This document shows, piece by piece, positions 1-44,274 of a stretch of DNA of 44,274 bases; position 1 is the stretch's first letter; every line of letters begins with the position of its first letter. The DNA is from a virus. The notes under the pieces are model-generated. The model ran no database searches. It saw only the letters and a program-made list of their open reading frames with translations, and was not told where the DNA came from. Location: the IMG/VR virus record IMGVR_UViG_3300027906_000036, positions 1 to 44,274 of that record; one strand, written 5' to 3'. Position numbers and translations under genes: made by a program.

Positions 1-1825
1 GTTTGTCATATCCTTTTGCAAGTACAGGTTCAATAGTATCTTCTGCGATAGTATTAATGAAGTCAATAATTTTCGCCTTCGGTGTATCTTCGGGAAAGAC
101 TTGTTTCACCAAATCGTCAAGAGTGATATACAATGAATCAGTATCGATTGCAATCACATAGTCTTTGTCTTCTGTCTTGAGAACTTGATTCAACCAATCA
201 TTGATTGTTTTCTCACCCCACTGAATAATCAATTGACCCGAAGTCGTAATCGCTTCTGCGAGGTCTACAGAAAAGAATGCAAACCACTGATTAGCAAGAG
301 CACCATAAGCACTGTTCAATGCAATCTTACGAACCTGTTGATTGTTATACGCACGTTTGATTAGTGTGTCCAGTTCTCTTTTGCGTTTTGCGTCAAGACC
401 TTTCTGTTGTCTCTCCTGCTGATACGTAATCATTTTCTTCTTCCATAACTTTCTCTCGTCATAGAATTGTTCCATGAGTTCAGGAAGAAAACCTTGTTTG
501 TCTTTTTTGAATTGTGCACCGTTTGGTGTTACAGCATAATCACCTTTGATTGTCTGTTTACCAGTGAGTAATTTTTCTACAGAAGTATCTACCTTACCCC
601 TAATCATTTTTTCAGGCGAGATATTATACTGCATAATGATATGTGGATAGAGTGAGTTTAAGTCAAACGATACAACCCAGTCATGACCACCAACCAATGG
701 TTCTTTGACATATGCACCTGCAATCTTACTGGTCTTTTCTTGTCCACGTAATTTCTGTGGCGGTGTTTGGATTCCCTGTTCTTTCAAGAAGTTGTAGATA
801 ATGGTTTCCCAATACTTCACCATTCCAAATGTATCTGCGTAGTTGCACTTGGCAGTATACGCCATGGATTGAATCAGTTCAATGAATCCTAGTTTGTCTT
901 CTAGTTCTTCAATCAGTTCCACGTCACGGACATTGTATTCCAAGAACAGTGGATAATTAGTTCTGTATAATGTGTGTAGAGAACCGTACTCTGAATAATC
1001 TAATTTACCTTTACCCAGTTCAACTTGTGCTATGTGGTCAAGTTTGTAACTCTCTTGTTTAATAAATGTATTTTTTCTGTACAGTTCAAGATAGTCAAGA
1101 ACATTAACACCATACAATGTGTATACTTGATTCTTTTGATAACCATACTGCGTGAATTCTCTTACGTCTGACATTCTCCAAGGCGAAAGTTTTTTGTGAT
1201 ACCCGTCACCAAATAATCTATCAAGACGATTACAAAGATATGTAATGTCGAATGAGTTTACATTCCAACCTGTAATGATATCAAATGATTGTTTGTCCCA
1301 ATACTTAATAAACTCTTCTAGTAGGAATGCTTCGTCTTGACAATCGACATAGTCTACATTATCAGGTGCGTCCCAAGGGCCGATTCCAAATGTAACTGAG
1401 TTCTTACCGAATGGTTTGATTGTGATTGCGTTGACTTTCTCTTTCGCTTCCATAGGGTCAGGAAACCCTTCTTCACACTCACACTCAATATCAAGTGAGG
1501 CGACACGAATGAGTTTGGTATTAGGTTCTATTGTACCTTGAAACTTATCTGCAATATAAGTGTAGACATAACGGTCATAACCGTGGATATCAAATCCTTC
1601 CACTTGCTCATATTGTTCTCTGAACTTACGTGCACCACCCATAGAATTTAGATTCACAACCTCAAGTGGTTGTCCGTCTAAAGACCTATAAGCGGTTTGT
1701 CCTTTCTTAGATTTGACGTAGTGATTAGGTCGATAGGCAACTTGAACTTTTACCTTCTTATTGCCTTGATACCCTGTTACTAAAATCTTGTCACGTGTCC
1801 TGCATACATTTGTGTAAAAATCCAT
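1..1825 (-). CDS. 43: DNA polymerase gp43, family B (3' end cut by window edge)
   Basis: Replicative family B DNA polymerase with 3'-5' proofreading, the T4 gp43 homologue. About 608 codons are visible and the C-terminal part (thumb and clamp-binding tail) lies outside the window. Seen directly: Exo I motif DIE at residues 112-114, an Exo II-like NVNSFDI stretch, motif A DLNSLYP starting at D388, motif B around NSAYG, and motif C DTDS with D561 and D563, all in one frame with no shift. The ATG at 1825 is the start because no gene frame lies upstream and a TATACT box sits exactly six bases before it. In T4 gene 43 directly follows regA; here about 12 kb of accessory genes separate them. Function is certain from motifs and family. 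Confidence 0.97.
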   Translation of the reverse strand, partial: MDFYTNVCRTRDKILVTGYQGNKKVKVQVAYRPNHYVKSKKGQTAYRSLDGQPLEVVNLNSMGGARKFREQYEQVEGFDIHGYDRYVYTYIADKFQGTIEPNTKLIRVASLDIECECEEGFPDPMEAKEKVNAITIKPFGKNSVTFGIGPWDAPDNVDYVDCQDEAFLLEEFIKYWDKQSFDIITGWNVNSFDITYLCNRLDRLFGDGYHKKLSPWRMSDVREFTQYGYQKNQVYTLYGVNVLDYLELYRKNTFIKQESYKLDHIAQVELGKGKLDYSEYGSLHTLYRTNYPLFLEYNVRDVELIEELEDKLGFIELIQSMAYTAKCNYADTFGMVKYWETIIYNFLKEQGIQTPPQKLRGQEKTSKIAGAYVKEPLVGGHDWVVSFDLNSLYPHIIMQYNISPEKMIRGKVDTSVEKLLTGKQTIKGDYAVTPNGAQFKKDKQGFLPELMEQFYDERKLWKKKMITYQQERQQKGLDAKRKRELDTLIKRAYNNQQVRKIALNSAYGALANQWFAFFSVDLAEAITTSGQLIIQWGEKTINDWLNQVLKTEDKDYVIAIDTDSLYITLDDLVKQVFPEDTPKAKIIDFINTIAEDTIEPVLAKGYDK

Positions 1826-1831
1826 AATATA

Positions 1832-1837
1832 AGTATA
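1832..1837 (-). promoter_or_regulatory. Host-like -10 box of gene 43 (leaderless spacing)
   Basis: TATACT on the minus strand, six bases before the gp43 ATG. TTGTAG lies 17 bases further upstream as a fair -35 (4 of 6 matches to TTGACA). No Shine-Dalgarno fits between box and ATG. The predicted start of transcription coincides with the start codon. Confidence 0.55.
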
Positions 1838-1849
1838 CTACAGACGGGA

Positions 1850-2086
1850 CTATTCTACAAGATTCTTTTTAGAATGAAAATCAAAATTATTGATTGCAAC
1901 GTCCTTAATATCTTTCCAGTGTGCTATTTGAGATAACTCGTCTTCCACTGTCTTCATTAAGTCAGGGTGTTCTGCAACACCACTTGCATTCTTTGTTAAT
2001 ACCTCAACATTAATTTTGTGTTTTGAAATCATTGCGTCTGCTTGTTGCACAATCGCATTTAATACTTTATCATGAAAATCAATCAT
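1850..2086 (-). CDS. Hypothetical protein, 78 aa
   Basis: Small soluble, mostly helical protein that I do not recognise. It has no signal peptide, membrane segment or cysteine motif. Its start overlaps the stop of the lysozyme gene by four bases (an ATGA-type junction), so it is probably translated by coupling within the same operon. The end of the gene contains the presumed -35 region of the gene 43 promoter. Function unknown. Confidence 0.75.
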   Translation of the reverse strand: MIDFHDKVLNAIVQQADAMISKHKINVEVLTKNASGVAEHPDLMKTVEDELSQIAHWKDIKDVAINNFDFHSKKNLVE

Positions 2087-2529
2087 ACATTCCTAACTGT
2101 TTCTTGTAGTTCTACACTCCTGCGTCCTACTTGTTTAAACCAACGACTGTCTTCCATTTCAACAGCCATTCTTTCCCAATCGTGGTCTTCAACTGCATTC
2201 AACATATTCTTGAACTTACCCAGTCTAGTTCCACCTAAGTTGAAACACATATTAACCAAGACTTCTTGAATGTCGCCTGGCAAATCTTTCCAAACGTCTT
2301 CTCCAATAACATGAACTGTTTCGTCCATATGTTTATCAAAGTCTGAGTCATAGTATGCGTCTACAACTTCTTGCGAAACTGCAGTACCAACTTCCCAATC
2401 GTACTCAGGGTCATCGGGTTGACACAAATGTCCAACACCGAGAGTTTTAAATCCCAATGAGTCAATATAAATTTCTAGCACTTCACCTTCGTGCCTCTTA
2501 ATCGCTTCTTTACATCTTTCTAAGTTCAT
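2083..2529 (-). CDS. e: T4-type lysozyme (endolysin, GH24 family)
   Basis: Peptidoglycan-cleaving muramidase that lyses the cell at the end of infection. The 148 residues are close to T4 lysozyme (164). The catalytic triad of the family is in place: E14 in HEGE, D23 in YIDSLGF and T29 in KTLGVGH, with the T4-like C-terminal pattern SRWFKQVGRR. There is no signal peptide, so it should need a holin to reach the wall, as in T4. It overlaps neighbours on both sides by four bases. A second, exported wall hydrolase is at 8128-8622, so the phage carries two hydrolases with different routes to the wall. Fold and activity are confident; the gene symbol is by analogy. Confidence 0.93.
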   Translation of the reverse strand: MNLERCKEAIKRHEGEVLEIYIDSLGFKTLGVGHLCQPDDPEYDWEVGTAVSQEVVDAYYDSDFDKHMDETVHVIGEDVWKDLPGDIQEVLVNMCFNLGGTRLGKFKNMLNAVEDHDWERMAVEMEDSRWFKQVGRRSVELQETVRNV

Positions 2530-2831
2530 TTTTTCTCCTCGCTTCTTGCGACTTGTTCTTCTAGGAGTTCCACTAGAATATCTCCCATGAGGTTATTTAG
2601 GTCGTTGTCTTTTTCTAAATCAGACAAGTCCATACCTTCGGGAACTCTTCTAATAGTTCTCTGAAAATTTAGTTCAGGTTTTCCTTCTACGAATTCTACC
2701 TTTCCATATTGATAAACGGTGTCTTTGAATTCACCCTTCATAATTTCTATAGCATAATGTTCTTCGTCCCTTTGATTGGGATTCTCCACTATCCTATACA
2801 TTTCACCAATTAAGTGTGGTCTGTTACTCAA
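2526..2831 (-). CDS. Hypothetical protein, 101 aa
   Basis: Charged soluble protein with a central beta-rich stretch (YQYGKVEFVEG) and an acidic helical C-terminus. I do not recognise a family. It overlaps the lysozyme gene downstream and the SDR gene upstream by four bases each, so it is part of a tightly packed operon running from the radical SAM gene to the lysozyme. Nothing in the sequence gives a function. Confidence 0.75.
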   Translation of the reverse strand: MSNRPHLIGEMYRIVENPNQRDEEHYAIEIMKGEFKDTVYQYGKVEFVEGKPELNFQRTIRRVPEGMDLSDLEKDNDLNNLMGDILVELLEEQVARSEEKK

Positions 2832-3403
2832 TGTAGTTCCCCTCTTTGAAATGATTTTAAGTCTTGCACGTCATTGTAGTTATGGTGTGCTTGAATCGTC
2901 ATGTCTGCTATCTCTATTTCAGGATAACTTGTAATTAGTTTATGTACCAGTCCTGCAATTTCTGTTCTTGCTATACTAGGTAATGGTGAGTTTAAAAGTC
3001 CTAAATTCAATGTAGTCATTTTATATTGTTTACTTGAATTGTATTGATAATTATTTGCAAGGTGATTCAGTGACGCTTTGGCAGCTGAGTAAAGATATCC
3101 TTTGGATATGTTTGGTTGAGCTGCTCTTGAAGAAAAATTAATAATGTATTTACTATCGTCATGACACCATGCGTCATGGGCTAATTCTAAAATTTTTGTC
3201 TGTTCAAATTCTTCATACGCAAAGTTGATTAATACATCATATGTTTCCCAACCCCACCAGTTACTTTTATTGACAGTAATATTTTCTATACGTTCAGATT
3301 TAACTTCTATCTCTTTACCGTTAAATGGTGTTGCTTGTAATGTATCAATAATTGTTTTTGCTAAACCTGTACTACCTGTTATTGCCACTCTCATAATATT
3401 CAC
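2828..3403 (-). CDS. Short-chain dehydrogenase/epimerase-like protein (SDR)
   Basis: NAD(P)-dependent SDR fold. Seen: an N-terminal GSTGLA dinucleotide-binding loop at residues 10-15, a serine pair at 91-92 (NFSSRA) and the catalytic YxxxK as Y105 and K109. At 191 residues it is shorter than classical SDRs (about 250), so the C-terminal substrate-binding part is reduced. It overlaps the radical SAM gene by 32 bases if it starts at 3403; an internal ATG at 3394 is an alternative start. The pairing with the radical SAM enzyme suggests a two-step modification of a small molecule or sugar. Oxidoreductase class is fairly sure, substrate unknown. Confidence 0.8.
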   Translation of the reverse strand: MNIMRVAITGSTGLAKTIIDTLQATPFNGKEIEVKSERIENITVNKSNWWGWETYDVLINFAYEEFEQTKILELAHDAWCHDDSKYIINFSSRAAQPNISKGYLYSAAKASLNHLANNYQYNSSKQYKMTTLNLGLLNSPLPSIARTEIAGLVHKLITSYPEIEIADMTIQAHHNYNDVQDLKSFQRGELH

Positions 3404-4292
3404 TCACTAAATCAAAGGACGGTTTTCCAAATAGTGAACCGTCAACACTGCATTTATTACAAGGTGAATGACTTCTATCACCTTTCATTAACTTCTTACG
3501 AATCTTTGTCATAGGTTTACTAAACCAAACGTCATGTAATGTTGACTGTAGCAAGTTACCTACAACATGTTCTCGTCCCCAATCGTTTGAACAGAATAGA
3601 ACGTCACCGTTCCAATCAACAAACATTTTGTAGAAGGGGTAATGACAAGGTTTGCCTTTCAAAGAAGTAATGTCTGTTTCTTCTATCCCAACCCAGTCAA
3701 TTACCCCACTACGGTTATTGAGAATCAATCCATGTTTCTCAAAGTCTCCCCAATGCATTCTAAATTTATACATATCTTCTCTTACATTCTTCAGCATTTC
3801 TTCAAACTTTGTCATTTGTTCTATACCGTCATATAAATTTATGTACAATAAATCTAGTCCTGCTCTATACAATCTTTCAACATACTCTTCTGTAAGTTTG
3901 TCTCCATTTGTATTACATTCAATTGTTGCCATTGGTAAATTGAATCTAAACTCTTTAATTATTTCTACAAAGTTTGGATTCAACAAGTTCTCCCCGAACC
4001 CACTGAATGATATTTTACCTGAATACTGATTCTCTCCTAATTCTTCTGCAATGGTTCTAGCACCTTTAACCGTAAGATGGAGATTCCTGTTGGGAAATAC
4101 TGCTGGGTCATGTCTTGGACAAAAGACACATGTCCTGTTGCACAACTCAGTAGTATTAATTTCAACTGTAAGAATCGAGTCAAGAGGTTTGAGTTCATCA
4201 CTTTTTTTATTCCAATGCCGTTGTTCCTGTTCCCTTCTATGTTCAAGGAAATCGTATTGGTCAACTGCTGTTACTGGTATGTTTTTGCTCAT
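3372..4292 (-). CDS. Radical SAM protein with SPASM-like C-terminal cluster
   Basis: Radical S-adenosylmethionine enzyme of 306 residues. The 4Fe-4S binding CxxxCxxC is at C51, C55 and C58, and a GFGE motif follows near residue 98. C216, C234, C278 and C281 form a C-terminal cysteine set like the auxiliary-cluster SPASM/twitch domain. Such enzymes modify peptides or carbohydrates; which applies here is open. The gene follows a tRNA-like RNA by seven bases and has no Shine-Dalgarno, so its translation may depend on processing of that RNA. It overlaps the SDR gene downstream. Family assignment is strong, substrate unknown. Confidence 0.9.
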   Translation of the reverse strand: MSKNIPVTAVDQYDFLEHRREQEQRHWNKKSDELKPLDSILTVEINTTELCNRTCVFCPRHDPAVFPNRNLHLTVKGARTIAEELGENQYSGKISFSGFGENLLNPNFVEIIKEFRFNLPMATIECNTNGDKLTEEYVERLYRAGLDLLYINLYDGIEQMTKFEEMLKNVREDMYKFRMHWGDFEKHGLILNNRSGVIDWVGIEETDITSLKGKPCHYPFYKMFVDWNGDVLFCSNDWGREHVVGNLLQSTLHDVWFSKPMTKIRKKLMKGDRSHSPCNKCSVDGSLFGKPSFDLVSEYYESGNNR

Positions 4293-4299
4293 ATGAAAC

Positions 4300-4371
4300 T
4301 GGAGCGGAGTGAAAGATTTGATACTTCATCTCTAAACTGGTAGTTCAGTGTGTTACTTACACCAACTCCGC
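4300..4371 (-). tRNA. tRNA-Gly-like gene, anticodon ACC, short D-loop, CCA encoded
   Basis: Cloverleaf read by hand on the minus strand. Acceptor stem GCGGAGT with ACTCCGC (7 bp), then T73 and an encoded CCA. D-stem GTGT/ACAC with a five-base loop AAGTA that lacks the usual GG. Anticodon stem CTGAA/TTTAG (one G-U pair), loop CTACCAG, anticodon ACC. Four-base variable region. T-loop ATCAAAT (consensus TTCRANY with one change), with a T-C mismatch closing the T-stem. Glycine identity elements G1-C72, C2-G71, G3-C70, C35, C36 and U73 are all present, and the ends match those of the T4 and E. coli tRNA-Gly genes. It may be a functional but divergent tRNA or a decaying one. It lies between the DUF4338-like and radical SAM genes. 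Confidence 0.6.
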
Positions 4372-4378
4372 TAAACTT

Positions 4379-5515
4379 TTATCGTATAATATCGATATCA
4401 TCGGCATTAACATTCCATGTTTCTAAATTAGTTCTGAGTCTGTCCTCAGATTTTAACTTGTCGAATCTCTTACCTGCTAGTTTCTTCCACCATTGTACAA
4501 CACCGTCAAACTCATATCGGTCATAGTTTGGTGCCTTCTTTAAGGTGTCAGTTTCTAGATTAAGAAAATCGACCACGTTCTCATAACCATAATTAGAAAA
4601 GTATTGTCTTTTGCGTTCTGTCAATGCCTTTGCATCGATAAATGTTTGGTTGAATTCTTTCAACTTTTCCTTATCATGGGTATTTAGTGAATTCTTAATT
4701 ATAGAAATCATCTTCTGTTGTGTTTTCATTTTTCTAGAAGACGCTTCTTCATGTACTAATGGTACTCCATTGTTTTTGTTTTCAAACCAAAACTTAAGTT
4801 CTCTGAATTTATCGTCATTGATACTTGGTACAAAGTCTGAATCAGTCAAACCTTTGAATCTAAGGAAGGGTTTCATACCGTCATATTGTGAAGCAGTCTT
4901 AGAAGAACCGTACAAAGAGGTTGTCTCAAAACCACAAAACGTTCCTTTGTATTTTTTGTTCAAGTCTCTACGTGCTTTGTGCGAACAACAAATAGCTGCA
5001 AGTAGTTTACCACCAAGATAGTTGTATCCAAATGGTTGAGTTGGAACAATAGTAAATCCCATAATCACGGAATCATTGAAACGTTTCATAACGTCTTTGT
5101 TCATAGTATCTAAAGGTCTTCCCAACATTTCATTCCTAGGTTTAGAATTGATTGTTGGACTACCGAACCGTATGAAACCCACAATTTTGTTTGTGTTCTT
5201 TTCGTATACAACCCACTTCAATGCCTTGCCAGGAATTGACTTTTCTAAGGCATGAGACGTTGTAATTTCAAGATAGTTATCAAACAATTCATTTGATAAT
5301 ACTCTACATTCAAATTCCATATCCTGTGGGTGCATTGTAAAATCACTGAACATATCGTCTTCGGGGCCCATGCCAGGCAGTGACGTTGGAAGTGAATCCA
5401 TACGTTCAAGTTTTACTTTTCTTAGGTAATCGTCTATGCGGTCAAAACCTTTATAGTAATCTATAAAAACCTGAGCGGCATGTAACGAATCGGCATGTGA
5501 TAAAATAACAGACAT
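4379..5515 (-). CDS. DUF4338/DruA-like protein (tentative), 378 aa
   Basis: Large soluble protein without signal peptide or membrane segments. The central part has the order of motifs that I associate with DUF4338, the domain of Druantia protein DruA: a beta stretch ending in IVPTQPFGYNYLGGKLLA, then CGFETTSLYGSS, then SQYDGMKPFLRFKG. The N- and C-terminal thirds are charged and not recognised. I cannot confirm the family without a profile search, and the biochemical role of DUF4338 is not established to my knowledge. The gene has its own TATAAT box six bases from the ATG within inverted repeats, so it seems independently regulated. The tRNA-like gene begins seven bases after its stop. Confidence 0.72.
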   Translation of the reverse strand: MSVILSHADSLHAAQVFIDYYKGFDRIDDYLRKVKLERMDSLPTSLPGMGPEDDMFSDFTMHPQDMEFECRVLSNELFDNYLEITTSHALEKSIPGKALKWVVYEKNTNKIVGFIRFGSPTINSKPRNEMLGRPLDTMNKDVMKRFNDSVIMGFTIVPTQPFGYNYLGGKLLAAICCSHKARRDLNKKYKGTFCGFETTSLYGSSKTASQYDGMKPFLRFKGLTDSDFVPSINDDKFRELKFWFENKNNGVPLVHEEASSRKMKTQQKMISIIKNSLNTHDKEKLKEFNQTFIDAKALTERKRQYFSNYGYENVVDFLNLETDTLKKAPNYDRYEFDGVVQWWKKLAGKRFDKLKSEDRLRTNLETWNVNADDIDIIR

Positions 5516-5556
5516 GTACCCATTATACTAAACAGGTACATATCTGTATAGTGGGT
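5514..5556 (-). promoter_or_regulatory. -10 box and nested inverted repeats at the DUF4338-like gene
   Basis: TATAAT at 5522-5527, six bases from the ATG. It lies inside a 7-bp inverted repeat ATGTACC/GGTACAT (5514-5520 and 5535-5541, spacer 14). A second, overlapping 11-bp repeat has one G-T pair (5518-5528 and 5546-5556). Either could be an operator; the second could also form an RNA hairpin after the hsp20 gene. Confidence 0.45.
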
Positions 5557-5558
5557 TT

Positions 5559-5969
5559 TTAAGAAATTTTGATTTCTACAGGTTTATCTTCTTCGGGAAT
5601 AACCTTTTCTAAATTAACAGATAAGATACCGTCTTTTAACTCTGCCCCTTCGATAACAATATCGTCTGAGAGAGTCCAACTTCTCTTAAATGCTCTAGAA
5701 GCTAATCCTTTGTGGACAAAGTCCTTGGATTCATCTTCTAATTTACCCTCAATGATAAGAACATTTTTCTCTTTAGTGATAGAGATATCTTTCTTACCGA
5801 ACCCTGCAACCGCAAGTTCAACACTGAAATGCTCATCGTCAACCTTTACGACATTGTAAGGTGGGTAGTTAGTAGTAGGGATATTTGACATTCTTTCGAG
5901 GTCTTCAAAGTACCTGTCAAATCCTATAGCGAACGGTCTGAATTGACCAAATATATCTAAATGCGTCAT
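5559..5969 (-). CDS. hsp20: Small heat shock protein, Hsp20/IbpA class
   Basis: ATP-independent holdase chaperone that keeps unfolding proteins soluble. The 136 residues comprise a short N-terminal arm, an alpha-crystallin domain (about 35-125, with VELAVAGFGKKDI and the typical DGILSVNLEK strand) and a short tail. The domain contains the usual G-L-A-x-R-x-F-x-R-x-W segment (SRAFKRSWTL). Hsp20 is a common passenger of marine T4-like phages. The start is set by AGGAGA a few bases before the ATG. Upstream lie an extended -10 box and a late box, so it is probably made both early and late. Identification is strong. Confidence 0.95.
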   Translation of the reverse strand: MTHLDIFGQFRPFAIGFDRYFEDLERMSNIPTTNYPPYNVVKVDDEHFSVELAVAGFGKKDISITKEKNVLIIEGKLEDESKDFVHKGLASRAFKRSWTLSDDIVIEGAELKDGILSVNLEKVIPEEDKPVEIKIS

Positions 5970-5982
5970 ATTTTTCTCCTAA

Positions 5983-6039
5983 ATTATAGCAAGTTAATAT
6001 AATGTAATCCTCTTTTGAGCAATTACAATAGTATTTATA
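5983..6039 (-). promoter_or_regulatory. Early and late promoters of hsp20
   Basis: Minus-strand TGCTATAAT (extended -10; box at 5983-5988) lies close to the ATG. A perfect T4-type late box TATAAATA lies at 6032-6039, giving a leader of about 60 bases. A further TATAAT is at 6041-6046. No convincing -35 was found for the host-like boxes, as expected for an extended -10. Confidence 0.55.
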
Positions 6040-6056
6040 TATTATATGGGGTCTAA

Positions 6057-6275
6057 CTATAAAATTTCAAGAGGGTTTATTGAAATAATTGTATCAATTT
6101 CAATATCGTGATATGCTTCATCTTCTATGTCCCACACAACTATCTTGTCTCCCTGAGATTGAAATTTGCGAGGGATAGTACAATGTCTTACATGAATCTT
6201 ATCAGACGTGAGAGATTGATATTCTACTACTGCTTCTTTTAATAATAGTTTATCTAATACTTCCGTAAAGGTCAT
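6057..6275 (-). CDS. Small beta-barrel protein, WYL_2/DUF2693-like (tentative)
   Basis: Protein of 72 residues built mainly of beta strands: KEAVVEYQSL, KIHVRHCTIP, KIVVWDIEDEAYHDIEID. Length and strand order resemble the small Sm/SH3-like phage proteins of PF10902 (WYL_2, formerly DUF2693), whose role is unknown. It overlaps the stop of the adenylate cyclase gene by four bases, so it is translationally coupled to it. A role near the cyclase is possible, but only context supports that. Confidence 0.72.
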   Translation of the reverse strand: MTFTEVLDKLLLKEAVVEYQSLTSDKIHVRHCTIPRKFQSQGDKIVVWDIEDEAYHDIEIDTIISINPLEIL

Positions 6276-8122
6276 TTCTTTAGTTTTCTAATTGTGCGTT
6301 TAAAATATGGTGCATAGATTTTTACTGGTTCTTCTTTTCCTTTTACGGTTATTTCGTCAAGTTCTTTTACTTTGATATCGTCAGGCAGTTGGTCTAATGT
6401 GTATTGTGAAAGTATAATAGGTGTATCAAATGTTCTTGTTTGTACTTCAAGACGTGCACCTAGGTTTACTGCGTCACCAACTACTGAGTAATCGAACCTT
6501 GCTTCAGAACCCATGTTTCCCACTATGCATGGGCCAGTATTTATTCCTGTGCCAATCACAACGGGTGGTAATCCATATCCCTGTTCTTTGAGTTCTTTGT
6601 TCATTTGTTCAGTAAGCAGTTCTATTTCCATAGCACTTCTAACAGCCATTTCTGCGTGGTTTGGACAATCCAAAGGGGCATTCCAAAATGCCATCAGACA
6701 GTCGCCCATATACTTGTCGATGGTTCCACCATTTTTGAGTACGACTTTTGACATTGCGTCTAAGAATTTATTGATAAGTTCAACCAATCCTTCGGGGTCG
6801 TCCTCTTTCATATACTTCTCGCTTATTGGAGTGAATCCTACAATGTCGGCAAATAGGAATGAAAGTTCCCTTCTATCTCCACCCAGTTTCAATAGTTCAG
6901 GATTTTTTTGCAGTTCTTCAACCATGTCAGGCGATAAATATTTTTGGAACTGTTTCTTTATTTGTTCTTTCAATTGATACGTAGTGAAGTATTTGTTGAA
7001 AGATGCGTGACCAAAAACTAACAATGAGGCAACTGATGAGTAAAAGACATCGAGCAAAATCAAGTTCTCAATCCAAACGTAATACCCCGTATACGCCTGC
7101 AATCCAACGACACCTAGACTCCCTATCCCCGAAAGAACTGTGGGAAGTCTGTAGACCATTGCCAGTATTACTAGAGACGAAAACAGAACAAGAAAAATTT
7201 CAAGAAATTCAAGATAGTAGAATCGTTGTATTTGGAATCCTGTCAAGACGGTCTGAATTAAATTCGCTTGTACTTCATGGGGATACATTGCACCCATTGG
7301 GGTTGAAACTGGATTACTCAGACCTGAAGCAGTCAAACCCCATATAAGGATTTTATCTGCAGGGATTTCGTCCACCGCACTGACACGTTCAAACTGATTC
7401 CAAAATGCAATATTAAAGTCTGCATTAGGTTGTACTGTTAATGGTGGTAGTCTACCTATCCTTACCCATTCTACACCAACCTCAGGCGTAATCTTTATAT
7501 TGTAGGACTGTTGACCATTCATAACTCTCAATGTTTCTAGTGCGAGAGAGGGATATATCTGTCCATTCGCCATGACAGCGAGTGGAACTGCACGTACAGT
7601 TCCGTCTATAGAAGGTGAAGCACTTACAGTACCTACACCATAAACCGCCTCCTGTAGGGGTTGTATGGGACTAGAGATACCCTCATAACTGTATAACCAG
7701 TTTGCAGGGTCACCTTTACCTAACTTTGCGATACCAATATATGGTGCACTTCCAGTATCTTTTTGATTAGTTGGTGAGGCAGAAAGAAGTGAAAGTCTGT
7801 TTCCTAATGCTTGTCTAAGTTCTTCGTCTTCCCCGAATCTATCAGGTTGTGCAAATGTAGCGGTGAGGACAGAAGGATTTGTTTCAGACGTTTGATTTAT
7901 CATGTCTGCCCATACGCCTCTAGGGAATGGGAACTGTCCATATTTTTCTAATGTCTTTTCGTCTATGTCAACTAATACAATATCGTCAACCTGTATAGGT
8001 TCCTTTTGAGTTTGTAAAAAGTCAAAATAGTTGAGTCGGATTGACTCCATGAGAAACGGGTCTGATATACGAAGACCTACTAGAAGAGCGATGGTTATTA
8101 AAACCGTCCACCATTTATACAT
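6272..8122 (-). CDS. CHASE2 sensor / class III adenylate cyclase, membrane-bound
   Basis: Predicted transmembrane enzyme making cAMP from ATP, 616 residues. Order: an N-terminal membrane helix (about 5-22), an extracytoplasmic CHASE2 sensor domain (about 25-300), three membrane helices (about 305-395), a short linker and a class III cyclase domain (about 420-600). Catalytic residues are intact: metal ligands D426 (LFADIVGF) and D474 (MGDCLMAF), the adenine-selecting pair K470 and D550 (VVGDAVN), and transition-state residues N553 and R557. The K/D pair indicates adenylate rather than guanylate cyclase. It lies just downstream of the curli-type genes and SleB hydrolase, five bases from the latter. 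A complete CHASE2 cyclase is very unusual in a phage and was probably acquired from a bacterium. The ligand is unknown. Confidence 0.93.
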   Translation of the reverse strand: MYKWWTVLITIALLVGLRISDPFLMESIRLNYFDFLQTQKEPIQVDDIVLVDIDEKTLEKYGQFPFPRGVWADMINQTSETNPSVLTATFAQPDRFGEDEELRQALGNRLSLLSASPTNQKDTGSAPYIGIAKLGKGDPANWLYSYEGISSPIQPLQEAVYGVGTVSASPSIDGTVRAVPLAVMANGQIYPSLALETLRVMNGQQSYNIKITPEVGVEWVRIGRLPPLTVQPNADFNIAFWNQFERVSAVDEIPADKILIWGLTASGLSNPVSTPMGAMYPHEVQANLIQTVLTGFQIQRFYYLEFLEIFLVLFSSLVILAMVYRLPTVLSGIGSLGVVGLQAYTGYYVWIENLILLDVFYSSVASLLVFGHASFNKYFTTYQLKEQIKKQFQKYLSPDMVEELQKNPELLKLGGDRRELSFLFADIVGFTPISEKYMKEDDPEGLVELINKFLDAMSKVVLKNGGTIDKYMGDCLMAFWNAPLDCPNHAEMAVRSAMEIELLTEQMNKELKEQGYGLPPVVIGTGINTGPCIVGNMGSEARFDYSVVGDAVNLGARLEVQTRTFDTPIILSQYTLDQLPDDIKVKELDEITVKGKEEPVKIYAPYFKRTIRKLKK

Positions 8123-8127
8123 AGATT

Positions 8128-8622
8128 TTACCTATAGAATATATGTGCGGATATTTGTACTGTCTCGTTTAAATGGTGACTCCAATATGGTTGTATGTAA
8201 TAAGCATGATACCACATTGCACCTTCGGTCAAATCAAAATACTGACCGTTTAGTATTTCGTCTGCCAATTGAAGACTCTCCGCCCAAGTTTTACTGTCTT
8301 TTGGTTTATCCGACTTACCGTCACAAAACCACGAAAACTGACACATTCCTAATTTAGGAATAGTTTTACCTGTCCAAGAGGTTCTCCATTCTTTGGTTTG
8401 ATAAACTACGTCACATACCGTGTTAGGGAATTTATCATGTTCTACACGATTTAGAACTACATTTGCGACTGCAATCTTTCCTGCGAGAGGTTGATTACCT
8501 GCCTCAAAATATATGTTTTGAGCAAGACAATGATTGTCCATTTCTAGTTCTAAAGCTTCTACTTTTGTTGCACTAAAAAATAGCGCACAAAATACCAAGA
8601 TATTAATTAGTTTCATAGACAT
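8128..8622 (-). CDS. Exported cell wall hydrolase, SleB/CwlJ family (Hydrolase_2)
   Basis: Peptidoglycan hydrolase, 164 residues. An N-terminal signal sequence (hydrophobic about 4-20, cleavage near VEA) is followed by a SleB-type domain: CLAQNIYFEAGNQP with the presumed catalytic glutamate in YFEA, GKIAVANVVLNRV, FPNTVCDVVYQ and CQFSWFCDG. Family members are lytic transglycosylases or amidases. Because of its signal it can reach the periplasm without a holin, unlike the lysozyme at 2083-2529. Placed directly after the curli-type genes, it could open the wall for export or assist lysis. The start at 8622 is supported by GAGG seven bases upstream. Confidence 0.9.
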   Translation of the reverse strand: MSMKLINILVFCALFFSATKVEALELEMDNHCLAQNIYFEAGNQPLAGKIAVANVVLNRVEHDKFPNTVCDVVYQTKEWRTSWTGKTIPKLGMCQFSWFCDGKSDKPKDSKTWAESLQLADEILNGQYFDLTEGAMWYHAYYIQPYWSHHLNETVQISAHIFYR

Positions 8623-8662
8623 AATTATACCTCAAGAATTTGTTTTTGATAAGAGGGTTTTT

Positions 8663-8669
8663 TATTTAG
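8663..8669 (-). promoter_or_regulatory. Late promoter box upstream of the SleB-type hydrolase
   Basis: Minus-strand CTAAATA in the short gap after the second curlin-like gene. It gives a leader of roughly 35 bases with a normal Shine-Dalgarno. The box is followed by an A-rich run and ACCCTC, a pairing also seen after the late box at 30119. Confidence 0.4.
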
Positions 8670-8671
8670 GG

Positions 8672-9340
8672 TTAATTACCCTGCGTAACGTTGACTGAAC
8701 AACCACCTACTGTATGGCAGGTATTTGTTATATTGTATGACTGATTAGTCGAACCTTGTTGTAATAGATTTAAATTAGTATGTTCTGAACCTTGTAGTGT
8801 TATTCTTGCTTGATGACTACCACTTCCTTTTTGTTCAATATCTGTGATTGAATCATGTGAATTTTGATAATAGTATATGTGTGCGTAATGACTTCCTGAA
8901 CCTTCTTGCCAGTTTTCGTGTTCTACGCCGTTAACGTGAATGTCCATATTGAATGTGTGAGTTCCATTTTGGTAAACGTCAACTTCGTTATTGTTACCCC
9001 ATATGTGTCTACCATATGTAGCACCGTCAATCTGTGTTACTGTTTCTGTGTTACCAGTACCGTCAACGTCACCACCCCAGTTTCTTCCTGAACCCCAGTA
9101 TGATACCCAAGAAATTGAGTTACCATTCCCTGATTGGGATAGATTAAAAGTGTTGTTAGCATGTGCAAAAGTAAAATCGATATGGTTATCATATCCTATC
9201 TGCGTAATGTTAACAGTTGCATTATCACCGTCAGCAACTTGGTCTATGTGCACATGGTTATGTTCGTCACCAGCAAAGCACTGTCCTACAAAGAACAATA
9301 AAATTACTGCAATCCCTAAATGAGTTCCAGTTATTTTCAT
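8672..9340 (-). CDS. Curlin-like repeat protein 2 (CsgA/CsgB type), secreted
   Basis: Predicted amyloid fibre subunit, 222 residues. A signal peptide (residues 1-23, ending QCFA) is followed by curlin-type repeats with spaced Q-x-G-x-(N/D) cores, such as QIGYDN, QSGNGN, QNGTH, QEGSGS and QQGSTN. The mature part is rich in Asn, Gln, Gly, Ser and His. It ends with a Cys-x5-Cys loop and a last strand VNVTQ. I chose the ATG at 9340 because it overlaps the stop of the 46-codon gene (ATGA junction) and places the signal peptide at the N-terminus; an upstream ATG would add 13 residues. With CsgG and CsgF upstream, it is a likely substrate of that exporter. Confidence 0.85.
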   Translation of the reverse strand: MKITGTHLGIAVILLFFVGQCFAGDEHNHVHIDQVADGDNATVNITQIGYDNHIDFTFAHANNTFNLSQSGNGNSISWVSYWGSGRNWGGDVDGTGNTETVTQIDGATYGRHIWGNNNEVDVYQNGTHTFNMDIHVNGVEHENWQEGSGSHYAHIYYYQNSHDSITDIEQKGSGSHQARITLQGSEHTNLNLLQQGSTNQSYNITNTCHTVGGCSVNVTQGN

Positions 9341-9477
9341 TCTTGATTGTGACGTGGGTCTTGTTGTTGTTTTATCCATTCTTCTATTCTTTTTTGTTGT
9401 TCTGCAATTGTTTCTGCTTGGTCTTTAATTTTCTTTTCTTGAAATCTAAGTCTTTGCTGTTGTTGTTTTTGGCTCAT
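9337..9477 (-). CDS. 46-aa glutamine-rich coiled-coil protein in the curli cluster
   Basis: Small gene found by translating the gap between the FecR-like and second curlin-like genes. It encodes 46 residues, highly charged and Gln-rich (starts MSQKQQQQRL, ends DPRHNQE), predicted as one long amphipathic helix. Its ATG overlaps the FecR-like stop by one base (TAATG), and its own stop overlaps the next ATG. This chain of overlaps strongly suggests that it is translated. It has no signal peptide, so it should stay in the cytoplasm. A role as a chaperone or as a coupling device for the curlin gene is conceivable. Function unknown. Confidence 0.7.
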   Translation of the reverse strand: MSQKQQQQRLRFQEKKIKDQAETIAEQQKRIEEWIKQQQDPRHNQE

Positions 9478-10610
9478 TAATTTTGTTGTGTAATTATAAT
9501 ATTGATTGCTTGGTCGCCACCCATATTAATTACACTCTCCTTTTCGTTAGTTACGGTCACTATTTGTGCCATTGCGTCTACTGGTAATTTAATACTTATG
9601 GTTCCGTTTACTTCACGATAGAACGTAACCAATCCACTTCCTGTATCAACTATTGTATTGTACTGCGTGTCTTTATCAAAACCTATAGCAGTACCTTCTA
9701 TTCCAAATGTATTTCCACCACTATCTGCAGTTCTGTTTATACCCACTTTCCTATCTAACTCTTCTACAATATCAAGTAAGTCCTGTAGAAAATCAACATC
9801 TAATAGGTCTATATCTAATTCAGTAAATTCTAATTCACCTTCTGAGTCTTTCAATGCGTCTGTATCAAGACCGTCAAACTCTAAAAAGTCCACGTCCAAG
9901 ATACCACCGTCATTTGATTCTGTAGCAGACTCCTCTATCACCTTAGAAATATCTTTAGGTTGACTCACAATAAACATATTATTAATCAAACTTGGTGTGA
10001 TATTGTTTATCACCACAGGTGTAGTTGGGTATGAATTTAAAGTAGATACCATTGTGGCTTGATATGCTTCTTCTAATACTACGTCCGTACCTGATTCATT
10101 ACTAACTGTAATCGAACCTGATGCGTCACCGTTTGCGTCAGGCAAAAGTATAATAAGGCTTCGCCCGAGTTCATCGATGGTTGTCGTAAAATCTGTGCCA
10201 TTAATCGCTATGTTAGCAGTTGGCGTAGAAATCGCAATGTTCGATTTATTCATTTTACCCAGTTTACCTGAGGCAAAACGAGCTGTACCCATTACCATTC
10301 TCATCGACATTTTCGATAAGTCGGGGTTAGGGTCATAATATACTTCGTCTATGTAGACCAGTGTATGTTCTGTTAATGCAAGTTCTTCTTCGTCTAAGAA
10401 CTCAATTAGCATTCTCCCATTCCCAGTTTCCGCCTCGTCATAAAGGTTTATACTAGGAAAATCAGTAGAGGGTATTTTATTACCTTCTCTGATAATGTTT
10501 CCAATACCAGTTTGTTCAACTATGTCTCCTATCGTATCCGCATAAGAGGGATACGACAGAAGTATAGCACTAATCGTTAGTATCTTTTTGGTTAATTGTA
10601 ACTGTAGCAT
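9477..10610 (-). CDS. FecR-domain secreted protein in the curli cluster
   Basis: Exported protein of 377 residues. It has a signal peptide (1-24, ending SYA), then a FecR-like beta domain (about 30-190, including the ISTPTANIAINGTDFTT motif typical of the family), then an acidic D/E/L-rich linker (about 225-290), then a C-terminal beta domain ending in INIIITQQN. FecR-type domains occur in surface and sensor proteins and bind polymers or partner proteins. Placement between two curlin-like genes suggests a periplasmic or surface accessory of the fibre. The gene overlaps the upstream curlin gene by 41 bases. The FecR family call is good; the role is inferred from context. Confidence 0.85.
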   Translation of the reverse strand: MLQLQLTKKILTISAILLSYPSYADTIGDIVEQTGIGNIIREGNKIPSTDFPSINLYDEAETGNGRMLIEFLDEEELALTEHTLVYIDEVYYDPNPDLSKMSMRMVMGTARFASGKLGKMNKSNIAISTPTANIAINGTDFTTTIDELGRSLIILLPDANGDASGSITVSNESGTDVVLEEAYQATMVSTLNSYPTTPVVINNITPSLINNMFIVSQPKDISKVIEESATESNDGGILDVDFLEFDGLDTDALKDSEGELEFTELDIDLLDVDFLQDLLDIVEELDRKVGINRTADSGGNTFGIEGTAIGFDKDTQYNTIVDTGSGLVTFYREVNGTISIKLPVDAMAQIVTVTNEKESVINMGGDQAINIIITQQN

Positions 10611-11295
10611 TATCAGAACTCAACTGTAAGTCAATCTTGCCTGGGCATGTTTTATTTCCACATGTACCTGACTGTTGAATAATATCCATATTGATACTAT
10701 CACCTGTATGCACAACTTTTAAGTCGTGGTCAGATGCGTCAAGTTGTTTTGTGTCAATGTTATTACTGTCACCAGTAATTTCCATTTCCCATTTAGCTTG
10801 GTCTGAATCTATGTCTATAAAGAAATCGTTAGAATCTCCTATAAGCGTTAAGTCAAAATCCAAATAGTTAGCACTAGCGGCATAACCTTGGTCATAATCC
10901 CAAGTGTTACTACTACCTGTAACTGCGACATTGATGTTCGTGTTATCAGAATCACCAGTATCGCCTATATTCCAATCAAAGATATTACTGTCACCAGTAA
11001 ATACCATATTAATGGTAGAACTATCTAATACAACAGGCCCGAATAGTTGGTTGCTGTTACCGATTTGGTCAAGGTTGAACGTATTCGTTGTACCTGTCAA
11101 AATCATATCGGTTGCTACCGAACCGTTTTCTATAGTTCCACCGAATTTATTTCCGTAACCAACTTGGTCAATCGTTAATGTTAACGTATCACCTGATTGT
11201 TGCAAAAATATTTCGTTGTCGTCATCAGCTATAAGAGGCATTACAGACATTGCAAACAATAAACCTAAACATAATTTTAGTTTATTCATTTTCAT
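10570..11295 (-). CDS. Curlin-like repeat protein 1 (CsgA/CsgB type), secreted
   Basis: Predicted secreted amyloid-like subunit, 241 residues from the ATG at 11295 (11289 is an alternative). The signal peptide spans about 1-24 and ends near LIA. The mature part has about ten short repeats, early ones of the Q-x-G-x-x-N kind (QVGYGN, QIGNSN) and most of the T-G-(D/S)-S-N kind. Near the C-terminus is a Cys-x4-Cys pair (SGTCGNKTC), followed by a last strand VTINQ; the second curlin-like protein ends in the same way. A longer reading frame would add 15 residues ahead of the signal peptide, which makes the internal start better. It directly follows csgG with a 14-base overlap. Confidence 0.85.
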   Translation of the reverse strand: MKMNKLKLCLGLLFAMSVMPLIADDDNEIFLQQSGDTLTLTIDQVGYGNKFGGTIENGSVATDMILTGTTNTFNLDQIGNSNQLFGPVVLDSSTINMVFTGDSNIFDWNIGDTGDSDNTNINVAVTGSSNTWDYDQGYAASANYLDFDLTLIGDSNDFFIDIDSDQAKWEMEITGDSNNIDTKQLDASDHDLKVVHTGDSINMDIIQQSGTCGNKTCPGKIDLQLSSDNATVTINQKDTND

Positions 11296-12190
11296 ATTCG
11301 TCTTTATTCTCCTCGATGGCATGTCTTTCATTACCGCCATCTATTTTATGAGGGTGTCTATGTCGTCCGTCAATTGTCCAGTAACGTCTATCGTGTCCTT
11401 GATAAATCATTTCTAGAACAGCAGCTTCTATAGCAGCCCTCGTTGCAAAAGTCACCGACTCATTCTCTGTCACACCGTCCTCAATCTCAATGAGTTGAGT
11501 ATCCATATCTACAAATTTAAATACATCGAATCCTTGCGATACACTTAGTACAGTCTTCTTGGTCTGAACGTTCATAAGAACTTCACCAGTCAATGTACTA
11601 ACTGCTCTCAAAGAAACGACAATCGTATCTCTACGATAGGCAGTCGAGTGTCCTACGCCAAGCGTTCTTGCACCTCGGCCGCCAGTTTCCATATTGGTAT
11701 CATACCCTATAACTCCACCTTCGAGTATGATGCCAGCAAATAAAAGAGGTTGAATAGTTTCTTTACTCTCACCCTCTTCTTGAAATTGTTCTCTTGTACT
11801 TCTGACTATTTGTCTTTCACGTACAAGATTATCTAATCCTTCTCTTTCAACTACACGGAACCAACTTCCACCCCCTGCAGTTTTGAGTGCGTCTATCAAC
11901 ATTGCGGTCACTCCTTGACTGACTGCTGTACTAAATGTTGCGACACCGTCTTGTCTTTTTCTCTGTCCTGTTAGGTCTTTAAACCCATAGACAGCAACCA
12001 CTGGCATAACCTCAGCGGCTGGTAAATCTAATAATAATGCATATGCTGGAAGTTTGATTGCTTCAGGTTCTTCAATACATTCTCCGTACTCATTCATTAT
12101 CAGAGATGTACAGGAATCTTTCATGTGAGGTATTCCTGCACAACTAGATAGCAAGAGTACAAGCACTCCAACTAATAAAAGATTCTTCAC
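11282..12190 (-). CDS. csgG: CsgG-family outer-membrane curli secretion pore
   Basis: Lipoprotein that forms the ungated nonameric channel for curli subunits in the outer membrane (known for E. coli CsgG). The 302 residues carry a signal peptide with lipobox LSSC and lipidated C17, then the family pattern: VAVYGFKDLTGQRK, a VSQGVTAMLIDAL helix, VVEREGLDNLVRERQ, GGVIGYD and a SLRAVSTLTGEVL strand. The C-terminal tail (about 270-302) is His-rich then acidic and is extra relative to E. coli CsgG (277). It overlaps csgF by one base. A complete CsgG beside CsgF and candidate substrates makes a working exporter plausible. Confidence 0.96.
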   Translation of the reverse strand: MKNLLLVGVLVLLLSSCAGIPHMKDSCTSLIMNEYGECIEEPEAIKLPAYALLLDLPAAEVMPVVAVYGFKDLTGQRKRQDGVATFSTAVSQGVTAMLIDALKTAGGGSWFRVVEREGLDNLVRERQIVRSTREQFQEEGESKETIQPLLFAGIILEGGVIGYDTNMETGGRGARTLGVGHSTAYRRDTIVVSLRAVSTLTGEVLMNVQTKKTVLSVSQGFDVFKFVDMDTQLIEIEDGVTENESVTFATRAAIEAAVLEMIYQGHDRRYWTIDGRHRHPHKIDGGNERHAIEENKDEYENE

Positions 12191-12702
12191 TAAAAACCCC
12201 CAGTACCAATCGGAATTTCAATAGTTGTTGTAGTTCCGTCACTACCGACAATTGTCATTACAATCCAATCGTCACATAGTCCGTCATCGGTACAAATGTT
12301 CTTCCTTTCGTAAGTAATTGTATTTCCTTCCAGTGTAAACGTTCCGTAGTTTGCACCTTCTTCGTTTGAGAACATATTTTCAACTAACTGTTTTGATAGC
12401 TGAGCATAAATTCTCGATTCCAAATTCCTTATGAATTTGGCTAAAACTGTATTTTCTGCTTCTCTTTGTTGTTTCAAAAGAGCTGCCCTAATGTCCTCAG
12501 CAATCTTGTCTGTCCTAGACTTCTCCTGATTCTCAATTGTCAAATAATGGGCAGAAGTTCCCACGCCACTAAAGCTTGGGTTTTTAAATTTATGTACCAG
12601 TTCGTCTGCTTGTACCGAGGGGGACAAACTTATAATTGATACAACAAAGATTGATATTAAAACTCCAAGTTCTAAATTATCTTTTATTTTTTCCTTTCTC
12701 AT
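12190..12702 (-). CDS. csgF: CsgF-family curli assembly protein
   Basis: In E. coli, CsgF caps the CsgG pore and helps nucleate the fibre at the surface. This 170-residue homologue has a signal peptide (about 1-32, ending VQA) followed by ELVHKFKNPSFSGVG, matching the pore-binding N-terminus of CsgF (F-x-N-P-x-F-x-G). A helical segment then leads to the C-terminal strands WIVMTIVGSDGTTTTIEIP. A helix of about 30 residues (about 60-100) and a C-x-x-x-x-x-C pair are additions to the E. coli version. The start overlaps the upstream membrane-protein gene by 26 bases and its stop overlaps csgG. Assignment is strong because motif and neighbour agree. Confidence 0.93.
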   Translation of the reverse strand: MRKEKIKDNLELGVLISIFVVSIISLSPSVQADELVHKFKNPSFSGVGTSAHYLTIENQEKSRTDKIAEDIRAALLKQQREAENTVLAKFIRNLESRIYAQLSKQLVENMFSNEEGANYGTFTLEGNTITYERKNICTDDGLCDDWIVMTIVGSDGTTTTIEIPIGTGGF

Positions 12703-12988
12703 TCTTCTTTACCTCTTCGAGAGCCTCTTTCTCCTCTGCGTCTTGCAGTATTTCTTGGCGCTCACGATATTCCAAAACAGTATTCACTTTCTCTTGAAGA
12801 CGAATCATGTCTTGGTCAAGCATTCTTAGCTGGTCAGTTAATTTTATACTTGCAGTGAACATGCGTCCCAATGCAGGTTTAACTTCATTTGTTATGAATT
12901 TCCAAACATACCATATGAAGTATCCCATACCTATAGACATAACAACGGGGAATCCAAATTCGGCGATTAGTTTAGCTATTTCGCCCAT
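12677..12988 (-). CDS. Small membrane protein with coiled-coil tail (possible holin-like)
   Basis: Protein of 103 residues with one membrane helix near the N-terminus (about 11-33, FPVVMSIGMGYFIWYVWKF) and a long charged helical tail predicted as a coiled coil. It has the same plan as the next gene downstream (12993-13286), including a Gly-x-Pro turn at the start of the helix, so the two look like diverged tandem paralogues. One-helix proteins with charged tails include BhlA-type holins, but nothing here proves that. It is translationally linked to csgF by a 26-base overlap. Confidence 0.75.
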   Translation of the reverse strand: MGEIAKLIAEFGFPVVMSIGMGYFIWYVWKFITNEVKPALGRMFTASIKLTDQLRMLDQDMIRLQEKVNTVLEYRERQEILQDAEEKEALEEVKKNEKGKNKR

Positions 12989-12992
12989 GATA

Positions 12993-13286
12993 TCAGTCCC
13001 TTCTTGCGTCTATAGTTCCATCCTCTACAAAATTCTCCGCACGTGCGACTCTATCAACTGGGGGCGCTACGTCTAATGCACTACTAACTAATAAATCTAT
13101 GCGTATTATGTCGTTGTTCATTACACGTGCCCTAGTTTCGAGCATGGAAATGATGTTTTCTGTGGACGCTATTTGTCCTAAGACTGAATCAAAAGTAAAT
13201 TTTAATGTCAGATAAATGAAGAAAGCCATCACTACCGCAGTCCCGATAGGGATTCCCACTTCACTTAAGAATTGAAATATGTCCAT
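12993..13286 (-). CDS. Small membrane protein, paralogue of the preceding family
   Basis: Protein of 97 residues: one membrane helix (about 9-31, VGIPIGTAVVMAFFIYLTLKF), a helical middle and a short acidic tail. Helix position and the Gly-x-Pro motif match the 12677-12988 product. A late box CTAAATA lies exactly five bases before the ATG and no Shine-Dalgarno is present, so it is expected late and perhaps from a leaderless mRNA. It starts the transcription unit that runs into the curli-type genes. Holin, curli accessory or anchor are all possible; unknown. Confidence 0.75.
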   Translation of the reverse strand: MDIFQFLSEVGIPIGTAVVMAFFIYLTLKFTFDSVLGQIASTENIISMLETRARVMNNDIIRIDLLVSSALDVAPPVDRVARAENFVEDGTIDARRD

Positions 13287-13291
13287 ACACC

Positions 13292-13298
13292 TATTTAG
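13292..13298 (-). promoter_or_regulatory. Late promoter of the curli-cluster unit (leaderless spacing)
   Basis: Minus-strand CTAAATA, five bases from the ATG at 13286. A second copy, CTAAATA at 13323-13329, lies 31 bases upstream. If gp55 uses these boxes, the curli-type genes are late genes. Confidence 0.55.
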
Positions 13299-13324
13299 GG
13301 GAATGGACTTCTAGGAAGGAAGTA

Positions 13325-13352
13325 TTTAGGGCGATTTTTTTACCGCCCTAAA
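13325..13352. other. Perfect 9-bp hairpin overlapping a late box
   Basis: TTTAGGGCG at 13325-13333 pairs with CGCCCTAAA at 13344-13352 around a ten-base AT-rich loop. It lies just after the stop of the HeH-domain gene. There is no T-run after it on the minus strand, so it is not a classical terminator in the direction of transcription; the T-run is on the plus side. Its distal arm contains the late box at 13323. Confidence 0.55.
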
Positions 13353-13354
13353 GA

Positions 13355-13615
13355 CTATTTTTTTCTAATCTGCTTGATGATTTCAGCTTTTGTTTTAGAA
13401 GGTGTAACAACTATATCGTTGTTTTCTGCAAACTCAATCAGTTCTTTCTTTGTGAACTTCATAAGTTTATTAGCAGTAGGTGCTTTAAACACCTTTTCTT
13501 CTTCTACCACTGGTGGTTTGCCCACTGCAGTGTCAACCCAACCATACTTGTCATTCAAGACAAATAGTACGGGTATGCCAATCAACAAGATTATCAACCA
13601 AAATGTAGGTTCCAT
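13355..13615 (-). CDS. Membrane-anchored HeH/SAP-like domain protein
   Basis: Protein of 86 residues from the ATG at 13615, preferred over 13627 because GGAG lies six to seven bases before it. It has an N-terminal membrane helix (about 4-20, FWLIILLIGIPVLFVL), a linker, and a C-terminal 35-residue helix-extended-helix of HeH/SAP type (LMKFTKKELIEFAENN then KTKAEIIKQI). Such domains usually bind DNA or RNA. A membrane-tethered copy could fix phage DNA to the envelope, but that is inference. The domain call rests on pattern only. Confidence 0.78.
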   Translation of the reverse strand: MEPTFWLIILLIGIPVLFVLNDKYGWVDTAVGKPPVVEEEKVFKAPTANKLMKFTKKELIEFAENNDIVVTPSKTKAEIIKQIRKK

Positions 13616-13637
13616 AATATTCTCCATTATATAAGAT

Positions 13638-13644
13638 TATTTAT
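13638..13644 (-). promoter_or_regulatory. Late promoter box upstream of the HeH gene
   Basis: Minus-strand ATAAATA, overlapping the stop codon of the preceding 64-codon gene. It gives a leader of about 15-20 bases containing the GGAG site of the HeH gene. Confidence 0.45.
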
Positions 13645-13838
13645 TACACTAATTTCTCTTCTTTTAGAAGAGTATAAATCCCATAAGCTAAAGCAGGCCA
13701 AGCCAAGAGTTTAACAATCGGTGCAGCCATGAGCACTAACACTGATATTGCTATAATCGTAGCACCGTCCCATGAGGTACGTTCTGCGATTCTTGATTTA
13801 ACCCAACCCATTACTAAATCTAGTTTTGCTTTAAACAT
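13644..13838 (-). CDS. Small two-helix membrane protein, 64 aa
   Basis: An amphipathic N-terminal helix with basic residues (about 1-20) is followed by two closely spaced hydrophobic segments (about 27-42 and 44-58, AIISVLVL-like and LLAWPALAYGIYTLL) and a short charged tail. Size and shape would fit a pinholin or holin, for which this phage needs a candidate, but I see no family-specific motif. GGAGA stands before the ATG. Unrecognised otherwise. Confidence 0.72.
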   Translation of the reverse strand: MFKAKLDLVMGWVKSRIAERTSWDGATIIAISVLVLMAAPIVKLLAWPALAYGIYTLLKEEKLV

Positions 13839-13847
13839 AGATTCTCC

Positions 13848-14078
13848 TTATTTTTGAGACTCAAGTTCTTTAACTTTAGATTCTAAAGTCTCAATTCGTT
13901 TTGCGAGCAGTGGATACTTCTCAAACCACCTCTGCTCTTGTTTGATTATATCTAATCCAATTTTATCTTCACACCATTTATCTATCTTTAATAGAGTTGG
14001 CATCATGAAGTTAAATGCTCCAGTCGTTGCCAACTTGAGCACAATACTTTTCAATATTGCTAATAAAAATCCAAACAT
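13848..14078 (-). CDS. Small membrane-associated protein, 76 aa
   Basis: The start at 14078 is chosen because GAGGA precedes it by about nine bases and a late promoter lies just above; an upstream ATG at 14132 would overlap regA and put 18 polar residues before the hydrophobic N-terminus. The product has a hydrophobic N-terminal segment (MFGFLLAILKSIVLKLA) and a C-terminal coiled coil (RIETLESKVKELES). It could be a holin, an anti-holin or a small scaffold protein. No family recognised. Confidence 0.7.
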   Translation of the reverse strand: MFGFLLAILKSIVLKLATTGAFNFMMPTLLKIDKWCEDKIGLDIIKQEQRWFEKYPLLAKRIETLESKVKELESQK

Positions 14079-14098
14079 GTAATGTATCCTCGTAGGGA

Positions 14099-14106
14099 TA
14101 TTTATA
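14099..14106 (-). promoter_or_regulatory. Late promoter after regA
   Basis: Perfect T4-type late box TATAAATA on the minus strand, directly abutting the RegA stop codon. It marks the switch from the replication operon to the late-type membrane and curli genes. Predicted leader about 15 bases, with GAGGA. Confidence 0.65.
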
Positions 14107-14523
14107 CTATTCGGGTGCTTTATTATTACCAATATTGTATTTAGGTGTAAGAATCCACTCCTTTTTCTCTTTGAAAGGAATGATTTTAATCTGTGAGAGT
14201 GGTGCGGTAGGTTCTTTGATACTGTCAGGATTGACTACTTTAAGTAGATTCCACTGCTGTAAAAGGTTAATAATAGTATTCCTTCTACCAATATCGTTCT
14301 CGTCTAGGTTACTAGGTTTACCGTCCAGTATGAATAGTTCTTTGAAGTGGGTTATGTAATACTTCCCACGTTTGTGTAAGATATGGCAAGACTGATACAG
14401 TTCTTGTTCTTTACGTGACGCTACACCAATCCTAGTGAGAGTCTCACGTATCTTTAAAAAATCGTCTTTTTCGGGAAATGTAACTTCGATTAAGTCTTTG
14501 ACTTCGTTCTCATAACTTTCCAT
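14107..14523 (-). CDS. regA: RegA translational repressor
   Basis: RNA-binding protein that in T4 blocks translation of early mRNAs, including gene 44, by covering start sites. The 138 residues align well with T4 RegA (122): FLKIRETLTRIGVASRKEQ, LYQSCHILHKRGKYYITHFKEL and EWILTPKYNIGN. A C-terminal extension of about five residues and an N-terminal one of about nine are small differences. I use the ATG at 14523; a GTG four codons upstream would be the alternative. It overlaps gp62 by 14 bases. In T4 it is followed by gene 43; here an island follows. Confidence 0.96.
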   Translation of the reverse strand: MESYENEVKDLIEVTFPEKDDFLKIRETLTRIGVASRKEQELYQSCHILHKRGKYYITHFKELFILDGKPSNLDENDIGRRNTIINLLQQWNLLKVVNPDSIKEPTAPLSQIKIIPFKEKKEWILTPKYNIGNNKAPE

Positions 14524-14908
14524 TATCCTTGCCACCTTTTGTCATTCTTTTTTTCAATTCACGAACCTGCTTATCAGTAAGAACTTCCAAATATTCCTTT
14601 GCTTTTAAGTTACTTACTTGATAGTAGTCCTTGATTGTATCTAACTTTTTACTAATATAGGGTTTAGACCAAGTTGAAAATCTTTGTCTTTTCCTTAGTA
14701 TATTTAGATAAAAAAGGTATTGAAGGCGGTTATCTACACCATGACGTATGTTCATTTCATTTGCAAAATAAACTGCGTCTTGGTGATAGGATAATGCTTT
14801 ATTAGTTATGAATGGTGCATACTGCTTCTCAGCAATATCGTCCACCATAATATCTTTTTTGGTATGGGATACAGATTTAACATAATCAAACGGGTTAGTT
14901 TTCTTCAT
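14510..14908 (-). CDS. 62: Clamp loader small subunit gp62
   Basis: Partner of gp44 in the sliding-clamp loader. The 132 residues are shorter than T4 gp62 (187), as in other marine T4-like phages. Recognisable pattern: NPFDYVKS near the N-terminus, KQYAPFITNKALSYHQDAV, FANEMN and LYFLNILRKRQRFSTW. The place between gp44 and RegA matches T4 order, apart from two inserted genes. The overlap with the 91-codon gene upstream is four bases. Confident from sequence plus synteny. Confidence 0.92.
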   Translation of the reverse strand: MKKTNPFDYVKSVSHTKKDIMVDDIAEKQYAPFITNKALSYHQDAVYFANEMNIRHGVDNRLQYLFYLNILRKRQRFSTWSKPYISKKLDTIKDYYQVSNLKAKEYLEVLTDKQVRELKKRMTKGGKDNGKL

Positions 14909-15180
14909 GCAGTTTTACTTCTATATGAATCTACAAGGTCTTGACCTTTTAATTCTTCTCCAAATTTGTATACCACTTTTCCATTTTGTTCTCTTATGGT
15001 TACGCCATTGTTATATGTAGTATCAGTAACATAACCGTTATCGAGAAATTTTTTGGAATCTTTTGTTTCATAGTACATGGAATACAACCTATGTATTTGT
15101 AAGGTGTGTATTCCTTTCGCCCACTCTTCTGCTTCGAGAAGTTCTCGTTGGCGTCGTACTACTTCGTCAAACTCACTCAT
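14905..15180 (-). CDS. Hypothetical protein between peroxiredoxin and gp62, 91 aa
   Basis: Small soluble protein: a helical N-terminus (EVVRRQRELLEAEEWAKGI) followed by short beta segments (GVTIREQNGKVVYKFGEE). I do not recognise a family. It overlaps the peroxiredoxin stop and the gp62 start by four bases each, so it is produced with the clamp-loader operon. No functional clue beyond context. Confidence 0.75.
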   Translation of the reverse strand: MSEFDEVVRRQRELLEAEEWAKGIHTLQIHRLYSMYYETKDSKKFLDNGYVTDTTYNNGVTIREQNGKVVYKFGEELKGQDLVDSYRSKTA

Positions 15181-15707
15181 GCAACAAAGTCGTCACCCTC
15201 GTTCCATTCACAACCAGTCAGTCCACCAGCTTGAATTGCTTTAAGAGTTCTAAGAACTTCTTGAGCATTTCTACCAGTATCTAACCCATTGACAGATACG
15301 TGTTGAATGATTCTATCTTTATCAAAGATAAATGTTGCACGATTACAGACACCTTCCTCAGCATTGACAATGCCAAGTTCAGAAGATAACTTGAGACCAC
15401 AGTCAGCGGCAAGTGTGTGTTTGATTTCTCTAATCACACCATTCGCTTGTTTCCAAGCAGACTTACAGAATTCATTATCACCCGAAATACCAATCACGTT
15501 TGCATGGTCAACTAATATGTCCATACCAGCAATCTCAGTTGGGCAGATAAAGGTAAAATCTTTTGGATAAAAGTAGACTACCGTCCAATCATGTTTAAGG
15601 GGTTGATACCCTTCAACGATTTCAACTTCAACGAAGTCGTTGTTCTCGTCAATTCCATTCAGTTTACAAGGTGGGAATTGGTCACCTACTGTTAACATTC
15701 CTAACAT
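15177..15707 (-). CDS. Peroxiredoxin, AhpC/Prx family
   Basis: Thiol peroxidase reducing hydrogen peroxide and organic peroxides, 176 residues. The peroxidatic cysteine is in the classical PKDFTFICPTE motif, and a supporting arginine is in CNRATFIFDKD. A second cysteine near the C-terminus (LTGCEWNEG) sits where AhpC-type enzymes have the resolving cysteine, so a typical 2-Cys mechanism is likely. No signal peptide. Its ATG has AGGAG with good spacing. The gene is inserted between gp44 and gp62, with a one-base overlap to gp44. Protection of the host from oxidative stress during phage replication is a reasonable inference. Confidence 0.95.
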   Translation of the reverse strand: MLGMLTVGDQFPPCKLNGIDENNDFVEVEIVEGYQPLKHDWTVVYFYPKDFTFICPTEIAGMDILVDHANVIGISGDNEFCKSAWKQANGVIREIKHTLAADCGLKLSSELGIVNAEEGVCNRATFIFDKDRIIQHVSVNGLDTGRNAQEVLRTLKAIQAGGLTGCEWNEGDDFVA

Positions 15708-16654
15708 TACTTACTCCTAAATGAACACTCACTCATAATCTCAGTCAAACATGCCACAAGATTGACCTCAGTATCAGCCGCAAATGCGGATTTGTATTGA
15801 TAGTCTGCTATGATTAAAACACAGGCAGGTATCGAGGCAGGTTCGAGTTTATGCTCGAGTGCATTAAATATCTTTCTATACATTACAGACAAGTCGTTGT
15901 CGGAATTCTCTCCGACCCACTTACGCATTTCAGTCCACTTCTTTTCTTTGAGTGTATTTATCAATGGCGTAATCTTCTCTTCTGCAAGAGTAGAAAGTAA
16001 CCCAGTATCGATTTCACCACCGATACCATATCTTTGAACCTCGTTTAGACAACGTCTAAAGTCGGGAAAGAATTTCATAATAAGTTCAGCAAGTACGTCT
16101 TGATTGAACTTAATTTCCTCTAGTGTACATATCTCCATGAGTCTTGCTAAGAACACACTTGCAAGTCTAGGTTTCTCACTATTAGGAATCTTGAAGTCAA
16201 TCACAGTACATCTTGAATGTAAAGGATTGATAATTCGGTTCTTGAAATTACAAGTCATAATGAACCTGCAATTAGAACTGAACTCTTCAATGAATCCACG
16301 CAAAGCAGGTTGAACAGATTCGGCACTAATGTAGTCTGCTTCGTCTAGAATAACTACTTTAGGGCCTCCTGCCAAACTGGTGGTGGACGCAAAGTTTTTG
16401 ATTTTGGTTCTTAAGGTATCAATCAATCTACCTTCATCAGAACCGTTGATAACTATAAAGTCTGCACCTAGTTCATTACAAAGTGCCTTCGCTACAGTCG
16501 TTTTACCACAACCTGCAGTCCCGTTCAACATTAGATTAGGAATCTCACCCGTCTCTACAATGTCTTTGAATGTGGCATACAGGTCACTTGGAAGTATACA
16601 GTCGTCAATCTTTTGAGGACGATACTTCTCTACAAATAAAAATTCATTGTTCAT
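15707..16654 (-). CDS. 44: Clamp loader large subunit gp44 (AAA+ ATPase)
   Basis: ATPase that opens gp45 rings and loads them on primer ends. The 315 residues (T4: 319) show Walker A GTAGCGKT at 45-52, Walker B VVILDEADY, sensor 1 FIMTCNF and the SRC arginine-finger motif (LHSRCTV). Start: ATG at 16654 in the context AAATTATGAAC, which resembles the T4 gene 44 initiation region that RegA binds. A multi-branched RNA structure lies directly upstream (16660-16759). Identification is certain. Confidence 0.97.
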   Translation of the reverse strand: MNNEFLFVEKYRPQKIDDCILPSDLYATFKDIVETGEIPNLMLNGTAGCGKTTVAKALCNELGADFIVINGSDEGRLIDTLRTKIKNFASTTSLAGGPKVVILDEADYISAESVQPALRGFIEEFSSNCRFIMTCNFKNRIINPLHSRCTVIDFKIPNSEKPRLASVFLARLMEICTLEEIKFNQDVLAELIMKFFPDFRRCLNEVQRYGIGGEIDTGLLSTLAEEKITPLINTLKEKKWTEMRKWVGENSDNDLSVMYRKIFNALEHKLEPASIPACVLIIADYQYKSAFAADTEVNLVACLTEIMSECSFRSK

Positions 16655-16659
16655 AATTT

Positions 16660-16759
16660 AGTCTCGTTAAAAGGTTGTAAAATCCCCACCGATTTTACGG
16701 CGTGACCCACCCTAGTTGTGTGATGAGAAGGGGTCACTCCCGAAAGTATTACAGAGACT
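16660..16759 (-). ncRNA. Structured leader RNA upstream of gp44
   Basis: The 137-base gap between gp45 and gp44 can fold into a closed multi-branch structure on the minus strand. P1 is AGTCTC/GAGACT (16754-16759 with 16660-16665), enclosing P2 GTGACCC/GGGTCAC (16731-16737 with 16702-16708) and P3 GTAAAAT/ATTTTAC (16692-16698 with 16677-16683). All pairs are Watson-Crick. The 3' arm of P1 ends five bases before the ATG of gp44 and includes the only Shine-Dalgarno-like bases. It may control gp44 translation or be a riboswitch or RegA-type element. I do not recognise a known class. Confidence 0.5.
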
Positions 16760-16791
16760 GGCATAACACTAACACATTATTATATATGCCT

Positions 16792-17457
16792 TTAAGCACT
16801 ATATTTTGAATCAGGTTCCAGTGCAATAAAATACTCTAGGTCAATATCCTTGTTCTTGAAATGGGATATACCTTTACTTGATACAGATACTGTATAGTTA
16901 CCTGCAAGAACTTTTAGGTTCTCAATCTTAAAGTTCATAGAGAACGAAGCACCATTTCCAGTGCCCACGATTCTGCTGAACGTGTTTGTAGTTGAATTCT
17001 TTTTATCCTTAACGGTCAATGAAATATTCGTACCGTCAGATTCAAGAACCAAATCAGTTACACCCAAAACACTTGACGCTTTGTTCAAGTCACTCAATAG
17101 TGTGCTACTAATATCGAACACGATTTCTGCCTCAGGCATTGTAATCATCTTCTCAGGTGAAGTCACCATTCCTTCTGAAGCATAGAAATATGACATTGAC
17201 GAATTGTTATCCGTAATAGTCATAGCTGCGTCATTGAATTGAAAGTCGGGGTCTTCAAATAAAGACGTTGCACCCAAAAATTCAGGCAGGTTATACACAG
17301 AAAATCCTTGAGGGAACGATTCATTTACCGTTGCAACCGCAAGAATGTTTTTCATATTAGAGATAGTCTCTAATTTGTTTCCAGCATTTACTTTAATGCC
17401 AGAGTTAATTGTTGAGAAGTTCTTTAGAACTTCCTTGGTTTCATTACTTATCTTCAT
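16792..17457 (-). CDS. 45: Sliding clamp gp45
   Basis: Trimeric DNA clamp giving processivity to gp43 and, in T4, activating late transcription together with gp55 and gp33. The 221 residues (T4: 228) have the clamp pattern: an early MKISNETKEVLKNFSTIN helix region, NILAVATVNESFP and FPMFSVYNL-like strands. The start is ATG 17457, because AGGAGA lies ten bases upstream of it but downstream of the alternative ATG at 17478. It overlaps the DUF3310 gene by 14 bases. Order 45-44-(x)-62-regA follows T4. Confidence 0.95.
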   Translation of the reverse strand: MKISNETKEVLKNFSTINSGIKVNAGNKLETISNMKNILAVATVNESFPQGFSVYNLPEFLGATSLFEDPDFQFNDAAMTITDNNSSMSYFYASEGMVTSPEKMITMPEAEIVFDISSTLLSDLNKASSVLGVTDLVLESDGTNISLTVKDKKNSTTNTFSRIVGTGNGASFSMNFKIENLKVLAGNYTVSVSSKGISHFKNKDIDLEYFIALEPDSKYSA

Positions 17458-17731
17458 CACTTTGTAGTCTCCTATCATGATTGTTTAGAGCAAGGAATCC
17501 ATAGTGGATTACTTTCAAAAGGTCTGCTCTGTTATACCCATCTTTTTTTCCGTATCGTTGTGCATATTTCATAATGTTCCCGATACAAAATCCCTCACCA
17601 TGACCACTGTCCATAATAAATTCAGTCGCCTGAAACTTGTTATGACTATAGTGTTGGTCATAAGTCTTGTCTATATACGAAGAGAACTCCTTTAAGAGTT
17701 CTCTCTCGTTGTATTTGTAATTAATACTCAT
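17444..17731 (-). CDS. DUF3310-type small protein
   Basis: Protein of 95 residues with the DUF3310 pattern: HYSHNKFQATEFI, GFCIGNIMKYAQRYGKK and ADLLKVIHYGFLAL. Many phages encode such proteins, sometimes annotated as nucleotide kinase-like, with no proven activity. It starts the clamp operon. Its ATG has a TATAAT box six bases upstream and no Shine-Dalgarno, so the message may be leaderless. The family is likely; the function is open. Confidence 0.85.
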   Translation of the reverse strand: MSINYKYNERELLKEFSSYIDKTYDQHYSHNKFQATEFIMDSGHGEGFCIGNIMKYAQRYGKKDGYNRADLLKVIHYGFLALNNHDRRLQSDEDK

Positions 17732-17737
17732 ACCATT

Positions 17738-17743
17738 ATTATA
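17738..17743 (-). promoter_or_regulatory. Host-like -10 box of the clamp operon (leaderless spacing)
   Basis: TATAAT on the minus strand, exactly six bases before the DUF3310 ATG. TAGACG lies 17 bases upstream as a weak -35. It would drive DUF3310, gp45 and perhaps the whole loader operon. Confidence 0.55.
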
Positions 17744-17746
17744 GGT

Positions 17747-19030
17747 CTAGAAGTCATTTTCGTCTAGAGGGTTTTCAGAATTTTCTTCTGAACCCTCTTC
17801 CGCAACCTCTTCAAGAGGGTTAACACCAGCGTCAACCTTAGTGTAGAGGTCTAAGATAGAGACTCTAGTCTCTTCATCGAACCTTGAAATGCACATTTCA
17901 ATGGACTTGAGTTTGTCACCAAACATTCTGAAAGCATTCACAATGTGAACCAGTCTTCTAGTAGTCACGACATCATCAATCGCACCTTCGTAGAAGGTCT
18001 TTCTGATTACGTCCGCCCAGTCAACCAACTTCTCACAGAAGTCCATGTCAACATCACCAGTCAGAGCCATTTCCTTAGAAAGGATTTTTCTCTCAGTAAC
18101 CACTGGTGGGTATTCTTGTTGCATTGTGACCGCAAATCTTTCAAGCATTGCTTCGTTCATGATTTGAGTCCCAACAAACTTACCATCGTCAGAACCCTGA
18201 CCTTTGGTGTTTGCAGTAGCAAGGATAGTGAAACCTTCAGCAGGAGTCACCCACTCACCAGTTTTCTTGATTAGGTAACCTTTACCTTCAAGAACTGATT
18301 GAAGACACATCAACTTGTTTGAACCCAAGTCAACTTCGTCAAGAAGAAGGACAGCACCTTTCCTCATTGCCTTGATAACAGGGCCTTCTCTGTAGACAAT
18401 GTTTCCATTGACTAGAGTGTGACCACCCATCAAATCATCTTCGTCAGTCTCAATCGTAATGTTGACCCTGTAAAGTTCTCTCTTCAATTGAGCACAAACT
18501 TGCTCAACCATTAGAGTCTTACCATTTCCTGAAAGACCAGTTACGAAAACTGGAAAGAAAATTTTGGACTTGATAATGTTTTTGACATCAGCAAAGTGTC
18601 CAAAAGGAACATAGTTAGACATTTTCTCAGGAACGATTTTGACATCGTCACCCAACAGATTGATATCTGCCATTTCAGTCTTCATTGCGACTGGTGATTG
18701 CTGGGGTTTTGCAACCGCAGGAATCGGAGCAGCTTTAACTGGTGCGATAGGAACCACAGTCTCAGGTTCGTATCCACCGTTGTAACCACTTACAACCGCT
18801 TCAAGATTGAAGATAGTACCAGTATCGGTACTTTGTTTGAACGGATACCTTTTGGTATTGTTCAACCAGTAAGGCACGTGTCCTAGAACTTCAATCTCCT
18901 CTTTGGTGAATGAAGTCTGATTAGGATACTTACCTATAAGTCCTTCTAGGAATTCCTTCCTATCAGGAGTGTAATGAAACGACTTACCTTCAACGGTAAT
19001 CGACTCATTTTTATCATAAGATGCACTCAT
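17747..19030 (-). CDS. cobS: MoxR/CobS-type AAA+ ATPase
   Basis: AAA+ ATPase of 427 residues. A CobS-like N-terminal region (about 1-75) and a Pro/Ala linker (90-115) precede the ATPase core: Walker A GLSGNGKT at 165-172, Walker B LLLDEVD with D231 and E232, sensor 1 TILATANT and an arginine-rich helix near TTRRLV. The tail is acidic. CobS is the ATPase of aerobic cobaltochelatase and is often found in marine T4-like phages, but relatives work as chaperones for vWA proteins. Here a metalloprotease/vWA protein is encoded two genes upstream under the same promoter type, so a MoxR-vWA pair is more likely than cobalt insertion alone. Confidence 0.9.
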   Translation of the reverse strand: MSASYDKNESITVEGKSFHYTPDRKEFLEGLIGKYPNQTSFTKEEIEVLGHVPYWLNNTKRYPFKQSTDTGTIFNLEAVVSGYNGGYEPETVVPIAPVKAAPIPAVAKPQQSPVAMKTEMADINLLGDDVKIVPEKMSNYVPFGHFADVKNIIKSKIFFPVFVTGLSGNGKTLMVEQVCAQLKRELYRVNITIETDEDDLMGGHTLVNGNIVYREGPVIKAMRKGAVLLLDEVDLGSNKLMCLQSVLEGKGYLIKKTGEWVTPAEGFTILATANTKGQGSDDGKFVGTQIMNEAMLERFAVTMQQEYPPVVTERKILSKEMALTGDVDMDFCEKLVDWADVIRKTFYEGAIDDVVTTRRLVHIVNAFRMFGDKLKSIEMCISRFDEETRVSILDLYTKVDAGVNPLEEVAEEGSEENSENPLDENDF

Positions 19031-19071
19031 ATAGTCTCCTTGGTTAATAATTTATTTCTCATCATGTGTAT

Positions 19072-19101
19072 AGGCTACCAAAAAAGTAATGTCACTGTCA
19101 A
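19072..19101 (-). promoter_or_regulatory. Early promoter repeat, copy A
   Basis: Minus strand: TTGACA at 19096-19101, an 18-base spacer with a CTTTTTT run, and TAGCCT at 19072-19077. It shares most bases with copies at 21970-21999 and 22157-22186. It gives a leader of about 35 bases with GGAGAC before the CobS-like ATG. Confidence 0.6.
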
Positions 19102-19104
19102 CAG

Positions 19105-19362
19105 CTATTTGCATGGTTGAAGCAATTTTCCCATTTTTTTGACCTGTTTTTTGTTCAAATCTCCGCCATTATTGACCCATATCCTGAATGCGAAGCACTC
19201 TACACCCTCTTCAGCACACTTGGATACCCTATCGCAGTCATTCGCTACACAGGGCGGGTCTCCTACGTCCATAACAGCGTCTGCGAAAGCAGAATGATTC
19301 ATACCGTCAATGTTGACATAGTAAATTGGGTCTACCCTCAATGGGTCTCTAGTCTTAAGCAT
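19105..19362 (-). CDS. Cysteine-rich hypothetical protein, 85 aa
   Basis: Starts at ATG 19362, which has GGAG eight bases upstream; a GTG three codons earlier is less likely. The product has six cysteines, five of them in its middle third (PPCVANDC, SKCAEEGVEC), and could bind zinc or an iron-sulfur cluster. The C-terminus is basic. It overlaps the 51-codon gene by eight bases. I do not recognise the family. Confidence 0.7.
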   Translation of the reverse strand: MLKTRDPLRVDPIYYVNIDGMNHSAFADAVMDVGDPPCVANDCDRVSKCAEEGVECFAFRIWVNNGGDLNKKQVKKMGKLLQPCK

Positions 19363-19510
19363 ATTTCTCACTCCATAGTTTTACGAGGAAACTTGAGTTA
19401 TGTCCCCACGAATAATACTCACTCACGTCAGCAAAAGGTTTCTCACCCCATGCTTTCCTTTCCATACAGTTCTCAACGAACATGTAGTTTACGAATTCTT
19501 CAAAAGTCAT
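19355..19510 (-). CDS. Small hypothetical protein, 51 aa
   Basis: Short gene recovered from the gap after the vWA gene. The 51 residues are aromatic-rich (starts MTFEEFVNYMF, ends KLWSEKYA). AAGGAGAT lies at good distance before the ATG, inside the end of the vWA gene, and the ATG overlaps the vWA stop by one base (TAATG). Its stop overlaps the next gene. Coupling on both sides makes translation likely. Function unknown. Confidence 0.7.
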   Translation of the reverse strand: MTFEEFVNYMFVENCMERKAWGEKPFADVSEYYSWGHNSSFLVKLWSEKYA

Positions 19511-21963
19511 TATGCAATCTCCTTAATAAATTCATTAGTTAAAAATCTTGAAGTCACTTTACTGTTTCTGTTTTTCTTGAAGTTAGAAAGCAGTGTTGAT
19601 TTCTTAGCACCAATCAAGTCGTCACTTAGTTCATCGTCAACAGTCGCCAACTTAGCAGAGCAAGTTATGAACAGTTTACCGTAACCGTGAGCATTGATAA
19701 CCAAACCTTCTTTTCTGATTTGACCCCAAGTTTTTCTGTAACCGTCATCGTATCCAAATTCTTTTTCAACGTGCTTTCTCAAGTCGTTACAAGAATTCAG
19801 AAGACTGTAGAAGTCTCTCTTTTGTTCAAGAGCAAAGTAACCAGTAACAGTAACACCAGTTTCTTTTTCCAACCAGTGAAGCAGGTTAGCAGTTTTGTTC
19901 CACTCAGTAGGATACCCTCTGCTGTAGTATGAATCTTTTTGAGGAACTAAGTAAGGGTACTGTTTCTTAGAGTATGGGTCAGTGATAAAGATTTGTTGGT
20001 CAACTCTTTTCCAGTAGTCATCACTACCTTCCATAGTCTCCTTGACTTCTTTCTCATTCTCATACATTTCTTCTCTCTCTTCCCTGTTAAGTCTCAAGAG
20101 ATTTGAATCATGACTGAACCCGTCAGTGATTACAGTCAGAATCATTTTCTCTAACTGGTAAGCACTCTTGAACTCAGGTAACATTTTTCTCATTGCAACC
20201 AGTGAATTGTTCAATGGTGTTCCACCGAGGTTCAAGGAATTTGGGCAAGGAAGACCATTAATGATATCCCATCTGTCCCAGTTGTATTCGGAATTGAAAC
20301 CTTTGAACCACTCGTCAACAATGTCTTCACACTTGTTCCAGTTTCTAGTCTCAGAAGTAATGTAGTGATTGTAAAGCACTCCGAAAGTCCTGAGTGAATC
20401 TCTGTATGACTTTTTCTTTTGTTTGTCTGAGAACAATTCAAGAAGAACATTCTCGCCTCTGTAACCATCAGGGTCTTTTCTGAATTGGTCACTGAAAGCA
20501 TAGATTCTGAAAGGAATGTTTACTTTCCTGCAGAACTCAGCAAGAATCAATGATTGTTCTAGAAGGTTCTTGACTGACCCGTAGATAGAACCTGACCAGT
20601 CTAGAAGAACCATAACACCGTGGTTCTTACCGTCAGGCAAGTAAGTAACTCTCTTGAAGATATCGTCCATGACTTGATACTTAGCAACCGCATTCATATC
20701 AAGTTTACCAGTCTTACCTTGGAATGCTTTGACACTTCTCATTGCATTCTGTTTCATTTCAAATTCTTTTGCCATGTGACTGATAAGGTTTTTGTTCTTA
20801 TCAAGAATCTTTTTAGAAGTATGTAATGCCATGGAAGGAATCAATTCTTTCCACTTGTCACTGTCACCGTATTCCTGAATGAATGTCTCAATGACTTCCG
20901 CAATATCTTCAGCACCAACAACAATGTTGTCAATGTCACCACCCTTCTTGAAGGCGTTTGTGATATCTTTACTAGTTCTTACGATTGGTGCATCTTCATA
21001 GAACTCACCTTCGTTGTTGTGTGCATAGTGTTCAGTGATTGACTCTCTAGCACCGTCTTGGTCGTCATAGAAAGATTCTTTGTCAGTGTTGGAACCTTGT
21101 CCACCAGTAGGATTGATATCACCCTTACCGCCTTCCTCTTCTTCACCTTCTTCGTCACCGTCACCTGACTCGTCACCCTCTTCACCTTCTTCTTCACCTT
21201 CAGCAGAATCGTCACCTGCTTCTGAAAGACTCTTTGAGTCCTCTTCGCCAGGCATTCCGTCTTCGTCTTCTGACTCACCAGTGTTAGGGTCGAAGTTAGG
21301 TTCCATGTAATCGTCTTCGGATTCTTCACCCTCTTCTTCGTCACCAACGTCAGGCATTGTGATACCTTGTTGAATCATTTCATCTGAATCGTCTCTTGTC
21401 TCGTTCTCTTTAGACCATTCGTAAATCGCAGTCGCACACACAACCACTTCTTCCCAAGTAGTACATGCTTCTGCCATTTCATAGAACGGTAATTCTTCCG
21501 CAGTGAAGACAACACCAGCGGTAGCACCAACTTTTGTTTTGATATTGATTTTGTCAATCAAAGAAAGTTTGTTTACATCTTTGTCTTTGATACCAAAGAA
21601 GTCTTTAGCAACCAACTCTTTATAAGCGGCGAAGAATGACTTGACCAAGCCAGGATATTTCTTCTTGATTGCTTTCTCAATCCTAACGTCTTCAATAACG
21701 TTAAGATATCCTTTAAGTGTTCTGTTTTTTTCTAGTGCACTGTGAAGACCCTCATATGGAGTATTCAATGCATGACCAACTTCGTGACCCATGAATAGGT
21801 CATAAAGTTCAGGACTCATATCGTCCTTGAAAATAGGACAAGCAAGTACCCTATTCTTTACGTCAAAGTATGCAGTAGGTATCCTTTTATGGACAACGGT
21901 CAGGTCTTCACCCGCCATTAACCTTGCGAGGTTGTCTTTTTGTGTGGTTAGTTTCTCATTCAT
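19510..21963 (-). CDS. HExxH metalloprotease-like / acidic / vWA protein (CobT-like)
   Basis: Protein of 817 residues in three parts. The N-terminal part carries a zincin-type motif H60-E-V-G-H64 followed by EDVRIEKAI (E91 a possible third ligand). The middle (about 205-285) is extremely acidic, alternating E/D with G/S. The C-terminal half has a von Willebrand A domain with MIDAS DxSxS at D455, S457 and S459, and a later TDGFS. The acidic-plus-vWA plan is that of CobT, and the MoxR/CobS ATPase is close by. The HEVGH motif suggests that this may instead be a regulated peptidase or scaffold. The start has a promoter -10 six bases upstream and no Shine-Dalgarno. Confidence 0.9.
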   Translation of the reverse strand: MNEKLTTQKDNLARLMAGEDLTVVHKRIPTAYFDVKNRVLACPIFKDDMSPELYDLFMGHEVGHALNTPYEGLHSALEKNRTLKGYLNVIEDVRIEKAIKKKYPGLVKSFFAAYKELVAKDFFGIKDKDVNKLSLIDKINIKTKVGATAGVVFTAEELPFYEMAEACTTWEEVVVCATAIYEWSKENETRDDSDEMIQQGITMPDVGDEEEGEESEDDYMEPNFDPNTGESEDEDGMPGEEDSKSLSEAGDDSAEGEEEGEEGDESGDGDEEGEEEEGGKGDINPTGGQGSNTDKESFYDDQDGARESITEHYAHNNEGEFYEDAPIVRTSKDITNAFKKGGDIDNIVVGAEDIAEVIETFIQEYGDSDKWKELIPSMALHTSKKILDKNKNLISHMAKEFEMKQNAMRSVKAFQGKTGKLDMNAVAKYQVMDDIFKRVTYLPDGKNHGVMVLLDWSGSIYGSVKNLLEQSLILAEFCRKVNIPFRIYAFSDQFRKDPDGYRGENVLLELFSDKQKKKSYRDSLRTFGVLYNHYITSETRNWNKCEDIVDEWFKGFNSEYNWDRWDIINGLPCPNSLNLGGTPLNNSLVAMRKMLPEFKSAYQLEKMILTVITDGFSHDSNLLRLNREEREEMYENEKEVKETMEGSDDYWKRVDQQIFITDPYSKKQYPYLVPQKDSYYSRGYPTEWNKTANLLHWLEKETGVTVTGYFALEQKRDFYSLLNSCNDLRKHVEKEFGYDDGYRKTWGQIRKEGLVINAHGYGKLFITCSAKLATVDDELSDDLIGAKKSTLLSNFKKNRNSKVTSRFLTNEFIKEIA

Positions 21964-21969
21964 ACGGCT

Positions 21970-21999
21970 AGCTTACTAAAAAAGTGCTGTCACTGTCAA
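21970..21999 (-). promoter_or_regulatory. Early promoter repeat, copy B
   Basis: TTGACA at 21994-21999, 18-base spacer, TAAGCT at 21970-21975, then exactly six bases to the vWA ATG. The predicted transcript start coincides with the ATG, in contrast to copies A and C, which have leaders with ribosome binding sites. Confidence 0.6.
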
Positions 22000-22007
22000 C
22001 AGCTCAT

Positions 22008-22127
22008 TTACTCCATTTCTTCCGCACATTTCAAAGCGTATGCGGCCGCTTCTTCTTCTGACATTCCTTTCTCTATACCTTCTTCAAAGTATTTTTCAAG
22101 GAATATCTCCCTGTATTCACAGCTCAT
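22008..22127 (-). CDS. Small hypothetical protein, 39 aa
   Basis: Short gene between promoter copies C and B. The 39 residues are acidic and helical (starts MSCEYREIF, contains SEEEAAAYAL), with two cysteines. AAGGAG lies before the ATG with proper spacing, about 23 bases after the predicted start of transcription. It resembles the small early proteins typical of T4-like phages that alter host functions, but no family is recognised. Confidence 0.65.
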   Translation of the reverse strand: MSCEYREIFLEKYFEEGIEKGMSEEEAAAYALKCAEEME

Positions 22128-22156
22128 TTTGAACTCCTTTTTCTCATTACAGGTAT

Positions 22157-22186
22157 AGGCTACCAAAAAAGGCAGGTCATTGTCAA
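22157..22186 (-). promoter_or_regulatory. Early promoter repeat, copy C
   Basis: TTGACA at 22181-22186, 18-base spacer with CTTTTTT, TAGCCT at 22157-22162. It follows the stop of the 2OG oxygenase gene and starts the early module. Confidence 0.6.
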
Positions 22187-22207
22187 CAGCTCATTTTCCC
22201 TTTAGAA

Positions 22208-22777
22208 TCAAGGGTTTGGAAATTCAGGTCTTATATCTTTGAAATCTGTGGTGAACCACATAGGTAGGGTGTACCTGTCTCCATGGTACACTTTGGTGAC
22301 GGAATGCTCGAATTCCATTCCTTGAAATACGACTATTTCTCTTGCTTGGGGGACGTATTCAAACCCCATAGGTATCATTTCGCATGGCGTGAATCTAAGA
22401 TTACCACCCTTATAATCTGTACCTGAACCATTAAGGTACAATACAGCCGCCCATTCTGACTTAGGAACAACATTATCATATACATCTGTATGAGGTGTAA
22501 TCTCAGAACCGATTGGTTGACACATAATCTCTGACTGTTCAGGAAAGACTTTAGAACCATATTGTGCTACTTCACTTATTATCATGTACTCAAGTCTTCT
22601 TACAATTTCACGAATCCATTGAGTTCTGATATTTTCTAATTGTATCTTTCTGCCGTCATACTGAGCATTGTTATCCCCTGAACATAAGTGCTTATGAGTC
22701 TTATGAAAGTATATTAAATCTTTTGCTTCTTGTTCAGTGATTACTTCGGGAATCTGTATTAAATTGAAATCAACCAT
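22208..22777 (-). CDS. 2OG-Fe(II) oxygenase, prolyl 4-hydroxylase-like (1)
   Basis: 2-oxoglutarate and iron dependent dioxygenase of 189 residues. The iron-binding facial triad is visible as H96, D98 (TPHTDVY) and H158 (FEHSV), with R168 (DRYTLPMWF) for 2-oxoglutarate. Phage members are proposed to hydroxylate proteins or nucleobases, but no substrate is established. It overlaps the next 2OG gene upstream by eight bases; the two have similar N-termini (FHKTH-H motif) and are probably diverged duplicates. Family assignment is strong. Confidence 0.92.
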   Translation of the reverse strand: MVDFNLIQIPEVITEQEAKDLIYFHKTHKHLCSGDNNAQYDGRKIQLENIRTQWIREIVRRLEYMIISEVAQYGSKVFPEQSEIMCQPIGSEITPHTDVYDNVVPKSEWAAVLYLNGSGTDYKGGNLRFTPCEMIPMGFEYVPQAREIVVFQGMEFEHSVTKVYHGDRYTLPMWFTTDFKDIRPEFPNP

Positions 22778-23396
22778 GTTGTCTTAATGCTTCGTCCCCC
22801 ACACTTAAATCAGGGATTGCTTGTAAAGGTATACACCTATCAATATTATCTGAAAACCAAAATGATATAGTATGTCGTGGGTGTCTTCGTACTCTCTTAA
22901 CACCATGCTCTATATAAATGCCTTGGAACAATAATCCTGCACCTTCGATTGGTTCATAGGTTTCTCCGCCAGGCACATAGGTTTGACCGTCATGAAAGTT
23001 ATCATTTAGATACAGGATACAAGTCCATTCTCTTTGTTTTTCATCAGAGGCAACTTGTAATTGTTGTGATTCGGAAGAATAGGTATCAAGGTGTGGGTCT
23101 TGATATCCACCAATTGGCCATTCATTGATTGAAATCATTTCAGGGTAAACGACTTTACCTTGGGTTTTATAAATTTCGCAAATTAAATTTAGAGAAACTT
23201 TACCAATTAGTTGTCGTACCCATGGTGTTTGGATATGTAAAAATCTGATAGCCCTATAATCGGAACCGTTACCTAAAGTTCTTAAGTTATGATGCGTTTT
23301 GTGAAAGTGTATTATCTGCCTGCACTCGTTCTGAGTCATCAGATTTTTCAGCATTTGCGGTTCGTAGGGCTTCTGCGATTGCTCTTCGTTGTTCAT
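22770..23396 (-). CDS. 2OG-Fe(II) oxygenase, prolyl 4-hydroxylase-like (2)
   Basis: Second dioxygenase of the tandem pair, 208 residues. Triad H102, D104 (PHLDTY) and H164 (IEHGV), with R174 (RHTISFWF) as the 2-oxoglutarate arginine. The N-terminus overlaps the deformylase gene by 110 bases if translation starts at 23396; starts at 23354 or 23339 would remove much of that without touching the domain. None has a strong ribosome binding site, so the start is uncertain. Substrate unknown. Confidence 0.9.
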   Translation of the reverse strand: MNNEEQSQKPYEPQMLKNLMTQNECRQIIHFHKTHHNLRTLGNGSDYRAIRFLHIQTPWVRQLIGKVSLNLICEIYKTQGKVVYPEMISINEWPIGGYQDPHLDTYSSESQQLQVASDEKQREWTCILYLNDNFHDGQTYVPGGETYEPIEGAGLLFQGIYIEHGVKRVRRHPRHTISFWFSDNIDRCIPLQAIPDLSVGDEALRQHG

Positions 23397-23898
23397 ATTC
23401 TAATCTCTTTGCTCTTTCTTTGGGTCTTGCTTTTAGAGCACGTTCAATTTTCAATTGAGATGCACGTTGTAAAAATATTACACCATTCAAGTGGTCTATT
23501 TCATGTTGTACACATCTTGCACCCAATCCTTCTAACTTGATTGAACGTTTTTCACCGTCAACTGTTTGGTAGTCCATTACAACTACTTTTGGTCGCTTAA
23601 GCATAATATATATGTCGGGAAAAGATAGACACCCCTCTTTCATCATTTCCGTCTCTTGAGATATCTGAGTTATCTCAGGATTAAAGAATGCAACGATTCC
23701 TTCGTCCTGTGTTCTCATGACAAATACACTCAGGTCTACACCGACTTGATTAGCACTTAAACCAAGTCCACCATATTTTTCCATGGTTTCTACGAGACCG
23801 TCTTGTAATTCTTTTGGGTCTGTTTGCGGATTATCGAAATCAAACTTTTCAGTAGGATTACGTAAGACCTGTGCGGCCTCTTCAACTAGTTCATACAT
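23287..23898 (-). CDS. def: Peptide deformylase
   Basis: Metallohydrolase that removes the N-formyl group from new proteins, 203 residues. All three family motifs are present: GLSANQVG (motif 1), EGCLSF with the metal-binding cysteine (motif 2) and QHEIDH (motif 3). A charged C-terminal tail of about 40 residues, overlapping the downstream gene, is longer than in bacterial enzymes. Phage deformylases are common in marine T4-like phages, where they may help maturation of abundant host or phage proteins. Identification is certain. Confidence 0.97.
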   Translation of the reverse strand: MYELVEEAAQVLRNPTEKFDFDNPQTDPKELQDGLVETMEKYGGLGLSANQVGVDLSVFVMRTQDEGIVAFFNPEITQISQETEMMKEGCLSFPDIYIMLKRPKVVVMDYQTVDGEKRSIKLEGLGARCVQHEIDHLNGVIFLQRASQLKIERALKARPKERAKRLEYEQRRAIAEALRTANAEKSDDSERVQADNTLSQNAS

Positions 23899-23899
23899 A

Positions 23900-25285
23900 T
23901 TATTTTATTCCACTACTGGTTACGTATAAAGATTTACCTGACCAACCCCCCGCTTGTCTAGTTCTTAAAACAACTGGCATTGTTGCGTCAATCTTTAAAG
24001 GTTTATAATGCCATGACAACTTAAACGTTTGTTGTTTACCGTCATATGAAGATTTTATTTTACTAAAATCACTAGCATTATCTGACATTAGCATTTGTCT
24101 AAAACTATCGTCTCCACTAACGTCTTTGATTGTTGAACCCTTCTCACTACCTATCAATAATTTATATGGACATGGTGTTGAATTAGGGTCGTCATATGTA
24201 TAGTAACCTATAGTATTCAAAAAGTATAGTAGGTTTCTTGGTGAAGATACATATTTTGAAAAGTCGTCTAGTAAAGCATTCCTAAAAGGCCAATAAAAAT
24301 CTTTTGTATAGAAATCTAATTTATCTTTTTGGAATTCTTTTGCTATTGTAGCGAATGCTCTCTTTGAAGAAGATTCACTATACTTTTCTTTCTTGATATC
24401 AAATGAGTTGATTGCTTTGTGAGAATTCTTATATTTTGGGTCTATCATGGAAGTTGCTTTAACCCATGCGTTATCAATCATGGATTTTATTCTACCAAGT
24501 TGTCCCTTATCTCCTACCTTAGAATAGAATGCAACTAAGTTTGTATTGATTTTAGGTGTAGCGTCTGCACCACCTGATATCTTGTTTGAGTATCCTTGGA
24601 ATCCGTCAGCAGTTTGAACGATAACGTCCGAAGGATTCTTACCACCTATCCCTGCAGGTTTACCTCTAGGAACCCAATATACATTTTTTACTTTCCTTCC
24701 TTTTAAATCCTTTTCAACTGCGTCTGCATTGTTCATTCCGATTAGAATATCTCTTAATGAAGTTTCGTCTTTGTCTAACAACATAACGATATCTTCATAA
24801 GTAACTTCTTTTCCTGAACCTGCGAGAACTCCTGTTCCGCCACTTTGTCCTGCAACCCATTTTTCAAAATCAAATTGATTCATGTTGCGTTGGTCTTTGT
24901 GTATTAAGAAGTGTACGGTTAGTAATTCATTCACGTTGGAAGAAGCAGTTGAATCCTTTCTACTCTTACTTCCAAAGTGTGCTTTGACTTTTGCTTTAGT
25001 TGATTGAATGTAATACGGTGTATCTGAACCGTCTAGTTCTATTTGGAAATAGTATTTACCATTACCTAATTTCTTGAGAAGTTCTCCTGTAGGATTCTCT
25101 ACTGATTTATAAAGTATCTTTCCTGCACCTACTGTTGCTTTGACATCTTTATCGTCTATGTCTAGAACATAATAAGGATTGAATCCGTTTCTGTTTTTGT
25201 AATGTGGTGACACAGTTAACTCACGAATCACATGCTTAGGATTCGTTACGGTAATTTTGTCTGTGAATTGTGAGAAAGACTTCAT
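23900..25285 (-). CDS. Hypothetical protein, possible PD-(D/E)xK-type nuclease
   Basis: Protein of 461 residues from ATG 25285. I chose it because a perfect late box lies five bases before it; the longer frame from 25375 would overlap the neighbour. No signal or membrane segment. A core resembling PD-(D/E)xK nucleases can be drawn: a glutamate in NVNELLTVHFL, an aspartate in NPSDVIVQT and a Q/x-K in GYSNKIS, spaced by about 110 and 15 residues. The C-terminal part ends in GGWSGKSLYVTSSG. The nuclease idea is a pattern guess. The gene lies one base before the deformylase gene. Confidence 0.7.
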   Translation of the reverse strand: MKSFSQFTDKITVTNPKHVIRELTVSPHYKNRNGFNPYYVLDIDDKDVKATVGAGKILYKSVENPTGELLKKLGNGKYYFQIELDGSDTPYYIQSTKAKVKAHFGSKSRKDSTASSNVNELLTVHFLIHKDQRNMNQFDFEKWVAGQSGGTGVLAGSGKEVTYEDIVMLLDKDETSLRDILIGMNNADAVEKDLKGRKVKNVYWVPRGKPAGIGGKNPSDVIVQTADGFQGYSNKISGGADATPKINTNLVAFYSKVGDKGQLGRIKSMIDNAWVKATSMIDPKYKNSHKAINSFDIKKEKYSESSSKRAFATIAKEFQKDKLDFYTKDFYWPFRNALLDDFSKYVSSPRNLLYFLNTIGYYTYDDPNSTPCPYKLLIGSEKGSTIKDVSGDDSFRQMLMSDNASDFSKIKSSYDGKQQTFKLSWHYKPLKIDATMPVVLRTRQAGGWSGKSLYVTSSGIK

Positions 25286-25290
25286 AATAC

Positions 25291-25298
25291 TATTTATA
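25291..25298 (-). promoter_or_regulatory. Late promoter with leaderless spacing
   Basis: TATAAATA on the minus strand, exactly five bases before the ATG at 25285, with no Shine-Dalgarno. It is located just after the stop codon of the diiron protein gene. Confidence 0.6.
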
Positions 25299-25301
25299 TT
25301 T

Positions 25302-26366
25302 TCACTTAAGTGGCTTCGATAATTCTTCCCAACTTGTTTCATAATCACTGTCACCTTCTGCGTATCCCATGACACCTAACTTTTCATATTCAGGTATAAG
25401 TTCTTCACGCAGTAATCCAATCTTTTTAAGATTTGGCATGATTCTAGTAAACAGTATATCTTGGAATTGTGTATTGAATACGTTTTCCTTTTCATATTCT
25501 ATTGTTGCGTCAAAGTCGAATCCGTATTTTTCCCATACGTCATATGCTTTAAGTCTATTTCTACTTACAGTACATGCTTCTAAAGCAAACTTTGCTCTAT
25601 CCATTTGTTCTTCTTCTGAAAGTGTTTGTACAAAATCAGTTAAATAATTTATACCAAAAGTGACATGTCTCGCCTCGTCTCTAATGATATATTCAACCAT
25701 TTGTTTATATACAGGGTCTTGGGAAGTTTCACGACTTGCTTGAAAAGCGGCTAATGCTAATCCTTCAATCACAACTTGCATACCTATAAATTTTAAATCC
25801 CAACGTGGGTCAGTTAAAATTTTATCAAGTAATCCTTTTAGACTTGCACCTATGGGCCATGAACGTTTCAGTCTTGTCTGTAGATATTTGTTAAAAGCTT
25901 CGACATGTCGTGCTTCGTCAAATGTCTGAGAAGCTGCATATAGTTTTGCGTTGAATGTTGGTGCACAACTGGCCAATTGTGACGCAACTAATAATGCACC
26001 TTGTTCACCATGTAAAAACTGACTGACTGTCCATGCATTCAAATCCCCATGGAATTCTTTTTTTTGTTCTGTAGTCAGTAATTTATATTGTGGGTGATTT
26101 TTCCACTGAACGTCTTGAAATTCAAAAAACTCAGATGTCATTGATTTGAATGGCGGTGACCAATCAACGTCAACTTCTACATTCCAATTTAACTTTTTAC
26201 CTAGTTCGTATAGTTTTTTGATACGATTATCTTGGACTGTATAGTCCCAATTATAAGAACCTGTTAAAGGTGTTTTGAATATCTCTACAACGTCTGTAGG
26301 GTTTAGTTCTTCCGCTACTGGGAAGTCTCGTACTTCTTTGGGTGTTTCTGTCTTTAAAATCTTCAT
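25302..26366 (-). CDS. Ferritin-like diiron carboxylate protein
   Basis: Predicted di-iron oxidase or oxygenase of 354 residues in a four-helix bundle. Ligands are visible in the order E121 (LHGEQGA), E151-x-x-H154 (DEARH), E201 (VIEGLAL) and E231-x-x-H234 (DEARH), the pattern of ribonucleotide reductase R2, AurF and acyl-ACP desaturase relatives. It is not the T4 NrdB, whose flanking sequence differs. The reaction is unknown. An ATAAATA box lies four bases upstream of the ATG and the gene overlaps the YunG-like gene by four bases. The diiron family is confident. Confidence 0.85.
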   Translation of the reverse strand: MKILKTETPKEVRDFPVAEELNPTDVVEIFKTPLTGSYNWDYTVQDNRIKKLYELGKKLNWNVEVDVDWSPPFKSMTSEFFEFQDVQWKNHPQYKLLTTEQKKEFHGDLNAWTVSQFLHGEQGALLVASQLASCAPTFNAKLYAASQTFDEARHVEAFNKYLQTRLKRSWPIGASLKGLLDKILTDPRWDLKFIGMQVVIEGLALAAFQASRETSQDPVYKQMVEYIIRDEARHVTFGINYLTDFVQTLSEEEQMDRAKFALEACTVSRNRLKAYDVWEKYGFDFDATIEYEKENVFNTQFQDILFTRIMPNLKKIGLLREELIPEYEKLGVMGYAEGDSDYETSWEELSKPLK

Positions 26367-26785
26367 GTATTATTTATCTTTTTAAGAAGTCGATTTGCCT
26401 TTGCGCCATGTCTTCCGCCCAACTGTTGTTTCTTTATTGCTGTATCATAAGGGGGCGTTCTACCTTTCCTATAATACTGGTCTTCTGTTATATCAATAAT
26501 CATACTATCCCATTTATTAAACCAATGGTATTCACCTTGGTCATCTTTCCCTCTCCACATTTCCAGTTCGGGAAATACTTTTTTTAAAACAGCAGAAGCG
26601 TAATAACAATAACCCGCCATTGGATTATCATCTTGATTTTTCTTCAACCAATAACCTGTGAGTAGTGATTCATCAAGATTTTCTTTAATCTTGTTTATAA
26701 CTATCTCTAAATTTTCCTCATTCAACAACACGTGAGAAGTTCTTGTATTTTTCAAAACGTAAAACGTCATTGAACTTATCATACA
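26363..26785 (-). CDS. YunG-like papain/transglutaminase-fold protein
   Basis: Protein of 140 residues from ATG 26785, selected because AAGGAGA lies eight bases upstream inside the end of gene 46. Pattern of the YunG family: GYCYYASAVLKKVFP with C59, MWRGKDDQGEYHWFN with H86 and IIDITEDQYY with D97, a plausible Cys-His-Asp triad. Such proteins are seen in bacteria and phages without known substrate. It overlaps gp46 by 68 bases in another frame. Family call is fair and activity is inferred from residues. Confidence 0.75.
   Translation of the reverse strand, partial: CMISSMTFYVLKNTRTSHVLLNEENLEIVINKIKENLDESLLTGYWLKKNQDDNPMAGYCYYASAVLKKVFPELEMWRGKDDQGEYHWFNKWDSMIIDITEDQYYRKGRTPPYDTAIKKQQLGGRHGAKANRLLKKINNT
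26371..26377 (-). promoter_or_regulatory. Late-type box before the diiron gene
   Basis: Minus-strand ATAAATA four bases from the ATG at 26366, one base closer than the other leaderless late boxes. It lies within the end of the YunG-like gene. Confidence 0.4.
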
Positions 26786-28433
26786 ATGCGTCTCCTTTAT
26801 GGGATATAATAAATGCGTTTGTTTTTTCAGGCATACCATTCAATAGTTTTAAGAAGTCGTCTGTACCAGCACTATCTAAACTACTATCAAATACTTCGTC
26901 AAGAATAAGTAGATTTGTATTTACACTGTTCTTCATTCTTGCGATTGCTCTCCATGTGAATAGTAAGGATAAATCAATCCTCATTTTTTCACCTTGCGAG
27001 AAGTTATCGTATTTGAATACGTCTCTGAATCTAGACTTGATTGTTTCTTCAAAAGATTCGTCAATCTCAAAACCAACATAGAACTCTAGTTGTGCTAGAT
27101 ATTTGTTGATTAGTTTGTTCATAATAGGAACATACTGTTTGATAATCTTTTGTTTCACACCTTGGTCTCTAAGAAGTGTTGAAGCGATATCATAGTAGTG
27201 AGAAGTTTCTGTTTGTGTTTCTTTCTTCTGTAAAAGAACTTCAAGTTTATCTTCTGAATCTACAATTTTATCTTCTGCATCTGAACCTGCAGTTGCTTCA
27301 CCTTTTAGGTCTTCGATTTCTTTTTGCAGTTTAGTAATATACTTTTGATTGGATACTACTTCTGTTTGTAAGAGACTTATGTTTTTCTGTATCTCTTCTA
27401 TCTTAGATTGAATTTCTCTTATCTCTTCGAGTCTTCTTGAACACTCTCCGATTTGTTTTTCAATTTCTTCGATAGCAGTTGACAACTCCGTCTTCTTAGT
27501 CTCCTTTTGTTCAATATGTTCTTTCTTGTGCGTTTCATCTAGGGACTGCTCGCAGGTGGGACATTCATCATTGTCTTCGTAGAATTTGATTTCTCTAATT
27601 GTTTTCTTACGAGCCGCTTCGAGTTGTCGTTCCAAGTCCATAAGTTCTGTGAGTTTATTTTCTTTAGAATCTTTATCCTCGATAAGTCGTGCTTGCGCCA
27701 CCACATCTTGCGTCTTTTCATCTATGTTCTCCATGAGTTGGTTAATGTTATCTTGGGTTTCCCCGACTGTGGATTCATACTTTGAGATTTTACTCTCTCG
27801 GTTTTCACGTAGTACATTAAGTTGCTCATTCAATCCATGAATCCTCTCTTCCATAATATTGATTTCATGACTAGTCTCAGTGATTTCATTTTGATGTGTT
27901 GATATCCTTTTCCTTAGTATGTCTTGCATAGTAGAGAATATAGAGATATCCAATAAGTCTTCCACTAAGTTTCTTCTGTCCTTTGCTTTCAACTGCATGA
28001 ACGGAGTAAAGTTAGCAGAACCCAATATTGCGACCTGTGTAAATGAGCGGAAACTCATTTTCAGAATTTGTTTTTCTAAGTGTTCTTGGTAGTCTCTTAC
28101 GTTTGCGTCTTGATTAAGCATTACGTCATCAAGATATAATTCAAACTTGTTTGGTTTTGCACCACGGATTACCTTGTATTGTTTTGTACCGATAGTGAAT
28201 TCAATCTCTACTTCGAGACCTTTCTCATTGATACTATTGATAAGTAAATCTTTCTTTAGATTACGGAACCCACGTCCATACAATCCAAAACATAAGGCGT
28301 CAAGAAGTGTGGACTTACCACTACCGTTCTCACCTAATATAAGAGTCGTTTGGTGTTTGTCTAATTGTATTTCAGTAAACTTGTTACCGCTTGATAATAG
28401 ATTTTTGTATCTTACTTTTCTAAAATTTATCAT
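26718..28433 (-). CDS. 46: Recombination endonuclease subunit gp46 (Rad50-like)
   Basis: SMC-type ATPase that works with gp47 to resect DNA ends for recombination-dependent replication. The 571 residues (T4: 560) have Walker A GENGSGKST at 34-42, two long coiled coils, a zinc-hook CPTC near the middle, ABC signature FSQGEKMR, and Walker B LLILDEVFDSSLD. Start overlaps the gp47 stop by four bases. All motifs are intact; the order 47-46 is as in T4. Confidence 0.97.
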   Translation of the reverse strand: MINFRKVRYKNLLSSGNKFTEIQLDKHQTTLILGENGSGKSTLLDALCFGLYGRGFRNLKKDLLINSINEKGLEVEIEFTIGTKQYKVIRGAKPNKFELYLDDVMLNQDANVRDYQEHLEKQILKMSFRSFTQVAILGSANFTPFMQLKAKDRRNLVEDLLDISIFSTMQDILRKRISTHQNEITETSHEINIMEERIHGLNEQLNVLRENRESKISKYESTVGETQDNINQLMENIDEKTQDVVAQARLIEDKDSKENKLTELMDLERQLEAARKKTIREIKFYEDNDECPTCEQSLDETHKKEHIEQKETKKTELSTAIEEIEKQIGECSRRLEEIREIQSKIEEIQKNISLLQTEVVSNQKYITKLQKEIEDLKGEATAGSDAEDKIVDSEDKLEVLLQKKETQTETSHYYDIASTLLRDQGVKQKIIKQYVPIMNKLINKYLAQLEFYVGFEIDESFEETIKSRFRDVFKYDNFSQGEKMRIDLSLLFTWRAIARMKNSVNTNLLILDEVFDSSLDSAGTDDFLKLLNGMPEKTNAFIISHKGDALYDKFNDVLRFEKYKNFSRVVE

Positions 28434-29497
28434 AAAAAGTTATGTTCTTCCAATGCTTCATGGTACAGTGACTTCATTATTTTGTCTAGTTCTTTTTTCT
28501 TCCCTTGTATTTCTAGACCCTCAACATACTTTGATAGAATAGTTAATGTGTCTTCTACATTTTCTATTTCTTCATCGTCAAAGAAGTCCATGTGTTTGTT
28601 ATCGTCTACAACTGATACGTGTAGCGGATTAACACCATGAAGTTTATCTAAGAATGTATCAAACCAATATGGGTTCTCCTTTTCTATTACGATTACTTTT
28701 ACAAACTTCCCTCTGTACTTCTCATAATCGTCATTAGCAATCGATTCAAAAGTTTCTTCGGTATCATTATAGAATGCCTTTTCAAACATTGTTAAAGGAT
28801 TGTGTACAGGTAACATTTCTCTTGTCTCAGTATCAAAGATATGAAAGTATTTCTCGTCTCCATAATCTGACCAAGTGAATTGCATTTGTGAACCTACGTA
28901 GCGTATATTCTCTACGTCTGTTTTGTGGTGAAAGTGACCACTGTAAACTTTTTCAAATCTCTTTAGATAACTAGGATTCAATCCGTGTGAACATACCATT
29001 GCAGGATTCATCATGGCACCTTCTATTTCAAAGTGTCCCATACAGATTGGTGCTGGTGCGGATTGAAAGAACTCTATATTGTCTGCGTAGTTTTCATTAT
29101 TAATCCATGGAACCAATGCAATATCTAAACCGTCATAGTCTTTTACTATGGGTTCCTCATGTACAGTTATGTTTGGTTGACCGTATAATAATAAAGCAGG
29201 TGAGTTTACTTCGTTAGTATTCTTATAATAGGTATCATGGTTACCTATAATTAAATCCATTGTAATACCTCTTTCTATCATAGGTTTTACAAAGTGCTCA
29301 ATGTTTCTTTGCATTGACGCAAAGTTTATGAATTTTCTTCTATCAAAGTAATCGCCCATATGAATGATATGTTTGATATCGTGTTGGTCTAGATATGGAA
29401 AGAATATCTCTTCATAGAAACGTCCCTGATAATCAGACATTTCAACCATATCATTTCTGACACCGCAATGTGTGTCATTCAGAATAGCTATTTTCAT
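28430..29497 (-). CDS. 47: Recombination endonuclease subunit gp47 (Mre11-like)
   Basis: Calcineurin-like nuclease paired with gp46. The 355 residues (T4: 339) contain the phosphoesterase motifs NDTHCG (D8, H10), MGDYFDRR, IGNHDTYY and SGHFHHK in the expected order, followed by the Mre11 capping domain. The C-terminal helical region is probably the gp46-binding part. It begins at the last base of gp55's stop, so 55-47-46 form one operon. Certain. Confidence 0.97.
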   Translation of the reverse strand: MKIAILNDTHCGVRNDMVEMSDYQGRFYEEIFFPYLDQHDIKHIIHMGDYFDRRKFINFASMQRNIEHFVKPMIERGITMDLIIGNHDTYYKNTNEVNSPALLLYGQPNITVHEEPIVKDYDGLDIALVPWINNENYADNIEFFQSAPAPICMGHFEIEGAMMNPAMVCSHGLNPSYLKRFEKVYSGHFHHKTDVENIRYVGSQMQFTWSDYGDEKYFHIFDTETREMLPVHNPLTMFEKAFYNDTEETFESIANDDYEKYRGKFVKVIVIEKENPYWFDTFLDKLHGVNPLHVSVVDDNKHMDFFDDEEIENVEDTLTILSKYVEGLEIQGKKKELDKIMKSLYHEALEEHNFL

Positions 29498-30069
29498 TAA
29501 GTGTTGTCTTTGCTCAAGTCTTGGTCAAGATTTGCTTTCGCTTTACCTGACTTCTTTTTACTTTTACGTGGTTCATATTCCACGTGGTTCATATGTTCCT
29601 GCATCCACTCTACATTAGTATTTACAAATGTTGGGTCATGAGAACCGTCAATAGTAGTATAGGAGTCCATTGTAACACCCGCTTCTTCTATTTGTTTTTG
29701 TTTAATGAAGACTTGTTTCTTTTCTTTTTGAATACGCCTTAAGAATGCGTAGTAGCAAATTTGAGTTACATATGCGAATGCGTTATTAGATTTTTCAACA
29801 TTGAAATTGTTGATATACTGTAGACAGTTTTCGATAGCGTCACAAATCATTTCATCTCTATAGGTATAGTTAATGAAATTTGGACGTGTGGATAAACGGG
29901 TTGCAATCTTGTAAATACATTCACCAATATATTCTGTCATACGTGGTGGTGTTTTACCTTGAGATTCCGCAAGTTTAACAGAAGCGTTATACTCTGCGAC
30001 AGCAGCTGTAAACTCTTTGTTATTTACGTAATGTTCCGCTTGTTTCTTATCAGTAGTTTTCTTAGTCAT
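29497..30069 (-). CDS. 55: Late transcription sigma factor gp55
   Basis: Sigma-like protein that directs RNA polymerase to TATAAATA late promoters together with gp33 and the gp45 clamp. The 190 residues (T4: 185) keep the core seen in T4: YVNNKE near the N-terminus, DEMICDAIENCLQYINNFN, NAFAYVTQICYYAFLRRIQKEKK. I start it at ATG 30069 because a TATAAT box lies six bases upstream; an ATG at 30087 would add six residues. Its presence explains the many ATAAATA boxes in this window. The C-terminal tail is very basic. Confidence 0.95.
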   Translation of the reverse strand: MTKKTTDKKQAEHYVNNKEFTAAVAEYNASVKLAESQGKTPPRMTEYIGECIYKIATRLSTRPNFINYTYRDEMICDAIENCLQYINNFNVEKSNNAFAYVTQICYYAFLRRIQKEKKQVFIKQKQIEEAGVTMDSYTTIDGSHDPTFVNTNVEWMQEHMNHVEYEPRKSKKKSGKAKANLDQDLSKDNT

Positions 30070-30075
30070 GTATCT

Positions 30076-30125
30076 ATTATATGTCACACACTCCCATAAT
30101 GTAAGAGGGTTTTTAAGTATTTATC
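30076..30125 (-). promoter_or_regulatory. Promoters of gene 55
   Basis: TATAAT at 30076-30081, six bases before the ATG, with TTACAT 17 bases further up. An ATAAATA late-type box lies at 30119-30125, overlapping the upstream gene's stop codon. Gene 55 may therefore be read both early and late. Confidence 0.5.
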
Positions 30126-30327
30126 CAACTGAAAGTTGTATCAGATAGAAGGATAACATCATAAATCCCATTGCAGAAAATTGTACTACTGAGGCAATAG
30201 CGACTATAGTTAGACTTCTGTCCGCCCACCATTTTCCTTCCTTCTCATGCCATTCGGCAATCTGTTCAGGTGTAGCGTCTTTAGGTTTAAACGTGAACTG
30301 TAATTGTTGTTCGTAGTTATCACTCAT
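30121..30327 (-). CDS. Small membrane protein, 68 aa
   Basis: Protein with a soluble N-terminal half containing EQIAEWHEKEGKWW and one or two hydrophobic helices in the C-terminal half (about 38-66). I do not recognise it. No Shine-Dalgarno is present; a run of seven T residues precedes the ATG. Two small hairpins lie upstream (30357-30395). Possibly an inner-membrane protein of late function. Confidence 0.7.
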   Translation of the reverse strand: MSDNYEQQLQFTFKPKDATPEQIAEWHEKEGKWWADRSLTIVAIASVVQFSAMGFMMLSFYLIQLSVG

Positions 30328-30356
30328 AAAAAAAGTTGTAAAAGTACCTAGACAGA

Positions 30357-30395
30357 ATCAGTTCCATCTGATATCCTAACTATGTCGCCCCGACA
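30357..30395 (-). other. Two small hairpins ahead of the 68-aa gene
   Basis: ATCAG/CTGAT (30357-30361 with 30368-30372, loop six) and TGTCG/CGACA (30383-30387 with 30391-30395, loop three). They lie between the 56-codon gene stop and the 68-codon gene start. They could stabilise the transcript or tune the downstream gene. Weak evidence. Confidence 0.3.
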
Positions 30396-30409
30396 AGCTA
30401 GCTTAATAA

Positions 30410-30580
30410 TTAAAATCCATAATGTATTGTCGCATACATTATGATAAACGGTATGGCTATTGGAAGAGTCATTAGTGTGACCATTTGCACCGCATCGCAG
30501 AAAACACAAACCTTTTCGTTTTCTCTTAGTCTGTCAACCTTTCGCACCATGCTCTTCATAGCGTATGCTATAGTGGTCAT
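30410..30580 (-). CDS. Small membrane protein with CxxC, 56 aa
   Basis: Gene found in the 30.33-30.65 kb gap. The 56 residues comprise a basic N-terminal part, a CVFC motif (residues 25-28) and one hydrophobic helix (about 32-52, TLMTLPIAIPFIIMYA). GGAGAAACC before the ATG is a good ribosome binding site, and a perfect late box lies about 65 bases upstream. Late, membrane, function unknown; a holin role is possible on shape alone. Confidence 0.68.
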   Translation of the reverse strand: MTTIAYAMKSMVRKVDRLRENEKVCVFCDAVQMVTLMTLPIAIPFIIMYATIHYGF

Positions 30581-30643
30581 GGTTTCTCCATATATTCATA
30601 AGGTTAATAAAGTAATATAACATAATGTTATATCAATCCGATT

Positions 30644-30651
30644 TATTTATA
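30644..30651 (-). promoter_or_regulatory. Late promoter of the 56-aa gene
   Basis: TATAAATA on the minus strand, overlapping the stop codon of the 81-codon gene. It gives a leader of about 60 bases to the 30410-30580 gene. Confidence 0.55.
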
Positions 30652-30892
30652 ACTGCAAAATTCCTAGCACATAATTCTCGGCAGCTGACTCCGCATATGA
30701 TTCAGAATGATTCTTATACACGATATCTTTCTTCCACATATGGTCTTCGTAGTATCTACAACCGTAACCACCGTCAGGTAAAAGATAAACTTCCGCTCTA
30801 CGATTATCTTGCCAGTAATCGTGAATTTTGTGGTCGAACTGTTTCATACCTTGTTCGTCTTCTTGTAACATATTTAAGTACCAAATTGCCAT
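30647..30892 (-). CDS. Hypothetical protein, 81 aa
   Basis: Soluble protein rich in Tyr, Asp, His and Trp, for example IHDYWQDNRRAEVYLL and GGYGCRYYEDHMW. No signal, membrane helix or known motif. Its ATG overlaps the stop of the Sm-like gene by one base, so it is coupled to it. Unrecognised. Confidence 0.72.
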   Translation of the reverse strand: MAIWYLNMLQEDEQGMKQFDHKIHDYWQDNRRAEVYLLPDGGYGCRYYEDHMWKKDIVYKNHSESYAESAAENYVLGILQL

Positions 30893-31407
30893 TAGTGAAG
30901 AATCTTTTTGCCTTTAGTAACAAGGTGTTGTTCATACTCTGTTTCTAAATCAAAATCTTCATCTTCAAGGATTTCTAATCTTCGTAATTCTTCGGGAGTT
31001 ATTGGGCCCCCAGTTGCGTTTATAATATCTTGCATTGCTCTATCTATGTATGATTTGATATCTTCTCGATATTCTTGATTTGACCTGAGTGGAATAGTTC
31101 CGTTCTCAACCATTTCTAACCACTTAGCAGAGGCATTATCATAGTAACTAACGAATTGCTCGTTAAGTTTAGTACGGTGAACAATGTGTGCATTCGGAAT
31201 GAATAATGTAGGTTCTGCACTGAGAGGTGCATAAGGAATAAAAGTTGATAAGGTATCATTCGTTTGAGTCAATTGTAATTGACATATCATAGGAAGTGTA
31301 ATGTGTATACCTTCCTGTGTGTCTCTTACCATTCCGACTATATCTAAACCAGTCTTGAGTTTGATTACCTCATATTTGTTTGGTGCTAAAGATGTTACAT
31401 TGTCCAT
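30892..31407 (-). CDS. Conserved phage protein with Sm/SH3-like N-terminus
   Basis: Protein of 171 residues from ATG 31407. This start is preferred over 31428 because a late box lies exactly five bases upstream. The N-terminal half has the strand pattern seen in Sm-like phage proteins (YEVIKLKTGLDIVGMVRDT, then HITLPMICQLQL). The C-terminal half is helical and acidic. Similar proteins sit near uvsW in marine T4-like phages as far as I recall; the function is unknown. RNA binding is only a fold-based guess. Confidence 0.75.
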   Translation of the reverse strand: MDNVTSLAPNKYEVIKLKTGLDIVGMVRDTQEGIHITLPMICQLQLTQTNDTLSTFIPYAPLSAEPTLFIPNAHIVHRTKLNEQFVSYYDNASAKWLEMVENGTIPLRSNQEYREDIKSYIDRAMQDIINATGGPITPEELRRLEILEDEDFDLETEYEQHLVTKGKKILH

Positions 31408-31412
31408 ACTAG

Positions 31413-31482
31413 TATTTAGGGTGTTCATAATTTAAATTGCTTTATGTTATAAGGAAATTGTTCCTCGTTGTAAATATTTATA
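31413..31482 (-). promoter_or_regulatory. Two late boxes before the Sm-like gene
   Basis: CTAAATA at 31413-31419, five bases from the ATG at 31407, and TATAAATA at 31475-31482 inside the end of uvsW. The distal one would give a leader of about 60 bases and could serve the longer start. Confidence 0.5.
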
Positions 31483-32828
31483 CGGTCTTTTAAATGACGT
31501 AATGTATAGTTGTCTCCCCATAAATCGTCTGCGATATCAAATAGTCTTAGACTTTCTTTACCATTACCCTTTCTCAATCCACGTCCAATGGATTGTAAGT
31601 TACGTATTCTAGATTTAGAAGGCGAAGCAAAAATTATGTTATCTATCTTCTTTATATTAACACCAGTGCTGAAGGTGCCGTATGACGCAAGGATACAGGC
31701 GTCATCTTGTTTCTCTACCAATCCTCTAATTTCTTCTCTATCTTTTGTATCAGTTCCACCATAAACATAATGAAGATTTTCTATTCTGTCTTTCATTAAT
31801 GTGTATAAAACAAATCCATGTTTTTCTACATACTGAAACAAACAAAGTGTGTTCCCTTTTAGTGAGTAAACAAGATTGCATATGAAATCATTTCTTTTTT
31901 GATTCGCTACCAAGTAATCCATTTCTTCTTGGTATTTTAATTTAGCAGTCTTCTCATGTTCTAATATGATAACGTCAATATCAATACTTGCGATAGTTCC
32001 TTCGTCAATCAATTCAGACGTTGATATAACTTTACTCGCAGGCCCAAACAATCCTTCTAACTGTAATCTATGAACCTCTGTACCGTCTAATGTACCTGTA
32101 GTCCCAAAACGTATTGCGGTACTTCTCATTTTTTCTAAGATACCTTTTAATACATTTGCTTTGAATAAGTGTGCCTCGTCTCCTACAACAACTTCAAACT
32201 TCGCAAGAACATCAGTAGGTGCTTTAGATAAAGACTGCCAAGTTGTAATCGTAATGTCTGAATCGAACACAGGCTGACCGCTGTATATTTTACAAATTTC
32301 TTTATCATATCCATACTCCTCAAAATCTTTTGCCATTTGTTCTACCAATGAAGTTGTAGGTACAATGACAATTGTTTTCTTATTATAATAACGTGCAAGT
32401 AAATAAATGATTAATGACTTACCACTCGCAGTTGGTGATACTAATAACTTTCTTCCGTATTCGATACTCTTTAGAAATGCGTCCTTTTGATAATCTCTAG
32501 GTTCAAACGGTAGGTTTAATTGGTCTACAAACTTATTGTATTCGTCATCGCTAATTTCATTCTTAGTAATAACGTCTTCTTCTACTGAATACTTGTATTG
32601 TCTTTCTTCACAGAACTCAGCAATGTATGGAAGTAATCCGATATAAATTTTATGCGTCTTGATACTGAACAGATATACTTTACCGTCCCAACGTCTATTC
32701 TTAAATGAAGGCATAAATTTTGCGTTAGGAACTTTGAACGAAAAGTAATCGTGTAAGTCTTTTGCAATTGAGTCGTCACATGAAATCTTCATAAAGACTT
32801 CATTGACTTTAGAAATTTTTAAGTCCAT
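31425..32828 (-). CDS. uvsW: UvsW helicase (recombination, DNA branch migration)
   Basis: Superfamily 2 helicase that unwinds R-loops and stalled forks and helps the switch to recombination-dependent replication in T4. The 467 residues from ATG 32828 (T4: 503) have Walker A VSPTASGKS, DEAH box VVGDEAHLF, motif III FGTTGT and motif VI SIGRGLRKG. A TTG at 32846 would add six residues and is less likely. It overlaps the 2OG gene by ten bases. Certain from motifs and the neighbouring uvsY. Confidence 0.96.
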   Translation of the reverse strand: MDLKISKVNEVFMKISCDDSIAKDLHDYFSFKVPNAKFMPSFKNRRWDGKVYLFSIKTHKIYIGLLPYIAEFCEERQYKYSVEEDVITKNEISDDEYNKFVDQLNLPFEPRDYQKDAFLKSIEYGRKLLVSPTASGKSLIIYLLARYYNKKTIVIVPTTSLVEQMAKDFEEYGYDKEICKIYSGQPVFDSDITITTWQSLSKAPTDVLAKFEVVVGDEAHLFKANVLKGILEKMRSTAIRFGTTGTLDGTEVHRLQLEGLFGPASKVISTSELIDEGTIASIDIDVIILEHEKTAKLKYQEEMDYLVANQKRNDFICNLVYSLKGNTLCLFQYVEKHGFVLYTLMKDRIENLHYVYGGTDTKDREEIRGLVEKQDDACILASYGTFSTGVNIKKIDNIIFASPSKSRIRNLQSIGRGLRKGNGKESLRLFDIADDLWGDNYTLRHLKDRINIYNEEQFPYNIKQFKL

Positions 32829-33517
32829 GGTGGGCCATTGTACCAACCTACTATTGATACTCTAGTTCCTCTCGTTACTGGTGTGACTTGGTGATACAAC
32901 CAACTTGGAAATAAACATATTGAACCTATTGCTTGTGCACTGAATGGTAGTGTTCTGATTCCTTTATCTAGGTCAAACTGTTTGTCACCAAACTTAATCC
33001 TATCGAACTGTGGATTAGGTTCTAACCATTGAAACTTACCACCTTCGTAATCTAAAGGGTCTGATAGTTGTATGGTCATGCTAAGTTTTCTATGGTGCGA
33101 TAATCCATTTGGGTCAACATGTACTTCACCACCATGGTCTGTATGCCATGTATAGTAATCACCTGTAGGTAAATCAGGATTATATTCATAGATTGTGTAC
33201 TGGAAATTTTCTGTCCAACTCAAATCAAAGTTCCAACCACACTCTTCCATTCCTTGGTGTACGACATTATTAATTTTTTGTACGATATTTTCAGGCATTT
33301 GATATTCGCCAGGCGAAGTAAACCATTTCACTTTTGATTGTCTGATACCGTCAAGAGCAGAATAATTTTCGTCAACAGGTGGGCCGTCAGGGTCGCCTGC
33401 ACCTTGACCTGTACGTCCAACATCTAATGGAACTTTAACTGCATGTTGGTGTATTTGTGCAACCTCTTCTCTAGTAAAGTATTCAGGTGCTGTATACATA
33501 TAGTTTCTGAGTATCAT
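32819..33517 (-). CDS. 2OG-Fe(II) oxygenase, PiuC-like (3), between uvsY and uvsW
   Basis: Dioxygenase of 232 residues. Facial triad H125, D127 (WHTDHGG) and H209 (LYHQV), with an arginine of RGTRVSIVGW (about 216-219) for 2-oxoglutarate. The sequence pattern is closer to PiuC-type hydroxylases than to the two at 22.2-23.4 kb, so it seems to have been acquired separately. It overlaps uvsY by four bases and uvsW by ten, interrupting a recombination operon. The substrate is unknown; a DNA-base or protein target is conceivable. Confidence 0.92.
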   Translation of the reverse strand: MILRNYMYTAPEYFTREEVAQIHQHAVKVPLDVGRTGQGAGDPDGPPVDENYSALDGIRQSKVKWFTSPGEYQMPENIVQKINNVVHQGMEECGWNFDLSWTENFQYTIYEYNPDLPTGDYYTWHTDHGGEVHVDPNGLSHHRKLSMTIQLSDPLDYEGGKFQWLEPNPQFDRIKFGDKQFDLDKGIRTLPFSAQAIGSICLFPSWLYHQVTPVTRGTRVSIVGWYNGPPWT

Positions 33518-33957
33518 TGTCCCGCCATAAATTTTCGCCAGTCGATTGTATTTTTAATCGTTTGGTGTCTCCAAGTGATATTTTGCATACACTCTTTCAA
33601 GAAGTTGATAACGATTTTTTGATACTCCACTTTACCATTCATTCTTTGTAAGTCTTGGTCAGCGTTATACCATATCTGCATATCATTCTTCATGACTTTG
33701 AGACCGTCAAAGGGGTCGTCTTCCCAACCAAGTTCTTTTATTTGTTCCTCAGACATCTTTCCGTTATACCATAACCACTTATTCTTAAGCAGGGTATTGT
33801 ATTGGAATTCTAAGTTCTTGAGAACCAATATATTATCGGTCAAGAATTCTTGATATTTTGCGTGTAGTTTGGGGACTTCTAATGACGATTTATCTAGTTC
33901 GATATCGTCAATCTCACAATCCTTAGACCACTCATTGCGTAGCTCTTCTAAGTTCAT
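33514..33957 (-). CDS. uvsY: UvsY recombination mediator
   Basis: Loads the UvsX recombinase on gp32-coated single-stranded DNA in T4. The 147 residues (T4: 137) share the helical pattern and key segments: MNLEELRNEWSKDCEIDD at the start, a KLHAKYQEF stretch and a C-terminal IKNTIDWRKFMAGQ. TATAAT six bases before the ATG and an extended TG suggest an early promoter of its own. Assignment rests on sequence and on uvsW downstream. Confidence 0.9.
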   Translation of the reverse strand: MNLEELRNEWSKDCEIDDIELDKSSLEVPKLHAKYQEFLTDNILVLKNLEFQYNTLLKNKWLWYNGKMSEEQIKELGWEDDPFDGLKVMKNDMQIWYNADQDLQRMNGKVEYQKIVINFLKECMQNITWRHQTIKNTIDWRKFMAGQ

Positions 33958-33963
33958 ACTATA

Positions 33964-33969
33964 ATTATA
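33964..33969 (-). promoter_or_regulatory. Extended -10 box of uvsY (leaderless spacing)
   Basis: Minus-strand TGATATAAT, with the TATAAT six bases from the uvsY ATG and no Shine-Dalgarno. No clear -35. Confidence 0.55.
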
Positions 33970-33985
33970 TCACGAAAATGTGTTT

Positions 33986-34522
33986 TTAACTAGTGGTTCC
34001 TATCTCATAATAGGTAAATCTAAAGTCTACTGTACATACTACTGCTTCACCCGATTCACCTGATGCAAGTTCCAATCCACTTAGTGACGTTGGAAATGCG
34101 TCATAGAATTTAAAGAACCTGTTTGGTATATTCTTATTTGTATTTAGTACGAGTGTAATCATGCTATATTGGTTTAGGTCACCACTTGCACTTGAGAACG
34201 TGTTTGTTGCAGTTGCAGTTGTACCTGTAAGAGTTTTATATTTACTTGGGTCTTGTATAGGTACAATAGAATCCATCCAATTATAAATCTCTTTGAAGTT
34301 TTCTAAGTCTTCGTCTACCAAGAATGATACAGATAACTTCTCAAATTCAACTTTATCGCCTGGAAAATATGCGTCCAGTCCTATACCTGCTGGTACAGCA
34401 GTCTCACTGAATGATATGCCTGGCACGTTTGCAGTACGCACGAAGTATTCCACCGTTGGCACTTTATCGATGAGAAGTCTAAAGTTGTTCTTTTGAAGTA
34501 TAGATTTGTTAATCGTAGTCAT
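33986..34522 (-). CDS. Tail-tube-fold structural protein (gp19-like paralogue)
   Basis: Protein of 178 residues with the tail tube pattern: NFRLLIDKVPTVEYFVRTANVPGISF near the N-terminus, FPGDKVEFEKLSVSFLVDED and a Y-x-x-I-Y-x-W-M segment. It differs from the main tube protein at 40246-40743 in sequence, so it is a second tube-fold protein, such as a tube initiator, terminator or baseplate component. In related phages this position after the capsid gene may hold gp3, the tail terminator, so gp3 cannot be excluded. Late box five bases from the ATG. Confidence 0.82.
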   Translation of the reverse strand: MTTINKSILQKNNFRLLIDKVPTVEYFVRTANVPGISFSETAVPAGIGLDAYFPGDKVEFEKLSVSFLVDEDLENFKEIYNWMDSIVPIQDPSKYKTLTGTTATATNTFSSASGDLNQYSMITLVLNTNKNIPNRFFKFYDAFPTSLSGLELASGESGEAVVCTVDFRFTYYEIGTTS

Positions 34523-34527
34523 ATACC

Positions 34528-34534
34528 TATTTAG
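34528..34534 (-). promoter_or_regulatory. Late promoter with leaderless spacing
   Basis: CTAAATA on the minus strand, exactly five bases before the ATG at 34522. No Shine-Dalgarno between. Confidence 0.6.
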
Positions 34535-34541
34535 GTAATTT

Positions 34542-34661
34542 CTAAGACTGTTCTGATTCTAACCTTAACTCACTGAGTCCTGCTAGTTTAATAACCTTGG
34601 GTAGTCTACCGCACTTCATAAATTTATGAAATCGTTTGTTTATTTGTTTTATATACGCCAT
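34542..34661 (-). CDS. Small basic peptide, 39 aa
   Basis: Short gene in the gap between gp23 and the tail-tube-like gene. The 39 residues are basic in the first two thirds (starts MAYIKQINKRFHKF) and polar at the end. TATACT lies two bases upstream of the ATG with TTGTGT 16 bases further up, and a GACAC/GTGTC inverted repeat sits in the spacer (about 34671-34684). It looks independently promoted. Unrecognised; could bind nucleic acid. Translation is less certain than for the other small genes because no Shine-Dalgarno is seen. Confidence 0.45.
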   Translation of the reverse strand: MAYIKQINKRFHKFMKCGRLPKVIKLAGLSELRLESEQS

Positions 34662-34710
34662 ATAGTATATAGACACGAAAGTGTCACACAACTGTCACAA
34701 TTGAGACACA

Positions 34711-34740
34711 AAAAAGAAAAACCCCACCGAAGTGGGGTTT
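34711..34740 (-). terminator. Intrinsic terminator 2 after gp23
   Basis: Minus-strand stem AAACCCCAC / GTGGGGTTT (34719-34727 with 34732-34740), loop TTCG, followed by T-rich TTTCTTTTTT. It is almost the same as terminator 1, about 75 bases upstream. Confidence 0.9.
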
Positions 34741-34745
34741 AGATA

Positions 34746-34778
34746 CTACCGTCCTGCACGAATGATTGTATCACTCAT
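34746..34778 (-). other. Unit between the two terminators: micro-ORF and late box
   Basis: The 50 bases between the terminators hold a late-type CTAAATA (34778-34784) and, overlapping it, a ten-codon frame MSDTIIRAGR. If the box is used, transcription would start near 34772 and end at terminator 2, yielding an RNA of about 60 bases. The peptide would then lack its ATG, so a small RNA is more likely than a peptide. Confidence 0.35.
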
Positions 34779-34786
34779 ATTTAGAA

Positions 34787-34816
34787 CAAAAAAAACCCCA
34801 CCGAAGTGGGGTTTTT
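34787..34816 (-). terminator. Intrinsic terminator 1 after gp23
   Basis: Minus-strand stem of 11 bp (34791-34801 with 34806-34816) with CCCCAC/GTGGGG core, TTCG loop and eight T residues after it. It lies 18 bases downstream of the major capsid stop codon and ends the head-gene transcript. Confidence 0.93.
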
Positions 34817-34834
34817 AATTCGGAAGTAATATCC

Positions 34835-36148
34835 TTATAGAATATTAGATACTGCGAACTTTCTGTAGTATTGGTTTGTACCAGCAGAAGCTAGACCATT
34901 AGCAGGTGTAGAACCTACGAATGGGTTAGATACCATTCCGTATCTAGTTTTGAAACCAATTTTTGGTTGGAAAGTATTCTCACCAACGGCACGAACCATT
35001 TGTAATGGAACGTATGGGCAATAGAAAAGTCCAGCGTCATAAGGGTTAGACCCTCTGTAACCGACAGTTAAGTAATCAACACCAGCATATGGGTCGATGT
35101 AAACTTTAACTCTACCGTTTAGAACACCAGCAAAAGTATTACCAGTATCGTCAACGTTAATGTCAGTGTTAAGCGCAGGAGTATAATCTAATACACCAGC
35201 CATTGATAAAGCAGATGCAACGTCAGAAGAACAAAGGATAAAGTTACCTTTACCACGTCTTGTTTCTTTTGCGATTACATTTGATTCTCTTTCTATTTGG
35301 AATAATAGACCTTTGAATTTCTCAACTGACCAACGTCCGTTAGCATCAACATCTAAGTTGAAAGTACCAGCAGAAGCAGTTGCAGATGCACCTACTTTAG
35401 CTTGTATGTTAACGTTTCTTACTACTTCTCTGTTGATTTCCGCAAGGATTTCAGATGATAGTATGTTAGCGAGTTCAGATTCAGCGTCTAGACCGTGAAT
35501 TGCTTTAAGGTCTTGTGCCAATTCTAAAGTATATTCCGCTTTAAGTGCTCTTGATTTAGCAGTTACTGTAGCTTTCTCAATTGTGAAAGCCATTTGAGCG
35601 AATCCGTTGGAAGCTTCGACATCACCTAATGCTTCTGCAGTTGCAGTAGACATACCTGAACCAGTTGTGTCTTCATAAGAAGGCGAACTAGTGTCAAATG
35701 GGTCACTGATTGCAGCTGTTAATGCACCAGCTGAAGTTGCCTGAGCCGCACTCGAATAAGGAGTATGAGGTTCGTCCACGCCAAGCGCTTCAGTTTTGTT
35801 CTCACGTCCTTGAGTTGGGTAGTCGTTATACCTTGCTTTCATAGCAAAGATAAGACCTGTTGGCCCAGTCATTGGTTGAACACCACAAATGTCGTAAGCA
35901 ACCAAGTTAGGCATAGCTCTTCTTACTAGACTAATTAGGATTGGATCCCAGTTAGATACAGCAGAACTGCCAGTAGCATTTAAAGGTGCAGCTTCTTCAA
36001 GAGAAACTCTATCTTCGTTAAGAGCTTTTTCTTGGTTTTCTAGGATAACTGCAGTAACAGCCTTCTTGTAAGAGTCTTCGATTTTTGGCAAATCAGAATG
36101 CTCTAGGATAGGTTGCCACTTGTCCTGTAAGTTTTCAGATAAAAACAT
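34835..36148 (-). CDS. 23: Major capsid protein gp23
   Basis: Main shell protein of the prolate head, 437 residues (T4: 521, shorter as in other marine relatives). Recognisable core: VSNWDPILISLVRRAMPNLVAYDICGVQPMTGPTGLIFAMK, and a C-terminal GFKTRYGMVSNPF. The first 52 residues look like the propeptide removed by gp21; LEE at 50-52 before AAPLNATG fits the (L/I)xE cleavage rule. AAGGAGAT precedes the ATG. It follows the scaffold gene and ends at two terminators, consistent with very high expression. Confidence 0.97.
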   Translation of the reverse strand: MFLSENLQDKWQPILEHSDLPKIEDSYKKAVTAVILENQEKALNEDRVSLEEAAPLNATGSSAVSNWDPILISLVRRAMPNLVAYDICGVQPMTGPTGLIFAMKARYNDYPTQGRENKTEALGVDEPHTPYSSAAQATSAGALTAAISDPFDTSSPSYEDTTGSGMSTATAEALGDVEASNGFAQMAFTIEKATVTAKSRALKAEYTLELAQDLKAIHGLDAESELANILSSEILAEINREVVRNVNIQAKVGASATASAGTFNLDVDANGRWSVEKFKGLLFQIERESNVIAKETRRGKGNFILCSSDVASALSMAGVLDYTPALNTDINVDDTGNTFAGVLNGRVKVYIDPYAGVDYLTVGYRGSNPYDAGLFYCPYVPLQMVRAVGENTFQPKIGFKTRYGMVSNPFVGSTPANGLASAGTNQYYRKFAVSNIL

Positions 36149-36168
36149 TGTTTTTAATCTCCTTTAAA

Positions 36169-37527
36169 TTAACCTAATGGTTTTAGTTTACTAATTGCGT
36201 CAGAATACCTGTTCATTTCAGGAGCAAGTACAGGTGCAGACTCTTCGTCTTCAAGCGTACCAGTTCCTTCTTCAACTACAGTATCCTCGGAAATAGATTC
36301 ACCTTCAATACCGAAGTATGCTTCTTTGATTTCACTAATCTTCTCTTGGAAGTCAGCTTCGTCTTTGAAGTCTACACCGTTTGCAAGTGATTCTAATTTC
36401 TCTTTCTGTGATTCAGTTAAGTCCGAAGACGCATCCTTTACCACATTTTCTCTCTTGAGAGTGTCCAACTCTTCTGCGATGTCCATATTTTTTTGAACTT
36501 CGGAGTCAAGTTTAACTTCCATCTCATCGAGACGATTAGAAAGCTCGTCAATCACGTCATACTTTTCTTCGGGGACTTCAACGTAATGTTCTACGAACAA
36601 TGTTTTCAATCCTGAAATAAAGTTTTCAGTCATTTCAGCTTTCAAACCTCTCTCGATAGCTAATTCGTTTTCTTTCGTCCACTCGTCAGCAACGTAAGAC
36701 AAGTATTTGTCAACTGCTTCACTTAAGTCGGCTTTGACCTTATCTACTGAGGTTTGTAATTCTGTTTCGTAAGCTTCTTTCAATCCTTTTTCAACTTCTG
36801 CAACTTTACTTGATACTGCAGCTTTGAAGATTGTTTTAGCTTTTTCTTGGTTCTCTTCTGACAAGTCTAATGCTTCTGAGATTGCATTTAGGTCGTCTTC
36901 AATTTCAATCTCTACAAGTTTAGATTCGAGTTCCTCAGAAGTTTCTTCGTCAACAGATTCTTTTTTAACCTGTTCTTCTTCTTCTTCCTCGTCCTCGACA
37001 CCTTTCATCTTGCCGTACATCTCTTGAACCTTTTCGTCATCTAGTTTTTTAACTAGTTCGACAATGTTTCTTGCGATTTCTGCCTTAGTCAAAGACTCGT
37101 CAACCTCATCTTCTGAAATAGAAGAGAAAATACCTTGAAGGTCTTCTTTATTCATTTCCTTCATTGTGTTGACCATAGCTTTGATTGTTTCCATCTTAGA
37201 AGGAGCTTTTTCTTCTGCTTCAGAAACTTCTGCTTCTTCGTCAGCGCCTTCACCTTCTTTGATTTTTTCAGCCTTATCAGGTTTCCCTTCACCCTTTTGT
37301 TGTGGGTCTGCGGAAATCTCTTTGACTCCATCTTCTGCTTTATCTACAGAATCGACAGCTTTGTCAACAGGATTTTCTTCGGGTTTGACGACTTCAGCTT
37401 TTCCGCTTTCGATTTTTGCGGAATCACTTGAACCTTGCTTAGGCGGGTTTTTGTCACCTTTCTCAGCTTTAGCGTCAGGTTGTCCTGCCTCTAATAGCTC
37501 ATCTTGGTTTGTATCTAACTCTGCCAT
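36169..37527 (-). CDS. 22: Prohead core scaffold gp22-like
   Basis: Internal scaffold for head assembly, degraded by gp21 at maturation. The 452 residues are much longer than T4 gp22 (269), and extremely charged: a Pro/Lys/Glu/Ala-rich low-complexity N-terminal third (about 1-110) precedes helical, acidic coiled-coil segments. Typical recognition is weak in such sequence, so the call rests on position between gp21 and gp23, composition and the C-terminal SDAISKLKPL motif. A late promoter and CAGGAG lie upstream. Confidence 0.88.
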   Translation of the reverse strand: MAELDTNQDELLEAGQPDAKAEKGDKNPPKQGSSDSAKIESGKAEVVKPEENPVDKAVDSVDKAEDGVKEISADPQQKGEGKPDKAEKIKEGEGADEEAEVSEAEEKAPSKMETIKAMVNTMKEMNKEDLQGIFSSISEDEVDESLTKAEIARNIVELVKKLDDEKVQEMYGKMKGVEDEEEEEEQVKKESVDEETSEELESKLVEIEIEDDLNAISEALDLSEENQEKAKTIFKAAVSSKVAEVEKGLKEAYETELQTSVDKVKADLSEAVDKYLSYVADEWTKENELAIERGLKAEMTENFISGLKTLFVEHYVEVPEEKYDVIDELSNRLDEMEVKLDSEVQKNMDIAEELDTLKRENVVKDASSDLTESQKEKLESLANGVDFKDEADFQEKISEIKEAYFGIEGESISEDTVVEEGTGTLEDEESAPVLAPEMNRYSDAISKLKPLG

Positions 37528-37555
37528 ATTTTTCTCCTGTTTGAGTTTACTTTTT

Positions 37556-37563
37556 TATTTATA
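37556..37563 (-). promoter_or_regulatory. Late promoter of gp22-gp23
   Basis: Perfect TATAAATA on the minus strand, about 30 bases upstream of the gp22 ATG, giving a leader with CAGGAG. It probably drives both scaffold and capsid up to the terminators. Confidence 0.65.
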
Positions 37564-37565
37564 TG

Positions 37566-38210
37566 TTATAAGTTCTTAACGAACGTTTTCCATAAATTAA
37601 TTTTTGTTTCTTCCAGTCTAACCTGTTTTTCGTTCATTAGAATCTCTCTCATGGTCTCCATTTCTTGCCTTTTTAGGATTCCATTGTCCATAATCCACTC
37701 AACACCTTCCATGATACCGTCTACGAAGGCATCTGGCGCTGAAGGGTCTGCGACAATATCACCTGCAGTTGCAAGTTGAAAGTCCGACTTCACATACTGT
37801 GCGTCTGATTTTTGTTCTAATGAACCAAGTCCTCTTGAAGAAACACCTAGTTTTGCACCGTCATCGATAAGATTTTTTACAATCTCACCGTTAGGGGTAC
37901 TTAAAATCTTTGCTTTACCCACCCAATTTGCACCGTCTTCGTTAAGTTCGGTAATCATGTGGGATACTTTGTCTAAATTGATTGTTGGCCCTTCGGGGTG
38001 TCCTAACTCTCCGAATGCTCTTTGTTCGTTTACAAATTCTTTAATGTAACGTTTGACCTCTTTGTCCATGATTTCTTTAGGGTAGACTCTTCCGTTACGA
38101 TTCTTTATGTCTGCTTGCATAAAGACACCTTCGATAAAGTAATCTTTTTTACCATTGTCTTTGGATTCGATTAATGGTTTTGCTTCGTTATACTCTGAAA
38201 TTAATTTCAT
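37566..38210 (-). CDS. 21: Prohead protease gp21
   Basis: Serine protease that processes the prohead core and capsid. The 214 residues (T4: 212) contain the catalytic histidine in GELGHPEG (H71) and the serine in GVSSRGLG (S124 or S125), in the herpesvirus-type protease fold; DFQLATAGDIVADPSAPDA is a conserved family stretch. It overlaps the gp68-like gene by 23 bases. Certain from motifs and order. Confidence 0.95.
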   Translation of the reverse strand: MKLISEYNEAKPLIESKDNGKKDYFIEGVFMQADIKNRNGRVYPKEIMDKEVKRYIKEFVNEQRAFGELGHPEGPTINLDKVSHMITELNEDGANWVGKAKILSTPNGEIVKNLIDDGAKLGVSSRGLGSLEQKSDAQYVKSDFQLATAGDIVADPSAPDAFVDGIMEGVEWIMDNGILKRQEMETMREILMNEKQVRLEETKINLWKTFVKNL

Positions 38211-38484
38211 TGAAAATTTCCTCTTCTGTTACCCCTTCAAAATTCATTTGTTTAAAGAGTTTGGATAATTCCTTCACAGATTTTTCTGCGTCCTTCAAGT
38301 CCTTGTAAGGCCCTGTTTCATTATTATTAACGAATGCGTAAATGTCCTTACCCATTTTACTATAGGTAATGGTGTAGGTCTTTCCACCAGTTTTCATTGT
38401 ATCTACTTTAAGTTCTTTATGTTTTCTAGGCAATTTAAATTTTGCCTCATAAAGTTCTCTTGATATAGATGCAAAAGATTTCAT
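38188..38484 (-). CDS. Putative prohead core protein, gp68 position
   Basis: Protein of 98 residues between the gp67-like gene and gp21. The N-terminus MKSFASISRELYEAKF followed by a basic stretch looks like a head-core targeting segment; the remainder has beta strands (KTYTITYSKMGKDIYAFV) and a helix. T4 gp68 (141 residues) occupies this place, but I cannot see sequence identity, so the assignment is positional. Its stop lies inside gp21. Confidence 0.75.
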   Translation of the reverse strand: MKSFASISRELYEAKFKLPRKHKELKVDTMKTGGKTYTITYSKMGKDIYAFVNNNETGPYKDLKDAEKSVKELSKLFKQMNFEGVTEEEIFNEINFRV

Positions 38485-38664
38485 TTACTCTTCCTCTACT
38501 GTAGCTTCAGGTTCATTTTTCATCCAATCAACCGTTGCTTCCACTCTTTTCATGTCCACTGCTTGGGCAGCCTTCTCTTTAATGCCGTCAAAAATAGAAT
38601 CCTTAGCGTCTTGCAACTTACCTTGTTCTATTTCGTCAACTATCTTTTTTGCTATTTCAGTCAT
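38485..38664 (-). CDS. 67: Putative prohead core protein gp67-like, 59 aa
   Basis: Gene below the usual length cut-off, recovered from the gap between portal and gp68-like genes. The 59 residues are helical and charged (starts MTEIAKKIVDEI, ends ATVEEE with an acidic tail), like T4 gp67 (80 residues), which lies in the same position directly after gene 20. Its ATG is three bases from the gp20 stop and its stop abuts the next ATG. Function by synteny: internal core protein needed for correct head shape. Confidence 0.8.
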   Translation of the reverse strand: MTEIAKKIVDEIEQGKLQDAKDSIFDGIKEKAAQAVDMKRVEATVDWMKNEPEATVEEE

Positions 38665-38667
38665 TTA

Positions 38668-40203
38668 TTAAAATCCCCCAAATTCATCGTCACCACCTTC
38701 TTCGTCTCCACCCTCGTCTTCCATTTGTTTGTCCATAAGTTTTATTTCATCTTCTGTTTGCATTAAGATATTCTTACGTACAAACTCCTGAGAATAATAC
38801 TTACCAACATACTCGTCAACGGTTGATAAAGTCTCAAGTCTCTCACGCATAATTTCAGCGTCCTTCAACTCTGCGAAGTGGTTATCGCTAGCATAATCAA
38901 ACTGTACGAAGTCTTTGACCATTTTGTCAAATTCTTCACCACTTACAATTTCTTTTAGTATCAATTGAGTTCTTAAAACGTCAACAAATACTCTACTAAA
39001 CTTCTTTTGAAGTCTATTTGTGAACTTATTAAACTTAAGTTCATCTCTTTGGATTTCGGACGCACGTCCCAAATTGAATCCTGCGTCTGCTTCCATTCTA
39101 GAAGCTGGAATACTTAAACTCTTGTATAACTTCGACTTAAAGTATTCAATGTCTTCTATCTCCGAGAGATTTTGTCCGCCTGGCAAAGTTGTTATCTCTG
39201 TCCCACGTCCACCTTCTCTCCTAGGTAACCAAAAATCTTCCAACATAGACATATGTTTTCTATCATCTTTGATTTCACCCGTGTCTGCGTTGTAAACAAG
39301 TTTGTTTCTATACTTGTTCATAACCTCAGACAAATACTGTTCTGCTTTTGCTTTTGGAAGGTTACCTACGTCAATGTAGAATATCCTTCTCTCTGGCGCA
39401 CGTGATATTCTATAGATAACAAGTGCGTCTTCCATCATTGATAACTGATTTGCAGTCTTCAATGCTTTGTGCAAATATCCGATTACAACATTCTTTGTGT
39501 AATCTAGTAACCCTGATGTGGTATATGATACTGCTTCAGGGGCAATCTTCACCGTTGTTCCGTCATTCGCTGAAGATTTATCGAAACCTTTATCGTTGAA
39601 GACATAAAATTCTTCAACTTGTTTTATTACGTCAACACCTGCTTTGTCCGATTTACCTTTGATTACATTTCTGACCTTCTTAATTTTAAGTGGGTCAATG
39701 TTTCTTAGGTCTACAATACCTGCTTTCGGACGTTTGCCGTCAACGACCTTATGGAAGTATATCCTTCCATCTACGTACCATTTTCGGAATAATTCGTGAG
39801 AGTTCTGATTGAACTTCATTAAGGCAAGAATATGATTAAACTCGTCATGTATCTTGGTCTTGATACTGTCAGAGAGCTTCACATCTCTGAGGTCGAGTGA
39901 TACAATCTTGTCTTGAGAATCCGATGTGATACACTCATTAACAATATCTTCAATCGCTGAGTCGCACTCAGGGATTAGAGATATTTCACGGTATCTTGTA
40001 ATGAGGCCTGTCTCATTCTTGATACCACCTTCCATATCAATGTAGGAACCATATGCTCCACCTGATATGAACCCGCCTGGTTGTTGTTGAATGACGGGTG
40101 TACCATCATCTTCGACAGGGGGGACGAAGGAAGGTGCCTTAGACACCTCTATACTTCGTAGTTCATCCTTTTTACGGGATATTTCAAACCCAAAAATTTC
40201 CAT
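38668..40203 (-). CDS. 20: Portal vertex protein gp20
   Basis: Dodecameric portal through which DNA is packaged and ejected; gp17 docks on it. The 511 residues (T4: 524) carry the family's core: ISLIPECDSAIEDIVNECI, FRKWYVDGRIYFHK, RAPERRIFYIDVGNLPK, EDFWLPRREGGRGTEI and ADAGFNLGRASEIQRDE. The acidic Gly/Asp/Glu-rich tail (last 20 residues) is short. A late box stands five bases before the ATG, and GGGGAG is further upstream. Certain. Confidence 0.97.
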   Translation of the reverse strand: MEIFGFEISRKKDELRSIEVSKAPSFVPPVEDDGTPVIQQQPGGFISGGAYGSYIDMEGGIKNETGLITRYREISLIPECDSAIEDIVNECITSDSQDKIVSLDLRDVKLSDSIKTKIHDEFNHILALMKFNQNSHELFRKWYVDGRIYFHKVVDGKRPKAGIVDLRNIDPLKIKKVRNVIKGKSDKAGVDVIKQVEEFYVFNDKGFDKSSANDGTTVKIAPEAVSYTTSGLLDYTKNVVIGYLHKALKTANQLSMMEDALVIYRISRAPERRIFYIDVGNLPKAKAEQYLSEVMNKYRNKLVYNADTGEIKDDRKHMSMLEDFWLPRREGGRGTEITTLPGGQNLSEIEDIEYFKSKLYKSLSIPASRMEADAGFNLGRASEIQRDELKFNKFTNRLQKKFSRVFVDVLRTQLILKEIVSGEEFDKMVKDFVQFDYASDNHFAELKDAEIMRERLETLSTVDEYVGKYYSQEFVRKNILMQTEDEIKLMDKQMEDEGGDEEGGDDEFGGF

Positions 40204-40208
40204 ACTAA

Positions 40209-40216
40209 TATTTATA
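40209..40216 (-). promoter_or_regulatory. Late promoter of gp20 (leaderless spacing)
   Basis: Perfect TATAAATA on the minus strand, exactly five bases from the gp20 ATG. GGGGAG lies just upstream of the box, too far from the ATG to be a standard Shine-Dalgarno and absent from a transcript starting at the ATG. Confidence 0.62.
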
Positions 40217-40245
40217 CTCCCCTAAAAGGGTGTATTTCACTTTAA

Positions 40246-40743
40246 TTAAATAACTCTTTCCCAGTGAGAATAGTCAAATGAAACTTCAAAAGTTTCAATT
40301 TCGTCAGCAGTTCCCATATTCAGTTCAATACCACCGATATTTTGAGGGAACATATTGAAGAATTCGTATCTCGCAAGGACTGAGTCATCTTTGTTTAATT
40401 GTTCAACGAATGCTCTTGATAACAAGTAATCGTTATTAATTGCACCGATACCTGAATCTAACTGACTGATATCCAATTGCCATGCTTCTAGTGCACTTCT
40501 TACACTGAATTCAACATCGTTGATTACAGTAACTGTCCATGCTTCAAAAGTTCTGTCTCCAGCAAGTTTTAAGTTCATTCCTCTGAATGGAACTGTAACC
40601 TGACCGACAGTCATAGCGGGAATCTGAGCAGCTTGACATAGGAACTCAATCTTATTACCTGTTCTAGGTATAAAGACTCTGAACCTATTAGCTCTAGGGC
40701 CACCAGCGATTAATTGCGCTTTAAATTCATCTATTGTTGCCAT
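40246..40743 (-). CDS. 19: Tail tube protein gp19
   Basis: Main subunit of the inner tail tube, 165 residues (T4: 163). Pattern: RANRFRVFIPRTGNKIEFLCQAAQIPAMTVG, RGMNLKLAGDRTFEAW, and a C-terminal SFDYSHWERV. GGGAGA stands before the ATG. Position between sheath and portal is as in T4. Certain. Confidence 0.96.
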   Translation of the reverse strand: MATIDEFKAQLIAGGPRANRFRVFIPRTGNKIEFLCQAAQIPAMTVGQVTVPFRGMNLKLAGDRTFEAWTVTVINDVEFSVRSALEAWQLDISQLDSGIGAINNDYLLSRAFVEQLNKDDSVLARYEFFNMFPQNIGGIELNMGTADEIETFEVSFDYSHWERVI

Positions 40744-40754
40744 TTATTTCTCCC

Positions 40755-42782
40755 TTAGACTGCACCGTAAATTTCACTAAACTCTACACCTGACCTAGCA
40801 GCTACAAAGTTAAGAGTGATAAAGTTAATCGACCTGTTAGGTTTAACGAAGATAGAACATACAAATTCGTTTCTATCGATAACACTATCAGTGTTGTTTG
40901 TTTCGTCACACAATACTGAGAAGTCTATAAGACCACGTCTGTTCTTCACGTCTCTTAAGAAAGGTTCTACAGCAGCTCTAAATTGTGCTCTAGTGAATGC
41001 GTCATTGAATTCAAAGAGTTGCGCTTTAGCGGCAGTTGCGATTGCTTTCTCTAGGACTATGAACAATCTTCTTACATTGATTCTATCGAATGCAGAAGGT
41101 GTTGATAACATTGTTTTGTCACCAAATAGGACTGTTCCTTGGCCTGGGAATGTAACGATTGGGTTAACCCTTGCACTGTATAAGTCGTCTCTAGATGATT
41201 GTGAAGGATTAAATGCAAGTTTAGTTACACCTAAGTATTGACCTCTTGAGAAACCAGCAGGTGAGAACCATGGGTCTCTTAGCAAGTCAGCACGTGCCAT
41301 GAGTCCTGCAGTATGTCCATTGCCTGGAATCCAACAGTATTTGTCGTTGTATCTCTCGTAAATGTATAACCAACCACTGTCTATTACTGCATAAGAAGAA
41401 CTTGTTGCAGTATCAGCGGAAGCAATAACATTTGCGGATTGTGATGATTCGGAAGTAACTCCAACTACGTCACCTTTTCTTGGTGATACGATTGCCATAC
41501 AATCTTTTCTACTTTCACAAAGAAGAATCGCTTGATTTGTTAAAGTTGTCCAATCATTTAAAATATCTTGGTCTGTTCCTGAACCATTATCAGTTCTTGA
41601 GGAACCTACGATTAAGAATGAAATATCTATAGTTTCTGCGTCAGCAAAGTGTGTTTGCCATGCACCGAACTTCTCAGCGGCGGTTGGGTGTCTACCATTA
41701 CTACCACCACTTAGTGAGTCATTTACTGGTAGTTCCGTTGCACCGAAAGCGTCTGAAACTGATTGTGCTAATGTTCTGTGTTCAGCTGCACTATCGTGTG
41801 TACCTGTTACTGGTGAACCGTCATCTCCTACGGAGTGTCCTGCCCAGTATATGTACTCTGATTTTCTTTCTATTACGTCTCTGTAGTAATTTGATGCACC
41901 TTGAGCGTCTTTAGCGTCACTTGCAAGTGATACGAATGCGAATGTTTCTAGAACTTCGTTTTGAGTTCCAGTCCATACACCGTCTTCGTCACTTACTACT
42001 ACGTGACATTCGTCTAATGATGCACCGACAGCGGCTGCAGATGCGGAAGTGCCTGGGGCTTTATCAAAGAAAGAATGGAACTCCCAAAATCTGTTAATGT
42101 TGACTGCTGTACTTGAACCGTCAACTGCTGTAGTTAATCCTGTGTTTGCAGGTTGGTTGATTGCTTCAATGGTTAAAGTTGTACCTGAAGCAGCTGTAAT
42201 CCTGTATTCTTGAGTGTGATTATCAAATGTGATAATATCTCTTACTCTAAACAATGTAGTTGCGTTTGCAACACCTGTTACTGATGTAGCTCCAACTGCG
42301 TTATTCCCTGTAGTTGCCCCTGCGTTATCTTCAAAATAAGCTAGTGCAGATGAACATACAGATACTTTTAATGAGTTACCTAAAACTCCTGCGTGACGGG
42401 CTACCCACCTTCCTGCTGTACCTGATAAGGCACCACTTCGGTAAGATTGGACATACTCATCGTTATTTTTTAACAATGTTGTTCCATGTCCAGCTGAATT
42501 AGCACTATACAATCCTGTAGAGTTTATTCTAACTACTCTCAAAGAAGAACCATATCTTAAAAATCCTTCAGCTGAATAGTAGTCCTCTGCAGCTCCGTTG
42601 GTGTTAGCAGGTTCGTGAAAATTCTCTACTAGTCCCTTTTGGTCTGAAATTGTTACTACTTCATCAACAGGGCCCCATTGGAATGTTCCTGCGAAAGCAC
42701 CAGTTGTACTGGATACTGCAGGCACAACATTTGTAAGGTCAATCTCTTTAACCTGTACGCCTGGTGATACTTGAAATGCCAT
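40755..42782 (-). CDS. 18: Tail sheath protein gp18
   Basis: Contractile sheath subunit, 675 residues (T4: 659). N-terminus SPGVQVKEIDLTNVVPAVSSTTGAFAGTFQWGP and C-terminal part GQGTVLFGDKTMLSTPSAFDRINVRRLF match the family; the variable middle domains (about 100-370) are rich in Ala, Ser and Thr. AGGAGA is seven bases from the ATG and a late box lies about 40 bases upstream. Certain. Confidence 0.97.
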   Translation of the reverse strand: MAFQVSPGVQVKEIDLTNVVPAVSSTTGAFAGTFQWGPVDEVVTISDQKGLVENFHEPANTNGAAEDYYSAEGFLRYGSSLRVVRINSTGLYSANSAGHGTTLLKNNDEYVQSYRSGALSGTAGRWVARHAGVLGNSLKVSVCSSALAYFEDNAGATTGNNAVGATSVTGVANATTLFRVRDIITFDNHTQEYRITAASGTTLTIEAINQPANTGLTTAVDGSSTAVNINRFWEFHSFFDKAPGTSASAAAVGASLDECHVVVSDEDGVWTGTQNEVLETFAFVSLASDAKDAQGASNYYRDVIERKSEYIYWAGHSVGDDGSPVTGTHDSAAEHRTLAQSVSDAFGATELPVNDSLSGGSNGRHPTAAEKFGAWQTHFADAETIDISFLIVGSSRTDNGSGTDQDILNDWTTLTNQAILLCESRKDCMAIVSPRKGDVVGVTSESSQSANVIASADTATSSSYAVIDSGWLYIYERYNDKYCWIPGNGHTAGLMARADLLRDPWFSPAGFSRGQYLGVTKLAFNPSQSSRDDLYSARVNPIVTFPGQGTVLFGDKTMLSTPSAFDRINVRRLFIVLEKAIATAAKAQLFEFNDAFTRAQFRAAVEPFLRDVKNRRGLIDFSVLCDETNNTDSVIDRNEFVCSIFVKPNRSINFITLNFVAARSGVEFSEIYGAV

Positions 42783-42821
42783 ACTTTTTCTCCTGTTAAT
42801 GTCAAAAGTTGTTTACTGTTT

Positions 42822-42829
42822 TATTTATA
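42822..42829 (-). promoter_or_regulatory. Late promoter of gp18
   Basis: TATAAATA on the minus strand, overlapping the gp17 stop codon. The sheath gene starts about 40 bases downstream, with a standard ribosome binding site in the leader. Confidence 0.62.
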
Positions 42830-44274
42830 ACTTTATATTCTCTAACGGGTCGTTAAACCATCTATCCCCATTATTATCTACAAAAGACTCTTCTTCTACT
42901 GGTCTGTCTCCAAAAATCCCTGCAGGCAACATATCTTCTTCGATAAGTTTCTGTTGTTCTGAATATAACAACTCTTTGACTTGATAATTTGTTAAATGAT
43001 AGAAGTAATCTGTGGTTACAAACCATGAAAATAATACACATGTCATTACCATATCATCATGATAACCTCTATCGGCTTCAAAGCTTCTACCCTTATTTAC
43101 AAAAGTCATGAGCTCAGTGATAGTCCATCTGTCCAATAATTGCAATCTATCTTCTTCTAATAGTTCTTTTAGAGTAGAACAACCAATTCTTTTGATTTTT
43201 CTAGACATTGTTACACCGATATCTTCTGCTTTTAGTTGTCCTTGTACAAAAACATTAGGATATTCTAAATCATAATGTAATTGTGACGCAACAATACTTC
43301 CTTCATTGTTGTTTTCTATAATAACAGTTGCGTCATTATATGCTTTACCATACTTCGCAATCAAATCAGGAAACAATAGTGGCGATATTAAAGAGTTTCT
43401 AAATGTCGCAACTTGTTTAAATGGTTTAGAAGATACGTCAAAGATACTAAATGTTGAGAAGTCGATACCTCTTCCTTTCGCAACGTCACAACACATAACA
43501 TATTGGTGACCTTCTATGGGTTTTTGATACATGTAGAATTCTTCTTTTGACCATTCAGGGTCATATGCTTTTAACCCAAGTAACGTATTCGAGTTAATGA
43601 GAGTGTTACCAGTTCCCAAAAACGAGTTTCCGTACTCTTGTTCAAACTGTGCTTCTGAGGTGTTTGCAATTGTTTGTTCTTTCCATGCTTCGTCTCTGCC
43701 TGGCACGTCATACCAGTTAATTGTGAAGTCTTTATATTCTGATTGTCCATGTACTGCACTCTCGTATATTTTATGAAACATATTACCTACACCGTTTGCA
43801 GTGGAAGTAATAATAACCTTTGAATCTTTACCTGATGTAATAACGGGATATGTTGCAGTATAGAATGTCTCTGCATCGTCTACGAATGCAAACTCGTCAA
43901 GATACAACATATTGATTGAGAGTCCACGGATACTACTACTGGAAGTTGCAGCTGCAACAACCTTACTATCGTTACCAAACTCTATATTACCTTTGTTTAA
44001 AATCTTTACGCCTGGCTGTAAGAAGAATGGGACAGACTCTAACATAGTTACGATACGTGCTATCATTTCTCTCGCAATCGCACCTTTGTTTGCAAGTACA
44101 GCGACAGTTACTTCGGGGTGAAATAGCAAGAACCACAATAGATATGCACACGAAGTGATTGATTTACCACTCTGTCTACTTGCAAGTACGACACTGAATC
44201 GATTATTGTCGTAATGTTGGATTAGTTTATCCTGATATCCACGAAGTTTAAATGGAACCATACCTTCGTCAAGA
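42825..44274 (-). CDS. 17: Large terminase subunit gp17 (5' end outside window)
   Basis: ATPase and nuclease that packages DNA into the head. About 483 codons are visible. The frame continues to the window edge, and the first residues LDEGMVPFKLRGYQ match an internal part of T4 gp17, so the N-terminus is missing. Motifs: Walker A SRQSGKS near the start, Walker B MLYLDEFAF, coupling motif IITSTANG, and RNase H-type nuclease residues in CCDVAKGRG and in YHDDMV. T4 gp17 is 610 residues, so roughly 100-120 N-terminal residues are cut off. Confidence 0.97.
   Translation of the reverse strand, partial: LDEGMVPFKLRGYQDKLIQHYDNNRFSVVLASRQSGKSITSCAYLLWFLLFHPEVTVAVLANKGAIAREMIARIVTMLESVPFFLQPGVKILNKGNIEFGNDSKVVAAATSSSSIRGLSINMLYLDEFAFVDDAETFYTATYPVITSGKDSKVIITSTANGVGNMFHKIYESAVHGQSEYKDFTINWYDVPGRDEAWKEQTIANTSEAQFEQEYGNSFLGTGNTLINSNTLLGLKAYDPEWSKEEFYMYQKPIEGHQYVMCCDVAKGRGIDFSTFSIFDVSSKPFKQVATFRNSLISPLLFPDLIAKYGKAYNDATVIIENNNEGSIVASQLHYDLEYPNVFVQGQLKAEDIGVTMSRKIKRIGCSTLKELLEEDRLQLLDRWTITELMTFVNKGRSFEADRGYHDDMVMTCVLFSWFVTTDYFYHLTNYQVKELLYSEQQKLIEEDMLPAGIFGDRPVEEESFVDNNGDRWFNDPLENIKL

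Follow-up and report, generated by a model that had tools for sequence, protein, structure and literature searches.

A predicted curli secretion cassette with a curlin-tailed FecR protein and a CHASE2 cyclase in a marine T4-like myophage genome fragment

The curli genes of Escherichia coli are laid out as csgBA and csgDEFG. A curli cassette has already been described in SAR11 and OM43 phages, according to passages of Zaragoza-Solas 2020, Buchholz 2022 and Wittmers 2022, the last of which includes FecR and a cyclase in its description. Furthermore, the relevant passages of PMC9599517 give the order HK, CsgF, CsgG, CsgA/B, FecR, second CsgA/B, adenylate cyclase. The T8SS modules of HTVC023P-type pelagipodophages described there hold CsgF, CsgG, CsgA/B and FecR, often with a second CsgA/B and an adenylate cyclase, as does the window analysed here (the whole stretch of DNA, 44,274 nt). 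However, their upstream gene is called a histidine kinase whereas the window has a pair of membrane proteins of ~ 100 aa, a comparison made with the published description. For the phage Melnitz, passages of PMC9004378 report no clumping of infected cells and call csgA/csgB absent; the Melnitz GenBank record annotates a 'FecR domain protein' and a 'curlin associated repeat protein'. Hence, the first-pass annotation of this DNA, which mentioned curli-like genes in SAR11/OM43 myophages, is borne out in print, but its suggestion that the gene order with FecR may be new is not, since that order stands in PMC9599517 and the Melnitz record also names a FecR domain protein. Our literature search, outside which lay supplements, preprints and most subscription papers, found no paper naming curlin, FecR, adenylate cyclase and operon together. 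What goes beyond the passages of the cited papers is the curlin-tailed FecR, the non-kinase nature of the membrane pair and a Caulobacteraceae csg-fecR-cyclase order without that pair.

A genome fragment of a T4-like marine myophage carries the cassette on its minus strand, between a regA-like gene and gp43; the fragment also encodes a T4-type portal, major head protein, tail sheath and DNA polymerase. It comprises CsgF, CsgG, a first curlin-repeat protein (curlin 1), a FecR-domain protein, a 46-residue ORF and a second curlin-repeat protein (curlin 2), preceded by two membrane proteins of ~ 100 residues (TM1 and TM2) and followed by a cell-wall hydrolase and a CHASE2 adenylate cyclase. All the genes named by the first-pass annotation were found where it had placed them, the exporter and fibre genes forming one overlapping operon, and profile searches recovered the families it had proposed to look for, namely CsgG (PF03783), CsgF (PF10614), curlin repeat (PF07012) and FecR (PF04773). 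Its extent for the cluster (8672-12702) takes in the core genes but misses the conserved ends on both sides, leaving out the two membrane proteins upstream and, downstream, the CHASE2 cyclase; the conserved unit runs from 13286 down to 6272. The core order, for which a search in related phages had also been proposed at that stage, was identical in 117/117 loci. Seen from the FecR side, csgG was present in all 69 loci with enough upstream flank and the cyclase in all 50 with enough downstream flank. Gene set, order and conservation are thus direct observations, and the locus is identified by its sequence as a curli (type VIII secretion) cassette belonging to T4-like myophages of the sea.

The Pelagibacter phage HTVC008M and the Methylophilales phage Melnitz (Kyanoviridae) share with the window the order TM1, TM2, csgF, csgG, cur1, fecR, cur2, cyclase, and their orthologues are 27-47% identical to those of the window in csgF, csgG, cur1, fecR and cur2. 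In these two phages, however, the cassette sits between ssb-type and baseplate/tail genes instead of the regA-like gene and gp43, and the hydrolase and the 46-residue ORF are additions in the window. Megablast of window positions 6000-15000 against phages gave no match.

Compared with E. coli curli, the window has the CsgG pore, CsgF and the curlin repeats in common, whereas a FecR protein, a cyclase and a membrane pair are added, the gene order differs and csgE, csgC and csgD are not seen. Indeed, no csgE or csgC match was obtained among the 20 ORFs of this genome fragment scanned with Pfam, in agreement with the first-pass annotation. The csgG gene (11282..12190, minus strand, GTG start) encodes the outer-membrane secretion pore: the protein matches PF03783 at E 4.8e-53 and carries the lipobox LSSC, as had been claimed. 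It matches solved E. coli-type CsgG chains at 1.3e-46, and NCBIfam CsgG (2.4e-50, under that model's own cut-off) is preferred over HfaB (3.4e-9). CsgF (12190..12702, minus strand) scores over the cut-off of PF10614 (7.6e-15) and keeps the NPxF motif; phmmer against the PDB returned no CsgF chain, only chance-level matches. Among distinct proteins, the CsgF docking-type motif is found in 82/85 and a lipobox, loosely defined, in 82/85 as well, which points to a canonical pore.

The two putative substrates differ in how readily they are recognised. Curlin 2 (8672..9379, minus strand; likelier start the ATG at 9340, which overlaps the stop of the 46-residue ORF) matches PF07012 over cut-off (3.5e-5), NCBIfam CsgA (1.1e-4) and, by profile, the solved CsgA 8c50 (9.4e-5). 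Curlin 1 (10570..11340, minus strand; likelier start the ATG at 11295 or 11289, ahead of the leader) has no Pfam match of its own, although in the alignment 31/43 relatives reach E<=1 against Curlin_rpt, with a best value of 5.4e-5, and it is weak by sequence: NCBIfam CsgA matches at 0.0025 and the best match of its profile in the PDB is CsgA at only 0.11. In both proteins the G/N spacing peaks at 22 and four R-motifs are present, a number reached by 7 and 10 of 2000 shuffles, and a hydrophobicity scan shows an N-terminal hydrophobic leader on each. The first-pass description of two signal-bearing curlin-repeat proteins is consistent with these results, curlin 1 being the weaker when taken alone. 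Structure prediction, which had also been advised, gave a beta-solenoid for curlin 1 (pLDDT 80.9) that aligns with CsgA 8c50 at Z 16.2 and 21% identity. SufB/SufD, which are unrelated solenoids, tie with CsgA among the fold matches (Z up to 17.6), and Foldseek with the same model found no match at E<=0.001. The structure comparison supports a curlin identity for the predicted fold without proving it.

Curlin 1 also matches phage tailspike and tail-fibre solenoids in fold, and late expression is plausible, so that the repeat proteins could be virion fibre parts merely resembling curlins. This we consider extremely unlikely, given the hydrophobic leaders on both curlins, the outer-membrane pore gene constantly alongside and the similar genes on two bacterially flanked contigs presented below. 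Between fecR and curlin 2, the coiled-coil-like 46-residue ORF (9337..9477, minus strand) overlaps both the stop of fecR and the start of curlin 2; it recurs in 14 ORF matches, the window's own included, and we class it as a feature of close relatives only.

The FecR-domain protein (9477..10610, minus strand; PF04773 2.6e-6) ends in a curlin-type C-terminal strand, which is found in 76/77 distinct FecR proteins as against 16/1548 other ORFs. Its FecR domain superposes on PupR 6ovk with Z 16.1 (2.5 Å over 138 residues). An anti-sigma regulator of the FecR type fits poorly: the periplasmic signalling domain is present but neither a cytoplasmic sigma-binding domain nor a membrane span is seen. 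Indeed, no sigma-binding Pfam domain matches at E<=0.1, no hydrophobic window of 19 exceeds 1.6, so that no internal membrane span is seen, and only ~ 25 residues stand ahead of the beta domain. The leader of this protein was not flagged by the hydrophobicity scan and its signal peptide was read by eye; the R-motif pattern is absent from it, and tblastn with FecR against plasmids gave no match. Because of the curlin-type tail and of the lack of an anti-sigma part, an exported fibre partner fits this putative protein better than an iron regulator. The same observations bear on an idea offered in passages of PMC7029224 and PMC9599517, whereby the infected host would take up large nutrients or cofactors through the pore, with FecR as part of iron sensing. 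The FecR domain does match a periplasmic signalling domain; however, beside the tail and the missing parts of the protein, the Pfam scan of 20 ORFs brings up neither a sigma-factor nor a TonB-receptor gene and two curlin-repeat proteins would be superfluous for uptake, which makes such a channel very unlikely.

At the upstream end, TM1 (12993..13286, minus strand, 97 aa; phrog_18771 1.9e-21) has a hydrophobic window at residues 10-28 followed by a charged tail, and the related TM2 (12677..12988, minus strand, 103 aa; phrog_18771 6.5e-26) has one at residues 7-25. The slot ahead of csgF, published as 'histidine kinase', is occupied by two small membrane proteins in 115/115 loci. A histidine kinase identity is not supported, each protein having ~ 100 aa and none of 32 myophage-type TM1/TM2 sequences matching a kinase domain at E<=0.1. 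Holin profiles match faintly (phrog_4898 at 0.0049 over 22 residues; YvrJ in 2/32, best 0.047). Three small ORFs without clear family (13355..14078, minus strand) separate TM1 from an exact TATAAATA at 14099..14106 on the same strand, a T4-late-type promoter candidate which precedes the whole unit. We take TATAAATA to be the T4 late promoter consensus; it occurs exactly 8 times in the window, each time on the coding strand, against a mean of 3.59 expected, and 4/100 shuffles reach 8. The cluster had been placed behind late promoters, which is borne out only in part: a single exact match, at 14099-14106, lies ahead of the unit and the next one is at 6032-6039. The cassette is probably transcribed late from 14099, as judged from this motif.

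At the downstream end, a SleB-type cell-wall hydrolase with an N-terminal hydrophobic leader (8128..8622, minus strand; PF07486 2.5e-28) precedes the CHASE2-class III cyclase (6272..8122, minus strand; PF05226 2.5e-32, PF00211 5.2e-19), which is of adenylate type by motif, K and D in the cyclase motifs being presumably ATP-type. The catalytic motifs are kept in 52, 51 and 50 of 52 distinct relatives, ten pattern misses having been read as DKYMGDCIMS for the count of 51. Pycsar defence is not supported: PADLOC matches only the cyclase, as PycC (2.8e-22, on the shared cyclase domain), and gives nothing at E<=0.01 for the remaining nine proteins of the module, where an effector would be expected.

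The hydrolase and the membrane pair raise the question of lysis or egress, in which CsgG-CsgF would open or depolarise the outer membrane late, helped by holin-like TM1/TM2 and the hydrolase, the curlins being plugs or remnants. Repurposing of the pore has been proposed for Melnitz in passages of PMC9004378, and the late-type promoter candidate, the single N-terminal hydrophobic stretch of TM1 and TM2 with their faint holin matches, and the hydrolase inside the operon in 17/75 loci, window included, are in line with it. However, the hydrolase is missing between cur2 and the cyclase in the other 58/75, the curlin and FecR genes are as constant as the pore, the CsgF docking motif is kept and a lysozyme-like gene lies apart from the cassette at 2083-2529. 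We therefore judge lysis or egress unlikely, and it was set aside as the main reading on the 17/75 count.

The csg-fecR-cyclase order was also found on two MAG contigs of Caulobacteraceae, both with bacterial flanks, where csgF, csgG, two curlins, a curlin-tailed FecR and a CHASE2 cyclase stand in one row as in the window; unlike in the window, the TM pair is absent and both curlins are ahead of fecR. In the CsgG tree the two Caulobacteraceae sequences nest within the window's clade on a long branch, so that a bacterial donor is no more than a possibility. Seven regions around bacterial csgG loci were read for FecR-cyclase neighbours, and FecR lies directly ahead of a cyclase in 2/3 bacterial FecR matches. 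The Burkholderia 'BiofilmReg' operon, in passages of PMC5192318, likewise encodes an exported FecR-domain protein beside a CHASE2 receptor, but there a LysM-FecR accompanies a CHASE2 histidine kinase and a response regulator in place of the curlin-tailed FecR and CHASE2 cyclase. With a narrow profile, FecR adjoins CHASE2 in 3/30 alphaproteobacterial CHASE2 loci (two in the same direction, one divergent). This low count speaks against the reading proposed below, together with CsgE/CsgC not being seen, the weak sequence of curlin 1 and its tie with unrelated solenoids, the unflagged FecR leader and the published lack of clumping and of csgA/csgB for Melnitz.

For the cassette of the window, the most likely role, as read from its genes, would be late-infection export of curli-like fibres with FecR-CHASE2 sensing; we put the probability that the cassette exports curlin-like proteins at roughly 60%. 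Both curlin-like proteins would pass Sec, be threaded through the outer-membrane CsgG-CsgF pore and assemble into curli-like fibres on the infected cell. The FecR protein would be exported too, and its curlin-type terminal strand could join or cap the fibre. As a likely partner of the CHASE2 receptor, it may let the cyclase convert the state of fibre export into a cAMP signal; this signalling step, taken by itself, is possible but doubtful. TM1/TM2, which nearly always accompany the phage version, may act from the inner membrane as a gate, timer or scaffold of export. Tentatively, and with rather low confidence in the whole, we propose a self-sensing viral amyloid exporter in which the curlin-FecR hybrid would cap the fibre or travel on it and signal by way of the CHASE2 cyclase, cAMP thereby reading out fibre export in the infected cell, with the membrane pair coupling it to late-infection timing.

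Late surface fibres would alter the encounters of the infected cell with cells or phages, by aggregation or by a block of superinfection; these two roles, like the help in lysis that the first-pass annotation also suggested, are hypotheses. In widespread ocean phages, curli cassettes make up large accessory operons, and the curlin-ended FecR and the non-kinase membrane proteins shift the focus from iron regulation to a fibre-bound FecR and a cAMP signal, a FecR-CHASE2 link that could be tested in a tractable bacterium.

The window, a virus record of 44,274 bases, carries DNA polymerase, major head protein, portal and sheath families of a T4-like myophage, and its major capsid protein is 67% identical to that of the Methylophilales phage Melnitz and 64% to that of the Pelagibacter phage HTVC008M. 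Its GC content is 37.5% and a tRNA search of the window found none. The curli module belongs to a minus-strand unit that follows a regA-like gene (14107-14535) and opens with an exact TATAAATA at 14099; downstream of the unit come an Hsp20 gene and, farther off, the DNA polymerase gene. The module lies between a T4-like replication block of gp45-, gp44-, gp62- and regA-like genes (14078-17731), within which an AhpC/TSA-type peroxiredoxin gene is also found (15177-15707), and the DNA polymerase gene (2-1825), whereas in HTVC008M and Melnitz its neighbours are a gene for an ssDNA-binding protein on one side and tail/baseplate genes on the other. Between the window and these two genomes, the cassette has moved to a different site.

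Three small ORFs come first in the unit, followed on the same minus strand by two membrane proteins, TM1 (12993-13286) and TM2 (12677-12988), then CsgF, CsgG, curlin 1, a FecR-domain protein, a 46-aa ORF, curlin 2, a SleB-type hydrolase (at 8128) and a CHASE2 cyclase (6272-8122). The first-pass annotation had read CsgF, CsgG, FecR and curlin repeats from the sequence alone, and Pfam backs CsgF, CsgG, the FecR protein and curlin 2, as well as the hydrolase and the cyclase; curlin 1 is identified by its relatives, NCBIfam and fold. A separate lysozyme-like endolysin gene is present at 2083-2529 (phrog_7, 2.3e-13), so that the hydrolase would be a second wall enzyme.

The core order recurs in related phages: csgF, csgG, cur1, fecR, cur2 and cyclase are found in identical order on a single strand, to each contig's reach, in 117/117 loci of the closest relatives, namely 114 obtained by scanning viral_contigs twice with CsgG (the best 80 of 418 relatives and the best 80 of 167) plus HTVC008M, Melnitz and the window. 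They do not count as independent events, since the set is drawn from the closest relatives throughout and includes many near-identical contigs. In all 115 csgF-bearing loci a pair of TM proteins stands ahead of csgF, and the hydrolase lies between cur2 and the cyclase in 17 of the 75 loci having both. In one locus (L039, 11329-12400) the FecR gene is broken into two ORF matches by a frameshift or an assembly error. Entry through other genes agrees with this picture: scans with TM1, TM2 and FecR, each the best 80 of more and with contigs partly common with the CsgG set, gave 79, 76 and 77 new loci respectively, with csgF or csgG in 70/71 TM1 loci with enough flank and in 71/73 TM2 loci with flank, csgG in 69/69 FecR loci with upstream flank and the cyclase in 50/50 with downstream flank.

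For Melnitz, the available text of PMC9004378 reports csgF and csgG, infected cells that do not clump and a proposed role in lysis, and holds csgA and csgB to be absent; by contrast, the deposited Melnitz record carries the annotations 'curlin associated repeat protein' (twice) and 'FecR domain protein'. The gene order with FecR had been suggested as possibly new, but a set with FecR and cyclase is already reported for podophages and, by profile, for myophages in the accessible part of PMC9599517. The cassette of the window is thus a further example of a kind of phage curli cassette already in print.

No statement of a curlin-tailed FecR protein was met in the accessible parts of the literature searched. 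The FecR orthologues in HTVC008M, Melnitz and the window end in a strand, hydrophobic-x-hydrophobic-x-Q-x-N, which resembles curlin ends. This pattern, drawn up after viewing the three orthologues and then counted, is present in 76/77 distinct FecR proteins and 64/67 distinct curlin 2 proteins against 16/1548 other complete ORFs (>=80 residues) from those loci; with a tightened pattern the counts are 71/77, 59/67 and 17/1548. Only 2/81 curlin 1 proteins carry it anchored at the end, a similar strand being present and followed by a few extra residues. In the FecR scan, whose contigs are partly common with the CsgG set, it was found in 73/73 distinct proteins >300 residues. In the predicted model (mean pLDDT 70), residues ~28-200 form a beta domain of good confidence, 212-301 are unstructured, and the tail is the last strand of a second, small beta domain at the C-terminus. 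The first domain corresponds in fold to the signalling domain of PupR, an anti-sigma regulator (Z 16.1, 2.5 A, 138 residues); two more anti-sigma entries reach Z 14 and the following row 6.1. Neither a sigma-binding domain (Pfam) nor an internal membrane span (hydrophobicity scan) was found in the protein; its N-terminus looks by eye like a signal peptide, a leader not flagged by the hydrophobicity scan. Taken together, the PupR-like domain, the missing sigma-binding part and span, and the tail point to a retained FecR sensor part with an added curlin-type end.

The CsgF motif is kept in 82/85 distinct proteins, and in bacterial rows as NPxF, and the CsgG lipobox in 82/85 (loose pattern), which argues for an exporter over a bare pore. 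A C-terminal Cys pair is found in 67/67 distinct curlin 2 proteins and near the end of 79/81 distinct curlin 1 proteins, and possibly forms a disulfide cap; curlin 1 of HTVC008M and Melnitz is without it. What the analysis shows directly is gene content, order, motifs and folds; going by the known curli pathway, the curlin proteins would be exported by Sec, then pass through CsgG-CsgF and nucleate outside the cell. We favour late-infection export of fibres, coupled to feedback through FecR and the cyclase, because FecR-CHASE2 pairing has a precedent in a Burkholderia biofilm operon (PMC5192318, as far as available), the cyclase catalytic motifs are kept, and so are the CsgF motif and lipobox. 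The feedback is the weakest step of this mechanism. FecR stands beside CHASE2 in 3/30 sampled CHASE2 loci, one of them divergent. The cyclase also scores on Pycsar PycC profiles (best 2.8e-22), so pipelines that annotate defence systems are likely to call it wrongly.

Among bacteria, CsgF passed the cut-off in 3/289 genomes of one class (4 at E<=0.001) and 5/185 of a second, and seven of the regions so found had no FecR, cyclase or TM match within 10-18 kb. Two Caulobacteraceae MAG contigs (L125 and L126; CsgG identity 46% and 53%) show the order csgF-csgG-cur-cur-fecR-cyclase without TM1/TM2, unlike the phage form, and are flanked by glycosyltransferase, amidohydrolase, phosphoesterase and peptidase genes. 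Both their FecR proteins end in INVTQD, an end lacking in three FecR matches away from csg genes, two of which have a cyclase directly 3'. In the CsgG tree (38 rows) the pair falls on a long branch within a 15-row clade including the window (98/89). The other genome_contigs matches, L118-L124 among them, are named after unrelated bacteria (binned as Saprospirales, Synechococcus, Planctomycetaceae etc.) and carry the phage form with the TM pair, probably as phage DNA in bacterial MAGs. In OR851715.1, an unannotated record of 1,499 bases under the name Salmonella phage S.Kent 1-2-1, the encoded CsgG shares 42.5% identity with the query; the record may be host DNA deposited as phage.

The slot upstream of csgF, published as 'histidine kinase', holds two related ~100-residue proteins, and 0/32 TM1/TM2 sequences gave a kinase domain match. 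At least one hydrophobic stretch is found in 75/75 distinct TM1 proteins, and a simple hydrophobicity threshold is passed by 48/78 distinct TM2 proteins and missed by 30; charge bias favours an inside location of the C-terminal side for 60/75 TM1 and only 26/48 TM2. Their likeness to holins is faint. In the phage collection, HTVC008M TM2 matched six records, those of HTVC008M and Melnitz, all csgG-bearing. On one contig (L219/L301) and in L305 the pair is present with no csgF/csgG match within nearly 4 kb downstream, and such rare copies outside the cassette could reveal the role of the pair on its own.
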